Origin: Conchocele bisecta
Lineage: Eukaryota; Mollusca; Bivalvia; Lucinida; Thyasiridae
Direction of reading: 5' to 3'
Assembly (NCBI GenBank): GCA_029237695.1
Contig: CM055271.1
Coordinates: forward strand, 32,670,462 to 32,734,461
DNA length: 64,000 nucleotides
The position numbers and the translations under genes were made by a program. Shown piece after piece: positions 1-64,000 of the stretch; position 1 is the first letter of the stretch, and every line of letters starts with the position of its first letter. The notes under the pieces are model-generated. The model was given only the letters and a program-made list of their open reading frames with translations. It was not told where the DNA came from and did no database searches.

Positions 1-335
1 ACCATATTCGGTCAAAACTAAAATTTGACTCCAATTTGACCCCATGGGCCACGCCAATGTTTAACCCCAGGGTCACCATTTTAACAACTTTGAAAGAGCA
101 TTGTACATCGATCATTCCTACCAAGTTGTGTCGAAATCCGGTTGGCGGTTCTTGAGAAGAAGAATTTTGAAGAATTTGTGCTATTTTTAGACGGCGGCCA
201 TCTTGGATTACGTATTGACGTCATTTTAACAATTTTGCAATCACCCTACCTAAGGACTATGACAATGACGTTTGGTGACTATAGGTCCAATGGTTACCGA
301 GGACAAGACGTTTGAAAATGTTCAGCTAAAAATAA
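1..335 (+). repeat. 3' part of a dispersed repeat (same family as 58693-59886)
   Basis: This segment matches the stretch from about 59480 to 59800 nearly base for base, including the GACGGCGGCCATCTTGGATT block and the run that ends in CAGCTAAAAA. The copy at 58.7 kb continues with a GACGACGAC-rich segment and a CTCACATGAGCTTCGCTCAG motif before CTAAAAA; here that segment is deleted. The repeat is non-coding in all frames, its family is unknown to me, and its 5' part lies outside the window. Confidence 0.85.
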
Positions 336-340
336 AAAGT

Positions 341-858
341 GAGTTGACAAATTGACATAATATAAAGACGATATTGCATAAGATATAGATGAACTGACAT
401 ACGATAAAGATGAACTGACTTAAGATAACGACTAATCTACACGAGATAAGGACAAACTGACATAAAATATAGACGAATCCGCACAAGATAAATACAAACT
501 GATATACGATAAAGATGAACTGACATAAGATAAAGGTGAACTGACATAAAATAAAGATAAACTGACATAAGATAAAGACGAATTGGCCTAAAGTAAAGAC
601 ACAGCGATATAAGATAAAGTCGAATCCACACAAGATAACTGACATATGATAAAGACGAACTGACATAACATAAACACGAATCCACACAGGTTAAAGACGA
701 ACTGACATAAGATAAAAACGAACTGACATGAGATAAAGATGAATCCACACAACATAAAGACAAACTGACACAAGACAAAGACGAACTGACATAAGATAAG
801 GACGAGCTGACATAAGGTAAAGACGAGTCCACGTAAGATAAATACGAAACCATATAAG
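341..858. repeat. 21-bp minisatellite, about 24 copies
   Basis: The array repeats a 21-bp unit containing GAACTGACATAAGATAAAGA, with a common variant in which GAACTGACA is replaced by GAATCCACA. Because 21 is a multiple of three and the reverse complement has few stops, all three minus-strand frames stay open and produce leucine/phenylalanine/serine-rich heptad peptides. These are by-products of the period, not genes. The array begins immediately after the repeat at 1-335. Confidence 0.9.
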
Positions 859-879
859 AGCATTACAGTCATGGCATAA

Positions 880-1083
880 GGCACTCATGGCGTTCCATAT
901 GAATGGGTTTGCACCATGACAGTACATTTGCCTCTGGATGATGATTTAGAAAATATGCAACTTTCAGTCACTAGTTCTGCAAGTAATGTGGCACGGCGTG
1001 GTATGAAAGTGGAAAATTTCACCTCAGAAGCTGATAATGTTAAAGAGGCTGCATCGAGATATTTCACATTCCTGCATAGGTAA
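880..1083 (+). CDS. Possible coding exon of unknown gene
   Basis: An open frame of about 67 codons lies between two stops and has a protein-like composition, with an acidic leucine-rich start, a serine-rich middle and a charged helical end. It finishes at ATAG followed by GTAAGG, which reads equally well as a splice donor or as AGG plus a TAA stop. No clear polypyrimidine tract or acceptor was seen upstream. I do not recognise the family. It could be a fragment of a repeat-borne gene or a chance frame. Confidence 0.25.
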   Translation, partial: GTHGVPYEWVCTMTVHLPLDDDLENMQLSVTSSASNVARRGMKVENFTSEADNVKEAASRYFTFLHR

Positions 1084-1605
1084 GGAGCATTAATGGAGCA
1101 GCATAGTTGTGTTTATGTAACAACTTCTAGTGTGTCTTGTTCATAAATGTCAAACAAATTTTGCTGTCTGCCCATTTATTTGCAATTAACTGGTCACTGC
1201 ACCCTTTATATCGCGGTCAGGCAATTGCCATCTAGCAATATTTCACCAGTCACAGCCACATATACGGGTCGGAAACGGCCCGAATCATCAATACACGTAC
1301 AAGTACAGTTACGTATACGTGTGGTGATGTAAATTCCTGGGTTATGACGTCATAACTCCTCCACGACCACCACTGCAAAACTGACTGCGTTAAACGTGCC
1401 ATGATGTCGAAACATCTACATGTATTAGCAATCTCAACTCGCAATCAATTGACTGATTAGCTCAGGCTCAGTCAATCAGTCTGCTTGATTTAGAGCACAC
1501 TATTAAAATATTTCAAACAAAACAATGGACAAATATTTGTAAGATTAGCGCAGACAGTGGTGTGGCATCTAAACCGGGAGCAAACAGATGTGTTCGTTAC
1601 GACTA
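1084..1605. other. Non-coding interval
   Basis: No gene is visible. A CACAGCCACATAT motif at about 1253 recurs near 16112. A short imperfect inverted repeat around TGACTGATTAGC lies at 1440-1480. Confidence 0.5.
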
Positions 1606-2011
1606 CTGTCTGTTTCACGAAAGCTGCCCAAATTTTAAGGCTATTTAAACAATGCAAAAACAATATTTGTTATGATAATGTTAAATTTTATCAAAATTTA
1701 AGTACGGTCTTCTTTTTATTTTGTGAAATTTGGTCCAATGTTGAATTTATTACGAAAATACAAGTTCCCTATGTTAAATCCCCATGTGGAAATTTGTCTA
1801 ATTTTAGAAATTCCACCTCCTTTTCCCGTATGTTAAATTCCCATAGAGAAATCAATTTTTTCGTAATAAAATCAATATTTGACCAAATTTCAAGAAATAA
1901 AAAGAAGGCTCATTCTGAAATGTTGATACAATTTAATATTATCAAACAAAAGATTGCTTTTGAATTGTTTAAATGGCCGTACAATTCTGGCATGTTTCGT
2001 GAAACAGACAG
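1606..2011. mobile_element. Palindromic MITE, TA-flanked, copy A
   Basis: The element begins CTGTCTGTTTCACGAA and ends with its reverse complement, with TA on each outer side (1604-1605 and 2012-2013). The two arms are long and diverged and read toward each other across AT-rich DNA, so open frames inside it are incidental. TA flanks are typical of Tc1/mariner-type insertion. The same ends recur at 35735 and 41665, where the element is interrupted by other insertions. Confidence 0.8.
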
Positions 2012-2013
2012 TA

Positions 2014-2881
2014 GAGAATGTCTCACCAAGACGGTGGCTTGGGTTCTGGCAATTGTTACACTGTGTCTGAAAATGAAAATAATAACAACACTATAATTAT
2101 AATGGTTATTTGACACGTGGATATGAATGCAATTGAAAACGATGGTACCGGTAGTTTGAAATTACATATAGGTGAGTACACTAAATGGTGTGAAAGCGCC
2201 AAGGGAAGCCAAAGTAGACCAGTATAAAAACAATAGTGCGGGTGTTTTGAGGTTATAAACACAATTGCTTGATCCATTACTACGAAGTGTCACTTGAGGA
2301 ACATTTATGGGTGCTTTTAACACAAGTATTCGGCATATTTGTAGCAATTAAAAGAAAACACTGAACATGTTAGTGACGTGATGTTAACAGAGTTCCCGTG
2401 GCCGATACATGTAAACAATATCGGGGGATATGGCGAGGTTGGATTGTTCTGTCTTAGGACTAAGTGAACCTATTGTTTAATTCATGCAGAACCAGTACAG
2501 ACCGACTGCAGGTCATCTACAAGAGGGTCTCACAGCGTCCATACGAATAGTGAAAGTATGAGAGACTGACCTTATTGGATGGGATTCGGTTAAATTATAT
2601 ATATGTAGTAAAACTAGTTGGTGTGTTCTAACCTATAACACACCAAACCTTTGTCCGGATGATATATAATACACATGTAGTATGAAGGTGCATATACCTT
2701 TTCACATTTACATTTTTCACATTTACATTGTTGAAATAACTTTTCTCGTCCGCTGTTTATTTTTATTCTCCATTTGTCTTATCAAAAACGAGATTCCGCA
2801 GCATTTTAGAACCATTTAAAAAGTATAGAGTAGCAACAGACGAAAGGTTTTATTTCCCACCTTCTAAGAAGCGTTAATATT
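2014..2881. other. Non-coding AT-rich interval
   Basis: Nothing with codon structure or recognisable domains was seen on either strand. A short hairpin around 2615-2650 (AACTAGTTGGTGTGTT...AACACACC) is the only structure noted. Confidence 0.5.
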
Positions 2882-3140
2882 GATATGAGTCACGCCATGT
2901 GATTTTATACCTTCGGGCATCTGCGTAATTTCATTAAATACGTTTACAAGATTTACAATATTTGTCATAAATAAAGTCAAAAGTTGACAAAAATACCTGG
3001 GAGTACATATTCCGCATGTACTCTGAAAAATGTGTCAACTTTTGACGCCATTTACGGAAGATATTGTAAAGTTTGTAAACGTATTTCATGAAATTATGCA
3101 GATGTCCGAAGGTACAAAATCACATGACGTGCCTCATATG
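2882..3140. mobile_element. Palindromic repeat (family P2), full copy
   Basis: The left arm starts GATATGAGTCACGCCATGTG and the right arm ends with CACATGACGTGCCTCATATG. The arms also share the motifs CTTCGG, TTTCAT and AAAAGTTGAC. The centre is a smaller hairpin, AGTACAT...ATGTACT. One-armed relatives occur at 15698-15810, 52655-52800 and 61306-61412. No coding sequence is present. Confidence 0.75.
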
Positions 3141-3194
3141 GACTCATCTAAGTTATTAGCTTGTTTTCAAATCCATGTACATATCACATGTAAG

Positions 3195-3484
3195 CAGGGG
3201 CGCCGCAAGCATCATAATATTGGTCTGGCGAATGAATATAGTGGCCCGCCCAACGTGTATGTTGTTACCAGTCAGTTGAACCGTCTCGGCGGTTACCACT
3301 CAGTTGAACCGTCTCGCCGAGACGGTTCAACTGAGTGGTAACAACGTACACTTCTGATGATAAATGAGAAAAATTGCAGAAAAAATATTTACATTCCGTT
3401 TTTTATATATGTATCAATTCCAAATATGTTAAAAGTATTGATCCGGCAGTCGCCGGACCTGCCGGACCTGTTCCGACGCCCCTG
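3195..3484. mobile_element. Short DNA transposon/MITE with CAGGGGCG ends and 5-bp duplication
   Basis: The element starts CAGGGGCG and ends CGCCCCTG, and GTAAG flanks it on both sides (3190-3194 and 3485-3489). That is a clean 5-bp target duplication. Near the centre-left lies a perfect hairpin with 26-bp arms (3291-3316 and 3317-3342) built on CAGTTGAACCGTCTCG, plus a third, offset copy of the arm just upstream. There is no coding capacity. The superfamily is uncertain: the terminal CAGGGGCG resembles hAT ends, but hAT duplications are normally 8 bp. Confidence 0.75.
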
Positions 3485-3712
3485 GTAAGTGATGTCCTAT
3501 GTATTGTATGCAATAAATATTGTTTAAACTAAAGGAAAATAAAAGATTGTAAATCATGTTGTTTAATCATAGTGTCTGTTTAATTATCCACGGTGTGCTA
3601 TCACGTGTCTGTTGGGTCTGTGTAATGGCGGCGCCTAAGAGTTTTGAGGCAAATCTTATATTTCATGAATACGACTGCAGTTTCTTCCTTTTAATGATGT
3701 TCCAGCCGTTAA

Positions 3713-4125
3713 AGGTACATGCCCACTCAGTAGGCACAACATGTTCTTTATATCAGAGACATCATCAGAAACATTTCCTAGCAAAATAAACATTAATTCA
3801 CCATTTCCCCACGTGTTGATTGGCATTATTATACATTTTATATCAGAGGTAAATATCCACACTGATATCAGGGGCGATAACCGTGTTTCCTTAAAATGTT
3901 AACGGACATTTTAACATTTTTTTCAGGTAGCGCATTTAATTAATATAAATAATTAAAAAATACCATGCCTCATTTGCATATGAAAATTGCCTGATACCAC
4001 CGCGCGTCACTATCAGTAAAATAAATATTACTAAATGATTATATCTGTATAGAGGGCACTGGCAATGGTGGAATAGTAACACAAGTATACACTTATTTAA
4101 TTCTTATAAAGAACATTGTGTGCCT
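3713..4125. mobile_element. piggyBac-like palindromic MITE (TTAA-flanked), copy A
   Basis: TTAA stands at 3709-3712 and 4126-4129, immediately outside the element. The left end is AGGTACATGCCCACTCAGTA. At the right end about 20 bp of the matching terminus is missing. Internal landmarks shared with the other copies are GGGGCGATAACCGTGTTTCC and CACTATCAGTAAA. Other copies are at 16218-20250, 35177-35676, 36123-41518 and 48115-48623. Exact TTAA duplication is the signature of piggyBac-type transposition. It encodes no protein. Confidence 0.85.
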
Positions 4126-4239
4126 TTAACACTACGAGTCCGACAATAACACATTCAGCAATAGTACATGAACACCCAGGAGACACATGTTACGGCTTGC
4201 AAATGCAAAATAAATTTCAGATTAACTACAGACATAATT

Positions 4240-4546
4240 TGTAGCCTATTTCACCAAAATTGCAAAGTATACTTATCTTGCTAAGTACACATTGAGGGAG
4301 AAATTTTCAATTTAAGGATACATTTATTAATGTTTATTATACTGAATTTATTACATTATCACAGCCATTTTGGCTGTGATAATGTAATAAATGCAGTATA
4401 ATAATTCTGCATACTTTTAATTACCAGCTATATGCAGTCGTTAGTTCTTTATGAAATAATGCATTCGGGAAAAATAAATTATTACTCACTCAAAGTACAC
4501 TTTGCTAGATACGTATGCTTGACAATTTTTATGATATCGGCTACAG
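4240..4546. mobile_element. Palindromic repeat family TAGCC, copy A
   Basis: The ends are GTAGCCTATTTCACCAAAAT and its reverse complement, finishing GGCTACAG. The centre is a perfect hairpin, TGTAATAAAT...ATTTATTACA, around ATTATCACAGCCATTTTGGC. Full copies are at 29037-29344 and 49292-49596, one is split at 31131-31875, and truncated ones lie near 15180 and 22139. It is a non-coding foldback MITE. Confidence 0.85.
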
Positions 4547-4833
4547 GTAATGCTACTGAACTTGCTATTGCCGGAATCGTAGTGCTAACATGGTCATCAT
4601 TAAAATGAAGAAACCGCAGTCGTATTGATGAAAGATAGATTTACCTCGCAACAAATGGGCGCCGCCATTACGGAAAACTAAAGCAATAGACCACGTGATA
4701 CCACACCGTGTTATCATGGATACGATAAACTTAGACACTACGCCATTTTCATACTTCCATCACGTCCTTAGCTAACAGCTAACCCGAATTTTCTGCCCTG
4801 CGTTACAGACAGAACATCCGGGTTATTCCTTAC

Positions 4834-5187
4834 CGGATTGCTCAGGGTCCTGTCGGATTTGCGCCAGTATATGGCCGTACTGCGGATCACTCCTGCCCCG
4901 GCCAATGACCACATATTGGTCACTGCGGTTTGGATCAGGTAGCACAGGTGTCCGGCATTTTGGTGGTACTTGATATATGTACACCGGTCATCGGCCCGGC
5001 ACACGTCCATACACTCGTAGATCCGCACCCCCAGTAGGATGGCCACTGTTTGTTTGTCCGTCGGCTCAGATACTGACCAGTGGAACAGAGGCCTGACCGC
5101 TGGAGTCGTGTCGGGACGGACGTGCACGTACAGACATAGTGTCCAGTAAATCCCATACACGATACTTATTGCCATGTATTTGTCCAT
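4834..5187 (-). CDS. First exon of a secreted PAN/apple-like domain gene (A)
   Basis: On the minus strand this 118-codon exon starts MDKYMAISIVYGIYW. It has a hydrophobic signal-peptide-like start, then a cysteine-rich region with the spacing C-x3-C-x5-C-x12-C (ECMDVCRADDRC and GHLCYLI), typical of PAN/apple folds used in extracellular binding. It ends at CCG followed by GTAAGG, a good phase-0 splice donor, so further exons should lie at lower coordinates; I could not identify them. It is clearly paralogous to the plus-strand exon at 45258-45566: both share a LF-x-W-x2-SEP core, an ECM cysteine helix and a donor at the equivalent place and phase. An alternative start is the methionine at 5175. 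Ligand and downstream domains are unknown. Confidence 0.6.
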
Positions 5188-5381
5188 TGTTACAAAGCCC
5201 GATACACGATGTGTGTTGCCATTTATTTGTCTATCGTCATAGACGCCGCCCGGCAATTTGTATCATACCTACCACATGCATTTATCAGGTAACCTGCCCT
5301 GTATTGATTGAATACGTACTGACTAATAACATAGTGTTGTACAGATACAGACCTGATACAGACATCCGGGTTACAACGAAA

Positions 5382-5870
5382 TGAAAACTGACGTTCCATT
5401 GGTCGGATGTCTACACGTGACGTTACCGAATGACGTCAGTGTAATGACACAACGTAAACAAACCCGCGTTATGTCCACAGATAACGACGTCATCAGTGGT
5501 CATTTTCGAGCATAAAAGGTTACCTGATAAATAGAATACCAGGCTATTGTCTTTTGATATCAAGTTCACCAGGCTCGGCTCGGAAACGATAGGAATTCCT
5601 CGGCAAGCCTCGGAATTCATAAGCGTTTCCTAGCCTTGCCTGATAAACTTGATATCAAAAAGACACTAGCCTGGTATTCGCTATGTATCGCCCGGACGAT
5701 ACGGAAGTAGTCCGCAGTGTTACTTCTCGCACATATCTATAGCAGGCATTGGCGCAGGTATATATACCATGCACCAGGTTCGACCCAAATTCGAAAACTG
5801 ACTGTTCATTGGTCGAATTACATCACTATTATGGTGCCGAGTGACGTTAATACAATGATACACTTTTAAC
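5382..5870. repeat. Composite repeat around palindrome GATATC, copy A
   Basis: A near-perfect palindrome spans 5533-5690, with outer arms GAATACCAGGCTA and TAGCCTGGTATTC and inner arms TTTGATATCAAGTT and AACTTGATATCAAA. It is bordered by two related direct segments (5382-5440 and 5792-5860) that share CATTGGTCG and GTGACGTTA. Relatives are at 28820-29035 and 48990-49260. No coding capacity is seen. Confidence 0.75.
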
Positions 5871-6046
5871 TAATGTAGTCAAGCCCATGTTCCTTTCAAG
5901 ATAAACGTCATTACACTTACATTATTCATAGCAGACACTTTTCATGATAAAACCGGGCTTGTGTTTTGATATTGGTGTCTGGCTGCAACCACAGGGGAAT
6001 AACGCGTGGGATTGTAAAATGGATAGCAAATCATAATTATGTTTAG
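5871..6046. other. Non-coding interval
   Basis: Only unique-looking AT-rich sequence is seen; no feature is supported. Confidence 0.4.
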
Positions 6047-6103
6047 ATTGATTGATTGATTGAGTATTGGTTTTTAACGGCCTATCAACAGCAAAGGTCA
6101 ATT
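6047..6103 (-). repeat. SINE-like tail module (reverse orientation)
   Basis: In reverse complement this reads a CTGTTGATAGGCCGTTAAA module, with a GATT-rich run in place of the usual CAAACAAAC tail. The same module ends the repeats at 31233-31686 and 33848-34282 and lies inside the Ngaro element near 39915. Confidence 0.6.
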
Positions 6104-6130
6104 AAAGCCAGGCTTAAATATTGGACTTAT

Positions 6131-6210
6131 AGGTTATTGGATTTGTACGGAAATATATTTCGAACGAACGAGTACGCCGAAATATATTTCCGTACAAATC
6201 CAATAACCTA
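6131..6210. repeat. Perfect 32-bp-arm palindrome
   Basis: The arms AGGTTATTGGATTTGTACGG.. (6131-6162) and their reverse complement (6178-6209) flank a 15-bp loop containing CGAACGAG. No terminal duplication was recognised. It would form a strong hairpin in single-stranded DNA or RNA. Confidence 0.85.
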
Positions 6211-6821
6211 TTTATTATATACCCGTTCAACAAAACATACATCCTAATCATTAAATAAACCGACACTGAGATGAAATGCGACTCTATTATTTTTTTTGAA
6301 CAATCCGAGCGCCTGTGGTGGCTGCAGTTTATACAAATTGTATTGTGTATGAATACTAACTTGACAACGTCATTTCGCGCACCTGAAAAGATACAATACA
6401 CGAAAACCAAGATGGCTGACATCACTACAGACACAACAAAACCGGGGAAAAGGCTTTACATTTGGATAAAAAGCCATACTTAAACACGTAAGTTTATTTA
6501 ACACGGATCAACTGTTAATAATTTAGACACGTTCAACAACTGCTATATTTAATTTAGTTCTGAAGACAAAAACACAACATAATACACAATATTTAATTAT
6601 TGCGTGCATCTGTATCGGTAGTAGACTTCACGGCAACATTTTCAATTGCATGGACTAATAAAGCAAAAACGAACCAAATTCATCAATAAAGACAATATTT
6701 TGTGTTTGCCTTGAAAATGTGCTTACTATCCCTCAAAAGACACGATCACCCTCCATATTTCATTTCTACGTGTGTTTTACACCAATTACATGATATTCAG
6801 TACAATACAGATCACTACAAT
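6211..6821. other. Non-coding AT-rich interval
   Basis: No gene supported. Short open frames occur on both strands around 6270-6480, but they overlap each other and show no domain. Confidence 0.45.
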
Positions 6822-7010
6822 TAGTTGCGAACAGTAACTTGCATTCTTCCATCAGTAGCGAGTAACGATTCCACTCATAGGCTGCAGAATAATTAGCTGC
6901 TAAAGTTTTAATCACATCTGATTCGCTATTCTGCGAAGCCTATGTTTGAAATTGTAACTCGGACTACGGACGGTACGGGAGTAGATGGCAAGAGTTACTG
7001 TTCGCAACTA
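6822..7010. mobile_element. Inverted-repeat element TAGTTGCGAAC, left of Crypton relic
   Basis: It begins TAGTTGCGAACAGTAACT and ends with AGTTACTGTTCGCAACTA. A second inner pair, CATAGGCTGCAGAATA and TATTCTGCGAAGCCTATG, gives a nested hairpin. The same terminus recurs at 8238-8310 on the far side of the recombinase relic. Confidence 0.7.
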
Positions 7011-7069
7011 GCATACAATAAGGTGATTTTCGTACAACCAAATGTTTTGACATTTATCACATTTAAATT

Positions 7070-8046
7070 TCAGATGTGATTTGGCACAGCTCCAAAGTTT
7101 CCGAAATTGAATGTGCAATCGTGGAATGTATTGCCAGACAAGAATGTTGCAGGAAATGGATCTTGGGCAGAGAAAGTATTCGCTGACGAGGTGTTAGAGA
7201 CATTTTCGATCTCCTGTAGCGGCAGAACATTCACACTCCTAGGGACAGATACAGTGGTCGTGCTCAGTGGGGCGATTAATTGACCCGGTTGTACTGCGCT
7301 CGGTGGGGCGATATTCTGACCAGATTGTAATATATTTGATATCTGACGATGTTCTCCGATATACAGTTCGGCGTCATAGTGTGTGATGGATTGTATATTT
7401 TTATGTCCCGTAATTTTCATTTTTTGTTTGTGGGGGAACTCCTGCTTTCGATAGAGTGGTGACTGTTGACTTTCTAATACTCTAACCGTGACGAGATTCC
7501 AGCTTCCTCTGCAGCATTCTTCATCAGACTGCCAAGTGGGTAATACCAGAAAATAAATATTTGGGATAAAATGTGTAAGACATACTTTTGAGAACTTTGC
7601 ATATCGGCCAGGTTGTAGAATCATTTTAAGATCACTATTCAGACACACTGAATTACATCTCATTTTTCACCAATTATAATAATTATCAAAACATTGTCGT
7701 AGTTATAACTATTTTACTTTTCTAACTAAATATTAATGTCACTTTCTATGAAACTTCATTTGTTCTTCATCCTTGTCTGTAATGATTTTCAGTGTCATAT
7801 GATAATGTTTAAATAACATTTAAAAACGAAATGGAAACAAATCATAGTGCATTATTTCACATAATAAATGTCATACCATGGCTCATTTGCTGTGCCTCTC
7901 AATCGTTGTTCTGGTACTGCTGTCAGGTAAAATGGACTGTCAGCAGCCAACATCTCGGAAGGTCGGCGACTTCTGAAGATCTCGAAAATCTTGACAGGGT
8001 CTCTGAAATGGAAATATTGTCCATACAAAAATGTTATGTTTCTCAT
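7070..8046 (-). pseudogene. Decayed Crypton/DUF3504-type tyrosine recombinase
   Basis: Fragments of one protein lie on the minus strand in shifting frames. From upstream to downstream they are a segment with RPSEMLAADSPFYLT (about 8000-7900); a segment with MKNAAEEAGI and STVTTLSKAGVPP (about 7545-7440); and a C-terminal part with MKITGHKNIQSITHYDA (about 7430-7370), followed by a low-complexity tail ending FHDCTFNFG. Family knowledge: this order (RP-FYL block, helix before the catalytic region, GH motif, tyrosine in the last helix, then a TFN-rich tail) is that of Crypton-derived DUF3504 recombinases, which cut and rejoin DNA through a tyrosine. Several frameshifts and a missing stretch near 7560-7850 make it non-functional. 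Identification comes from residue patterns only. Confidence 0.6.
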
Positions 8047-8237
8047 ATATTGTCACGCCAGATGGCAGATATTGATTTCAAACAAGAATATAATATTTTT
8101 TCCAACAAATTTCACAGTACATTGTATACACAGAATTATATCTCAAATTCAACTTCAGATGTATTTATGGATTTAAGTCAATATCAGCAAAATACAGTGA
8201 TAAGAAACAATATTTTGTTCACGTGCTGGCCCGGATA

Positions 8238-8310
8238 TAGTTGCGAACGGTAACTCTTGAAATTTGCTCCCATACCGTCCACGAGTAGATTGCAAGTTAC
8301 CGTTCACAAC
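8238..8310. mobile_element. Inverted-repeat element TAGTTGCGAAC, right of Crypton relic
   Basis: It begins TAGTTGCGAACGGTAACTC and ends AGTTACCGTTCACAAC, a short palindrome related to 6822-7010. It lies at the border of the CpG-rich virus-like block. Confidence 0.6.
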
Positions 8311-8311
8311 A

Positions 8312-9096
8312 GTAGTGAGAACGGAGCATTTCAATCTACGATGGATCCGGATCTAGGGATTGAGATTTAAATACAACGTAAACGTATGGGGATCGACTAA
8401 TCGATAACTCGAATATCTAGGGTACGCGAGAGTTATTGTTCATGATCCTTGGAGGTAATACGACTTCCCTTAACGTTACCGATTCCTGCGAAAATGGGTC
8501 TTACGATCGTCGATAGACCGACGTATACCTCGAAATATACGCGTGCGTATTCGTCGGTAATTGTCCGTTCGTCCGTCCGTCCGTCCGTCCGCGTGTTCGG
8601 TGACGTAACGCTCGAAGGTTTCGCGGACAGCGACCGGGGTGTCGCTATAGGTACCATCTCCCCCGCGTTAAAGGGTTGTGACAGGGAGGAGGAGGTACAC
8701 GTATATAGTAAATTAACCGTATCTGTCGGTGCAGGGAAACAAACCGATAAGGGCGTTCACCCGTATTATACCCGTTAATAGCAGACGACAATTTCTACCT
8801 GTGAAAACCCGTATTCGATATACAGATCGATACCGTTGATGCCGGGGTATTTAAAAATATCACAATGGGTTAATATTCGCGTTATTGGCTAGAAACATAT
8901 TTGTATTTAGCTTTAATAACACGTCTCGACATGTTGAAACACGTTTACTTAACTGACGACCTAATATCTATAAATACAGTACTTTTCCCGAGATTAAATC
9001 ATTCTTGATAGAGACTTCGCCGAGATAGCAGAAGTACCCCCAAACGTCCTACTTTATAGACGTTCTCAATTCGGATATACGCGAGATAGCGTCGTG
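8312..9096. other. CpG-rich non-coding left region of the virus-like element
   Basis: No convincing gene is seen. The region shares the CpG-rich composition of the coding block and contains a GTCCGTCC tract at about 8565-8592. A 109-codon open frame crosses that tract but looks incidental. It may hold a terminal inverted repeat or origin-like sequence, which cannot be shown with only one end in view. Confidence 0.4.
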
Positions 9097-9098
9097 GG

Positions 9099-9108
9099 TT
9101 ATATATAG
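9099..9108 (+). promoter_or_regulatory. TATA-like box before the first PC4 gene
   Basis: TTATATATAG lies about 36-45 bases before the ATG at 9144, in an otherwise CpG-rich stretch. The position suits a core promoter with a very short leader. This is an inference from position and sequence only. Confidence 0.4.
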
Positions 9109-9143
9109 AGAAACGTTTATATATTTAAATTACAAGCAGCAAG

Positions 9144-9662
9144 ATGTATTCCGTTAGCGGTACGTGTCGACTAGGAAACGACATACTTCTGGATATCAGA
9201 AAATATGAACATTACAGCGAATTGGTGTTTGAGGAATACGCGTTTGAGAGAAAGTTCGTGTTACCCACAGTCAGGGAGTTTCGCTTGTCATTACAAAGAT
9301 GGAATCAGCTCGTGTTGAACTTAGCGGATATAGAACAGACGATCCTGGAACATAAGAATGGACGCGATGTGCGTTTTGAACTCCATCTAGGAGGGAACTA
9401 TTACTTACACATAAACAGAGGATTTGAAGCGGTTAATTTAAGAAAATACAGCATCCCAGACGGAGGAAACGATATACAACCCAGACGAACGGGTATCGCT
9501 TTGATGTTCGATGAATTTGATAGACTCGTGAGTTTAATACCCGACATCGAACGGTTCGTACCAGAACTCGCTACGATCCAACCGTGTTACATGCAGCCGG
9601 ATGACGCCAATTTACTCGGAGCGCTATACTGCGCAGAGTGCAATCCTAACTGCGTCCTATAA
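9144..9662 (+). CDS. Double PC4-domain protein, virus-like element (PC4-A)
   Basis: This 172-residue protein contains two copies of a PC4 (transcriptional coactivator p15/Sub1) fold. The second copy, residues about 75-145, is the clearer: a strand series ending VNLRKYSIPDGG, a basic turn (QPRRTGIAL), and a final helix (LVSLIPDIERFVPEL). The first copy, about residues 8-68, has LLDIRKY, FRLSLQRWNQLV and LADIEQTI in the same order. PC4 proteins bind single-stranded or melted DNA and help assemble transcription initiation complexes. A C-terminal tail with PCY followed by C-x2-C-x-P is shared with the gene at 10338. The start is the first ATG after a TATA-like box. The next gene starts 10 bases downstream. 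The frame is intact. Role within the element is inferred. Confidence 0.7.
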   Translation: MYSVSGTCRLGNDILLDIRKYEHYSELVFEEYAFERKFVLPTVREFRLSLQRWNQLVLNLADIEQTILEHKNGRDVRFELHLGGNYYLHINRGFEAVNLRKYSIPDGGNDIQPRRTGIALMFDEFDRLVSLIPDIERFVPELATIQPCYMQPDDANLLGALYCAECNPNCVL

Positions 9663-9795
9663 GAAGAGACTATGTTAATTTGGATATATTTATTCCAAGA
9701 ATACGTGGCGAAGACGCTGATACCTTATTATAATTTAAAATTCGAGGCTCGGGAAGCGGCAAATAGTTGTATAGAGTCTTGGGAACATCGACAAA

Positions 9796-10203
9796 ATGAA
9801 TGTAGAAACTGCTCGCATGCTTGGAATGAGATCGGAGAATGCCAAACGACACATAGCCGCTGTGAAATGGATTGGCGTTTCGGTTATGATACTCATAACT
9901 CTAGCCATCCCGACGTTGATTTTGATCAGACGATTATCAACGGATCGCGGTGATCGATTGATCGATTACGTCACGACATCCAGTAGTAACACGATGGCTT
10001 GCGATTACAGCGAATGTTACGATCTTGGTGAAACGACGTATTTAACGGTGTGTAACCTAAGCGGATACGTTATACTGGACATAAGGAGATTTATCAACAA
10101 CTCGGCATCTATCGCCGGTATTCCCCTGAACTTAAATCAATGGGCAGCCCTTAAAGGACAAATTCCCTCTATCGATGACGCTATCGGCACGAATACTGAC
10201 TGA
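9796..10203 (+). CDS. PC4-domain protein with N-terminal membrane segment (PC4-B)
   Basis: This 135-residue frame has a basic N-terminus, one strong hydrophobic helix (about residues 25-45, WIGVSVMILITLAIPTLILI) and a C-terminal single PC4 domain (about 76-130). The domain shows the family pattern very well: YVILDIRRF, then GIPLNLNQWAAL, then QIPSIDDAI. Family PC4 proteins are soluble, so the membrane helix is odd. Either it is a true fusion, or the PC4 protein starts at the methionine near residue 67 (about 9994) and the helix belongs to a separate small membrane protein. A partly overlapping frame at 9672-9953 begins MLIWIYLFQEYVAKTL and may be a short gene or the lost front of this one. 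It lies between two double-PC4 genes, so it probably arose by duplication. Confidence 0.6.
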   Translation: MNVETARMLGMRSENAKRHIAAVKWIGVSVMILITLAIPTLILIRRLSTDRGDRLIDYVTTSSSNTMACDYSECYDLGETTYLTVCNLSGYVILDIRRFINNSASIAGIPLNLNQWAALKGQIPSIDDAIGTNTD

Positions 10204-10337
10204 ACGACGAGTTACGATTGGATGATGGGTGGTCGACGCTGATTGGAGAGAATATAACGTTTAAATCCGCATGCGCAGTTGACGGACATTCATTATTCGG
10301 TCGGTTCTCGAGTCGATAACATCAGCAACAGCGCAAC

Positions 10338-10901
10338 ATGTCTGAGAAGCCAGAAAACCAATCCGGAGGTGCGAACATTCAGGGAGGCGATAGAGCGTGT
10401 AATCCTAGATATTTACAACACATGGACAAGGAACTGTACTTGTTCGACGGCGTGTTTAATGGTACTACGTACATACACGTTCGGGAGCTGAGTCGGGAGA
10501 ATAAGAGGCCTACTGTCAGCGGAATAACGCTCACATTGCAAAGGTGCAACGAACTATACTCTATATCACCGGAAGTTGTAATTCACGTCGATCAATTGCG
10601 AAGAAACGAGCCCACATTATATCGACGATATATAGGTGGGAACTGGTTCGTTACTATGGAGACGGTGTACGATACCGTGCACATTAGAAAATGCTGGCTA
10701 CCGAACAATGAAACGAGTATAAGTGCCACGAGAAATGGGGTTTCCTTGACATTTAACCAGTTTGAAGAGCTGACAAATGGACTCCGAATCCTGGATACGT
10801 TTCTGCCGGAACTAAACCGAGTAGTGCCGTGTTACTTATCCGGCAAGCACGTAAGAGATGTTTGTAAAGCATGTTCGCCAAACAATACTAGCGTGGCATA
10901 G
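10338..10901 (+). CDS. Double PC4-domain protein, virus-like element (PC4-C)
   Basis: This 187-residue protein is a diverged paralogue of the gene at 9144. A polar N-terminus of about 35 residues precedes a weak first PC4 copy (TYIHVREL, then SGITLTLQRCNEL) and a better second copy (FVTMETVYDTVHIRKCWLP, then NGVSLTFNQFEEL, then LDTFLPEL). The C-terminal tail again has PCY followed by C-x2-C-x-P. PC4-family proteins bind melted DNA at promoters or repair sites. The frame is intact, and an AATAAA signal follows the stop at 10935. A role in transcription of the element is inferred from the neighbouring TBP-like gene. Confidence 0.65.
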   Translation: MSEKPENQSGGANIQGGDRACNPRYLQHMDKELYLFDGVFNGTTYIHVRELSRENKRPTVSGITLTLQRCNELYSISPEVVIHVDQLRRNEPTLYRRYIGGNWFVTMETVYDTVHIRKCWLPNNETSISATRNGVSLTFNQFEELTNGLRILDTFLPELNRVVPCYLSGKHVRDVCKACSPNNTSVA

Positions 10902-10934
10902 CGATCGTTTTCTCGCGTTCATGTATATGTAAAT

Positions 10935-10940
10935 AATAAA
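10935..10940 (+). promoter_or_regulatory. Polyadenylation signal after PC4-C
   Basis: AATAAA begins 34 bases after the stop codon of the PC4-C gene, a normal distance for eukaryotic 3' processing. The TBP-like gene starts 57 bases further on. Confidence 0.5.
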
Positions 10941-10997
10941 AGTATTATCCATGTACCACCGTATCAGTTTATCATTTGCTCCCACTAAGTTAACATC

Positions 10998-11514
10998 ATG
11001 TGCATCACAAACGTAGTTTATGGTGCTAGTTTAGGTTGCCCGATAGATCTGAGAACCCTCAGTCATTTCTTGGGTGACGCTAAATATGACCCGAACCGAT
11101 TCTCTGGACTGATATGGCGTCATGATTGTATAAGAGGATTGTCTAGTGTTCCGTAATGATAAAGTTGTTTGCAACGGGTCGACTGCTAGTTTTAAAGACG
11201 GCGAGATCAGACTGACTCGGTATGCCAGAAAACTACGACGTTTAGGTTACGAGATACGCTTATCCGACGTCAAATTAATCACGGTTTCCGCTTGTCATAC
11301 GCTGAGTGGATCTATTGACTGTTCAACATTTTGTAGGGAAAGTGGTTCTAGTTACGAACCAGAATTGTTTCCAACGATAATGTTTAAGAAAGAGAAAATA
11401 CATTTCTCTTGTCATCTGAACGGTAAGCTGTTAATTACCGGTATTAAAGCGGAGGAAGATTTGGAAGACGTCGTCTATCCCGCCATCATTGAGCTAGAGC
11501 TATATACGTCGTAA
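10998..11514 (+). pseudogene. TATA-binding-protein (TBP) homologue with one frameshift
   Basis: Together the two frames cover both halves of the TBP saddle at nearly the usual core length (about 170 versus about 180 residues). The first frame (from the ATG at 10998) has ITNVVYGASLGCPIDLRTLS and YDPNRFSGLIWR, matching the start of TBP repeat 1. The second frame (up to the stop at 11512-11514) finishes repeat 1 (LVFRNDKVVCNG) and carries repeat 2, with RYARKLRRLGYEI, the highly diagnostic SSYEPELFP, and GKLLITGIKAEEDL. TBP bends TATA DNA and nucleates RNA polymerase II initiation complexes. The frames change near 11133, beside two copies of GATTGT 13 bases apart, so a short insertion or a single-base change is likely. 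The integrase ATG follows after 3 bases. A host retrocopy is unlikely given divergence and context. Confidence 0.75.
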
Positions 11515-11517
11515 ACA

Positions 11518-12609
11518 ATGGCCACCTACGAACGATATTTAAATTCTATTTATTACGATCCTGAACATCCCGCATCGTACTCTGGTGTGGAAAAGTTGTT
11601 TAAGGCAGTGAGGAAGGCTGGTAAATTTGTGCTAGACAGAAAGAAAATCAGAAAATGGCTAGAGAAACAAGAACCGTACACCGTGCACCGTCAAGTTGTA
11701 CGGAAGTTCACCAGAAGAAAAGTGGTAGTACCATACATCGATTATCAATGGGAGCTGGACATGACCAATTACACAGAAGACAACGACGGGATTGGATATT
11801 TCCTGCTGCAGATTGACACGTTTTCTATATTTATTAGAACGTTTCCCATGATTCGCGTGAAAGGAGAGGCTGTGACTCGTGCAATGGCTGAGGTGTTCAA
11901 ACGGAACAATGTACCGGATAAGATACACACGGATCGGAGTAGCGAATTCAAGAGTCGAGTTTTCCAGAAACTGTTGAAAAAACATCATATTGATCACTTC
12001 TACTCGAACAACGAGACTAAATGCGTTATGGTGGAGAGGGCGATCAAGACGATTAAATCCAGATTGGCTAGATGTATGACTCATCATCAGACACATAGAT
12101 GGATAGATATTTTACCCTCGGTCACCGATAGTTACAATAAAACTTACCATAGATCAATCAAAATGGCACCGGCGAGCGTTACCAAACGTGACGAGATATC
12201 TTTGTGGAAACTACGATACGAAAACCCGAAGACAATTGTGAAACCATCGCCTGGATACAAGTTCAAGGTCGGTGATACGGTGCGGATATCGCATTTACGG
12301 CGTCCGTTTCAACGGGAATACGATGAGCGATCGTCGATCGAATACTTTTTGGTCAATACGCGTGGTAAAAAGCAGAATATCGATTACTATACGATCACAG
12401 ACATAAGAGGGGAGGTAATCGGTGGAACATATTACGCTAACGAATTGAGCAAGGTAACCGTAGATGACGATGCCAAATTTATAATCGAGAAGATTGGGCG
12501 CAAGAGAAAACGCGAAGTCTTAATGAAGTGGTACGGATGGCCCGTCAAGTTTAATAGCTGGATACCCGTGACAGATATAGACACATATAAGACTGACAAA
12601 AGTATATAA
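11518..12609 (+). CDS. Retroviral-type integrase with chromodomain (Polinton class)
   Basis: This intact 363-residue protein has the layout of Polinton/Maverick integrases. An N-terminal helical part with KLFKAVRKAGKF precedes an RNase-H-fold core with catalytic D81 (WELDMTNY), D139 (KIHTDRSSEFKS) and E173 (MVERAIKTIKSRL). An SH3-like segment follows (FKVGDTVRISHLRRPF), and the C-terminus is a chromodomain of about 35 residues (FIIEKI to FNSWIPVTDI, with MKWYGWP). The enzyme would join the ends of the element to chromosomal DNA, and the chromodomain may steer it to particular chromatin. It starts 3 bases after the TBP-like stop and ends 11 bases before the penton-like ATG. It is the only clearly full-length enzyme gene in the block. 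Confidence 0.85.
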   Translation: MATYERYLNSIYYDPEHPASYSGVEKLFKAVRKAGKFVLDRKKIRKWLEKQEPYTVHRQVVRKFTRRKVVVPYIDYQWELDMTNYTEDNDGIGYFLLQIDTFSIFIRTFPMIRVKGEAVTRAMAEVFKRNNVPDKIHTDRSSEFKSRVFQKLLKKHHIDHFYSNNETKCVMVERAIKTIKSRLARCMTHHQTHRWIDILPSVTDSYNKTYHRSIKMAPASVTKRDEISLWKLRYENPKTIVKPSPGYKFKVGDTVRISHLRRPFQREYDERSSIEYFLVNTRGKKQNIDYYTITDIRGEVIGGTYYANELSKVTVDDDAKFIIEKIGRKRKREVLMKWYGWPVKFNSWIPVTDIDTYKTDKSI

Positions 12610-12620
12610 ATCGATTGATC

Positions 12621-12910
12621 ATGGATAGTTTTTATCTGTTTCTGAACTGTAGAGACTCGTTAAATGCGCATAAGAACAACTCGGCGTCAGCATTTGACAT
12701 AGAATTGCCAAAAGCGTACGTATTGGATGGAAACTGAGAGTGTGGTTTGAAGGAAATAAGTTTAACGTTCGCATTCCAACCCAAATAGTAGATAGTACTC
12801 GTACCATAACATTCGCTGAACCATTTTATGTGAAAGTAAAGTCGACCGATCTGAGAAGATTAACAGTGTTTATTAAAGATTCGGAACTGAAACCGAAACT
12901 CCGTCCCTAG
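12621..12910 (+). pseudogene. Broken start of a penton/minor-capsid-like gene
   Basis: The first frame reads MDSFYLFLNCRDSLN, followed by a SAFDIELPKAYVLDGN segment. This follows the pattern seen at the start of Polinton/adintovirus penton proteins: FYL near the N-terminus, an LP a little later, then a G-x-W-x-x-GL-x-EI block. Here a TGA (12735-12737) stands where the tryptophan codon is expected. A second stop lies at 12786, and the sequence continues in another frame to 12910 with FAEPFYVKVKSTDLRRL. Only about the first 95 residues remain, so the break and the end of the viral block coincide. The call is based on the N-terminal pattern and the position next to the integrase. Confidence 0.5.
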
Positions 12911-13184
12911 GTCAATATAACTATTCAATATGCTTTTCTCAGGTCAACATCACGTTTTATTTAAAATCACCTGTCCAGCATGTACCTATCACGTACATGG
13001 ACATTTCTCAATTTATAATAAATTGATTATTCATGCTGTAACACCGTCTTCTTTTGTTGATCCCAGAAGAACATCTAAACTTTTGAAGACATTTTGAATG
13101 GTACACAATAGGCGTTGACTTCAACTCCTATTGTTTCACCACTGAAATGTCTTCAAGATGTGCAACATGTAAGCTACACGTAAT
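12911..13184. other. Non-coding junction to host-like DNA
   Basis: CpG becomes rarer and AT content rises. It contains an imperfect hairpin, ACATTTCAAAAG/CTTTTGAAGACATT, around 13070-13150. No gene is seen. Confidence 0.4.
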
Positions 13185-15070
13185 CAAGATGCATGATCAC
13201 GTGGTCATAACAACAACAACTGTGGCTGAAAGTGTTGAAATCTTGAAATGTTGAATATTTTCCTTAATATGAAACGGATTTTGATGAAATATGGCGCAGC
13301 AAACGCGTCTTCATGAGCTGCATTTGGTCGTCCAGGGAGTTCGGCACAGACTTATGTCGTTTTTGCAAAGAATCGATTTCCGTGTCTATCGACACGGAAA
13401 TCGATTCTTCGCAAAAGCGATAGAAGTTTGGGCCAACGTACAGAGACCACCAAATTCAGCTTAACAAGACGCGTTTGATGCGCCATATTTCATAAAAATC
13501 CGTTACGTAATAAGAATAAGGACAATACTAGAGCAGCTTGAGCTGCATCAACGGTTTGAGCCTCAAACATTGATTTCATGTGTAACTAAGCTTTAGCACA
13601 AGGTGTAAACTATCGGTTGCAAAAACAATTGAAATCGAATGATAAATAACGAAGAAAACTTGAAAAAATACGTTCATCTTTGTCATCGAATAGAGCCGTA
13701 AGTAGTCAAGATAGAGCTCTGAAAATTATCTTTCATGCGGCTGACACTCCCCTATCACCCTGGCAAGAAATTATGTTGCTGACAGTACTGTACAAATTGG
13801 AAAACGTTTGTAAAGACCACCCGTTATCAGCCGAAATTCGGCAAAATCGTTGAAAAGTATGTACATTTTTCAACTTCAAATGCATATAGCTCTTTTATTT
13901 GAGCAGATAGCCGAAAACTGTCAGTGAATCTGAGATAGAGAATTTTGTCAGCTTTCCAATGCAAAAATAATTCTTGAAATCGGTTGGAAAATAAGGAAGT
14001 TATAGGAAGTATGACGTCACTTCCGTTTTCGTGGAAAGTAGCATTAAAAGATATCTGAAAATCTCTGAGTCTCTGCTCACACTTGATCCGAATCGGCATG
14101 CAACATTTTTGGTGTAGACGTAGGGAGCCCGTAAGTCAGCGGATGATTATTTTTCGATAGTTATCGCCCTTAAATTGCAGTTTACGCCATTTGTAAATAC
14201 ACCTAATAAAACGGAAATTACATATGTGCAATATTCCGCCAGTGAAGTTTTCGTTTGTTTTTCACCATAGGCCGGGCACAAAGCGGGAAATTTTTAGCTA
14301 AAGGACTGAAATATCGACCGCAGCAAGAAATTTTGAAATCTATTGATAAATAACGAAGCTGACGTCACATCCGTTTGCTCTATTTTGAAAACTTGAAAAA
14401 AAGACGTTCATCTTTGACATCCAATAGAACCGGAAGTAGTCAAGATAGAGCTCTGAAAATTATCATCTTTTATGCGCCTGACACTCCCCTATCACACTGG
14501 CAAGTAATTATGTTGCTGACATTACTGTACAAATAGGAAAACGTTTGTAAAGACCACCCGTTATCAGCCGAAATTCGGCAAAAAATCGGCAAAATCGTTG
14601 AAAAGTATGTACATTTTTCAAATTCAAATGCCTATAGCTCTCTTATTTGACCAGATAGCCGAGAACTGTCAGCGAGCACGAGATAGAGAATTTTGTCAGC
14701 TTTCCAATGCAATTTTTGAAATCGGTTGGAAAATAAGGAAGTTATAGAAAGTATGACGTCACTTCCGGTTTCGTGGAAAGTGGCATTAAGAGATTTCTGA
14801 AAATCTCTGAGTCTCTGCTCACACTTGATCCGAATCGGCATGCAAAATTTGAAGTCGATCCGACCAGCGGTTTGGGCTGTAGACTGAACGGCTGAATAAA
14901 AAAAACCAAAAAAAAAAAAACCCAAAAAAACCAACGAATACAATAGGTTTTCGGCGCAGCTGAAAGCCTCCTCAAACCTAATAAAAGAATACGTACTTTG
15001 AAACGGATGGATTCTGGAAGTTTCAGTACTTGTTGTTGTTGTTGTTAGCACCACGTGACCATACACCTTG
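13185..15070. mobile_element. Long foldback element, CACGTGGT ends, with internal duplication
   Basis: The left end reads CAAGATGCATGATCACGTGG followed by AACAACAAC. The right end is its inverse, GTTGTTGTTGTT, then CACGTGACCATACACCTTG. Inside the left part is the hairpin module found in the short copies near 30 and 32 kb (CGATTTCCGTGT...ACACGGAAATCG at 13375-13405). The rest is a direct duplication: about 13640-14105 is repeated at 14345-14850 with small differences, including ATCAGCCGAAATTCGGCAAA and CTCACACTTGATCCGAATCG. An A-rich tract lies at 14900-14930. No transposase was recognised. Confidence 0.7.
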
Positions 15071-15180
15071 TGTAATACTGTTAATAAAATATTCAAAATG
15101 GATGTTCGTGCTGTCACCGGCGTCTTTTCACACATGAGCAATAGTCGTCGAAGAACAACAGGCGGAATATTGACATCAGT

Positions 15181-15262
15181 AGCCGATTTCACCAAAATTG
15201 CTAAGCATACTTATTATACCTTGAGCCAGCAATAACCCCCCTCCTCCCCCCCCCCCCCCCAT
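15181..15262. repeat. Truncated TAGCC-family end plus C-rich tract
   Basis: GTAGCCGATTTCACCAAAAT matches the end of the palindromic TAGCC family and breaks off after about 55 bases at CTCCTCCCCCC. Confidence 0.6.
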
Positions 15263-15697
15263 GTGGGATTTTTGGTGAGTATTATTTTCATATTCAGTAG
15301 CCTATTGTCTATCAATCGTGCTTGTCTGCGCTCAAACAGCCGCTGGATGAATAAATGGCGGCCATTTTTCAAGATGGCCGCTGAACATTATTATATTGTT
15401 TAATTAAGGACTGTTAACTTTCAGTCTTATCAATAGTAACCGGGTAAATTGCTATAATTAAGTCACAATTTGAATTTAAAATGATTTAGAATACATCTTA
15501 TATTTAATTACATCTGTAAATGGCAATATATTTGAAAATGGCAGCCGAAATAGGCTGTTTTTCTGCGAGTCGTGTACTGTTACGAACAAATACAGACATG
15601 TATGCAGTTGAACCACACATACATTGCTTTCCCTCACAAATAAATGGAAAACACAGGTGATAGTGATGCAATATCTTTCCACAATTTACAATTTCGC
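15263..15697. other. Non-coding interval
   Basis: The GATGGCGGCC/AAGATGGCCGC motifs near 15355-15380 are common in the dispersed repeats of this window. No gene is supported. Confidence 0.4.
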
Positions 15698-15810
15698 ATG
15701 ACAACTTTTGACGCCTTTTACGGAAATATTGTAAATCTTGTAAACGTATTTCATGAAATTACACAGATGTCCGAAGGTGCAAAATTACATGGCGTGTCTC
15801 ATATAATGTG
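15698..15810. repeat. One-armed copy of palindromic family P2
   Basis: It matches the right arm of 2882-3140 (CAACTTTTGACGCC, GTAAACGTATTTCATGAAAT, GATGTCCGAAGGT) without the left arm. Confidence 0.7.
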
Positions 15811-15960
15811 TATGATGTGTCGTTACGGTCAGCTAACCCGTAACTCAATACCAGACGCCCGAGCGCTGTGGTATTAACCACAGGTGAATGACGCGTAGCA
15901 GCGATGGGAAAATGTGTAGATAATTGATGATTTCTGTCGATTGAGCATTAGTGTTGACGC

Positions 15961-16106
15961 GATAAATAGAATAGTAGGTTAGTGCCGTGAATGGGAAAAA
16001 ATATCTGGCGTGGCACGGAAACGGGATGTGCTCGGCATCCCGTTTCCTGAGCCTTGCCAGATATTTTTTCCCATTCACGGCACTAACCTACTATTCTCTA
16101 TTTCTC
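15961..16106. mobile_element. Near-perfect palindromic MITE, GATAAATAGAATAG ends
   Basis: The arms are about 60 bp, beginning ATAGAATAGTAGGTTAGTGC, and meet in a GC-rich loop with GGATGTGCTCGGCATCC. Shorter relatives lie at 33546-33605 and 52545-52620. It encodes nothing. Confidence 0.85.
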
Positions 16107-16217
16107 CAGTCACAGCCACATATCAGATGTGCATCAAACAACAATAACAGCAGCAGCAGCAATGACAACGCACATAGTGAAACCCGATAATTCTTTTTCA
16201 TATTGTGAACATTGTAA

Positions 16218-19200
16218 AGGTGCATGCCCACTCAGTAGGTGGGAGTCAAATAATACACTCAGTAATACAGGGAGACAGATACTCAGTAGGTAGTAGTAAG
16301 GGAGTCAAATAATACACTCAGTAATACAGGGAGACAGATAATACACTCAGTAATACAGGGAGACAGATAATACACTCAGTAATACAGGGAGACAGACACT
16401 CAGTAGGTAGTAGTAAGGGAGTCAAATAATACACTCAGTAATACAGGGAGTCAAATAATACACTCAGTAATACAGGGAGACAGATAATACACTCAGTAAT
16501 ACAGGAGTCAAATAATACACTCACTATACAGGAGACAAATAATACACTCAGTAATACAGGAGACAGATAATACACTCAGTAATACAGGGAGACAGATAAT
16601 ACACTCAGTAATACAGGGAGTCAAATAATACACTCAGTAATACAGGGAGACAGATAATACACTCAGTAATACAGGGAGACAGATAATACACTCAGTAATA
16701 CAGGGAGTCAAATAATACACTCAGTAATACAGGGAGACAAATAATACACTCAGTAATACAGGGAGGACAAAATAATACACTCAGTAATACAGGGAGACAG
16801 ATAATACACTCAGTAATACAGGGAGACAGATAATACACTCAGTAATACAGGGAGACAGATAATACACTCAGTAATACAGGGAGACAGATAATACACTCAG
16901 TAATACAGGATACAGATAATACACTCAGTAATACAGGGAGTCAAATAATACACTCAGTAATACAGGGAGTCAAATAATACACTCAGTAATACAGGGATAC
17001 AGATAATACACTCAGTAATACAGGGAGTCAAATAATACACTCAGTAATACAGGGAGTCAAATAATACACTCAGTAATACAGGGAGTCAAATAATACACTC
17101 AGTAATACAGGGAGACAGATAATACACTCAGTAATACAGGGAGTCAAATAATACACTCAGTAATACAGGGAGACAAATAATACACTCAGTAATACAGGGA
17201 GACAGATAATACACTCAGTAATACAGGGAGTCAAATAATACACTCAGTAATACAGGGAGACAGATAATACACTGAGTAATACAGGGAGACAGATAATACA
17301 CTCAGTAATACAGGGAGACAGATAATACACTCAGTAATACAGGGAGACAGATAATACACTCAGTAATACAGGGAGTCAAATAATACACTCAGTAATACAG
17401 AGTCAAATAATACACTCAGTAATACAGGGAGACAGATAATACACTCAGTAATACAGGGAGTCAAATAATACATTCAGTAATACAGGGAGTCAAATAATAC
17501 ACTCAGTAATACAGGGAGTCAAATAATACACTCAGTAATACAGGGAGACAAATAATACACTCAGTAATACAGGGAGTCAAATAATACACTCAGTAATACA
17601 GGGAGACAGTAATACACTCAGTAATACAGGGAGACAGAAAAATACACTCAGTAATACAGGGAGTCAAATAATACACTCAGTAATACAGGGAGACAGATAA
17701 TACACTCAGTAATACAGGGAGACAGATAATACACTCAGTAATACAGGGAGTCAAATAATACACTCAGTAATACAGGGAGACAGATAATACACTCAGTAAT
17801 ACAGGGAGACAGATAATACATCTCAGTAATACAGGGAGACAGATAATACATCAGTAATACAGGGAGACAGATACTCAGTAGGTAGTAGTAAGGGAGTCAA
17901 ATAATACACTCAGTAATACAGGGAGACAGATAATACACTCAGTAATACAGGGAGTCAAATAATACACTCAGTAATACAGGGAGACAGTAATACACTCAGT
18001 AATACAGGGAGACAGATAATACACTCAGTAATACAGGAGTCAAATAATACACTCAGTAATACAGGGAGTCAAATAATACACTCAGTAATACAGGGAGTCA
18101 AATAATACACTCAGTAATACAGGGAGTCAGATAATACACTCAGTAATACAGGGAGACAGATAATACACTCAGTAATACAGGGAGACAGATAATACACTCA
18201 GTAATACAGGGAGACAGATAATACTCAGTAATACAGGGAGTCAAATAATACACTCAGTAATACAGGGAGTCAAATAATACACTCAGTAATACAGGGAGAC
18301 AGATAATACACTCAGTAATACAGGGAGACAGATAATACATCAGTAATACAGGGAGACAGATAATACACTCAGTAATACAGGGAGACAGATAATACACTCA
18401 GTAATACAGGGAGTCAAATAATACACTCAGTAATACAGGGAGTCAAATAATACACTCAGTAATACAGGGAGTCAGATAATACACTCAGTAATACAGGAGA
18501 CAGATAATACACTCAGTAATACAGGGAGTCAAATAATACACTCAGTAATACAGGAGTCAAATAATACACTCAGTAATACAGGGAGACAGATATACACTCA
18601 GTAATACAGGGAGTCAAATAATACACTCAGTAATACAGGGAGTCAAATAATACACTCAGTAATACAGGGAGTCAAATAATACACTCAGTAATACAGGGAG
18701 TCAGATAATACACTCAGTAATACAGGGAGTCAAATAATACACTCAGTAATACAGGGAGACAGATAATACACTCAGTAATACAGGGAGACAGATGGAGACA
18801 GATAATACACTCAGTAATACAGGGAGACAGATAATACACTCAGTAATACAGGGAGTCAAATAATACACTCAGTAATACAGGAGACAGAATACACTCAGTA
18901 ATACAGGGAGACAAATAATACACTCAGTAATACAGGGAGACAGATAATACACTCAGTAATACAGGGAGACAGATAATACACTCAGTAATACAGGGAGACA
19001 GATAATACACTCAGTAATACAGGGAGACAAATAATACACTCAGTAATACAGGGAGACAGATAATACACTCAGTAATACAGGGAGTCAAATAATACACTCA
19101 GTAATACAGGGAGACAAATAATACACTCAGTAATACAGGGAGTCAAATAATACACTCAGTAATACAGGGAGACAGATAATACACTCAGTAATACAGGGAG

Positions 19201-20250
19201 ACAGATAATACACTCAGTAATACAGGGAGACAGATAATACACTGAGTAATACAGGGAGACAGATAATACACTCAGTAATACAGGGAGACAGATAATACAC
19301 TCAGTAATACAGGGAGACAGATACTCAGTAGGTAGTAGTAAGGGAGTCAAATAATACACTCAGTAATACAGGGAGACAGATACTCAGTAGGTAGTAGTAA
19401 GGGAGACAGATAATACACTCAGTAATACAGGGAGACAGATACTCAGTAGGTAGTAGTAAGGGAGACAGATAATACACTCAGTAATACAGGGAGACAGATA
19501 CTCAGTAGGTAGTAGTAAGGGAGTCAAATAATACACTCAGTAATACATGGAGACAGATACTTTTGTATATTCTGTAGATTTTCTTCCAAAGTAAACATTC
19601 ATTCACCATTACCCCACGTAATTATTGGCATTACTATACGATTTTATATCAGACGTATATGTCTACATTCATATCACGGGCGATAACCGTGTTTCCTTAA
19701 AATGTTAACGGACATTACTATTTCTTCTCTGTATTTATTTTTTGATGTGCAATGATCATACATTATAATATGTCGAACATATTATTATACCAGCACCCCC
19801 CCCCCCCCCCCCCTGCAACGAGTTGTGTGTGTGTGTGTGTGGGGGGGGGGGTATACTGGAGTCAGGTTGTCCGTGCGTCCGTCCGTGCGTGCGTCCGTCC
19901 GTCACTAAACTTAACATCGCAGAAATATGTTATAACTACATATTTAGGGGTACCTGGGCCCACGCTTGGGGTATTCCGTAAGCCTCGCTTACTGATAAAT
20001 CTAGTTTTTTCTGGTGACGTATTTAATTAGTATAAATAATTAAAAAATATCATGCCTCATTTGTATATGAAATTAGTCTGATACCACCGCGAGTCACTAT
20101 CAGTAAAATAAACATTACTAAATGAGTATATCTGTATAGCAGGCACTTGTAATATTTAGAACTGGTGGAATAGTGACACAATTATACACTTAATATATAA
20201 TTCCTACATGTATAAAGAACAGTTTATACCTACTGAGTGTGCATGTACCT
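16218..20250. mobile_element. piggyBac-like MITE copy B, split by an internal minisatellite
   Basis: The left end AGGTGCATGCCCACTCAGTA (from 16218) and the body from about 19565 onward (GGGCGATAACCGTGTTTCC, ACTATCAGTAAAATAAA) to GTGTGCATGTACCT (20250) are one TTAA-family MITE; the flanks are now TGTAA and GTAA. The 3.3-kb array lies between them. A CCCC.../GTGTGT.../GGGG low-complexity patch interrupts the body at 19790-19910. Confidence 0.8.
16236..19559. repeat. 29-bp minisatellite, about 115 copies
   Basis: The unit is built on ATAATACACTCAGTAATACA followed by GGGAGACAG or GGGAGTCAA, two variants that alternate irregularly. A longer variant with ACTCAGTAGGTAGTAGTAAG appears at both margins and once internally near 17870. 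The core word CACTCAGTA is also part of the MITE terminus in which the array sits, so the array probably arose from that terminus. There are no unique spacers, so this is not a CRISPR array. Open frames on the minus strand are by-products. Confidence 0.95.
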
Positions 20251-20759
20251 GTAACTCCAATCTGCCACTGCCATTTGTGTGCTGACAGGTCACATCTTCT
20301 TGTTTCTAATACATCGACATCTATCATTGACCACATGTTGAAGTAGCGGACCAAGGTATATACGTAACAGTGAAACAAAAATAATTTAACAAAAAATCCT
20401 TTACTCCCCGTTTAAACATGAACGTAAATTTGCGTGTGGCTTATCGACTGACCGATCTAAATTACGTTGAATTTTATGACGTAATCTTCGACAAAAATCA
20501 TGACGTCATGATTTTCACAGGTGAAATAGTTTTGACTATTGTCCAGGCACGCGGAACTATTGCCCAGGCACGTCAAAATCCAGGGAATTAGTAAAAACTG
20601 TGGAATATTAACTTATATAGGGAGTTGCCTGTGTAATAACTACTTTTGTTTCCTCTCTTGGGCGGCTGTTATATGGAGGTTGCACTGTATATTAGCCGCC
20701 GTTCTGGATCGTTCCGTTCCGTAGATCCAACTAAACTATCGACTATTCATGCATAAATT
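20251..20759. other. Non-coding interval with a perfect palindrome
   Basis: A 22-bp perfect palindrome AAAATCATGACGTCATGA.. lies at about 20493-20514. Two CCAGGCACG direct repeats follow at 20541-20575. No gene is supported. Confidence 0.5.
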
Positions 20760-20815
20760 ATGTCGTTCTCTTATGTGGCCGTGACTGATGTCGTTCTCTT
20801 ATGTGGCCGTGACTG
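20760..20815. repeat. Exact 28-bp tandem duplication
   Basis: ATGTCGTTCTCTTATGTGGC and its continuation to GACTG are present twice head to tail without change, which implies a recent event. Confidence 0.9.
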
Positions 20816-20961
20816 GAGAAATGGAGCTTATGGGCTTATGGGTTTTGCGACCAGTGCAGACCCAGATCAGCATGTGCATCTGCAATGTTCATCATTCCAT
20901 CAATGAAACAACCGCCATGCTTGTAACAAGAAATGTACGGTAGATCGTTTTCAGACTACCA

Positions 20962-21072
20962 GGGTCCGTTTCAATAAACTTCGCACGACTAAAATGTTCG
21001 TAAGTGCAAATTCAGGATCGTCTGGAAATTTCAATTGATGGATTTACATTTATTGAGCATAAGCTGCATATG
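20962..21072. repeat. Partial copy of palindromic family GGCCCGTTTCAC
   Basis: GGTCCGTTTCAATAAACTTC, then AAAATGTTCGTAAGTGCAAA and ATTTATTGAGCATA match the outer and inner arm of the full copy that follows at 21079. Confidence 0.75.
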
Positions 21073-21078
21073 CCATAT

Positions 21079-21321
21079 GGGGGGCCGTTTCACTAAACTT
21101 CGTACGACTAAAATGTTCATAAGTGCAAAATTATGATAGCCTGTAAATTTCACATCGACATGTTTTCTTGTAGACAATTATTGGATTTACATTTATTGAG
21201 CATAGGCAGCATCTGCAGCCTATGCTCAATAAATGTAAATCCATTAATTAAAATGTCCAGACGATCCTAAATTTTCACTTACGAACATTTTAGTCGTACG
21301 AAGTTTAGTGAAACGGGCCCC
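21079..21321. mobile_element. Palindromic MITE GGGGCCGTTTCACTAAACTT, full copy
   Basis: Arms about 110 bp long begin GGGGCCGTTTCACTAAACTT and end AAGTTTAGTGAAACGGGCCC. The tip is the hairpin GCATAGGCAGCATCTGCAGC. A further full copy lies at 52848-53095. Confidence 0.85.
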
Positions 21322-21609
21322 AGGGGAATAAATCGATGCTGACGAAAAGTGAAAGTGAAAGGGTTTAACGTCTCAGTAACAGCAAAGTTCATGTGATCAT
21401 GCGATAGTTTCTGTAAATGACGTCGTAAGTTGACGAAATTGTCATTCCGCATCTAGCTCTGAAAATTTCGACAACATTTCATGTCATATACGAAAAATAT
21501 CGCAGTTTTCGTCGATATTTTTTTTATGAAAAAATCACACTATTCTCTCCGGTTTCAAGTCTCGTCCGAAGGGCCAGTTGCATGGAAATTCTATGAATGT
21601 ATTTTTCAT

Positions 21610-21688
21610 GACTAGGGCGTGGATTGAACCCACAACCTCTGGCATTGAAGTCCAGTATTCTAGCCTCTATACCACAATTCATCCCCAG
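21610..21688 (-). tRNA. tRNA-like sequence (pseudo-tRNA or SINE head)
   Basis: On the minus strand there is a consensus RNA polymerase III A box (TGGTATAGAGG, 21674-21664) and B box (GGTTCAATCC, 21630-21621) separated by 33 bases, the normal tRNA distance. Between them is an anticodon-type stem CTGG/CCAG with loop CTTCAAT, which would place UCA at the anticodon position. The acceptor arms do not pair and the long variable arm of selenocysteine tRNA is missing, so a working tRNA is unlikely. It is probably a tRNA-derived repeat. Confidence 0.45.
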
Positions 21689-21822
21689 TGGTGAGGGCAG
21701 GGATATTAATATATATGCTGGTAATGTAGCCCCAGAATAGCCCGGGGTGCAGTCTGATCAGTGTATACACGGGTCTAGTGCAGCTTAGCCAGCTAGCATT
21801 GCTAATGGCAAACATAGGAAGC

Positions 21823-22141
21823 TATAATAATACCAATTTATCATGGCATTGTTTACATGCTTGTGCTTACACACAATCAGTTATAAATAATAAAGGGAAT
21901 TCCTTGGGGATTTCCACGTCTGTACAAGACGACGACTAATCATATAGTTATTATCGATGGAAGTTGTCAGATCTGTCCGTAGGTTTTACTGTATAATAAT
22001 ACCACTTTGTCGTGGCGTTGTTTACATGCTTCTGTTTACATAACAATCAGTTATAAATAATAAAGGGAATTCATTCGGGCTTTCCCACGTCTGTACAAGA
22101 CGACGACTAATCATATATGTATTATCGATGGATGTTGTCAG
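21823..22141. repeat. Diverged direct duplication, about 168-bp period
   Basis: Two copies (about 21823-21971 and 21991-22141) share TTGTTTACATGCTT, ATAATAAAGGGAATTC and GTCTGTACAAGACGACGACT in the same order. No gene is present. Confidence 0.8.
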
Positions 22142-22330
22142 TAGCCGATTTCACCAACATTGCAAAGTATACTTTTCTAGCAAAGTATACTTTGAGGGAG
22201 TAATCATTTAATTTTTCCCGAAATGTATTATTTCATATAGAACTAACGACTGCATATATTTGATGATTAAAAGTATACAGAATTATTATACTGAATGTAT
22301 TACATTATCACAGCCATTTTGTAACTAATT
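22139..22330. repeat. Truncated TAGCC-family palindrome
   Basis: The left arm and the ATTATCACAGCCATTTTG centre are present. The right arm is lost. Confidence 0.75.
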
Positions 22331-22695
22331 GTCCGAGTGCATTTGAAGATTATGCATCATTTTAATAATAAAAATTTCGAAGAGAACGTAGTTTTCTTTC
22401 TTATTTTTATTAAATGTTATAAAAAGAACTAAATACAATTTCCGTTGTGGGAATCGAAATCGGAACCCGCTGTATCAAGGCCGTTTCACACTTACACCGA
22501 AACGAAACCGTAAACGGAAACGAAACCGATTTCCATCGTTTCGTTTTCGGGAGGCCTTTCACATTTGAGCCGATTCCGTGGACGAAATCTATGACTACTT
22601 TACACGTTGTGAAATTCTTTGTGTATCACAGATGCATTGCATAGAACTATACTGTATGTGATTCAATTCAGTGATATTTAAGTTAACAATTCAAT

Positions 22696-23943
22696 ATGGA
22701 TGTACATGTAGCCACAGATGACAGTGATGATGAAATGCTACTGATGGGCTATCATATTTTAAGAAGACGTAGGCAAAGAAGAAAATGGGTACATGAAATC
22801 AACACTAGACGTGAAGAATTGGGTGAATACCATAAGCTAATTCAGGAACTAAGAGCACATCCAGACAAATTTTACACATACTTTCGTATGAGCCCGGAAA
22901 AATTTGACGAACTTGTTGAAATATTAACACCTAGGCTCCACCGTCAGACGACACGTTTTAGAAAAACCTATTGGTGTACCTGAACAACTTGCGATATGTT
23001 TGCGCTTTTTAAGTACTGGTGATGCATTTACAACCATCGCATACAGTTTTCGATGTGGCATTAGTACAGTAAGTGATGCTGTCTATGAAGTTTGCGATGC
23101 ATTATGGGAGTCTCTCAGTGACACTTTACTCCCTGTTCCAACTGAAGAATCATGGTTGGAAGGCGCAAGAAGATTTGAAGAAAGATGGAACTTCCCTCAC
23201 TGCATCGGTGCTATCGACGGAAAACATGTGACAATTGAAGCACCTCCAAATTCCGGATCCTTATATTTCAATTATAAGAAGACATTCTCTATAGTGTTGT
23301 TAGCTATAGTAGACGCAGACTACCTATTCACAGCCGTAGATATAGGGAGTTTTGGCAGCAGCAGTGACAGTGGAATTTTAAACAAATGTCCCATGGGGAT
23401 AGCCCTTGAGCAACAACAGTTTAACATACCACCTGCAGAGCCATTACGAAATGCTGAGGAACACGGCCCGTTACCGTATGTGATTGTTGGAGATGAAGGA
23501 TTTCCGCTGAAAGATTACATGCTACGACCATACCCTGGAAAAAACTTATCAGAGGACAAACGTATCTTTAACTACAGGTTGTCGCGCGCTCGACGAATAT
23601 CAGAAAATGCCTTTGGTTTGTTAACTCATCGCTGGAGGATATACAACAGGAGACTACGTTTGCATCCTGACAATGCCACTAAAGTAGTTAAAGGTACAAT
23701 AGTGTTACATAACTTTATCCAAAAGGATTCTATTGGACAACATGGGATGGATGACAGTGGAATGCCACAAGCAGTTTGCGAAGGGAATCAAGAAAATGCT
23801 GGGCTTCACACATACCACAAGTGCCTACACGTAACAGACCAAAGGCACATTCTGTCCAAGTTAGGAATCGGTACAAAGATTACTTCGGTTCAGAGGAAGG
23901 AGCTGTACCATGGCAGTATTCACTAATTCGAGGGGAACGTTAA
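22696..23943 (+). pseudogene. PIF/Harbinger (HARBI1-like) transposase with two frameshifts
   Basis: The N-terminal part (22696 to about 22960) contains RMSPEKFDELVEILTPRL. The frame then shifts at an A-run (22962-22966) and resumes with GVPEQLAICLRFL. The nuclease core is intact: first acidic residue in GAIDGKHV, second in IVGDEGFPL, third in RARRISENAFGLL, the DDE triad that cuts and joins transposon ends. A second shift around 23795-23815 leaves the normal C-terminus (RNRYKDYFGSEEGAVPWQYS) in another frame, ending at the TAA of 23941-23943. Apart from the two small indels the gene is full length (about 400 residues), so the loss looks recent. It faces the MADF-BESS gene, which in this superfamily supplies DNA-binding help. 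Confidence 0.88.
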
Positions 23944-24217
23944 ATGGACGTTCGTATAAAGACGAAAACATAAGTGAATAATGATGTGTATATTCAGGTG
24001 CACAAATGCTACTGAAATAGGAACCTCAATCAAGTTAGTGATATCAAGTAACTGAATGTGTGATATCAAACATTGCGTTTGTGATAGAACATATTCCATT
24101 ATTTGATAGCATATATATGAATCGGTGATATGACAGTCAATAGATTCATAGTGATGTCTTCATCAGAAACTGTAATTAACATTTACAACAGCGTCTCATA
24201 TAAACATCAACTTTATC

Positions 24218-26636
24218 TTAGAGATTGGTATACGTTTGGTATACACCACCATCATTATCATATGATTGTTGAACACTATCAGTATCGCTGCCTGTGCCTC
24301 TATTATTACTGATTGGTGGTTGTTGGTTGAAGACATATCCCTGCTGCTGTGACGCCGGTTGTTGATATGGCACTTGCATACGAAGTTGCTGTTGCCGAGG
24401 CATCTCTCCTCGTGTAGGCGACAGGTCATCCGATTCAAGGAACAACCCTTGAATTGCATACTTTATGCGATTCTTTTTGTTCAGCGGCATTCCCTTAAAA
24501 TTCGGAAGCAAACTCAACAGCCAAAGCTTATCAGCCTCAGCATCCTTATCAGCTTCTGGTTCTTGCTTCTCTTGCTTTTTCTTTAAATATGACATGTACA
24601 ATGATTCCAGCTCATCATTAGGCATACGTTTCTTCTGCCTTCTACCTGGAGTTAACTTCGGACCGACCACTTCTTCTTGCTGTGTAGACGCTCTCGAAGG
24701 TGGTCGAGATGAAGTTCCACTTTCGTCTTCAATGGACGCATCATTATCTGACTGTGACTCATCATCTTGTCCTCCTGGTTCCATCTCTGGAATGTTGCTG
24801 ACTGTACTGAAACACAGAATATATTGTATTAGCACAATCCAACACCCCGCACAGGTGAAAGACCTACGTGGAAACGAAATACACCATAATTTTCCACATT
24901 ATAGGGGGCAATTATGGTGTATTCAGTTCTCAGACGCGTCTTTCACCAGTGCATCCGCGGTGTTCACCCACATGTAGAACAACGTTCTAAAAACGATGAG
25001 CCGATGAGTTAAAGATGGTCGATGTAGACCCTTCCACATGTGAAAGACACGTACCTATGATACAAAGAACTAGAATAGTGCAACACATTAAGACTGAAAA
25101 CGGAATACACCATAATTGCCCACATTATGTGGACAATTATGGTGTATTCCTTTGTCAAATTTAATTTGTTGCATTTTTTTTCTAGTAGCCATGCTCAGCG
25201 GGTTCCATGGATCACACAACCGTGTTGACTTGTATTGCATATTCGAAACTGTACTAGACATATTGTTATATTAAAAATTATGGTGGTAATTGCCATCCCA
25301 GCAAACACACCGTGTCAATACAACGTTGTGGCAATGCTGACACAATGTTGCTGCTACGCTGGCATAATTTTATTATGTTGCGAAAAATAAATTACTGTGT
25401 CAACGTTGTAGAAACGTTGTCTCAAAGCTATTTTGTAATGACGAGAACGTCCTCTGAACATTAACTTGCCATTTAGGGCCTTACAACGGTGTAATGCAGT
25501 GGCGCCACAACATTCGCGCAACGTCTAAAGCACGTTGTAACAACACCCATTTGTTAGCGGATATAACACTCACCTTTTCGGATACTCTGCAGTTGACAGA
25601 AAAGCCAGTATTTTCGCCCACTTCCAAGACTCCATCTTTCCGCGTTTTGAGGCAGAGCCACTGGAAAGTATCTTCGCGTCCTCCCTCATGTACCTCGTAC
25701 GGGTATCTCTCAGGTTGCTCCATACCTTTTTCACACGCTCACCTGATATAAAAGATAAATGTCCTTAAAATTACAACCCCAGGGATGGAAGGCCATCGAG
25801 CCAATTCCACCCTATAAATAACAAATATAAATATAAAAAATATAAGAATTAAAATTACAACTGGGAGCGTATATTTCGTGCGGATGAATAGGCTGATCTG
25901 GAATTACATTGGTTGCATAGGTCACAGCCATTTTGCTTCATTCACAGCCACATAGCAATGTATAAGACGAGGCACAGCCACATACAGGTTTATGATAGTG
26001 ATGCCGCCTTGAAATGGTCATTCAATATACTAGCGGACAGACAGTTCCTAGGTGCGCATGTGCTCATACGTGAAAAAAAGTCTGCTGTATGAGCAATGAC
26101 TACCTGTATTCACATACAACATAGGTAATAATCGCTCATATAGCAAACTATTTTTCACGCACACGCGCACATGGAGAACCGTCAATGTGCACGTCTGCGT
26201 ATGTGTGCAGTGTTGTTGGTAATTATTATAGGTGGTAATCATTGTTTATATAGAAAAAATTGGCTTTCCCGCATACGCACACGAAAACGGACACATGGAA
26301 AACCGGACACTAGCAATGTGATTCCTGAATAAGCACACGCACATGATGAAGAAAGTGTCACCAATTGATTGTCCATCACAGAACAATAATGATAATAATA
26401 CACATGAAAAGCGTTTTAGAAAAGCTAACACGTATAGTACAATAACATGCACATGTATGTATAATTTAGCACAGACCTGATAATTCTACAGACTTCCCGA
26501 TGTTGTTCCATGTCACTTCCTTCAAGTCATGGTCTTTATAGTCGGCCTGAGCCTTGTCCCACAAACATCTGTAGTCTTGCACTTCTAAAATAATCGCCTC
26601 TATTGTCTCGCTTGACAATCCCTTCATGGCTTCCAT
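24218..26636 (-). CDS. MADF-BESS DNA-binding partner of Harbinger, three exons
   Basis: Minus-strand exons 26636-26477, 25742-25574 and 24806-24218 have GT..AG borders (TCAG/GTCTGT, AAAG/GTGAGT; acceptors ATCAG and TTTCAG). Their lengths (160, 169 and 589) join with matching phases to an uninterrupted 305-residue protein. Exons 1 and 2 form a MADF domain (helix with VQDYRCLWDKAQADYKD, then VTWNNIGKSVELSG, then KKVWSNLRDTRTRYMRE and a SWKWAKILAFL helix). Exon 3 has an acidic/serine-rich linker, a basic patch (RRQKKR), a BESS motif (DKLWLLSLLPNFKGMPLNKK) and a glutamine-rich tail. MADF binds DNA and BESS mediates protein contacts. In PIF/Harbinger elements a Myb/MADF-type partner recruits the transposase to DNA. 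Unlike the transposase it shows no lesion. Confidence 0.82.
24873..24924. repeat. Palindrome in Harbinger intron, copy 1
   Basis: The imperfect arms GAAATACACCATAATTTTCC and GGCAATTATGGTGTATTC lie in intron 2 of the MADF-BESS gene and are related to 25102-25150. Confidence 0.75.
25102..25150. repeat. Palindrome in Harbinger intron, copy 2 (near perfect)
   Basis: GGAATACACCATAATTGCCC is mirrored by its inverse with only one or two mismatches and a tiny loop. It lies in the same intron as copy 1, about 180 bases between the two. Confidence 0.85.
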
Positions 26637-26906
26637 GATTACTAATTAAATTATATACAACGCACGTGGTCGTTTATATGCAGTTGTGTAATTTAATTAT
26701 ATGTTGTGTGATGCTGGACAGACCTGGCATAGATGCTATATTTGGCCGCCGAAACAGAAAAATATAAAATCCAATTCGTGCATGTTTTCGTTTCGGCGTT
26801 CGGTTTCGGTTTCGGCGTAGATGTGAAAGCCTCCATAGGGTCCAACGTACTTATATTTTTTCGTTCCGGTTTCGGTTTCGGTTCGGTGTAAGTGTGAAAC
26901 GGCCTT

Positions 26907-27760
26907 AAAAGGTGGCAGGTATACCCATTATACTAGTGGGTCATCTGTTTACATAGCTTTGGTACTGCTTTTATGCACTCGTCAGTACGGTATTATAATA
27001 ATAACAATCACCATGTGATCTATGACGAATGTTGATTTTTAAAAATCATAGCCTTTGTTTACAATACTATTTACAATAATAGCGCGTCAGCACAAAGTGG
27101 CGCACCTATAGTGAATACATTGATAATGGTGAGTCCCGGAATTCCTACGCGTTTCTGTCACAGAGAAATACAAATGTATATAGCGATCTAGGCTGGTAAG
27201 GATAACAATTCAGCAATAGTATATATGTAATGAGAATGGGAGATAGGTGCTGTAGGATTAGCTTACAAGGTACAACAGGGGCCTGGGGGTAAATGACAAA
27301 TTTTGATTGAAGAGAAATCTTTTGTTACTGGTCAAGGATAATCCGTGGTCAGTGAGCTATTTTAGTACTTGTGGGTAGTTCGCAAGTGAGTTTAAATCTT
27401 GTAGAACAGTGTGTGTTGGATGTTTGTGAGAGATGGTTGTGTGAATAGGCATATCTGGCAGCTTGGTCAGAGAGAGAGGGAGAAATACATAAAATCTCAT
27501 TGGATTATTTCATGCTGATGGAAGATGATCAGGTATGTTTAATTAGTCATTAGATGTGTATCGTGCATTGTACTCGCGTGAAATAGGGCGGTCACATGTA
27601 GTTTATTGGAGGGGTAGATAGAATATCGGGGATTGTTCTTTGATTTCAGCAGACGACGGGCTGTCACTAGGGCGTATTTAGAGCAGGGCCATAGGTGTAG
27701 TCGAGATACGAGTCGGGACGTGATCGAGCGTTAGACGAGTCGGGACGTGGTTGAGCGGAT
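26907..27760. other. Non-coding interval
   Basis: No gene, repeat family or motif could be supported over this stretch. Confidence 0.45.
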
Positions 27761-27923
27761 AGATAGCGGTCTACGATGCAGGCGCATCGCCTATCTACAG
27801 TCAGGCATATGCAGGAATCGTGATAGCGGTATACGATGCCATCGCATCGCCTATCTACAGTCAGGCATATGCAGGAATCGTGATAGCGGTATACGATGCC
27901 ATCGCATCGCCTATCTACGGTTG
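27761..27923. repeat. 60-bp tandem repeat, about 2.7 copies
   Basis: The unit contains GATAGCGGTATACGATGCCA and CGCCTATCTACAGTCAGGCA. Two copies are identical and the outer ones diverge. Because 60 is a multiple of three, frames stay open on both strands (a 20-residue CDGIVYRYHDSCICLTVDRR period on the minus strand). I do not take these as genes. Confidence 0.9.
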
Positions 27924-28809
27924 TGTACATGTAGGAAGGTTTCCTGATGTGATCACCTTGCAGGTTACGGCAATATAGTGACGTCAGCGGTGCTATATAT
28001 CTATATACAGTAGTGAACGGAATCGTGGGGATTGTCGGGGAAATACACATATTTCAGTCTTGAAATATCTGGATGTAGAGCAGCCACTACATATTCGGAC
28101 GGATGTTTGACATTTTTGTGGAATGAGTCATAGTGGTATGGAGGGCGCTTTGGGTGCAAATTACTGTTGAGTGGAAATCAGTTACTAGTTGTGAACTTTG
28201 ACATTACATATACCATTGAAGGGATTTCCATTGACTGTATCATTCGGAAGAGACTTCTTATGCGTGTGATCAATGACATTTGGTGATAGGTGGTGGTGAT
28301 AGTAGTAAGGGGGTCACTTTGGGTACAATTTAGCGTATATCAAACATTTAAAGGAACTGTGACTTGTGCGTGATTAAATTACATGTATTTTGATATATAG
28401 TGTTACCATGTGGAAATACCAATTTCAATGATCATTACTTGTGACAATAGTGAAGCCTTAACAGACTAAATTGTATTCTATCTGTGATATTGATGTATGA
28501 TATGTATGAATGATGTGTATGTGTGTGTGAATTCTGTATTGTGTAATACATGCTGTAAATAACATAATTGTACATAAATACATGAAGAAGAAAACCATTG
28601 GCTCAATATCCTAAATCCAATTGAATTCAGACAATGTAGAAGAAGGTGATATATGGTTTCATAATTCTGTACTACTTATTTCCCTTCGCAACTCATTCAT
28701 GAAATATGTATAGTCTTCGTCATTCTGTCATATGAAGTTCGTGAATAATTATGTGTACAAATTTACTGTTTTACTACAAATAGCATAATTCCGATTGCAG
28801 TCCACAAAC
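27924..28809. other. Non-coding interval
   Basis: Mostly GT-rich plus strand with no domain or exon signal recognised. Confidence 0.45.
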
Positions 28810-28819
28810 ACCGAGTGTA

Positions 28820-29035
28820 TGTATCGCATCCGGGCTCTAACAGTTTCCTAGCCTTGCTAATTCTGACACAGGGCCGATTTTCATATTAATCGACCCTACC
28901 CATTTGATATGAAAAGACACTGTCCTCGTATTCTATATTATATCCAGTCAATCATTCTCAGAAACTCGGCGAACCTCGGAATTCCTAGGCGTTTCCTAGA
29001 CTAACCTGATAAAACTTGATATCACAAGACACTAG
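28820..29035. repeat. Diverged GATATC-family composite repeat
   Basis: It contains CAGTTTCCTAGCCTTGCTAA, TTGATATGAAAAGACACTGT and AACTTGATATCACAAGACAC, related to 5533-5690 and 48990-49124 but rearranged. Confidence 0.6.
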
Positions 29036-29036
29036 T

Positions 29037-29344
29037 CTGTAGCCGATTTCATAAAAATTGCAAAGTATACTTATCTAGCAAAGTATACTTTGAGGGAGCA
29101 ATCATTGATTTTTCCGAAATGTATTATTTCACACAGATCTAATTACTGCATATATTTGATGATTAAAACTATGCAGAATTATTATACTGGATTTATTACA
29201 TTATCACAGCCAAAATGGCTGTGATAATGTAATAAATTCAGTATAATATAAAATAATAAATTTATCTTAAAATTGAAAATTTCTCCCTCAAAGTATTCTT
29301 TGCTAGGAAAGTATACTTTGCAATGTTGGTGAAATAGGCTACAG
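29037..29344. mobile_element. Palindromic repeat family TAGCC, full copy
   Basis: It runs from CTGTAGCCGATTTC to GAAATAGGCTACAG. The central perfect hairpin has arms TTATTACATTATCACAGCCA and inverse. Nothing is encoded. Confidence 0.88.
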
Positions 29345-29627
29345 GTATGCCAATGCCTATGACGATGAATGTAAGATAGGGACTGACTCCCATATGTGGA
29401 CACTTTCGGAAAGGCAAATAATTGGCGCCATTTTCTACGGAATATTAATTTCAATACATAATTGTATAAATTGCGTTACTTTGTGCGCAGCCCTCACAAA
29501 TGCAAGTGAAATATTAATCATAATGTTTAAAGCGATCCTTATCGCCTGGTTTGTACGGAGCCCCACAGGGAACGTAAAGTTATTTTTGTTATTAATTCGT
29601 TTCCAAAATAACAATTTAACACGATCT

Positions 29628-30008
29628 AACAATTCGTTCCCTCGAATTAACAATTAGTTCCCACGAATTAACAATTCGTTCCCACGAATTAACAATTCGT
29701 TCCCTCAATTTAACAATTCGTTCCCACGAATTAACTCGTTCCCACGAATTAACAATTCGTTCCCTCAATTTAACAATTCGTTCCCACGAAATAACAATTT
29801 GTTCCCACGGGAACGAATTGTTAATTCGTGGGAATGAATTATTATATCGTGGGAACGAATTGTTAATTCGAGGGAACGAATTGTTAAACTGAGGGAACGA
29901 ATTGTCATTTCGTGGGAACAAATTGTTAATTCCAGGGAACGAATTGCTAATTCGTTGGAACGAATTGTTATATCGACGGAACGAATTGTTAAATTGAGAG
30001 AACGAATA
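29628..30008. repeat. Inverted 21-bp minisatellite (giant palindrome)
   Basis: From 29628 to about 29808 a 21-bp unit around AATTCGTTCCCACGAATTAA is tandemly repeated. From there to 30008 the inverse unit (GGGAACGAATTGTTAATTCG) is repeated the other way, giving a hairpin of roughly 180-bp arms. Each unit is itself partly palindromic. Confidence 0.9.
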
Positions 30009-30021
30009 AATAAAAAAAAAT

Positions 30022-31085
30022 CCATCCCCGAATCTGTTGACATACTATTTCAAGGTGTATGATCACGTGGTACTAATAACAACAACAAGTACTGAAACTT
30101 CTAGAATCCATTTGATTCAAAGTACGTATTCTTTTATATTGTCCTTATTACGTAACGGATTTTGATGAAATATGGAGCATCAAACGCGTATTGTTAAGCT
30201 GTATTTTCGCTAAAACTTCTGTAGTTTTTGCGAAGAATATCGATTTCCGTGTATACCGACACGGACATCGATTCTTCGCAAAAACGACATAAGTCTGTGC
30301 CGAACGCCATGGACCATCAAATGCAGCTCTTGAAGACGCGTCTGCTGCGCCATATTTCATCAAAATCCGTTGCATATTAAGGAAGATATCAAATAATACT
30401 TACTTTGCAGTGGGCGACGTTGTTGTTGTTGTTGTAACCACGTTATCATGCACCTTGTATTTTAGAGGTATAACATGCGGACTATGACGTCATATTGCTA
30501 TTGATGTACCGGTGAGTGATGTCAGATAATGGCGAAATGATAATATAAAGTTAATCCCCGAATCTGTTGACATACTATTTCAAGGTGTATGCTCACGTGG
30601 TACTAATAACAACAAGTACTGAAACTTCCAGAATCCATTTGATTCAAAGTACGTATTCTTTTATCTTGTCCTTATTACGTAACGGATTTTGATGAAATAT
30701 GGCGCATCAAACGCGTATTGTTTTTAAGCTGAATTTGGTGGTCTCTGTATTTTCGCTCAAACTTCTGTCGTTTTTGCGAAGAATCGATTTCCGTGTATAC
30801 CGACACGGAAATCGATTCTTCGCAAAAACGACATAAGTCTGTGCCGAACTCCATGGACCATCAAATGCAGCTCTTGAAGACGCGTCTACTGCGCCATATT
30901 TCATCAAAATCCGTTGCATATTAAGGAAAATATCAAATAATACTTACTTTGCAATGGGCGACGTTGTTGTTGTTGTTGTAACCACGTGATCATGCACCTT
31001 GTATTTTAGAGCTATAACATGCGGACTATGACGTCATATTGCTATTGATGTACCGGTGAGTGATGTCAGATAATGGCGAAATATA
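30022..31085. repeat. Tandem segmental duplication (about 530 bp) carrying two foldback copies
   Basis: The segments 30022-30545 and 30552-31085 share their flanks (ATCCCCGAATCTGTTGACAT at the left, TAACATGCGGACTATGACGT and GTGAGTGATGTCAGATAATG at the right) and each contains one foldback element (30051-30457 and 30581-31001). The elements have CAAGGTGTATG ends, AACAACAAC/GTTGTTGTTG tracts and the central hairpin CGATTTCCGTGTATACCGAC. The pair is a local tandem duplication after insertion, not two insertions. Confidence 0.85.
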
Positions 31086-31130
31086 GTTGAATGACATCAG
31101 GAGTTGCGGAATTTGTGTGAATGACAGACA

Positions 31131-31875
31131 CTGTAGCCGATTTCACCAAAATTGAAAAGTATACTTGTCTTGCTTAGTAAACGTTGAGGAGAACATTTCA
31201 ATTTAAGGATAAATGTTTATAATACTGAATTTGTGGGTGGCAGGTGGGAGCAATGCGATGCGTAATTTAACGATCGGGGTTCATCCTTACAGGAATTCCG
31301 ACTGGAGACCTGGCTTGGCCCTCACATACGTCTTTGGCATTTTGTATGTGACAGTTGAATCTGGTTATACCCCTTATGTAAGTATTGCGATTATTCGTAA
31401 TCCTATTTTAGAGGAAGGGGCCAAGCGACTTTGATGTGGTATGGACCTGACACCAGGTCAGGCTATTATAATTTCAGGGCTGAATATACTTTTTCTCAAT
31501 GTAAATATTCCGTTCTGATTTCGAGATCCCCCCACCCCAATGCAACAGGTTAAAGTGGGATCGAACCAGTTTTCCCGGCCTTACATGACCTTAGCTGTTG
31601 ATAGGCCGTTAAACACCAACAAACAAACAAACAAACAAACAAACAAACAAACAAACAAGCAAGCAAACAAACAAACAAACAAACAAATATTATAATTCAT
31701 TTATTACATTATGTAATAAATTCAGTATAATAATTCTGCATACTTTTAATCACCAAATATATGCAGTGGTTAGTTCTATATGAAATAATGTATTTCGGGA
31801 AAATAAATGATTACCCCCTCAATGTATACTTAGTTAGATAAGGATGCTCAGCAATTTTGGTGAAATCGGCTACAG
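31131..31875. mobile_element. TAGCC palindrome split by a SINE-like insertion
   Basis: CTGTAGCCGATTTCACC begins at 31131 and GGCTACAG ends at 31875, but the arm is interrupted after ATACTGAATTT (31232) and resumes at 31687. The interrupting sequence is listed separately. Confidence 0.8.
31233..31686 (+). mobile_element. SINE-like retroposon, copy 1, AAAC-repeat tail
   Basis: About 455 bp inserted into the TAGCC palindrome. Landmarks shared with 33848-34282 are a GGTTCATCCTTACAGGAATT region, GGACCTGACACCAGGTCAGG, TTCTGATTTCGAGATCCCCC and CCTTAGCTGTTGATAGGCCG, followed by a (CAAA)n tail of about 70 bases. Short similar words (TATAATACTGAATTT and TATAATTCATTT) lie at the two edges and may be a worn target duplication. 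A pol III promoter was not seen. Confidence 0.65.
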
Positions 31876-31997
31876 AATATGTCTGAATGACGTTCGAGAT
31901 TTGTGGATTTGCGACGTTAGGTAGTTCTGGAATTTGCGATTTGTTTGATTTACGTTATCGAGTTGTGGAAAATTCGTGAAATATGCCACATCTTTAT

Positions 31998-32416
31998 CAA
32001 GGTGTATGATCACGTGGTACTAACAACAACAACAAGTACTGAAACTTCCAGAATCCATCTGATTCAAAGTACGTATTCTTTTATATTGTCCTTATTACGT
32101 AACGGATTTTGATGAAATATGGCGCATCAAACGCGTCTTGTTAATCTGCATTTGGTGGACTCTGTATTTTCGCCCAAACTTCTGTCATTTTTGCGAAGAA
32201 CCGATTTCCGTGTCTCCGACACGGAAATCCATTCTTTGCAAAAACGACATAAGTCTGTGCCAAACTCCATGGACCACCAAATGTATCTCATGAAGATGCG
32301 TTTGCTGCGCCATTTTTCACCAAAATCCGTTGCATATTAAGGAAAATGTCAAATAATACTTACTTTGGAGTGGGCGATGTTGTTGTTGTTGTACCCACGT
32401 GCTCACGTGCAGCTTG
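31998..32416. mobile_element. Foldback element CACGTGGT, short copy
   Basis: The ends CAAGGTGTATGATCACGTGG and inverse, AACAACAAC/GTTGTTGTTG tracts and a central hairpin GATTTCCGTGTCTCCGACAC identify a copy of the family at 13185, 30051 and 30581. Confidence 0.85.
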
Positions 32417-32689
32417 ATTATATAATTTATGAGAATAACGTCAGATAGCTGTGGAATTCGTTTGTAGTTGTGAAATTTGTCATATAATTGTGGCATTTGT
32501 GTCAATGACGTTAACGAGTTGTGTGAATAACGTCAGATTGCTGTGAAATGTCCATGAATGACGTCAGATAAAACCAAGGCCCGTGTGTCTGAGCACGTTC
32601 TCAAAAGTCGTATCCGAAATCCTGCAGTTTGGTTCATAGGCACTTTGTGGTATGAACGATAAGAGCCTCTTTAAATCATACCCAATTTT

Positions 32690-33845
32690 ACTCGGATATA
32701 AATATATATATGGTACGACAATCGCCATTTTTGTCGACCCGCTTGCGGAAAGCGAGACGTAGTGATCACAATGACGTCCGTCCGTCCGTTCGAAATCTGC
32801 GTTAGAGGTTTTAAATACATTATATCTCTGCAGTCCTAAGTCACATTGACTTGAAACCTCATACATGTATGCTTATTAGTCATCATCCATATATTCATGC
32901 TGCATCCCACTCATGCGGCCCCTGTACTCCAAGGTCAAGGTCAAATGACTTTGCCAAGAAGTTTGCGTTAATTTTGTTGTCCAAATTTGCGTTAAATCTT
33001 TCACATTAGTCAGATTTTCTTGAAACTTCGTATGCTTATTGGTCATCATCCATATATTCAATATACCCCCGGCATACTTCGTATGTCGAGGGGTATATAG
33101 TTCTCGAAATTTCGTCCTTCCGGCCGTCCGTTCGTCCGTCCGTCCGTTTGTCCGTCCGTCCAAGTTTTTGGGTACCGATTATCTCTGTAACGGTAAGTCG
33201 GATTGATCTGAAACTTCATATACTTCCTTATCAGCATCCATATTTTCATTCCATACCATACCCATGTGTCCTTCATGTCCAATGTCAAGGTCAAATTACG
33301 AAATTTGCGTTAATATTTTTTTTAAATATTTACATTAAAGTTTTTATTTGTCGGTCCAGGCGGCAGCCGGCAGCCGGGGGTATACGTGAGCCCCAGCTCA
33401 CTTTCACTACTTCTGTGTCCCATTCATGCTACCCCTGTGCCCCAATGTCAAGGTAAAATTGCTTTGCGTAAAACTTTTCACATATCTCTGTAACCGTAAG
33501 TCAAATTTGCTTGAAACTTCGTATGTTTATTGTGCATCATCCATATAGATCATAGTAGGTTAGTGCACTGCATTCACGGCACTAACCTATTATTCTATTT
33601 ATCCCGTCAAAACCTACAAATAGCTTTAAGATGCAAAAAAGATAACCCCAGCCGCATCCTCAAAATCGGAGAATCGACTAGTATGACAACCGCACATATG
33701 CATACGCAGTGATTAGGTCGTATTGACAGGATATCGAAAATGTTTCACGGCACCGTGTTTCACGGCACATACGCACTGTGTTGACGGGATAAATATTCAT
33801 GCATGTATCCTATCATGCGACCCCTGTGTCCAATGTCAAGGATAA
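32690..33845. repeat. Mosaic of a degenerate tandem repeat (AAGGTCAAGGTCAA motif)
   Basis: Several diverged units share TCTCTGTAACCGTAAGTC, TTGAAACTTCATATGCTTAT, CATCATCCATATATTCAT and CCAAGGTCAAGGTCAAAT; more lie at 34330-34440 and 34560. Embedded are TCCG-rich runs (32785 and 33115-33165), a hairpin TATACCCC..GGGGTATA at 33063-33100, and at 33546-33605 a short copy of the palindromic MITE of 15961. No coding evidence. Confidence 0.65.
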
Positions 33846-33847
33846 AG

Positions 33848-34282
33848 GGGGGGGGGATGGTCGGGCGAATGAGACGGCGTAAATTAACGGTATGGGTTCC
33901 TCCTTATAGGAATCACGATTTGCCTGGTTTGGCCCTCCGGTACGTTTTTATCTTTGGATATTTAGTTACATGGGAGTTGAATTGGGTTATTGCCCATTAC
34001 AAAAGTATTAAGATTATTACTGATCCTACTGCTTTTGGGAGGGGGCCAAGTGATTCTGGTGTGGCGAGGACCTGGCATCAGATCAGGATTATTCTATATA
34101 ATTTTGTTATTATAAATATTCAGTTCTGATTCTGAGATTCCCCCCCCCCCCCCAATTGTACATGTACTTGAACATGTACTGGTAATATATGGGATTTAGT
34201 ACTAAACCCATTGACCCGTCCTTAAATGACCTTAGCTGTTGATATGCCGTTAAACCCCAACAAACAAAACAAACAAACAAGA
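33848..34282 (+). mobile_element. SINE-like retroposon, copy 2
   Basis: It shares with 31233-31686 the order GGGTTCCTCCTTATAGGAAT, GAGGACCTGGCATCAGATCA, TTCTGATTCTGAGATTCCCC, CCTTAGCTGTTGATATGCCG and an AAAC-rich tail. It is inserted in the AAGGTCAAGG mosaic. Confidence 0.65.
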
Positions 34283-34796
34283 GTAAAGGAAGTTTGCATT
34301 AATGTTTTTGTCAAAATTTGTATTAAAGTTTTCTCTGTAACCATAAGTCGGATTAGCTTGAAACTTTATATGCTTATTAGTCATCATCCATATATTCATT
34401 CTTTATCCCAGGCATGCAGCCACTGAGTTAGAAGTTCACCTTGTTTGTAAGGCAAACATGTTATTTTTTTATTTGTTTTTCAATAACTCATCAACCACTT
34501 CACCGATTTTGATAATATTTGGACACAGTGTGTGTCTATGGATGATGCTTTGTTTTGCATACTACCCACGCCCAACCGCCCAAGGTCAAGGTCACTGAGG
34601 ACTGAGGATGTTTTTTATTATCAAGCCTGCCAGCAAGGGAATTAGCTTCGTTTAACGATGCCAGTTCTTTTATTTCAATGTATCTATTGCTACATTATAT
34701 ATATCTTAACCTGAGATCACCAGATGCCTCGGCGGGCTCGACATGCAGGCGCGGCCATCTGTTTTTATTCAATCAACTGAGTGGATTATATACCTT

Positions 34797-34895
34797 GGGC
34801 CCAGCTCACTAATTTAGTAATTGTAACGCGCGCGAAGGCCGGGACCATGCTGGCATTGGAGCGTGTAACAATTACTGAATTAGTGAGCCGGGCTC
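34797..34895. repeat. Palindrome GGGCCCAGCTCACTAATT
   Basis: Arms of about 35 bp (GGGCCCAGCTCACTAATTTA and inverse) flank a GC-rich loop that contains CGCGCGAAGGCC. Confidence 0.85.
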
Positions 34896-34998
34896 AATGT
34901 ACACAGTGAATATCGTACCTTGTAGATATTTAATATCGGAGTAATATTACGCAAGAGTTAAAGAGGCTGCTATCGTTCATACCGCCGTTCTGACTATC

Positions 34999-35006
34999 GA
35001 CCCCCC

Positions 35007-35045
<39 letters not shown>

Positions 35046-35054
35046 CCCCCCCCC
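34999..35054. repeat. Long poly-C tract
   Basis: About 55 nearly uninterrupted C residues. The minus strand is G-rich enough to form quadruplexes, and the exact length in an assembly is not reliable. Confidence 0.9.
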
Positions 35055-35176
35055 ATTGCAGCAGATTAAATGCGGGATCGAATGCGATACATAATTCTAT
35101 ATATTCACTTCTACTTTTACATGTACAACTTTGCCATGTGCAGATGAAAAACAAAACAAAACAGATATAAACTTAA

Positions 35177-35676
35177 AGGTACATGCCCACGAACTGTTCT
35201 GTATAGGAATTAAATAAGTATATAATTGTGTCACTATTCCACCAGTTCTAAAGATTACGAGTCGCCGCTATACAGGTATAAATATTTAGTAATATTTATT
35301 TTAATGATAGTGACGCGCGTTGGTATCAGGCTATTTTCATATACAAATGAGGCATGGTATTTTTAATTACTTAATATACTACATGTATAAATAAAATGCG
35401 TCACCTGAAAAAATAATATTTTTGACAGATTATAAAGTATGATAATTGCACATCAAAAAATAAATACAGAGCATAAATAGTAATATCCGTTTACATTTTA
35501 AGGAAACACGGTTATCGCCCCTGGTATCAATGTTGAAAGTTACGTGTGATATAAAATGTATAATAATGCCAATCAATACGTGGGGTAATGGTGAATGAAT
35601 ATTTATTTTCCAGAAAAAATCTCAGATGATGTCACTGATAAAGAATATGTTGTGCCTACTGAGTGGGCATGTACCT
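35177..35676. mobile_element. piggyBac-like MITE, copy C (both ends and TTAA intact)
   Basis: TTAA at 35173-35176 and 35677-35680 flanks AGGTACATGCCCAC ... GTGGGCATGTACCT. It is the best-preserved copy and defines the family in this window. Confidence 0.9.
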
Positions 35677-36278
35677 TTAAATAGGATTATTTGTATTTTT
35701 TGACAGCAGTGTATATCTTTGGAACAGACACCTACTGTCTGTTTCACGAAAGCTGCCCAAATGTTACGGCTATATAAACAATTCAAAAACAATATTTGTT
35801 TCGATAATATTAAATTATAACAAAATTTAAGAATGAGCCTACTTTTTATTTCGTGAAATTTTGTCCAATATTGATTTGATTGCAAAAAAACAATTTCCAC
35901 ATGTCAAATCCCCATATTTTCACAGAGTGAAGATATCTATGGGGATTTAACATGGGATTTTTTTCTAATTTCTTAAATATTGGACCGATTTTCAAAATGT
36001 TACTTTTGTTTTCTTAGTTAGATCATTTCCAAGCTATCTAGCTAGGTTTCGGAATCAATTTCCAAAATATTTCGTTTTTTGTCTCCTCCTCCAGGTTCTC
36101 CATCTCTTTTTCCCCATGTTAAAGGTACATGCCCACTCAGTAGGCACAAAATGTTCTTTATAGGAATGAAATAAGTCTATAATTGTGTCACCATTCCACC
36201 AGTTCTAAAAATTACAAGTGCCCGCTTTACAGATATAATGATTGAGTAATAAATATTTTACTGATAGTGATGCGCGGT

Positions 36279-37255
36279 GAAACGGCGAAAACAGGACGAG
36301 GATGTTGAGATTGTTCACTTGGCATCGTGTTGCGATGACCTTGACCCCCATAACCAAACTGCAAACCAAGGTACAGGTTCGCAGTTTATCGATTTTGAAA
36401 GGGCCTTGAGTAATGCCGTGAACATTGAAAATGTAACCCCTATCGTAACTTCCCCGAACCTTGACAATGTGACCTTGTCGTCTTCCCCGGCGAACATACA
36501 TGTAACCCCATTTAATCCCATATCCAGTATATCACTTGCTAACCCCGCACAGATGAGGTGTGAGGGAGGCGAGTTGTCTATACATGTGCCAATTGCAATT
36601 AAACAGAAAATATGGCAGAACCAATTTGTGAATCTGGCCGCCTTAATGAAAGGTAGTGTAGAGCTAAATAATCTTTGCAATGGGGATGGGACCCTCCAAT
36701 TGAGCCCTGAGGGTTTTTTTGGAAACAAAGCCGATGGGTATTGGGGAAAAACTTACAACTATAGAAAAATGGACAGACGCGTTTTTGATTTTTAGCTCCA
36801 TTATATTCAAAGACATGATAAGGCAGCCGAATTATTCCAATATATGGCTGTCATACGGGAAGCGGCAATTAGACATGTCGGTTTCGCATGGAGAACATAT
36901 GATGAGCAATTTAGATTGCGTCAGGCGGTTACACCAGTTTCTTGGGCAAAGCTCAATCCAGAGCTATGGCTAAGAATTATGACTGGTAGCGTTGGTCAAT
37001 CCACATCTGCTGCTCCACAGCAAAACATGACTAAGCATAATGTGCCCAAGAAAACATATGCATGCTTTGATTTTAATAAAGGTCGGTGCCCACATTTGTC
37101 AAGTCTGCCAAAGTAATCAGCACGGACAATTTAATTGTCCGAGCGGTCCCACACTGACATATTCGTATACAAAACAGGACATAAGGGGCAGGGGGGCATT
37201 TCGGAGATTCATGGGAAGGTTTAATCGAGGGGGACGCCTATATTTCCGACGATAA
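36279..37255 (+). pseudogene. Gag-like gene of the Ngaro element
   Basis: Three successive frames give an acidic/serine-rich N-terminal part (to about 36795), a helical middle (VPIAIKQKIWQNQFVNLAAL, then FAWRTYDEQFRLRQAVTP) and a C-terminal cysteine region (ACFDFNKGRCP, then CQVCQSNQHGQFNCP) ending in an arginine/glycine tail (RGRGAFRRFMGRFNRGGR). The cysteine region is what is left of the zinc-finger pattern seen in DIRS-order Gag proteins, with part deleted at the frame change near 37105. At least two frameshifts (near 36790 and 37105) make it non-functional. Confidence 0.6.
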
Positions 37256-37280
37256 CCTGTCGTATACAAATAGTAAGTTT

Positions 37281-38867
37281 ATGTTGGCCCGTTCACCTAT
37301 TAACATTGATACGTTGGAATTAGAGCTAAAACACTATCATCATGAGGATTCAGAATATATTTTGAATGGTTTTAAGAAAGGATTTTTGTTACATTATCAT
37401 GGCCCGCGGCAGGCTTCAGAAGCCAGTAATCTAAAGTCAGCAAGAGATAATCCCGACATCGTTCAAGAAAAAAATAAAAAAGAAATTCAGGAAGGTAGAG
37501 TAGCAGGCCCATTTGACACGAGACCATTACCCAGACTCCGTATATGGTTTGGTTCCCAAAAACACGGCCGGCGATTTTCGCTTAATACATCACCTATCCC
37601 ACCCGCATGGCTCGTCTGTTAACGATTTTATAGATCCTAGCTTAAGCTCAGTCCAATACACACATTTTGACGAGGCCATTTTTATGATTCAAGACTTGGG
37701 AAAAGGTTGTAATTTGGCGAAAGCGGACATTAAATCTGCATTTCGTTAATCCTCACGATTTTGAGTAGGTAGGTTTTAAATTTGAAGGCAAATATTATTT
37801 TGATAAATGCTTACCATTTGGCTGCTCCATTAGCTGTAGCATATTTGAAAAGTTTTCAACATTTTTAGAATTCTGTGTAAAGAAGAAAGCTCAGTTACGC
37901 TGGATTATACATTATTTAGATGATTTTCTGATGGCCGGTAGAAGAAATACAAATGAGTGTGCATACCTGCTGGATGTTTTTAATCGCTGTTTACAGACAT
38001 TGGGTGTGCCTATTGCGAATGAAAAAACAGAAGGTCCTACTACTATTATTGTTTTCTTGGGTTTGGAATTAGATTCAAATGAAATGGTGGTACGAATACC
38101 AAAGGAAAAGGTAAATGATATTGTGGTAAAGATTAGGGAAATATTGGGTAAGAAAAGGGTGACATTACGCATGATGCAATCTCTGATTGGAGTGCTAAAT
38201 TTTGCTTGTTGTACCGGGGAGACCGTTTTGTAGACGGCTCGTCAATTCAATTTGTGGCCTTACCAAGCCACATCATCATATTATAATTAATAAGGGGATT
38301 AGACAGGACTTACGAATGTGGTTAAACTTTTTTGACAAATTCAACGGGGTTTCACTGTTCCATGACAGGTTTTGGGTGTCCAATTCTGATATACAGCTTT
38401 ATACAGATAGTGCAGCTGGAGTTGGTTTGGGCTTCGGAGCTTATTTTCAAGGTAGATGGATAAGTGCAGCTTGGCCAGATGATTGGTTTACAGATGGAAT
38501 TGCAGACGACATCACGGTACTGGAAATATTCCCTTTATTGGTTTTATTGCACATATGGGGCAGTGAGTTGGAAAATAAGGTTATGTTCAGATGTGACAAT
38601 ATGTCTGTAGTTTACGTAATTAATACAATGTCTTCTAAATCAGATAATATTATGACTATATTGAGGGCATTTACACTCAAATGTCTGGAGTTTAATATTG
38701 TCGTAAAGGCCACCCAAATACAGGGTAAGAATAATGTGTTATCTGATAGCTTATATCGCTTACAGATCGGACGATTTCTGGAAATGGCTCCTGGGGCAGA
38801 CCATGAACCAGCGGAGATGCCCAGCCATCTTTGGAACATATTCAGGCAGCAGCCAGAAAGCTTGTAG
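37281..38867 (+). pseudogene. Reverse transcriptase-RNase H of the Ngaro element
   Basis: RT blocks appear in order: LGKGCNLAKADIKSAFR (finger/palm entry), CLPFGCSISCSIFEKF, the polymerase motif IIHYLDDFLMAG, and VFLGLELDSNEM. RNase H follows with IQLYTDSAAGVGLGFGAYF, VLEIFPLLVLLHIWG, FRCDNMSVVYVIN and QGKNNVLSDSLYRLQ. The enzyme copies element RNA into DNA and removes the RNA strand. Breaks occur near 37620, near 37745 (stops after SAFR) and near 38220, so no complete protein can be made. The recombinase frame overlaps the end of this one. Confidence 0.82.
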
Positions 38868-39734
38868 TCGCCAATGTATCGGTCAATACTAATAAGGCAT
38901 ATAAGAATGCAATGGAGTCGTTCGCCAGTTTTTGTAGAACATATAAGCTGTCTGGTCAATGGCCAGTATCAGTTGAAAGAGTGGTTTTGTATATATCATA
39001 TTGTTTTGAGATGGGTTATGCAGCTTCTAGCATTACCTCTTATATATCTGGTATAAGTTTTTATCATAAAATTCAAAATGTGTCCGACCCCACCGATAGT
39101 TTTATGGTTAAAAAATTGCTTGAGGGTTGCCGGCGCTCGCGTAGGCAAAGGGACGTAAGAGCTCCTATTACGGAAAGTATATTGCAAAAAATTGTGGTGG
39201 CTGTAAATGTCATTTGTTTTTCTGTTTATGAGTCTGTGTTATTTAGGGTGGCCTTTACATTATTAGCCTACTTTGGATTGTTTAGAGTAGGCGAATTGGT
39301 GTTCACTACACTAAGTTACTCTGATAGGCCGTTGAGAGTCAACGATATTCAATTTGAGGGTGAGGCGTATGCACTACGAATAACCATTCGATTCTCGAAG
39401 ACAAATCAGAGGGGAAACCCAACAACATTGAGAATACCGAAATGTACAAAAAATGACATTTGCTGTGTTAGGGCTGTACATGAATTTGTCCAGATTAGGC
39501 CGAACATAGGTCATAATGGATATTTTTTGTGTCATGCAAATAACAAGAAGTCAATTTTGTGGGGTGTTATCCAGAGCTATTAAATATTTGGGTTTACCAG
39601 GTACGAACTATAAAAGCCACTCATTCAGAATCGGCCGAGCTACCACGCTGAGTTCGCAGGGCGTGAGTAGGGAAACTATTAAAATGTTGGGTAGGTGGCA
39701 GTCACGGGCATATGCGAATTACATACGTTTGTAG
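38831..39734 (+). pseudogene. Tyrosine recombinase of the Ngaro element
   Basis: An N-terminal SAM-like DNA-binding part (VNTNKAYKNAMESFASFC, then MGYAASSITSYISGISFY) precedes the catalytic domain. That domain has the first arginine in LFRVGEL, the H-x-x-R motif in HSFRIGRATTL, and the nucleophilic tyrosine region GRWQSRAYANYIRL. These are the R, H, R and Y positions of the family, which circularises and inserts element DNA without target duplication. One frameshift (about 39520-39580) separates the catalytic end from the rest; otherwise the protein is full length (about 300 residues). Confidence 0.82.
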
Positions 39735-39955
39735 CTCTATTTTATTATGGTGTGGTTGGGACATGGCACCAGATCAGGATATTATAATCTCAGGGTTTAA
39801 AATATATATGTTTTGTTAATATTGAGCTCTGATTTTGGGACTTTCCTTCATTATGTAGTTAGCACAGTTGAATATGGTATAATCCAACCCGTTGCCCATG
39901 CATTAATTGTCCTTAGCTATTGATAGCCTGCTAAACATAAATACACCATCAATCA
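39735..39955 (+). repeat. Module shared between the Ngaro element and the SINE-like repeats
   Basis: Between recombinase and hydrolase genes lie GGGACATGGCACCAGATCAG, TTGAGCTCTGATTTTGGGAC and TCCTTAGCTATTGATAGCCT. The same three blocks occur in the same order and spacing near the 3' ends of 31233-31686 and 33848-34282. Confidence 0.6.
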
Positions 39956-40500
39956 TTGCAGAGATATGGATCGTGGGAGACTCCCTAGTCAGGAATGCAG
40001 GACAAGCGGCTAAGGACAGGGGGGAGCCGGATTTGGGTGTCGGGAATGGCAGAACAGTTGTATGGATGGGGCAAGGAGGCATGAAGTGGGAGGGGTTGTT
40101 GCCTAAATTGCAATATGAAATGTTCCGGAAAATTCCTGTAATTGTGGTGATTCATTTGGGGGGAAACAATTTGGCAGAAACAAAGACATTCCCATTCATG
40201 AACAAAATTTGCGACGACTTAAAATATATTTTCTCAATACTGCCGAAGTCAATGATTGTGTGGACAGATATATTACCACGGTTAATGTGGCGGGGGGTGG
40301 ACACTATACATAACTCGCAGTTGAATGTCAAAAGGAAACGAATAAATAGAAGGGTAAGAACAGAAATATGTCAAATTGCAACGGGCAGAATTATTGCCCC
40401 TGATTTAGATACGGCTGAACGATTCCTCTGTGTTTAGAGAAAGTGATGGTACCCATCTTACGCTAAATGGTAACACATTGTTATTAGAAGCCTATACAGG
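39907..40500 (+). pseudogene. SGNH-hydrolase gene of the Ngaro element
   Basis: The frame carries block I of the SGNH/GDSL family (IWIVGDSLVRNAG, catalytic serine about residue 26), a block with VVIHLGGNNLAE (oxyanion glycine/asparagine) and WTDILPRLMW. The catalytic aspartate and histidine of block V (DGTHLTLNGNTLL, from 40445) lie in another frame just past the first stop, so one frameshift breaks the gene. Such hydrolases cleave esters. Their presence in Ngaro-group elements is known, but the function there is not established. The gene follows the recombinase, separated by the shared repeat module. Confidence 0.7.
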
Positions 40501-41665
40501 GGGATAAATGCAATGCTGTCCTACCCGGACTGTATTAGGTATTAGCCTATAATTGGGGGGTAAATTTCGGGTGGAAATTTCCTGTGGCGGAATTATAGCG
40601 CCGAAAGTTGGAGTGTCTCTGTAAGACGATAAAGATGGTTATTTCTGTTAATATCCGACTGGTTTGTCTCCCCTGCAAATAGTGTATATAAACCTTGGAG
40701 GGGAGATAACCCGGTCGATTAGTGGGGGGTAAAATATGCTAATGCATAGCCAGTCAGAGGTATATACAGGCAATGCAATCTTATAATAACAATTTTGTAA
40801 AATTGGTGAGTGATGACCTGGAACATGGTGATACATCTAGCTTGTGAATTACCACGGTAATGTTCTAGGTCTTTATTAAAGAACAACATGCTTATTAAAT
40901 TGTATTAAGTTTATTTAATGGGAACATTGTACATATTATAGCGGATGGCAATAATACAGTGACTAGTACCATTGGTGGTACATTGCGGACATGAAGTCAC
41001 TTATGCGAACTATGTACATAATTTAGCGGACTGCAATAATACAGTGACCAGTACCTTTGGTACATTGCGGACAAGTCACTGATGCTTACCATAAATATGC
41101 ATAGCACTGCTGATGGCTGAAAAGTACATGTAAAACTTTAGATATAATAATGCAACACCGAGACACTCCAACTTTCATGGTTTGCTGCTGTGATCATATT
41201 CTCCACTTTAAATAAATATGGTTGTTTAAACATACAAGTAGTTATTTGTGTCTTCAAAGGAAGAAAGAGTAAAGAGTAGTTGTCACCGCTTTCCATCAGT
41301 CAGTAGGTCCCAAGCTGAGGACATAGTTGTCGCCTTTCGTTCGTCTATTTATATTTAGGGGTCCCTAGATCAAGCTCGCCAAATGCTGGGGTGATCTTTT
41401 GTTGCTGCTTTTCGTGAGTCAAATGTATTGCTGCTTTTCGTTGGTCAATTCGTCTGTGACCAGTTTGTGTCCATCGTTGAATAAAAGCATTTTGTGCCTA
41501 CTGAGTGGGCATGTACCGTTAGATTCCCACAGAGAACTCATTTTTCGTAATAAAATCCATAGTCACGAAATAAAAAGAAGGCTCATTCTTAAATTTTGTT
41601 AAATATATTGTTTTTTCATTGTTTATATGGCCGTAAAATTTGGGCAGGTTTCGCGAAACAGACAG

Positions 41666-42629
41666 TAGTTGTCAATTACTCCAATAACCTTCCTTTGAAT
41701 ACCATAGTTTTTTGTATTGCCGATTTTGTAAGTATAGACCTTCTAGTCTTAGAATCCGACTGATGACACTTTGTCATCCTTGAGGTATTTTTTATATTAG
41801 CATGAATTCAAGATTGCCGCCAAATATCGTTATCATACCTATTATCGTGCCTAACATTGTACTTTCAAAATAAATAACGGGCTTGACGCACATAGTAAGA
41901 TATTGCGAATATATTATGATCCAAAGGCATGCTTATTTAATTTCTATAAATCCAAGATGACCGCCAAAATTAAATTTGTAGTCACCGAATACAAATATAC
42001 TGAAATATTTAAGTAACTATGAACTTCAAAATCTCAATTCAATGGTCATACTTAAATGAATGAATGATTGAATACTTTTGAATACTTTAATAATTTGCAA
42101 CTAGTATAATAAATCAAAATGGCCGCCAAACATGTCCGTTTTGGCAATACACGGTGCTTGTGTACACTCATTCAGAATACTCGGGCATTGGTGTTCCATA
42201 CAGTATCAGCTCATTTATCACAATCAAATCTAGTTTTCATCTGCACTACAATGTAATGATGGTGCAGCGACTGGAAATGTATACCAGCTTACGACTGTTA
42301 TATCGTAAAATATTGCAAACATTTAAATGTTTTTCTTGAATGCATACATGTATTCAGTGACATCATTGCACTTCGCCTCATTTTGTCGCAGACCCAGTAC
42401 TTCTATTGCAACAGGTGGTCGCACGGCATACACAAAATACAGTGCATGGAAGTTTTGACCTACGGCAACGGCATTTCATTGTTTTTCATGGCGTGTACTG
42501 CAAGAACATTTGATTTGGAGACCCATGATGCTCTGATATTTGATGATGTTAGTGGCAATAACATTTAGTTTCCCCTACTGTGATGTGCTTCCTTGTTACT
42601 GACATAGTTTCAAATTTCTTCGGGATTGT
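41666..42629. other. Non-coding interval
   Basis: AT-rich, with scattered AAATGGCCGCCAAA/AAGATGACCGCCAAA words (41813, 41950, 42117) that suggest an old dispersed repeat. No gene is supported. Confidence 0.45.
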
Positions 42630-44574
42630 TTACTGAAATCCTTTTGGCCAGTTTCGCTTGAAATCATCCGTCTGTTGCCTACCAATGGATACTGCATCAT
42701 GTACATTCACCGACGATGGTGCTATACAACCGCGAACAATATTCACAACACTGTCTGGATGCCTTTCTGGGTTGAGTGGATCAATACAGAGTTCCAGTTT
42801 CTTTCGTAGTCCCAGCCTGTCCTGTCCATCTGCCGCAATTCGTGCATTCATTTCCTCCTTGTGATTGTGAAGACCGTGCTTCCCGTGTGGGATATTCTCA
42901 TTACCCATATAAGCAATATCGCCGACAATTTGACTGCACGACTGGAAACCTAAAGCCCATGTTTTAAGGGTCTGTGGCTTTAACGTTATGCCAATAATGC
43001 CCCCTTTGCCATGCCCATACCTCATGAAAGTGGTCTCAATAAACATATCGCTCCAATTTCCATTCCAGGAGCCATCAATATGCCGCTTGACGTGTTCGCC
43101 AGCCAACGTTGTCTTTGGCATTTTCTTCATCGTTTCAAGTAATAGAGGCCATATCGCGAATAATTGACATGTCTTGCGACGAAGAAGTATGGGATCATCT
43201 GGCAAACAGTATTCAAGTGCAAGGACCAATCACCACCTTAATGTGAGCAGCACATGCTTGATTAACAAATCAACCCACAGTTTCGTTGTCTTGCTTAAAA
43301 GGCATCGTCGTATCCGCCATCAATGTTCCAACTGATCATATGAAGCTCATCAACAAGTGCATCCCACCTAATCACAGAATCACATTAGAAAATTTCTCCG
43401 GATATACCCACATAACATCTAGAGCTACACGATACAGCTGTTGATCACATGTGAATACTGTATACTCCTGGCCAGTCGGTGCCGTGATTCTCTGAGCTTC
43501 TACCAACGCAGTCGTCATTGTATCCGGAACAGCAGGCGGCATATCTATAATAGGCTGGTATGATGCCTTGGTCATTGGTTTGCTGGTGTTCTCTTCTTCC
43601 CGCGACAACTTGGTGTTATACCCATTATACTCTGGGAAATTGTCAACCAAATGCACTTCCTTGAGGAAGTACAATTCACCTGCTTTGTTCCGCGACAATA
43701 CTGCTTGTGCAAGCACTTTCAGGGGCAAAATAGCTTGTTTGCTAACTTCAGCTGGCATTTCAGGTTTTTACCACCTTTATAACGTCCAATGGGGACATTA
43801 TGCTCTATTTAGTGACATCAGACTTTGATATTTCAGTTGCTCCGATGTCGTATTTTGTGTCTGTCGTCGTTGGCTGTGTTACAATAAGTGCAAATGAATG
43901 TGTAGACAATTTCCCATTCTGCGAGGCAATGTCTGCATCGAAATTGTCTGCCACAACTTGCACCAAACCTGCCCTGTTATCGTGAATTTCAGCCAAGCCT
44001 TGTTTCTTGGTCTGTGCTACTGTTGCTGATTTCTTGAAACATAATACCTCGTCGTAGGAACAAGTAACCTGAAAGTCGTGAAATCGGTTACCTATGGCTT
44101 TATACTATCTCACACGAATGCCTAAAGCCGCTTGTAAACTAGTGGATTGATTCCGCAATACGCTGGTATTACCAACAAGCAGAGCAGGAATAGTTGCACA
44201 CAGTTTTGGGGACAATGAAGTAAGCAAAGTCTGTAATGTTCGGCTCACAAACCGCTGAGCTATTTCCTTGTCAATCCGGGTATTGTAGTTCTTGTCTAAT
44301 GACAGAGACTTTATCTATCTCAGAATGTGTTTAATTACTGTCGAGATAGAAACAATGATATCATCATCCTCATCCGGTACTAACTTTAGAATGTCTGCTG
44401 TCCTGCTCTTGAAGATAACTTTTTTGCTATACCAGGAGAGGAGAGCGTTAATAGTTCATCGCCGAAACTGTCAGATAGTCTTGATAATAAGACTCGCATT
44501 GACATCGTACTACCACCATGTAAATCCTTCAATCCAGAACAATGGGTCACCATGACAAAATATTCAAGAGACAA
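42630..44574 (-). pseudogene. Decayed gene of an uncharacterised multicopy family
   Basis: The minus strand carries one long protein in pieces. First comes a start region with LLSRLSDSFGDELLTLSSPG, then IDKEIAQRFVSRTLQTLLTS, LSPKLCATIPALLVGN, VTCSYDEVLCFKKSA and VQVVADNFDADIASQNGK (44340-43850). A middle part follows with FPEYNGYNTKLSREEENTSK and VPDTMTTALVEAQRITAPTG (43758-43372), and the C-terminus has MRYGHGKGGIIGITLKPQTL and ERHPDSVVNIVRGCIAPSSV (43229-42630). I recognise these blocks as a repeated, uncharacterised protein family of cnidarian and molluscan genomes but cannot give it a name or function. Several stops and frame changes show it is not functional. The repeat-borne nature is an inference. 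Confidence 0.55.
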
Positions 44575-44743
44575 TTCCGTTTAAAGATAAGAAAAAGTTA
44601 ATTCAGCCAACGAATAGTAAATGACTGGAATAACTGAAAATGTAGTAACCGCGGAAACAATAAACCAGTTCAAGAAGAGACTGAACAAAGCCTGGAAGGA
44701 CAATATAATTCAATTTGATCCAGACTGTTACCAAGTAAATTGA
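44564..44743 (+). pseudogene. 3' end of a LINE reverse-transcriptase ORF
   Basis: The stretch reads FSQRIVNDWNN, then, after a one-base shift, ENVVTAETINQFKKRLNKAW, with a terminal YQVN and a TGA at 44741-44743. This FSQR..NDWN...V..A..IN.FK.RL...W pattern is the usual C-terminus of non-LTR retrotransposon ORF2 proteins. A LINE copy truncated at its 5' end is the simplest reading. It abuts the start of the minus-strand pseudogene. Confidence 0.65.
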
Positions 44744-45028
44744 TTCTGTCAATTGTTGGCAGGGTTTGTCCTGTCACACCGGAAATTCATGCATATAAAT
44801 AGTTTGAATGAAACAAAACCAATGTGCGCAGTCCAGGAAGACATACCAATGTTGACGAAAAATAAAAGATACGTCTAGGCAGGCAAATGCTATACAGTAA
44901 GATACAGTAATATGATTAGCTTAAATTCATTAGAAATCACAATTACATGTACTGCGTGGTGAACGTAGGTTTTACAGAAAACCATTATCTGAATCTGTCA
45001 AGCGATACAACTGCTATAATTACCGTTG

Positions 45029-45101
45029 TACAGTGAAACCTCTCTAAACCGGACACCCTGGGAGCTCCCCAGGGTATCCGGCATAGAGAGGTTTCGCTGT
45101 A
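45029..45101. repeat. Palindrome TACAGTGAAACCTCTCT
   Basis: Arms of about 30 bp (TACAGTGAAACCTCTCTAAA and inverse) meet at GGGAGCTCCC. It is a short MITE-like hairpin about 150 bases upstream of the PAN exon. Confidence 0.85.
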
Positions 45102-45257
45102 AATCAGGCATTTGATCATTCTGAGCCATAGTTGTGTGCTATGCGATCACGAACGGAATTATCACCGGATATAAATGAACAAGAAACTCAATCAAAAATA
45201 TGTGTCACATGTGTTTTCGTCCGGTTTAGAAAGGTTCCACTTACTTGCTCTGTTAAA

Positions 45258-45566
45258 ATGGAACCATTATTACGGGTGTCATGGATCTTTGTATTCATTA
45301 ACGTCAACCGTACTTCCGGGCTATCTCTATTCAAATGGCCGACATCGGAGCCATCAGCTAGAAAGAAGCTCGCCGTGTTGCACGGCGTTAGCCTCACCGA
45401 GTGTATGAATATATGTTGGAGCAGCGAACGCTGTACTCACATACGGTATCACCGGCGCTACCACCGCTGTGTTATGAAGACGGTGGACACGGTGAGAAAT
45501 CAGGCGGTCACAAGAGGGCGGGCTATCGTCACATCGCTGAAGTCGGAATGGGACGAAACAATGGTG
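45258..45566 (+). CDS. First exon of a secreted PAN/apple-like domain gene (B)
   Basis: A 103-codon exon starts MEPLLRVSWIFVFINVN, a signal-peptide-like sequence, and continues into LFKWPTSEPSARKK and a cysteine region with C-x3-C-x5-C-x11-C (ECMNICWSSERC ... HRC). It ends ATGGTG followed by GTACGT, a phase-0 donor at the position equivalent to the exon at 4834-5187. The two exons are on opposite strands 40 kb apart and have diverged considerably, so they are old paralogues. PAN/apple folds bind proteins or sugars outside the cell. Exons 3' of the donor were not recognised. Open reading continues past the donor but loses the paralogy there. Confidence 0.6.
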
Positions 45567-46644
45567 GTACGTATATCTTTGTATGTACAAGCCATCGTAA
45601 AGTTTCACCACTTCGTGCGTTTGACACATTCAGCAAATAGTATGACAGTAAACCAAATACAATTTGGTGCAATACATAATACACAGATATTACAACGGCA
45701 AGCTATAAATATTATGCCAGCAAACTATATAAAAGACGAGATATCTGAACATTGCTCCCATCAATCTCAAAATAAATATTTCGATGTGTAAACTTTTCAA
45801 TCTGATGCACAGCCTATATTAGTGTACACGTTGCACATAGGTAAAGCCATATTCACTCGCATAGTAGGTGAGTAGGCACCATGGACAATACACTCAGGTA
45901 ACTGCTTACATGTCACTGGATTTGATAGCTAATACCAGAGTATAGTAGTGGGTATATATGGTATGTGTTGTGTGGTTTGCCAGGTACAAGTGATACACTG
46001 TGCAATTTTCTGTGTATGAGGCTATCTATAATGGTGGTTCATGTTGCTAATAACACAGGCACAAACCTGTCCAGAAAACTGACATATTTTAAAGTTTGGT
46101 GTAATCTAATGAATAGGAGTCCGTTCTCCTGGCTTTTCTACATGTGCTTAGCTACATTATATCATATGTTCTACTTCACATTTTGAGTTCTTTGTCAAAC
46201 AGCAGAACAGGTGAAACTGGCTGATGGCTGGAAAACACAAAGATGGCCGACTTGGCCATCAGCATAATAAATTATAAAATGTGGACTTATTTTTTATGCA
46301 ACAAGTGATTTTAGTAAATTGGTCATGCTGAGAAATGAGGCCAGCCACAGGTTTCCTAGCAAAGTTCTAGAGATACGATGCCGGTGCTGATGTAAATACT
46401 CAATCAGCAAAGAGCGTAAATACTGTTATATAGTTATAAAATAAACAGAGAATTTGTTGTTTTCAGCGTAAGATCGAATTATTTTTCATCTCGTGAACAC
46501 CAAACGTTATATTTTCAAAATAACACAAACTGAAAACAACACATATCCTCTATTTATTGCATAGAGACAACTGCCTCGTGAGCGTATGTATACATGGCTA
46601 TGATGATAATACACGTACAATACAATATGAGAATACTACTATGT
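45567..46644. other. Non-coding interval, possible intron of PAN gene B
   Basis: No further PAN-gene exon, repeat family or other gene could be supported. Confidence 0.4.
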
Positions 46645-46834
46645 GGTTAATTGTATTGTAATTTTGAAATTTGCGGCGTATATCAGAAAATGATAGGTCG
46701 GAAAATCTGTTTAATGGCGACGCACTAGCGGAGCCATTAAATATTTTTTCCGACCTATGGAACCATTGAACATGTTTTCCGACCTATCATGTTCTGATAT
46801 ACGCCGCAAATTTCAAAATTACAATTCGGTTAAC
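46645..46834. repeat. Nested palindrome GGTTAATTGTATTGTAATTT
   Basis: The outer arms TTGAAATTTGCGGCGTATAT and inverse enclose three copies of the word TAGGTCGGAAAA or its inverse, two of them beside an ATTAAATA..TTTAAT pair. Confidence 0.85.
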
Positions 46835-46842
46835 CTATTTCT

Positions 46843-46978
46843 AATGCACTCCTTTATTACTGGTGTAGGAATACATATTGAAATAATTTGCGACCGTTCA
46901 TCAACAATGATATACCTGTAATGTATGATCAACAGCCAATCAGATTGCGTGATATTTATAGAGTGCATTAGAATAAAT
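46843..46978. repeat. Diverged palindrome with CTAATGCACTC ends
   Basis: It begins CTAATGCACTCC and ends GAGTGCATTAG. The right arm (AATCAGATTGCGTGATATTT) is shared with a shorter hairpin at 52312-52379. Confidence 0.75.
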
Positions 46979-47273
46979 ATTTACACTGTCCTTACATTCA
47001 TAATGTAAACGCCCATTCAACGTATTGCGTTTATATCACAGTACATTACATTAGCCCCACGTGACGTCGCGCGACGTTGTTGATTCGTTACAGTTTGTTT
47101 GACGTCATTAAAATACATGACGTTCATCATCGTTGTCAATCATGCTATTGACCGGCAACGTTGCTGTTCCAGCAATTGCAACAAATTGACGCAAAATAAT
47201 AGTATTCTTTATTTTAACGCCATATTTGGTTATTTACATTTTTGAAAATGCAGTGTAAACATAAATAACAAAA

Positions 47274-47399
47274 AACATGGGCTGTTGCGTTTACTGGAGT
47301 GAACAATACATGTGGTATATTTAAAGTTTCCTTCGGACTCCACACACTTTAAACAAACCAAATGCATTGTTAACCCCAGTAAACGCAACAGCCCATGGA
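47274..47399. repeat. Palindrome ACATGGGCTGTTGCGTTTAC
   Basis: The outer arms, about 27 bp, are nearly perfect. Inner weaker pairs include AATACATGTGG/AATGCATTGTT and TTTAAAGT/ACTTTAAA. Confidence 0.85.
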
Positions 47400-47511
47400 T
47401 TTGTTCCTTAACCCTTAGCCCGGTATCTTAATTTTCTTTCGTCTGCTGTTTATTTTCCATTTGTATAATCCAAAACATGCTTTGACAGCACTTTAGAATA
47501 TAATTTACAAC

Positions 47512-47575
47512 ATGCTTTGACAGCACTCCAGAATCATTTCCATTGGAAATGATTCTGAAGAGCTGTCAAAACATG
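47512..47575. repeat. Palindrome CATGCTTTGACAGCACTCCA
   Basis: The arms CATGCTTTGACAGC..AGAATCATTTCC and inverse meet at ATTGGAAAT. A direct copy of the left arm stands just before at 47477. Confidence 0.85.
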
Positions 47576-48114
47576 TTTTTATTGAGAAATAAGGCAATTG
47601 CTGTGAGTAGCGGTCTAAGGGTTAAATGTAATAAATTCAGAAGCTATGCAACCAACACTGTCCTAGAAACGTTTCCGTGGATGGGAGCTGGCTATGCTAG
47701 GAAAGTGTTCTAACATTGCACCATTGACTATTATTCTGTACAACGAAAGGAATACGCCCATAGTCAATGTCTGGCGGGAATAAAGTGACAAAAAAAAGGC
47801 AGCGATTTAAAAATAGTTGTCAAGATCAGATAAGAAAACATGAAATTCCAAGACATATTCATGATATTTATAGGGAGAAATAAAAGAAAATACAATGAAT
47901 TCTCGTCTGCTATTTTTTAACTATTTATAGCCCACAAATGTCCCAGCATGCAAAGATTTAATACAGTGAGCAAACGTTGGTTTATTTAACTTTGGGGATA
48001 TTCACAAAAATGTATTTCATGCAAAATAGGTGCACCTTGTTTTCTTTAGCAAATCTTGTCATATTTTATTTTCTGGTCGCCATCTCTGGTCATGTTATTC
48101 CCCACAAATATTAA

Positions 48115-48623
48115 AGGTACATACCCACTCAGTAGGCACAAACTGTTCTTTTATCAGTGACATCATCTGCGACATTTTCTGGGAAAATAAATATTAATTC
48201 ACCATTACCACACGTATTGATTGGCTTTATTGTACATTTTATATCAAACATAACTTTCCACACTAATATCAGGGGCGATAACCGTGTTTCCTTAAACTGT
48301 TAACGGACATTATTAGTTATACTCTGTATTTATTGTTTGATGTGCAATGATCATACATGTACTTTATAATTTGTCGAACATATTATTTTTTCAGGTGACG
48401 CATTTAATTAGTATAAATAATTAAAAACATACCATGCCTCATTTGCATATGAAAATAGCCTGATATCAACGCGCGTCACTATCAGTAAACTAAATATTAC
48501 TAAATGATTATATCTGTCTAGCGGCCACTCGTAATCTTTAGAACTGGAGGAATAGTGACACAATTATACACGTATTTAATTCCTATAAAGAACAGTTTGT
48601 GCCTATTGAGTGGGAATGTACCT
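48115..48623. mobile_element. piggyBac-like MITE, copy E
   Basis: TTAA at 48111-48114 and 48624-48627 flanks AGGTACATACCCACTCAGTA ... GAGTGGGAATGTACCT. Internal landmarks GGGGCGATAACCGTGTTTCC and CACTATCAGTAAAC are retained. Confidence 0.9.
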
Positions 48624-48989
48624 TTAATCGTCGTTATGCTGTAGAAACGAATATCGTGATCTTACAAACCCCGGCTTTTGGCTTCTGCGATAATTATAGA
48701 CCCAGATAAGCATGCTCATCCGTCTGATATTGGACTGCGCTATTCGTTATAAGCCAACATGAACACAATCAGTTGCAAAGCACAAACTTTGAATATAAGG
48801 CAGCCGGCGTGTGCAGGAATGATATTTTTATCATGGCGGAGATACTGGCTGGTCATTATGGCAGTAATGACGTCTTCAATTCGTTGACACGGATACAACT
48901 AAGGTGTCCGCCTCACCCGTGTCTGAAAGTAGAAATAACGAGTGATTCAGGGTGTGACTGAGTGACAGTAGAAACATTGAGTGGACCTA

Positions 48990-49260
48990 GAGAATACCAC
49001 TCTAGCTTCTGTTGATATCAAGTTCATGAGGCAACGCTAGGAAACGCGTAGGAATTCCGAGGCTCGGTTTCCGAGCCGAGCCTGATACACGTGATATCAA
49101 CAGACACTATGCTGGTATTCTCTTTATCAGGTAACTATTATGCTAGCCGATGGTCAAATATAAAATAGTTTCCGCTGAAAAGAATGCGGACTTGATTGCG
49201 TTGCGTCATTACAGATGTCATTCGGTAACGTCATGTAACGCCGTTCGGCCAATGAAATGT
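48990..49260. repeat. GATATC-family composite repeat, copy C
   Basis: Palindrome 48990-49124 runs from AGAGAATACCACTCTAGC to GCTGGTATTCTCT with inner GTTGATATCAAG/GTGATATCAAC arms. The following 130 bases (CATTCGGTAACGTCATGTAA, CGGCCAATGAAATGTCAG) match, in inverse, the flank of copy A at 5385-5450. Confidence 0.75.
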
Positions 49261-49291
49261 CAGTTTTCAATTAAAATCGGGATATTCGTAC

Positions 49292-49596
49292 CTGTAGCGG
49301 ATTTCATCAAAATTGCAAAGTATACTTATCTAGCAAAGTATACTTTGAGGGAGTAATCATTTATTTTTTCCTGAAATGCATTATTTCATATAGAACTAAC
49401 GACTGCATATATGTGATGATTAAAAGTATGCACAATTATTATACTGAATTATTACATTATCACAGCCAAAATGGCTGTGATAATGTAATACATTCAGTAT
49501 TATAAAAATAAATTTATCCTAAGATTGAAAATTTCTCCCTCAAAATATATTTTGCTAGAAAAGAATACTTTGCAATGTTGATGAAATAGGCTACAG
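49292..49596. mobile_element. Palindromic repeat family TAGCC, full copy
   Basis: From CTGTAGCGGATTTCATC to GATGAAATAGGCTACAG, with the usual central hairpin CACAGCCAAAATGGCTGTG. Confidence 0.88.
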
Positions 49597-49750
49597 GTCA
49601 ATACCTGATACGATATTATGTTATCAGTCAGTACGTATTGGAACTACAAAGCTCGTTACCTGATAAAACGATGTGAATTAGTTATAAACAGGTACGTGAC
49701 ATAAAATGTTAACAGTTAGTTTGTCACAGGGAGAGATAAATGTGCACATG

Positions 49751-49822
49751 TCAGTGATTCGAAGCCGCGGCCCCTGGTTTACCGTACAGTCACTCTACCG
49801 ACTGAACTAGCCAGTCACTGAT
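49751..49822 (-). tRNA. tRNA-like head of a SINE (minus strand)
   Basis: On the minus strand CAGTGACTGGCTAGTTCAGT carries a D-arm/A-box pattern (TAGTTCAGTCGGTAGAG), and GGCTTCGAATC is a B box. The 5' CAGTGA can pair with TCACTG at the 3' end like an acceptor stem. The T stem is not regular, so this is a tRNA-derived element rather than a working tRNA. Downstream (lower coordinates) no clear SINE body could be delimited. Confidence 0.5.
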
Positions 49823-50390
49823 TATACACACTGTCTCACCGTAGTGAGTTATGTACCGTGACATGAGCCCCTGCCAAATAAATTGAAAGTCGTCCCGAAT
49901 TCCATTTTTAATTCGTCTCTGAATTATTAAATTACATAGCTTGGGACATTAATTTATCAGTCACGGTCCCCCAATGGGCGCCAAATGTCCCTATCTTATA
50001 TTTTGGGGAGTAATTGTCATTTTTAGTGTTTTCACCCTTTTCATCCGATACTAGAAATGCGAATATTCGTGAATATGGGAAACGTTTCGATGTCCAAGAT
50101 CATTGCCTGAATTGATACTATGAGGAATTATATTGAGATACTAGTAGTATAGTGAGAGCTGTATCTGCCGTTCTTGTACTGGTGGTGCTACTATATACAC
50201 GAGAACATATTTCAAGGTTGCATGAATTGATACTATGAGAAATTGAATTGAGATGTTGAACGTACTATATTACAGTATGCGCGAATGTTGCCAATTTCTT
50301 TATTTCAAAATGCTTGAATAATGTGCTTGCATTCAAGCATCTTGACTGTCTGAGCCTGAGCTGTACTATATCACATATATCACATATATT
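49823..50390. other. Non-coding interval
   Basis: A TGAATTGATACTATGAG direct repeat occurs at 50108 and 50223. No gene is seen. Confidence 0.45.
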
Positions 50391-50450
50391 TCTGTATATT
50401 ACGCAGGGCGACATACAAGGTCGTGTAAGTCGCCCTGCGTTACATACAGA
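50391..50450. repeat. Hairpin TCTGTATATTACGCAGGGCG
   Basis: 22-bp arms with one mismatch around ACATACAAGGTCGTGTAA. The outer word also appears near 4795 as CCCTGCGTTACAGACAGAAC. Confidence 0.85.
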
Positions 50451-51097
50451 ACATTCGGATTAAAGACTGGGGTCCTAAAATTATGTAAACTATATTGTTA
50501 CGGAAAGTATACGTGTATGTAATTATATCACCATTCCACAAGTTTCTAAGATAAAATGTGTTCGTTTTACACATTATTAACTAATATTTCAATACAGCGT
50601 TAGTAGTGGGAATCACCAGTGTATGTGCATGTGAAGACAGCTTGATTAATAATAATTATTTAAATAAAGTATGTGTATCAACTTAAACACGATTGTTGTC
50701 AATATTTATAAAGTATAGTTACTGTACACCATGAATTGCATTCAATAAATATCGACTTCCTTTGAATAACTATCGAATGTTGTTAATCTTTTGACACAAT
50801 CTCCCATTACCTCAAGATTATTGATTTCCGTCATACAAATAATACAAAATAGTACCAATATGTGTACCCGGTAATACCAAATAAACGCTCTTGGTATATA
50901 TTAATGGCATCGCGAAATTCTTAACGAAAACATACAACCCCTACAATACATCCCGATGTCTTTTGTGGTCTTTTGATGTGACGTTTATGATACAGTTACA
51001 TTGGGGTCTTACCGGCTGACGTCCATACTGTGTGAGACGCCACTGTGGAATAAAGGAATCGTGGGTATATGTCGTATTTCTCGTAGGGACATGGCTT
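50451..51097. other. Non-coding interval
   Basis: AT-rich unique-looking DNA with no gene or repeat that I can support. Confidence 0.45.
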
Positions 51098-51452
51098 GTC
51101 GCGGGGTTCTACCGCAATGACGTAACCTCTATCCCCGGGAAAGCCGGCATAGGCGATGTTAATGAAAAATCGCCGACTATCAGGGATGCCCCTGGAATAG
51201 TATAGGAATACACCAAATGTTTTTATTGAAGTCCAATGATACCGGACGAACTTGATAAACGCCTAAAGGTTTGCAGCCAGAAGTTGCATTGCATGTCGCC
51301 GGGTCCTACCGCCATGACGTAACCTGTATCGTAACATCAACATCGCCTATGCCGGCTGTCCCAACATCGTTGGGACATCCGGCATAGGCGATTTTCATGA
51401 AAAAATGCCTCACATTACGGACTTGCCTGAAATAGTGCAGGAATTCACGATA
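51098..51452. repeat. Direct duplication with a palindromic tip
   Basis: Two related segments (51098-51222 and 51296-51452) share TACCGCAATGACGTAACC and CCGGCATAGGCGAT. In the second the word is mirrored to form the hairpin 51341-51392 (CATCGCCTATGCCGGCTGTC and inverse). Confidence 0.75.
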
Positions 51453-51469
51453 TGATTTATGCATAAGTT

Positions 51470-51745
51470 ATATCACGGTTCGTCCGCATGTACGAGGAGA
51501 TAATCGGCGAGCTTTAGCGAGCGAGCGGATTATCACTAGTACTTGCGGACAAACGTGATCTAACTTATTTATCACATCCTCATGCACATACCATGTACAC
51601 GAGCTGTGTTCATACAGAAACAACATCCGGAAATTTGTCAAAGATGTGATAAGTATAAGTTAGATCACGGTCCGTCCGCATGTACGAGGAGGTAATCCGC
51701 GAGCGTTAGCGGAAACGTGTCAATGATGTGATAAGAAGTCGAATG
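51470..51745. repeat. Inverted-repeat family GTCCGCATGTACGAGGAG
   Basis: At 51470-51573 ATAAGTTATATCACGGTTCG is mirrored by GTTTGTCCGCAAGTACTAGT (read inversely) and CACGTTTGTCC. A second, one-armed copy lies at 51655-51745. Confidence 0.7.
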
Positions 51746-52311
51746 ATACCGGACGAACTTGATAAATGCCTAAAGGCTTGCCACCAGACGTGTTGTTCTT
51801 ATATACCCGATAAATTCTCGCATAATGTTGTTTTTTCCATATAATTTTAACCCAATGAGGGATCGGAGATATTTATATCCTGTTGAATTTATTGATAGAA
51901 ATCCGGTCCAAAGTGTGTAGTTTAAAGCATTATTGCCTGTAAAAGGAACGAATGTAGCAGGTTTTGTAATTATTCGAAATAGTGTTGATCCAAATCATCC
52001 TACATATCTGCACAATATGGACTACATTATTTGCCGGATTATATTTTCACACTTATTAATGTTATTGCAACCAGTGTAGACTCAGATCAGACTCTGATCT
52101 GGGTATAATCTGTTCGCAAAACGCTAACAGACAGCATAGGAACGGATCTCTATAAATAGATTTGCAAAGGGAAATAACTAGCTACGATCCTCATGATATT
52201 AATTTTTAATTGACTAACCTGATTTTAAATCCTCCTATTTTTTTCAGATTCCAACAAATGTGTATCTACTTCAATGTGCGTATGATTTATGACGTTCTAA
52301 TACCCCATTAT

Positions 52312-52379
52312 AATGCACTCTATAAATATCTGGCAATGATCAATCAATCAGATTGCGTGATATTTATAGAGTGCATTAA
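52312..52379. repeat. Hairpin ATGCACTCTATAAATAT
   Basis: The arms AATGCACTCTATAAATATC and inverse flank a loop with ATCAATCAATCAGATTG. It is related to 46843-46978. Confidence 0.8.
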
Positions 52380-52544
52380 AAATGCAATTAATGATTGGGT
52401 GTGTTTGAAACAATACAATTAACAACATTCGGTAATAACACGTCATTGAACAGCACAATGAATTGATATATACAAATTAAACTGGTATTATTAACAGATA
52501 CGAGAAAAACGCAATGAGTGTTGCCTTAGCCTCGTGGTGAATAT

Positions 52545-52800
52545 ATAGAATAGTAGGTTAGTGCCGTGGATGGGAAAACATATCTGACAACGGGATGGGC
52601 GAGGCTCTGCCGTACTCTGGGTAGGGGTAGGTCGAAATGTTCAGCATATAACCAAATTAGTGACGTAACGTATGATACAAGCCATATGACTTGTACCCAA
52701 GAAGTTGTGCGATATCTCATAGAAAGCATTTACAAAATTAACGATATATACCGTAAATGACGTCGGAAGTTGACGAATGTTCAGAGCAAATTGAGCATTC
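52545..52800. repeat. Partial palindromic-MITE arms
   Basis: ATATAGAATAGTAGGTTAGT (52545-52620) matches one arm of 15961-16106. It is followed at about 52655-52800 by a one-armed copy of family P2 (CCGTAAATGACGTC, AAGTTGACGAATG). Confidence 0.65.
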
Positions 52801-52847
52801 GCTGTGCCTGGTAGTGTATACATGGTGTTCGCAACTATCCAAGGAGC

Positions 52848-53095
52848 TGTTTCACTAAACTTCGTACGACTAAAATGTTCGTAAGTGCAAAATTATGATA
52901 TTCTGTAAATTTCACATTAACATGTTTCCTTGTAAACAATTATTGGATTTACATTTATTGAGCATAGGCTGCATATGCAGCCTATGTAGGCTGCATATAC
53001 AGCCTATGTTAAATGAATGTAAATCCATCAATTGAAATTTCCAGACGATCCTAAATTTGCACTTACGAACATTTTACGAACTTTAAGTGAAACTG
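52848..53095. mobile_element. Palindromic MITE GTTTCACTAAACTTCGTACG, second full copy
   Basis: The arms match 21079-21321. The tip contains a tandem pair of CATAGGCTGCATATGCAGCC-like hairpins, one more than in the other copy. Its right end lies 10-15 bases from the splice donor of the exon at 53111. Confidence 0.85.
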
Positions 53096-53110
53096 CCGCC
53101 AACAACATAC

Positions 53111-53268
53111 CCAGCAATCGAGAAAATGTTGAACTGGCGCAGTGCTAGATCTGGGTACGACGACTCAATGATCCTAGTCTCGTTGAACCAGTCGGCCAGC
53201 GTACTTCCGGTGCCGTCAAATACAACATAGAGGACTTCGACACGGCCTTTGTAATATGATAATTTCAC
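53111..53268 (-). CDS. Candidate internal exon of an unknown gene
   Basis: On the minus strand an acceptor (TTTGTTGCAG) and a donor (GTATGT) bound a 158-base open segment that encodes VKLSYYKGRVEVLYVVFDGT, ADWFNETRIIESSYPDL and FNIFSIAG. The alternating hydrophobic/polar pattern looks like a secreted beta-sandwich or lectin-type module, but I do not recognise the family. A second short segment just upstream (TGAVYAGAECGTS in another frame, about 53325-53290) could be part of the preceding exon. Flanking exons were not found, and the palindromic MITE lies directly behind the donor. Confidence 0.45.
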
Positions 53269-53639
53269 CTGCAACAAACACGGACATTTAGGAGGTATGT
53301 ACCGAACTAGTGCCACACTCGGCGCCGGCGTAAACTGCACCAGTTTCCTGACGTATTCTCACTAAGCTCTACTTAGAGGTATCGTATATACGCATTTTTC
53401 GTCTATTAACCGGCGCAAAAAAGTGGCTAGGCGAAAATGTCTTAATCAATATCTTCTGCATGTGTCTGAATTGGAATTCGTCACGAATCCGGTGCCTATT
53501 TCGACGTGAAACAGTTTACGGTGGGGCTGCAGACCGAGAACAAAATGCAGGCATTGACAATGTTTAACATATATCTAGTTGCACGTTGACCATATTTGTT
53601 GAATCAGTCAATTCGAATGATAAAACTAGGTTCAATGGC

Positions 53640-53980
53640 GTTACTTGACACCACATAATTATTGTAGTGCAAAAAACACAACGCATGCGAGTCCACCACG
53701 TTCATTAACACTTTCACCCCTAAGTAACTGGAATGGATTTTTATATGTAATTTCCGGACTAATCCAATTGTCACAAAATGATTTTCAGACTGGTCCATTT
53801 GTGAAAAGGGGGTGTTTTTGTTTTCAAAAATTACTTGCAAAAAGTGCAGATCCTGATGATACGGCTCGTCACGAGCCGGCTCATCTGGATCTACACTATT
53901 TGCCAATACCACTATACAGGCCTGTGGTGTTGAAAGGGCTAAAGAAAATAACATGCAAACTTCACAATTCATAAAGTACA
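53640..53980. repeat. Imperfect palindromic repeat
   Basis: Related words face each other (AACACTTTCACCCCTAAG against GGTGTTGAAAGGGCTAAA; GACTGGTCCATTTG in the centre; GGCTCGTCACGAGCC hairpin at 53863). Both strands give a similar ..DPDDTAR../..DPDEPAR.. peptide, which is what a palindrome would produce. Confidence 0.5.
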
Positions 53981-54056
53981 TATAAAGGATCTCAAACGAG
54001 TTTCCATTAATATGACATATGACCGAGCCCCAGATATCAAATGGATTTCAATCACG

Positions 54057-54122
54057 TGCACGCAGTGGTTTGGTTGCTTACTGGAGACGTCATTTTCCAT
54101 TAGCCAACCAAATCACTGCGTG
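54057..54122. repeat. Hairpin CACGCAGTGGTTTGGTTG
   Basis: 17-bp arms with one mismatch around a 30-base loop containing GACGTC. Confidence 0.8.
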
Positions 54123-54544
54123 TGACGTGATACGATATTTTCAAAGATGGCCGCTAATATTTATCGATATTAGTCCGTCGTCAATTGTTCTCACGTGAGA
54201 ATTTCGTGAACTTTTTGTTTTGATGACATAATCTTTATCCATATAACATTTGAAAAGATACCAATGTTCACTTATTGTCCACAATAACAGCTGATAACTG
54301 TAGCAGTGTATTAACACGATTTATTATATACCTACCCATGAAATACATAGTTTTACGATGTAAATAAAAGTCTTATGTTCTCATCGATGAAATAAACAAC
54401 TTCCGGTGAAAATACGACTACTTCCGCTATATATATTCATAACGCGCACCTGAAAGAAAACAGCGCAAATAGGCTGCAAATACACATTCATTACCGTATA
54501 CAGTCTAAAAAAACTGCTAATTTCCATGGAGCGGTATATAATAA

Positions 54545-54672
54545 ATAGAATATTCATATTTTTGCAACGAAAATGACATATATGTTCATCGAGTGGTGTG
54601 AAATATGGACATTTCACACCACTCGATGAACATATATGTCATATTCGTTGCAAAAATATGAATATCCTCTAT
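54545..54672. repeat. Near-perfect palindrome with about 55-bp arms
   Basis: ATAGAATATTCATATTTTTG.. and its inverse meet at GTGAAATATGGACATTTCAC. Only two or three mismatches are seen. Confidence 0.9.
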
Positions 54673-57600
54673 GTATTGTGCATTCTGATGTAGGCATTTT
54701 TGAAATTCAAAATGGCCGCCAAATGCTAAATGTTCACTTCTAGTCCACAATAACAGCATTAAAGAAGGGTATTATCACGATTAATTGTGCATTCTGATGC
54801 GTAATTCCTTTTCCACTCACGGTACCAATGTTCGCAGCCAATTTTGAATTGAAAATGGCCACCACAAATGCTACATTTTCATTTCAATAACAGTTGATAG
54901 CAGGGCATTACGACGATTAATTGTGTATTCTTGTGTGCAATACATTGTCCAGTCGTGATACCAATGTTCGCAGCCAGCATTGAATTGCAAACTAATTGAA
55001 ATGTCGATACTTACACGATCTGTTTTGTAAAATAATTTGAAAGAAAACTTTTAAATTTATTTTGATGCGTTATTTTGGACGCTCTTTCTTGTTCACAAGT
55101 GACATACCTCATTTTCCAAACACCATAAGCTCGAACAAATGATACAGTAATCGTGCTTATATTAAGAACATATATATCTGATATGAGCTAACCTTACAAT
55201 ATACCATTGTCATAGTCTGTTATAATGCCCCACCCAAACTAGTTTAATGATAGAGCAATGCCTGCATATCTAAGTGTACATGTCTCTAATGGCTGAGAGC
55301 TATGACTTTCATGCATGTCACCCTATAAGTGCAACAAGATAAACTGTTGGATAGACGTTGGTAACCAGGCTACACATTACAAATTCACGTACATGTAATG
55401 TATCATGTATTCACAAAATTATGCACTATTGTTGTCCTAAAATATTGTTGTCCTAAAATGCGAATAAACATGTGTTGATTCGATACAAAAACACATATCC
55501 TGACAGTCATGAATAATAACTATAATACCGCAAATGAAGACTTTTCAGTTCCCTCTATACGTGACGAGCATATGGCAATATAGATTTCAAAATTTCGAAA
55601 TGAACATGTACTATATGTAGTGTGTGTAGTTAAATGCTGACATTTTAACACGTGCATTCTTTATTAAGCTTCTAAAATAACGCAGATTGATTGTTTCTGT
55701 CAATAAAATAAGCAACAAACAACGTCATAAGTCATGAGATTTATAGAACTTAAACCTTTATTTCTTTTTCTGTAGTTAAAGTAAGTACCTTTGCACACAA
55801 TTGAAAGGTTAGCTGACGTTAAATTCGAATACGAGGATATTACCAACTACATTGTTTTGCTGGTTACAATTGCAAAAGTTCTTCGAATTATTAATATGAA
55901 ATGTATTGCTTGTACATAATTTAAGATCTCATCTGGTATATGAATAACAATGACATAGCTAGCTGTAATGCATATTGAATTATTGCGTTATTTCTGACAT
56001 TCCAATTGGTTATCAATGTTTGGCTTACAGGTTGCAGTCTTTTGATTAATTGAAGTAAAATGTATAATGTTAATTCAACGCGCGTACACATTTATATCGG
56101 TCATGCTTTATTTAATGCTCATATATTAATTATCAAACGAGTGACTTCTAAAGAGACACAGATAGTATATGCCTACGCATAGTATTGCTATATTACTTCC
56201 AAATGTTATCTTTATTAACAGATATCCACTCGACAGCAGTATTCCATTAACATGACCATGATGACCTCAAAACATATGTCTATAGCATCTATTCGTCTTG
56301 ATAACGCCTCAAGATGTATATTCATGACATACAATTGAGTTCACATATTATTCAATTACTGTCAGACAGTCATATTTCCTACCCGGTAGAGACGGTAACC
56401 ATGGCCTCTTGAAGCTACGTGCAATATGACATTGATTTCTTGTAATAAACTAAACATATACATTATGCCCGGTTATGTTACGATGATTTAACCATTCTTC
56501 TTAGCTAACACAATTACAATTGTTTAGGCTAATGTTGTCAACTACCATGCCACAAATACACCACAGTATATTTAGTCAATGTATATACATATTCAATACA
56601 ACTGGGGAACTTCCAACACATCCACAGATAATATAGTGGTCCTCTGATTCAAGTGTGAACTATCTACTCCAATATTAAAGATCAGCTGTCCTTTGACATA
56701 TGTTTGCAGTTGTTATAAAATGAAAAATATAACATTTAATCACCTTGCATTATAGAGGTTTTACGATATAATATGTACAATTAAAGGTAATGGTATCATG
56801 TTTATGTGTTATAAAAAGGAGTTTGCTGACATTACTTTGTGGCAGTATATAAATATTTTCAAGACACAGGGCCATGCTAGCATGCGTGAAGATCATGTAA
56901 ATGGCTAAATTTTGTATAAATATATTATGTATGACCGGGTTAGCACAACATAGCATTGCATATCATTTATAAATCTCAAAACATTATTAAGTAGCATACA
57001 AATGCAAATGGACAACTTCCAGTAAATGAAATATATTTTAAATTTGCGTGCCTAATTTCCGATCACTGGTATTAGCTAATTCTCGAGGATCAGAATGGAT
57101 TTCACATATATAGGACACTTAATATCCGAACCCGTGAACATATAGTACTGAATAACTCGTTGGTACCAGCTGCTCGCCTGATAATTGACATGTGCTATGC
57201 ACCACATGGGTATAAACCGACTGTACTTCATTATCGTTTGTTTTGTTACTGGGATTCGCATACATGTGCTACACATAGAGAGGTCATGGTGTGACAGCCC
57301 TGGATTTCGTTTTTTTCATTGTCATTCTTCCTGACCAATGTCGATCCTTATCACACTCGTGCAACTTTATACAAATCTAGATCATACATGTATGTACACT
57401 GTATAGAATACACTAATCATTCTGAATATTATATTCTATTCTGGAATGATGAGTGCATGTGATTCTAGATTACTGTTGATTGAACATTGCAAATTCCATA
57501 CCAGGTTTTGGTAACCTGCTTAAATGTTCATTGCGGCTGCTGCAAGCACCGTGATAACATAATTGTACATGTACAAATTTCTGTTTATTGAAGCTTACTG

Positions 57601-58692
57601 ATGGTCAGCATTGTTCGCCAGACTTATTTATTATTTACTACAGTGAATATTATTACTGGTTCCAAATATATCGACTGCGTATGTGTGATGAGAGACATAA
57701 TATAGTATACTGAACTGAAAAAGTAACGCTACATACATAAGTATACTATGATATTATCAAATGTATAACCGCGTTCTATTACAATTGGATATGTTATTGT
57801 TGGTATAACATTCCTCTATAACCATACGAACCACTGTATTGTTAACTGGAGTAATGTGGTCTGTGTGTGTCGTTGAATACCATGGGGGTCGAAACAATCA
57901 CTTGCAAGTCTCAGTTTCTGGCACAAACTTGTGCGGAATTAATTAACATTGGACTTTATCTACGCATTGGCCCAAACAAATGACATATAGCACTTTGTGG
58001 GATGTGTTCCACCAGTCACTGACACGTGTCTGACACAAATCTAACGTCTCTGGCTGTTGGCGTCGTTGACTTAAGTGTCGTGTCTATCCAATAATCTCGA
58101 AAGTACCCCAAAAAGATACTCATCCGTTTGATGTAGCAGAAATCATAATTTTTCTGAACATCTTACTGTACTGCACCAACGAATGCATGTCCGTACGTGT
58201 GACGTGTGTAACGTGGCCATACCAACCGTCGATGTCAATGACTTGTGTCAAATATGAAACTTTGATTTCATGTCTTGTTTGCCTACCAGTATAACGTATG
58301 CACATGCTTTCTGCCTTTTTTTTTAGCAAATACACGACGTCAACTGCGATTGAAAAAGTTTCTTGACCCGCTGTTACAGAATGGAAGCAATTACAAAAGC
58401 ATGTAATACATATCCATCTGCCTGTTCGCAGCGCCAACATACACGATCATCCTTTATGTAGCAAATGTAAAACGTTCACGCAATGCCCTTTGAGCCTTGC
58501 TATAGTCGTCCAAAGAACACCCTAAACTGGTGTGACAAAATGTTGTCAAATCCGATTGACGCATGCCAATCGCATGTCAGTGCTGATTGTTTTCCATCAG
58601 TGACAGAGTCCATGTCATTACAGTTTCAATGATATTGATGTTTTTCCAATCATACACAATATTCTTATTCGAATCCACAATATTGGTACTTT
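54673..58692. other. Four-kilobase stretch without recognisable genes
   Basis: AT-rich, largely unique DNA. AATGGCCGCCAAATGCTAAA and CCACAAATGCTACATTTTCA near 54710-54890 belong to an old direct repeat (TTCGCAGCCA... unit, copies at 54830 and 54970). A 106-codon minus-strand frame at 58120-58440 shows no recognised domain. No promoter, RNA gene or exon can be supported. Confidence 0.5.
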
Positions 58693-59886
58693 AAACAAGA
58701 GGGCCATGATGGCCCTAATTCGCTCACCTGACTCCATGAACACCAGAGGAGAATGTGACATTGAGTTCATATGTGTTTTAAAAAAGTTGTGCTATTTTTA
58801 GATGGCGGTCATCTCGGATTAAGCGATGACTCTCATTTTACCAAATCTGAAAATGCTTCACCCAAGGATCTTAACTTACTATGAAGTTTGGTCAGCATCG
58901 GCCATGTGGTTCCTGAGAAAAATACGTTCAACATCTCGAATAAATGGACTTTTTGGAGGCCATCATGGATGACATAATCATCCGATTCCGACAAATATTG
59001 CACCAGAGCAATTGCCTCATCGATACCTTCAATTTGATATATGACATGAGCATATTTATCCAAAATAAAATTTGACCCCATGGGCCACGCCCATTTTTGA
59101 CCCCCAGGTCACCATTTTAACACCTTTTCAAGAGCATTCTACGTAGATCATTCGTACCAAGTTTCGTCGAAATCCGGCCGGCAGTTCATGAGAAGAAGAT
59201 TTTTTAAGAATATATGCTATTTTTAGACGGCGGCCATCTTGGATTAGCGATGACCTCCATTTTAACAAATCTGGAAAGGCTTCACCCATAGACCATAACT
59301 TTTAACTTTGGCTACCATGGGCCAAGTGGTTCATGTGAAGAAGAATTTTGAAATCTCTAATAAAATGACGACATTTTGATCTTTCGGCGGCCATCTTGGA
59401 TGACATAACCATCCGATTTCAACCAAAAATGCACCAGAGTGATCGCCTCATTGATACCTTCGAGTTGATATAGGACATGACCATATTCGGTCAAAAATAA
59501 AAGTTTACCCCAATTTGACCCCATGGCCGACGCCCATTTTTGACCCCGGGGTCACCATTTTAACAACTTTGGAAGAGCATTGTACATCGATCATTCCTAC
59601 CAAGTTTTGTCTAAATCCTGTTTGCGCTTCTTGAGAAGAAGATTTTTGAAGAATTTGTGCTATTTTTAGACGGCGGCCATATTGGATTACGTGATGACGT
59701 CATTTTAAGAATTTTGTAATCCCCTACCTAAGGACCATGACCATGAAGTTTGGTGACTATATGCCGAATGATTACCGAGGAGAAGACGTTTGGCAATGTT
59801 CAGGGACGACGACCGACGACGACGACGGACGACGGACACATTGCGGTAACAATAGCTCACATGAGCTTCGCTCAGGGGAGCTAAAA
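58693..59886 (+). repeat. Dispersed repeat, AACAAGAGGGCCATGATGGC start, full-length copy
   Basis: It begins with the hairpin GGGCCATGATGGCCC and ends with GCTCACATGAGCTTCGCTCA and a short A-run. Inside, a unit of about 390 bases (TTTTTAGACGGCGGCCATCT, TTTGACCCCATGGGCCACGC, CATTTTAACA) is repeated roughly two and a half times. The copy at 1-335 corresponds to the last third. No open frame runs through it. An A-tract end and internal tandem structure suggest a non-autonomous retroposon, but this is inference. Confidence 0.75.
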
Positions 59887-61200
59887 AGTGCTACGTGACA
59901 CCATTAGACGGAAAACAACTTGTTTTACATGTTTTCCTACAGCCAGCCCAAAATAAACATACATTTCTTGTCCGTAAAATTATTCGTGCGAGTCGGCCCG
60001 TCTCCGAATATACACGGATTGTGCACATTAATGCACATAATTCAAACGTTAGGAATATGAAAACTGTAGCGTTTCTTTATTTGTTCAGTACGTAACATTG
60101 TTTGTGTTGTTGATACCATACTACACATAGAGTTGCTATCTCAGACATCTTAATGCGCATAGGCTATCACCCCAGTTTCACCTCTTGTATTATACGACAT
60201 ATACAGTAAATACTATGACAGAAACATTAATAAATATGGTGCAAAGCGTTCTAAAGACAAGTGTCTACAGCGTGCTACAATATATTTTCCTGTACACTAT
60301 GCACCAAACTAGGCATCTGAAATATTCAAAATACAATACCGATGTTATCAATTGATATACAGACGTTTAATACATTCATTTTAGACTGTTTCCTCCCTCA
60401 GATCTACACATTTATACATATATAAATACTTACTTATCTTTTGATTGGTCTCTTTATAACTTATGAAGTACATTACAACAGTATAATATAAGCTTTGATA
60501 GTGTTATAATATAATGTGAGTAGTCACATTGTGTCTAATGGTATGTGTGATGAAGCTTACACATTTATTTGTACCACTAATCGAGACAAAATAGTCGAAT
60601 GTTCGCGGGTACTCCGGTTTCCTCATGCACAAATGATAAATAAGTATATAGGTTCACACGAGGAATATCAGCTGTGTACATATATAGTCATGTCATGATC
60701 GTTGGATAGTATATATGTATCATATAAAACGATATATAGTCATATACCAATGGAATCATGACGTCATAGATAATTTGCATATATGTGTGCAAAGGAATTT
60801 CACAAGGAAGCTAAAATCGTGACAATTGACGACTGACTATATGAGGAATAGAATGTGTTTGATTTTAAAAAGCGAATTTAGGTTTGTGTGACGCGTTTTT
60901 GTTACATTTTACACTCGAAATCTTTGAGATGTATATACATGTATTAGCAAGTGTAAAATTTATGCGCTGTAACACGTTGTATAGGCGAGTATGAATTTAT
61001 GACTTCGTGTGGGATTTTCATACAACGGTGTCGAATGCTAGTTTTGTACCTTTCATAATTTGTAATTTTCAGACCCGGGCGCATTTGAATTGTTTTGTAC
61101 ATTGTTCAGAACGATATTTCATGTATATTCAAACAATAATTGACCACCCAAGGCACGCTAGAATCACCTGCGATTGTACCTAAACAAACTTTTCTTGAAA
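59887..61200. other. Non-coding interval
   Basis: AT-rich with no supported gene. Short frames at 59895-60095 and 60516-60698 lack any domain or splice context. Confidence 0.45.
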
Positions 61201-61305
61201 TTATTTACAGATATGATACATGTAGACTTTTTTGTAAATAACGTGGAAAAGTGACGAAATGTTCATAGCAAATGTGGAATTCTCATTTGCTCTGACCTTT
61301 GCGTC

Positions 61306-61412
61306 AGCTTTCGACATCATTTATGGGAAATATGTATTTATTTGTAAATACTTTTCATGAAAAATCGCTCTCATCTTCTTAGATACAACATCACATGGCC
61401 TGTCTCATATGT
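61306..61412. repeat. One-armed copy of palindromic family P2
   Basis: GCGTCAGCTTTCGACATCAT, TTTTCATGAAAAATC and ACATCACATGGCCTGTCTCA match the right arm of 2882-3140 in order. A small CAAATG..CATTTG hairpin precedes it. Confidence 0.65.
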
Positions 61413-61650
61413 GTAGCTGCTTCATATTGCTCTGTTCTACTCGCCTTCGTAATTCCAAGAGTCGACCAATTATCCAGCGCTGGATTCCGGTAGTGATCAG
61501 TACACGTGCTGTCTACATCACATCACGTGACGTCACCGGTTACTGCGGTGCCACGCAACCAGGCATGATACACGTCACCATTTCAATTGCCGGCCACGTC
61601 GCGAAACACGACAAACCATGCTGTAGCTGGAACAAGTATGAAGCGACAAG

Positions 61651-61936
61651 TTAGGGGCACATCAGGATTTACCATAAACATTTCAAACGTGTTTTCATGG
61701 CCCTGTGTAAATTGGTTTAATTGAATATATTTGACGATACTAGGACCGCTGCGCTGTTTGAAGTTCCGATTTTCTATCTCGTTGAACGCAACGATATGTA
61801 TGTAGCTATATGCGTGAAAATAGAAACAACCCAGCGGTCCTAGTATCGTCATATATCTTCAATTAAACCACTTTACAGGGTCATGATAAGAATCTTTTAT
61901 AGTATATTTTCCAAAATCCTAATATGCCCCTTTAAT
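61651..61936. mobile_element. Palindromic element TTAGGGGCACATCAGGATTT
   Basis: The arms extend about 110 bp (outer GGGGCACATCAGGATT / AATCCTAATATGCCCC; inner GACGATACTAGGACCGCTG and inverse) around a loop with TATCTCGTTGAACGCAACG. Confidence 0.85.
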
Positions 61937-61983
61937 AGTGTGGAACCCGCACAGTTTTCTAGCATACTTAGACTTAGCATCTC

Positions 61984-62179
61984 ATCTCGTTACCAGTAGA
62001 TATAATTTCACCACGAGTTAGCTATCTCGTTCCCACGACATAGTCAGCCAATGAAAAGGTAGCATCATTGTCAATCAAGATGGCGGCGTAATATCTGCTA
62101 TTCTATTAACTGATTATGTCGTTCTAACGAGATGCTATATGTCGTGGGAACGAGATAGCTAACTCGTGGTAACGAGATG
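61984..62179. mobile_element. Palindromic element ATCTCGTTACCA
   Basis: ATCTCGTTACCAGTAGATAT..CCACGAGTTAGC..ATCTCGTTCCCACGACATA is mirrored by TATGTCGTGGGAACGAGATA..GCTAACTCGTGGTAACGAGAT. The words resemble the inverted minisatellite at 29628 (CGTTCCCACGA), perhaps by chance. Confidence 0.8.
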
Positions 62180-64000
62180 TTTATCGGCATAATGTGTATA
62201 TATTGCAGCGGCCAAATGCAACAATGTTATATATGAGTGCCCGCTGACTACGAAGACGTATAGCTACGGTGACACTGTACTGTACATGTGTCATCATTCT
62301 CCAGCAGTTGGTCAAGACCCACGTGAACACCATATGGTCATCGTACTCTTTGCTGCAACGAATTATCATTTTCACCCTATCGGGCCCGCCCGGCTGTGGA
62401 TAGCGACTCTTTCTTGATATTACATTGAAACGTATTATCAAACACGCAACCTTCCATTATGCTAATTACAGTTGCATCTGCCTTGTTAGATCTAACATAT
62501 CTAACAGACTAAAACGCAAACTAGTTATTAATACTGGCGACGAAGTAGACCGCTTTATGTTACGCGTATATGAAAACTTACCATTCAGTGAAACTAGGTT
62601 GAACATATGAGTGAAATTGTAAAATTTGTTTTACCATAAACCAAGCCGGAGGTTTTTTACGACATGTGGTATTTTACTAATACGGGCGACGAATAATTTG
62701 GCCCGAAGGGCCAAATGCTTATAAAACAAAATGTAGATAACATCGGAAAGTATATAGAACATAGCTTACGAAGTTACTGCATTTCAAAATATTTGTGTTA
62801 TCGTTGAAGACGAATATGTTTTTATCTCAACGCTGAAGAGAGTCCCCAAGGGCGATAATACACGAATACACGAACAGCTTCGGAATTATCCCACTTCCAA
62901 ACACAGCTTCGGAATTATCCGTACTTCCATACACAGATAAATATGAAGTTTCTATTTTTATAAACAGTATATATTAACTAGCCGACATAGGTTTTCAAAG
63001 AAATATATTAATAATAATAATAATAGTAATAATAATAAAAAAAATAGACACAAATTTTACCATCTTCGGAATTCTCCGCTGTTGCAACAGCCGACAAACC
63101 GCGGAACTGTGCTGTGCTGTTGCATTTGTCTAGATAATTTTGTCCAGTACCACCAGCCTCGGCGTCTGTCACTTGAGCCAAAAAGTCAGCGGCTGGCGGT
63201 AATAGTTTTGGGAATTACGTCTCTTGAACATTTACATATGCCATTTGTTTTCACGGAAGGTTCCAAAAGAGACGAAACGACCGGTTACAAACTGCACAAT
63301 ATCCAGTCACACACAGTAAGCTAGTGTTTATTATTGTTGTTTGTATATTTTCAGTTTTCACCACTTCTCATTGTATGAATAAAGTACAGAAATACGATTT
63401 TGGTTACACTTGCTGCGCGGTCCGCCATAAGGCAGTACATGTGCAAATGGGCCGAATGCAGCGAAAGTAACGGAAGGCAGAAACAGTTGTTGTATCTGGG
63501 CTATTTTAGTTTTAGCCCGATTTATGCTACATCAGAAAGCATACTGATTATAGCAGGCGAACTATTCTAGTTATTAAATTCAAAAACAGTTTGAGTTTTT
63601 GTCCTTAGCACTCGAGAGACGCTTGAAAATATTCGTTTCAAATTATCTGAGTACAAATGCCTTAAATGCGCATTAAATATTTTATGGAAAAATAAAAAGA
63701 AAAACAATTTGCAACGAAATGGTGTTTCATTATGCCGTATTGATTTTAACACATCTTTCTCTCTCCCACACCCATGTTGTGTCACGGCATGTGCTGTATT
63801 CACAATGCATGACACAACGTCACACAAGTACCTCATACCAACAGCTGAAGTGAAGCTGTATGTAAAAAGGACACAACTAATACGAAAAATAGTCAAAATG
63901 TGCTCAAAGACCACCAGGGATCGAGAAAATAATAACTTCACTGGATGGACACACCTGGAGAATTTCTATAGCCGCCACGCTGCACTTAACTTCGCTGATG
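62180..64000. other. Non-coding right end of the window
   Basis: No gene is supported on either strand. An (AAT)n microsatellite lies at about 63008-63045, and a 13-base direct repeat CAGCTTCGGAATT at 62877 and 62905. The 124-codon minus-strand frame at 63567-63941 has no recognised domain. Confidence 0.45.

Follow-up and report, generated by a model that had tools for sequence, protein, structure and literature searches.

The window (the whole 64,000-nucleotide stretch of Conchocele bisecta DNA analysed here) contains a homologue of the TATA-binding protein (TBP) directly upstream of an integrase gene, within the remnant of a putative Polinton/adintovirus-type element. Few proteins of eukaryotes and archaea are as conserved as TBP, and viral versions have been described chiefly in large DNA viruses. 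The earlier note on this DNA had recognized the TBP homologue, the adjacent integrase and three PC4-family genes. Beyond that reading, the TBP belongs to a large, multi-copy family in which the base-reading residues are changed. With their own TBP altered in this way, such elements may rely on a separate set of promoters.

The TBP gene and its neighbours

The element and its genes were assigned as follows:

8239..12960 (+): element fragment overall, from gene content and CpG profile; the right end is approximate, placed by eye inside the next gene
8239..8280 (+): candidate left terminus, starting with AG; inverted match of 43 nt (8238-8280; 86%) to the end of a MITE-like unit at 6823-7009
9144..9662 (+): PC4-like paralogue of 10338-10901, 172 aa; BLASTP 1e-19; Pfam PC4 0.017, 15 bits
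9796..10203 (+): ORF with one PC4 domain (approximately 10018-10185); PDB PC4 1.1e-5; Pfam 0.017, 15.1 bits
10338..10901 (+): PC4-family gene, 187 aa, two PC4 stretches; Pfam PC4 1.1e-7, 31.7 bits against a cut-off of 25
10998..11156 (+): TBP homologue, first half (frame 1, 52 codons plus stop); Pfam TBP 3.3e-8, 33.7 bits; 82% to P0001
11146..11514 (+): TBP homologue, remainder of repeat 1 plus repeat 2 (frame 2, 122 aa); Pfam TBP 1.8e-8, 34.5 bits; PDB yeast TBP 2.2e-13
11518..12609 (+): rve integrase, open reading frame of 363 aa; Pfam rve 2e-11
12481..12588 (+): C-terminal chromodomain of the integrase; 17.9 bits against a cut-off of 25.1; relative P0030, 28.0 bits
12621..12737 (+): start of the next gene, 38 codons followed by an in-frame stop; read from the sequence, with no Pfam or PDB match

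Read from the sequence, the TBP-homologous gene extends from an ATG at 10998 to a stop codon at 11512-11514, and a spacer of three bases separates it from the integrase ATG at 11518, as had been noted earlier. The gene is broken by a single frameshift. Frame 1 ends after 52 codons at the stop at 11154-11156, and frame 2 is free of stops from 11134 to 11511. This copy is probably a dead gene. The two pieces were searched and aligned separately. The earlier note had claimed that both halves of the TBP saddle could be read, and proposed a profile search and a structure prediction as checks. Each piece on its own exceeded the PF00352 cut-off of 22.9 bits, and the 122-aa piece also matched yeast TBP structure chains in the PDB search. 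The closest intact relative, P0001, which is 82% and 87% identical to the first and second pieces, respectively (tblastn), contained two PF00352 stretches (Pfam scan), and was predicted to fold into a TBP saddle (pLDDT 92) at 1.9 Å from human TBP. Both checks were thus in agreement with the original assignment.

The three PC4-family genes held up to different degrees. Only the gene at 10338-10901 passed the PF02229 cut-off directly; the genes at 9144-9662 and 9796-10203 reached about 15 bits and were connected to PC4 indirectly, through similarity to 10338-10901 and a match to a PC4 structure, respectively. BLASTP did not significantly link the ORF at 9796-10203 to either of the others (5.1 and 0.023), and this ORF overlaps another one, at 9672-9953; one of these two may not be a real gene. 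A profile made from 10338-10901 and 9144-9662 matched solved PC4 chains at only 0.014, and a model of 10338-10901, with 9144-9662 as its only relative, had a pLDDT of 37.5 and was discarded. The PC4 gene found no match in the viral contig collection.

A family of bare TBP cores

The 122-aa piece identified 29 relatives at E 0.001 among 33 candidate proteins, the best being P0001. A profile built from 22 of these retrieved 700 relatives out of 2852 candidates. The figures given for the family rest on 127 distinct proteins, made up of the matches from the first search and the best 120 of the 700 profile matches. Most of these (106/127) were 165–182 aa long and consisted of bare TBP cores, and all 101 relatives scanned (hand-picked from the 127) matched PF00352. 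Three intact members scored below the cut-offs of all ten listed NCBIfam TBP models, at 48–81 bits versus 181–347 bits. Among the relatives listed, clusters at 90% identity had up to 288 members, and there were Mb-sized contigs; both point to repeats in animal genomes. The named sources, among the matches listed, were Mercenaria mercenaria and MAGs of Sedimenticola and Thiodiazotropha. Since the latter two are symbionts that live in bivalve gills, host contamination is the likely source of the TBPs in these MAGs.

One Mercenaria mercenaria member of the family, P0182, is annotated as “TATA-box-binding protein-like 1”. Bivalve gene models named TBP or TBP-like may thus be mobile-element genes.

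The same annotation could be taken to mean that the gene in the window is a retrocopy of host TBP or of TRF2/TBPL1 that landed beside an integrase by chance, and the N-terminal ITNVV motif is indeed similar to that of TBPL1. However, the identity of P0001 to solved cellular TBPs in the structure comparison was 22–29%, and only 26% to human TBP, whereas an animal host TBP core is expected to be far closer to the human protein; the retrocopy reading was rejected on this basis. The phylogenetic tree also argued against it. When 32 element TBPs (hand-picked from the 127) were placed in one tree with six cellular sequences (human, yeast, human TBPL1 and three archaeal), a branch of length 1.69 with a support of 100/100 split the two groups. 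Descent from TBPL1/TRF2 was considered as well and was rejected, since the family sits across this branch from TBPL1, the TBPL1 sequence used in both tree and alignment having been entered by hand. The TBPL1 and archaeal rows were long-branched, and the tree is therefore read only for the separation of the family from these sequences. We regard a host retrocopy as extremely improbable. The closest relatives of the gene in the window are instead a family of mostly intact bare cores distinct from host TBP genes, a point on which the earlier note's interpretation had depended.

The residues that contact DNA were compared in 119 full-length members, leaving out eight of the 127 that were shorter than 155 aa. 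We take the four intercalating phenylalanines of yeast TBP to be F99, F116, F190 and F207, and the base-reading positions to be N69, T124, N159 and T215. Three of the four DNA-kinking phenylalanines were kept in every one of the 119 members. The fourth, F207, was Phe in 91 members, while 23 others have His, four have Tyr and one has Arg; P0001 has His at this position, as does the aligned piece from the window. In the base-reading set, N69 was retained in 116/119 (the remaining three being gaps) and T215 in 113/119, whereas T124 was replaced by Asn, Gln or Ser and N159 by Thr or Ser throughout. V161 was likewise changed to Ser or Thr in all 119. P0001 differs from most of the family in having kept V122, in addition to lacking F207. 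The EPEL/I stirrup was conserved.

Like the cellular TBPs of human, yeast and archaea (PF00352), the element TBPs thus have a two-repeat saddle with three kinking phenylalanines, N69, T215 and the EPEL/I stirrup, but they differ in overall identity, in the changes at N159, T124 and V161 and, in 23 of the 119, in the His at F207. Compared to a canonical TATA-specific TBP, the four-Phe set is incomplete in part of the 119 members and their base-reading set is altered. The T124 and N159 changes occur in neither human TBP, yeast TBP nor TBPL1, and TBPL1 lacks the three phenylalanines that the element family has in common; both observations also speak against a retrocopy origin. The family provides a naturally occurring range of TBPs whose base contacts differ, in which the reading of DNA by the saddle can be studied.

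Integrase linkage and element type

Relatives of the integrase in the window made up 414 of 1614 candidates, and the nearest among those listed, P0030, was 88% identical. The C-terminal chromodomain of P0030 lies above the Pfam cut-off and that of the window copy below it; the integrase family profile matched CBX chromodomains at 1e-5. In an alignment of 21 sequences (20 of them hand-picked from 120 listed integrases), D81 and E173 were invariant and D139 nearly so, and from their conservation these residues probably constitute the DDE triad. All matches of the integrase to the IS3 and IS481 transposase models of NCBIfam were below cut-off.

Linkage between TBP and integrase in the relatives was assessed indirectly, from contigs of equal size. 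The nearest TBP (P0001, 87%) and the nearest integrase (P0030) each occur on one contig only, and the two contigs have the same size, 5166 bases. In total, six exact longest-contig sizes were common to the 127 TBPs and the 120 integrases (5166, 2124, 2112, 7391, 6820 and 2307), compared to a chance expectation with a mean of 1.2 and a maximum of 4, obtained by offsetting the sizes in both directions by 1–60 bases. The source label was the same in five of the six pairs; it differed in the 2307 pair, which may be a chance match. On the 2124- and 2112-base contigs, a TBP of 161–168 aa and an integrase of 360–380 aa leave less than 600 bases, so that the two genes would be neighbours. The TBP and integrase identities were correlated in the five same-source pairs (r 0.85, with 8/120 permutations as high), and less so over all six (r only 0.60, reached by 49/720 permutations). 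The integrases of the three pairs belonging to one TBP clade did not form an exclusive clade of their own; they fell within a 10-row clade with a support of 97/94, a weaker sign of common descent.

The proximity of the two genes raises the possibility that the TBP serves integration, by bending or marking target DNA for the neighbouring integrase. There is a precedent, in that Ty3 integration uses TFIIIB, and the three-base spacing, the contig sizes common to both families and the chromodomain of the integrase are all compatible with such a role. The PC4 neighbours, however, suggest transcription or replication instead, and no TBP fusion was found among the best 120 of the 414 integrases, which were 274–395 aa long. 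(The TBP searches took only proteins of similar length and could not reveal TBP–integrase fusions.) We therefore consider an integration role quite improbable.

The earlier note had implied an element of Polinton/adintovirus type. Judging from the architecture of the integrase, with an rve domain and a C-terminal chromodomain, this appears to be the best place to file it; Polintons/Mavericks and adintoviruses have the same arrangement, which is stated for adintoviruses in the available part of PMC11071296. Other hallmark genes did not turn up: there was no polymerase (including protein-primed DNA polymerase B), capsid protein (double jelly-roll), penton, FtsK ATPase or protease in the Pfam scan, which covered 33 of the 45 window ORFs of at least 105 aa in and around what is a truncated fragment. 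The other 12 ORFs, mainly overlapping frames and repeat-like ORFs, were omitted by eye. The product of 12621-12737 resembles the N-terminus of Polinton/adintovirus penton proteins and may be the start of a penton-like gene product. The element is a truncated and decayed left-hand remnant with three PC4-family genes, TBP and integrase in that order. At its left side, the CpG observed/expected ratio rises from 0.26 (8001-8200) to 1.45 (8201-8400); the right end is not marked by CpG, as values of 1.0–1.35 recur beyond 13200.

Polinton/adintovirus termini are inverted repeats that start with AG and are flanked by a 6-bp target duplication. The MITE-like unit at 6823-7009 (187 bp) has a perfect 18-bp terminal inverted repeat with arms at 6822-6839 and 6993-7010 and ends in AG...CT; no 6-bp target duplication was seen around it by eye. 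In the repeat table of PMC8905726, as far as that source was available, Maverick DNA accounts for 1.69% and 1.93% (in two columns) of Mercenaria mercenaria genomes.

Relatives were also sought in collections of viral and genomic contigs. In the viral contig collection there were no relatives of the TBP, searched with the piece and with alignments, or of the integrase; the sole TBP locus was a 20-residue match on a phage-like contig. Neither protein had a match in the phage collection, and the TBP alignment found only six archaeal loci in the genome contig collection.

A possible role at element promoters

The role that we favour, by analogy and with some reserve, is that the element TBP stands in for host TBP at the promoters of the element, and that TFIIB and RNA polymerase II of the host are recruited through it. 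The conserved phenylalanines would bend the DNA, while the altered base-reading face would recognize a sequence other than the host TATA box. The conserved EPEL/I stirrup would then dock host TFIIB and thereby bring in host RNA polymerase II, with the PC4 proteins acting in support as coactivators or as binders of melted DNA. The earlier note had proposed that the TBP and the PC4 genes form a transcription-initiation module; the PC4 proteins may equally be single-strand binders in replication. The outcome would be transcription of the element, perhaps late, that is uncoupled from transcription of the host.

TATA-like hexamers were found at most 80 bases upstream of six of the seven element gene starts (9100-12603), compared to 16% of control 80-mers. 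This was the strongest of five promoter patterns tried, and two of the seven ORFs overlap; of the other patterns, three were found at 3/7 starts versus 4–10% of controls and one at 4/7 versus 22%. The hexamers may merely reflect AT-rich spacers, and since the base-reading face is changed, a plain TATA motif is not the expected target.

Alternatively, the protein could be a decoy or regulator that binds DNA or TFIIB so as to block host transcription or silence the element. An altered base-reading face combined with an apparently intact TFIIB stirrup would also suit such a squelching factor. The PC4 neighbours and the hexamers at the gene starts fit promoter use better, however, and the TBP-like proteins of herpesviruses serve viral promoters, according to the available part of PMC4893493. 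We consider a decoy function unlikely.

Those herpesvirus proteins are the closest model for the promoter role that we favour. The TBP-like proteins of beta- and gammaherpesviruses, including EBV BcRF1 and MHV-68 ORF24, bind TATT boxes of late promoters and, being virus-encoded as well, provide a model for promoter reassignment; they are only distantly related to TBP, in contrast to the element TBPs, which match Pfam and are bare cores (PMC4893493, for the herpesvirus proteins, in the part available). In the BFVD comparison, the top ten matches of the element TBP had TM scores of 0.60–0.78 by query length and identities of 12–21%, and the best 50 included one named herpesvirus, Ranid herpesvirus 2, at rank 39.

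The TBP fold also occurs in giant viruses, in African swine fever virus (ASFV B263R) and in mirusviruses, but these are large, whereas Polinton-type elements are small and the one in the window bears an rve integrase. In the parts of the sources that were available, TBPs are described from giant viruses (PMC11464507, PMC12085832); from ASFV, where B263R is a TBP with three conserved phenylalanines (PMC5825884); and from mirusviruses, 59% of which have a TBP in one account (PMC10132985) and for which TBP is also reported in another (PMC12768974). An alga also has sporadic TBPs in elements that putatively derive from mirusviruses (PMC10675990, likewise in part). Neither TATA nor TBP occurs in the main text of PMC10120064, PMC11071308 or PMC11071296, all of which deal with Polinton-like or related elements. 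Among the matches listed from a literature largely without subscription journals, there was no report placing TBP in Polintons, Mavericks, adintoviruses or transposable elements of bivalves, nor was PC4 found together with Polinton in the literature searched.

If a small integrating element carries a bare TBP core, even Polinton-type elements would be able to supply their own promoter-recognition factor. As a tentative extension, the TBPs of animal Polinton-type elements, with their minor-groove reading face rewritten, might constitute an orthogonal general transcription factor that steers host RNA polymerase II and TFIIB to a core-promoter code not recognized by host TBP, and that would be present in very many bivalve copies, at least one of them annotated as a host gene.

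Several other features were observed in the window. A Harbinger-like DDE_Tnp_4 transposase is located at 22928-23923 (+; 4.2e-35), and an ORF run at 36271-39580 (+) resembles a YR (DIRS/Ngaro-type) retroelement by appearance. A reverse transcriptase of retroelement type and a weak match to a phage-integrase N-terminal domain occur among the 33 ORFs scanned. PAN-domain matches were found in two scanned ORFs (best 2.8e-6), the putative carriers being 4771-5262 (-) and 45132-45788 (+), which look alike by eye. Finally, a tandem array with a 29-bp unit occupies 16241-19559, listed as two adjacent entries of 88.4 and 26.4 copies.
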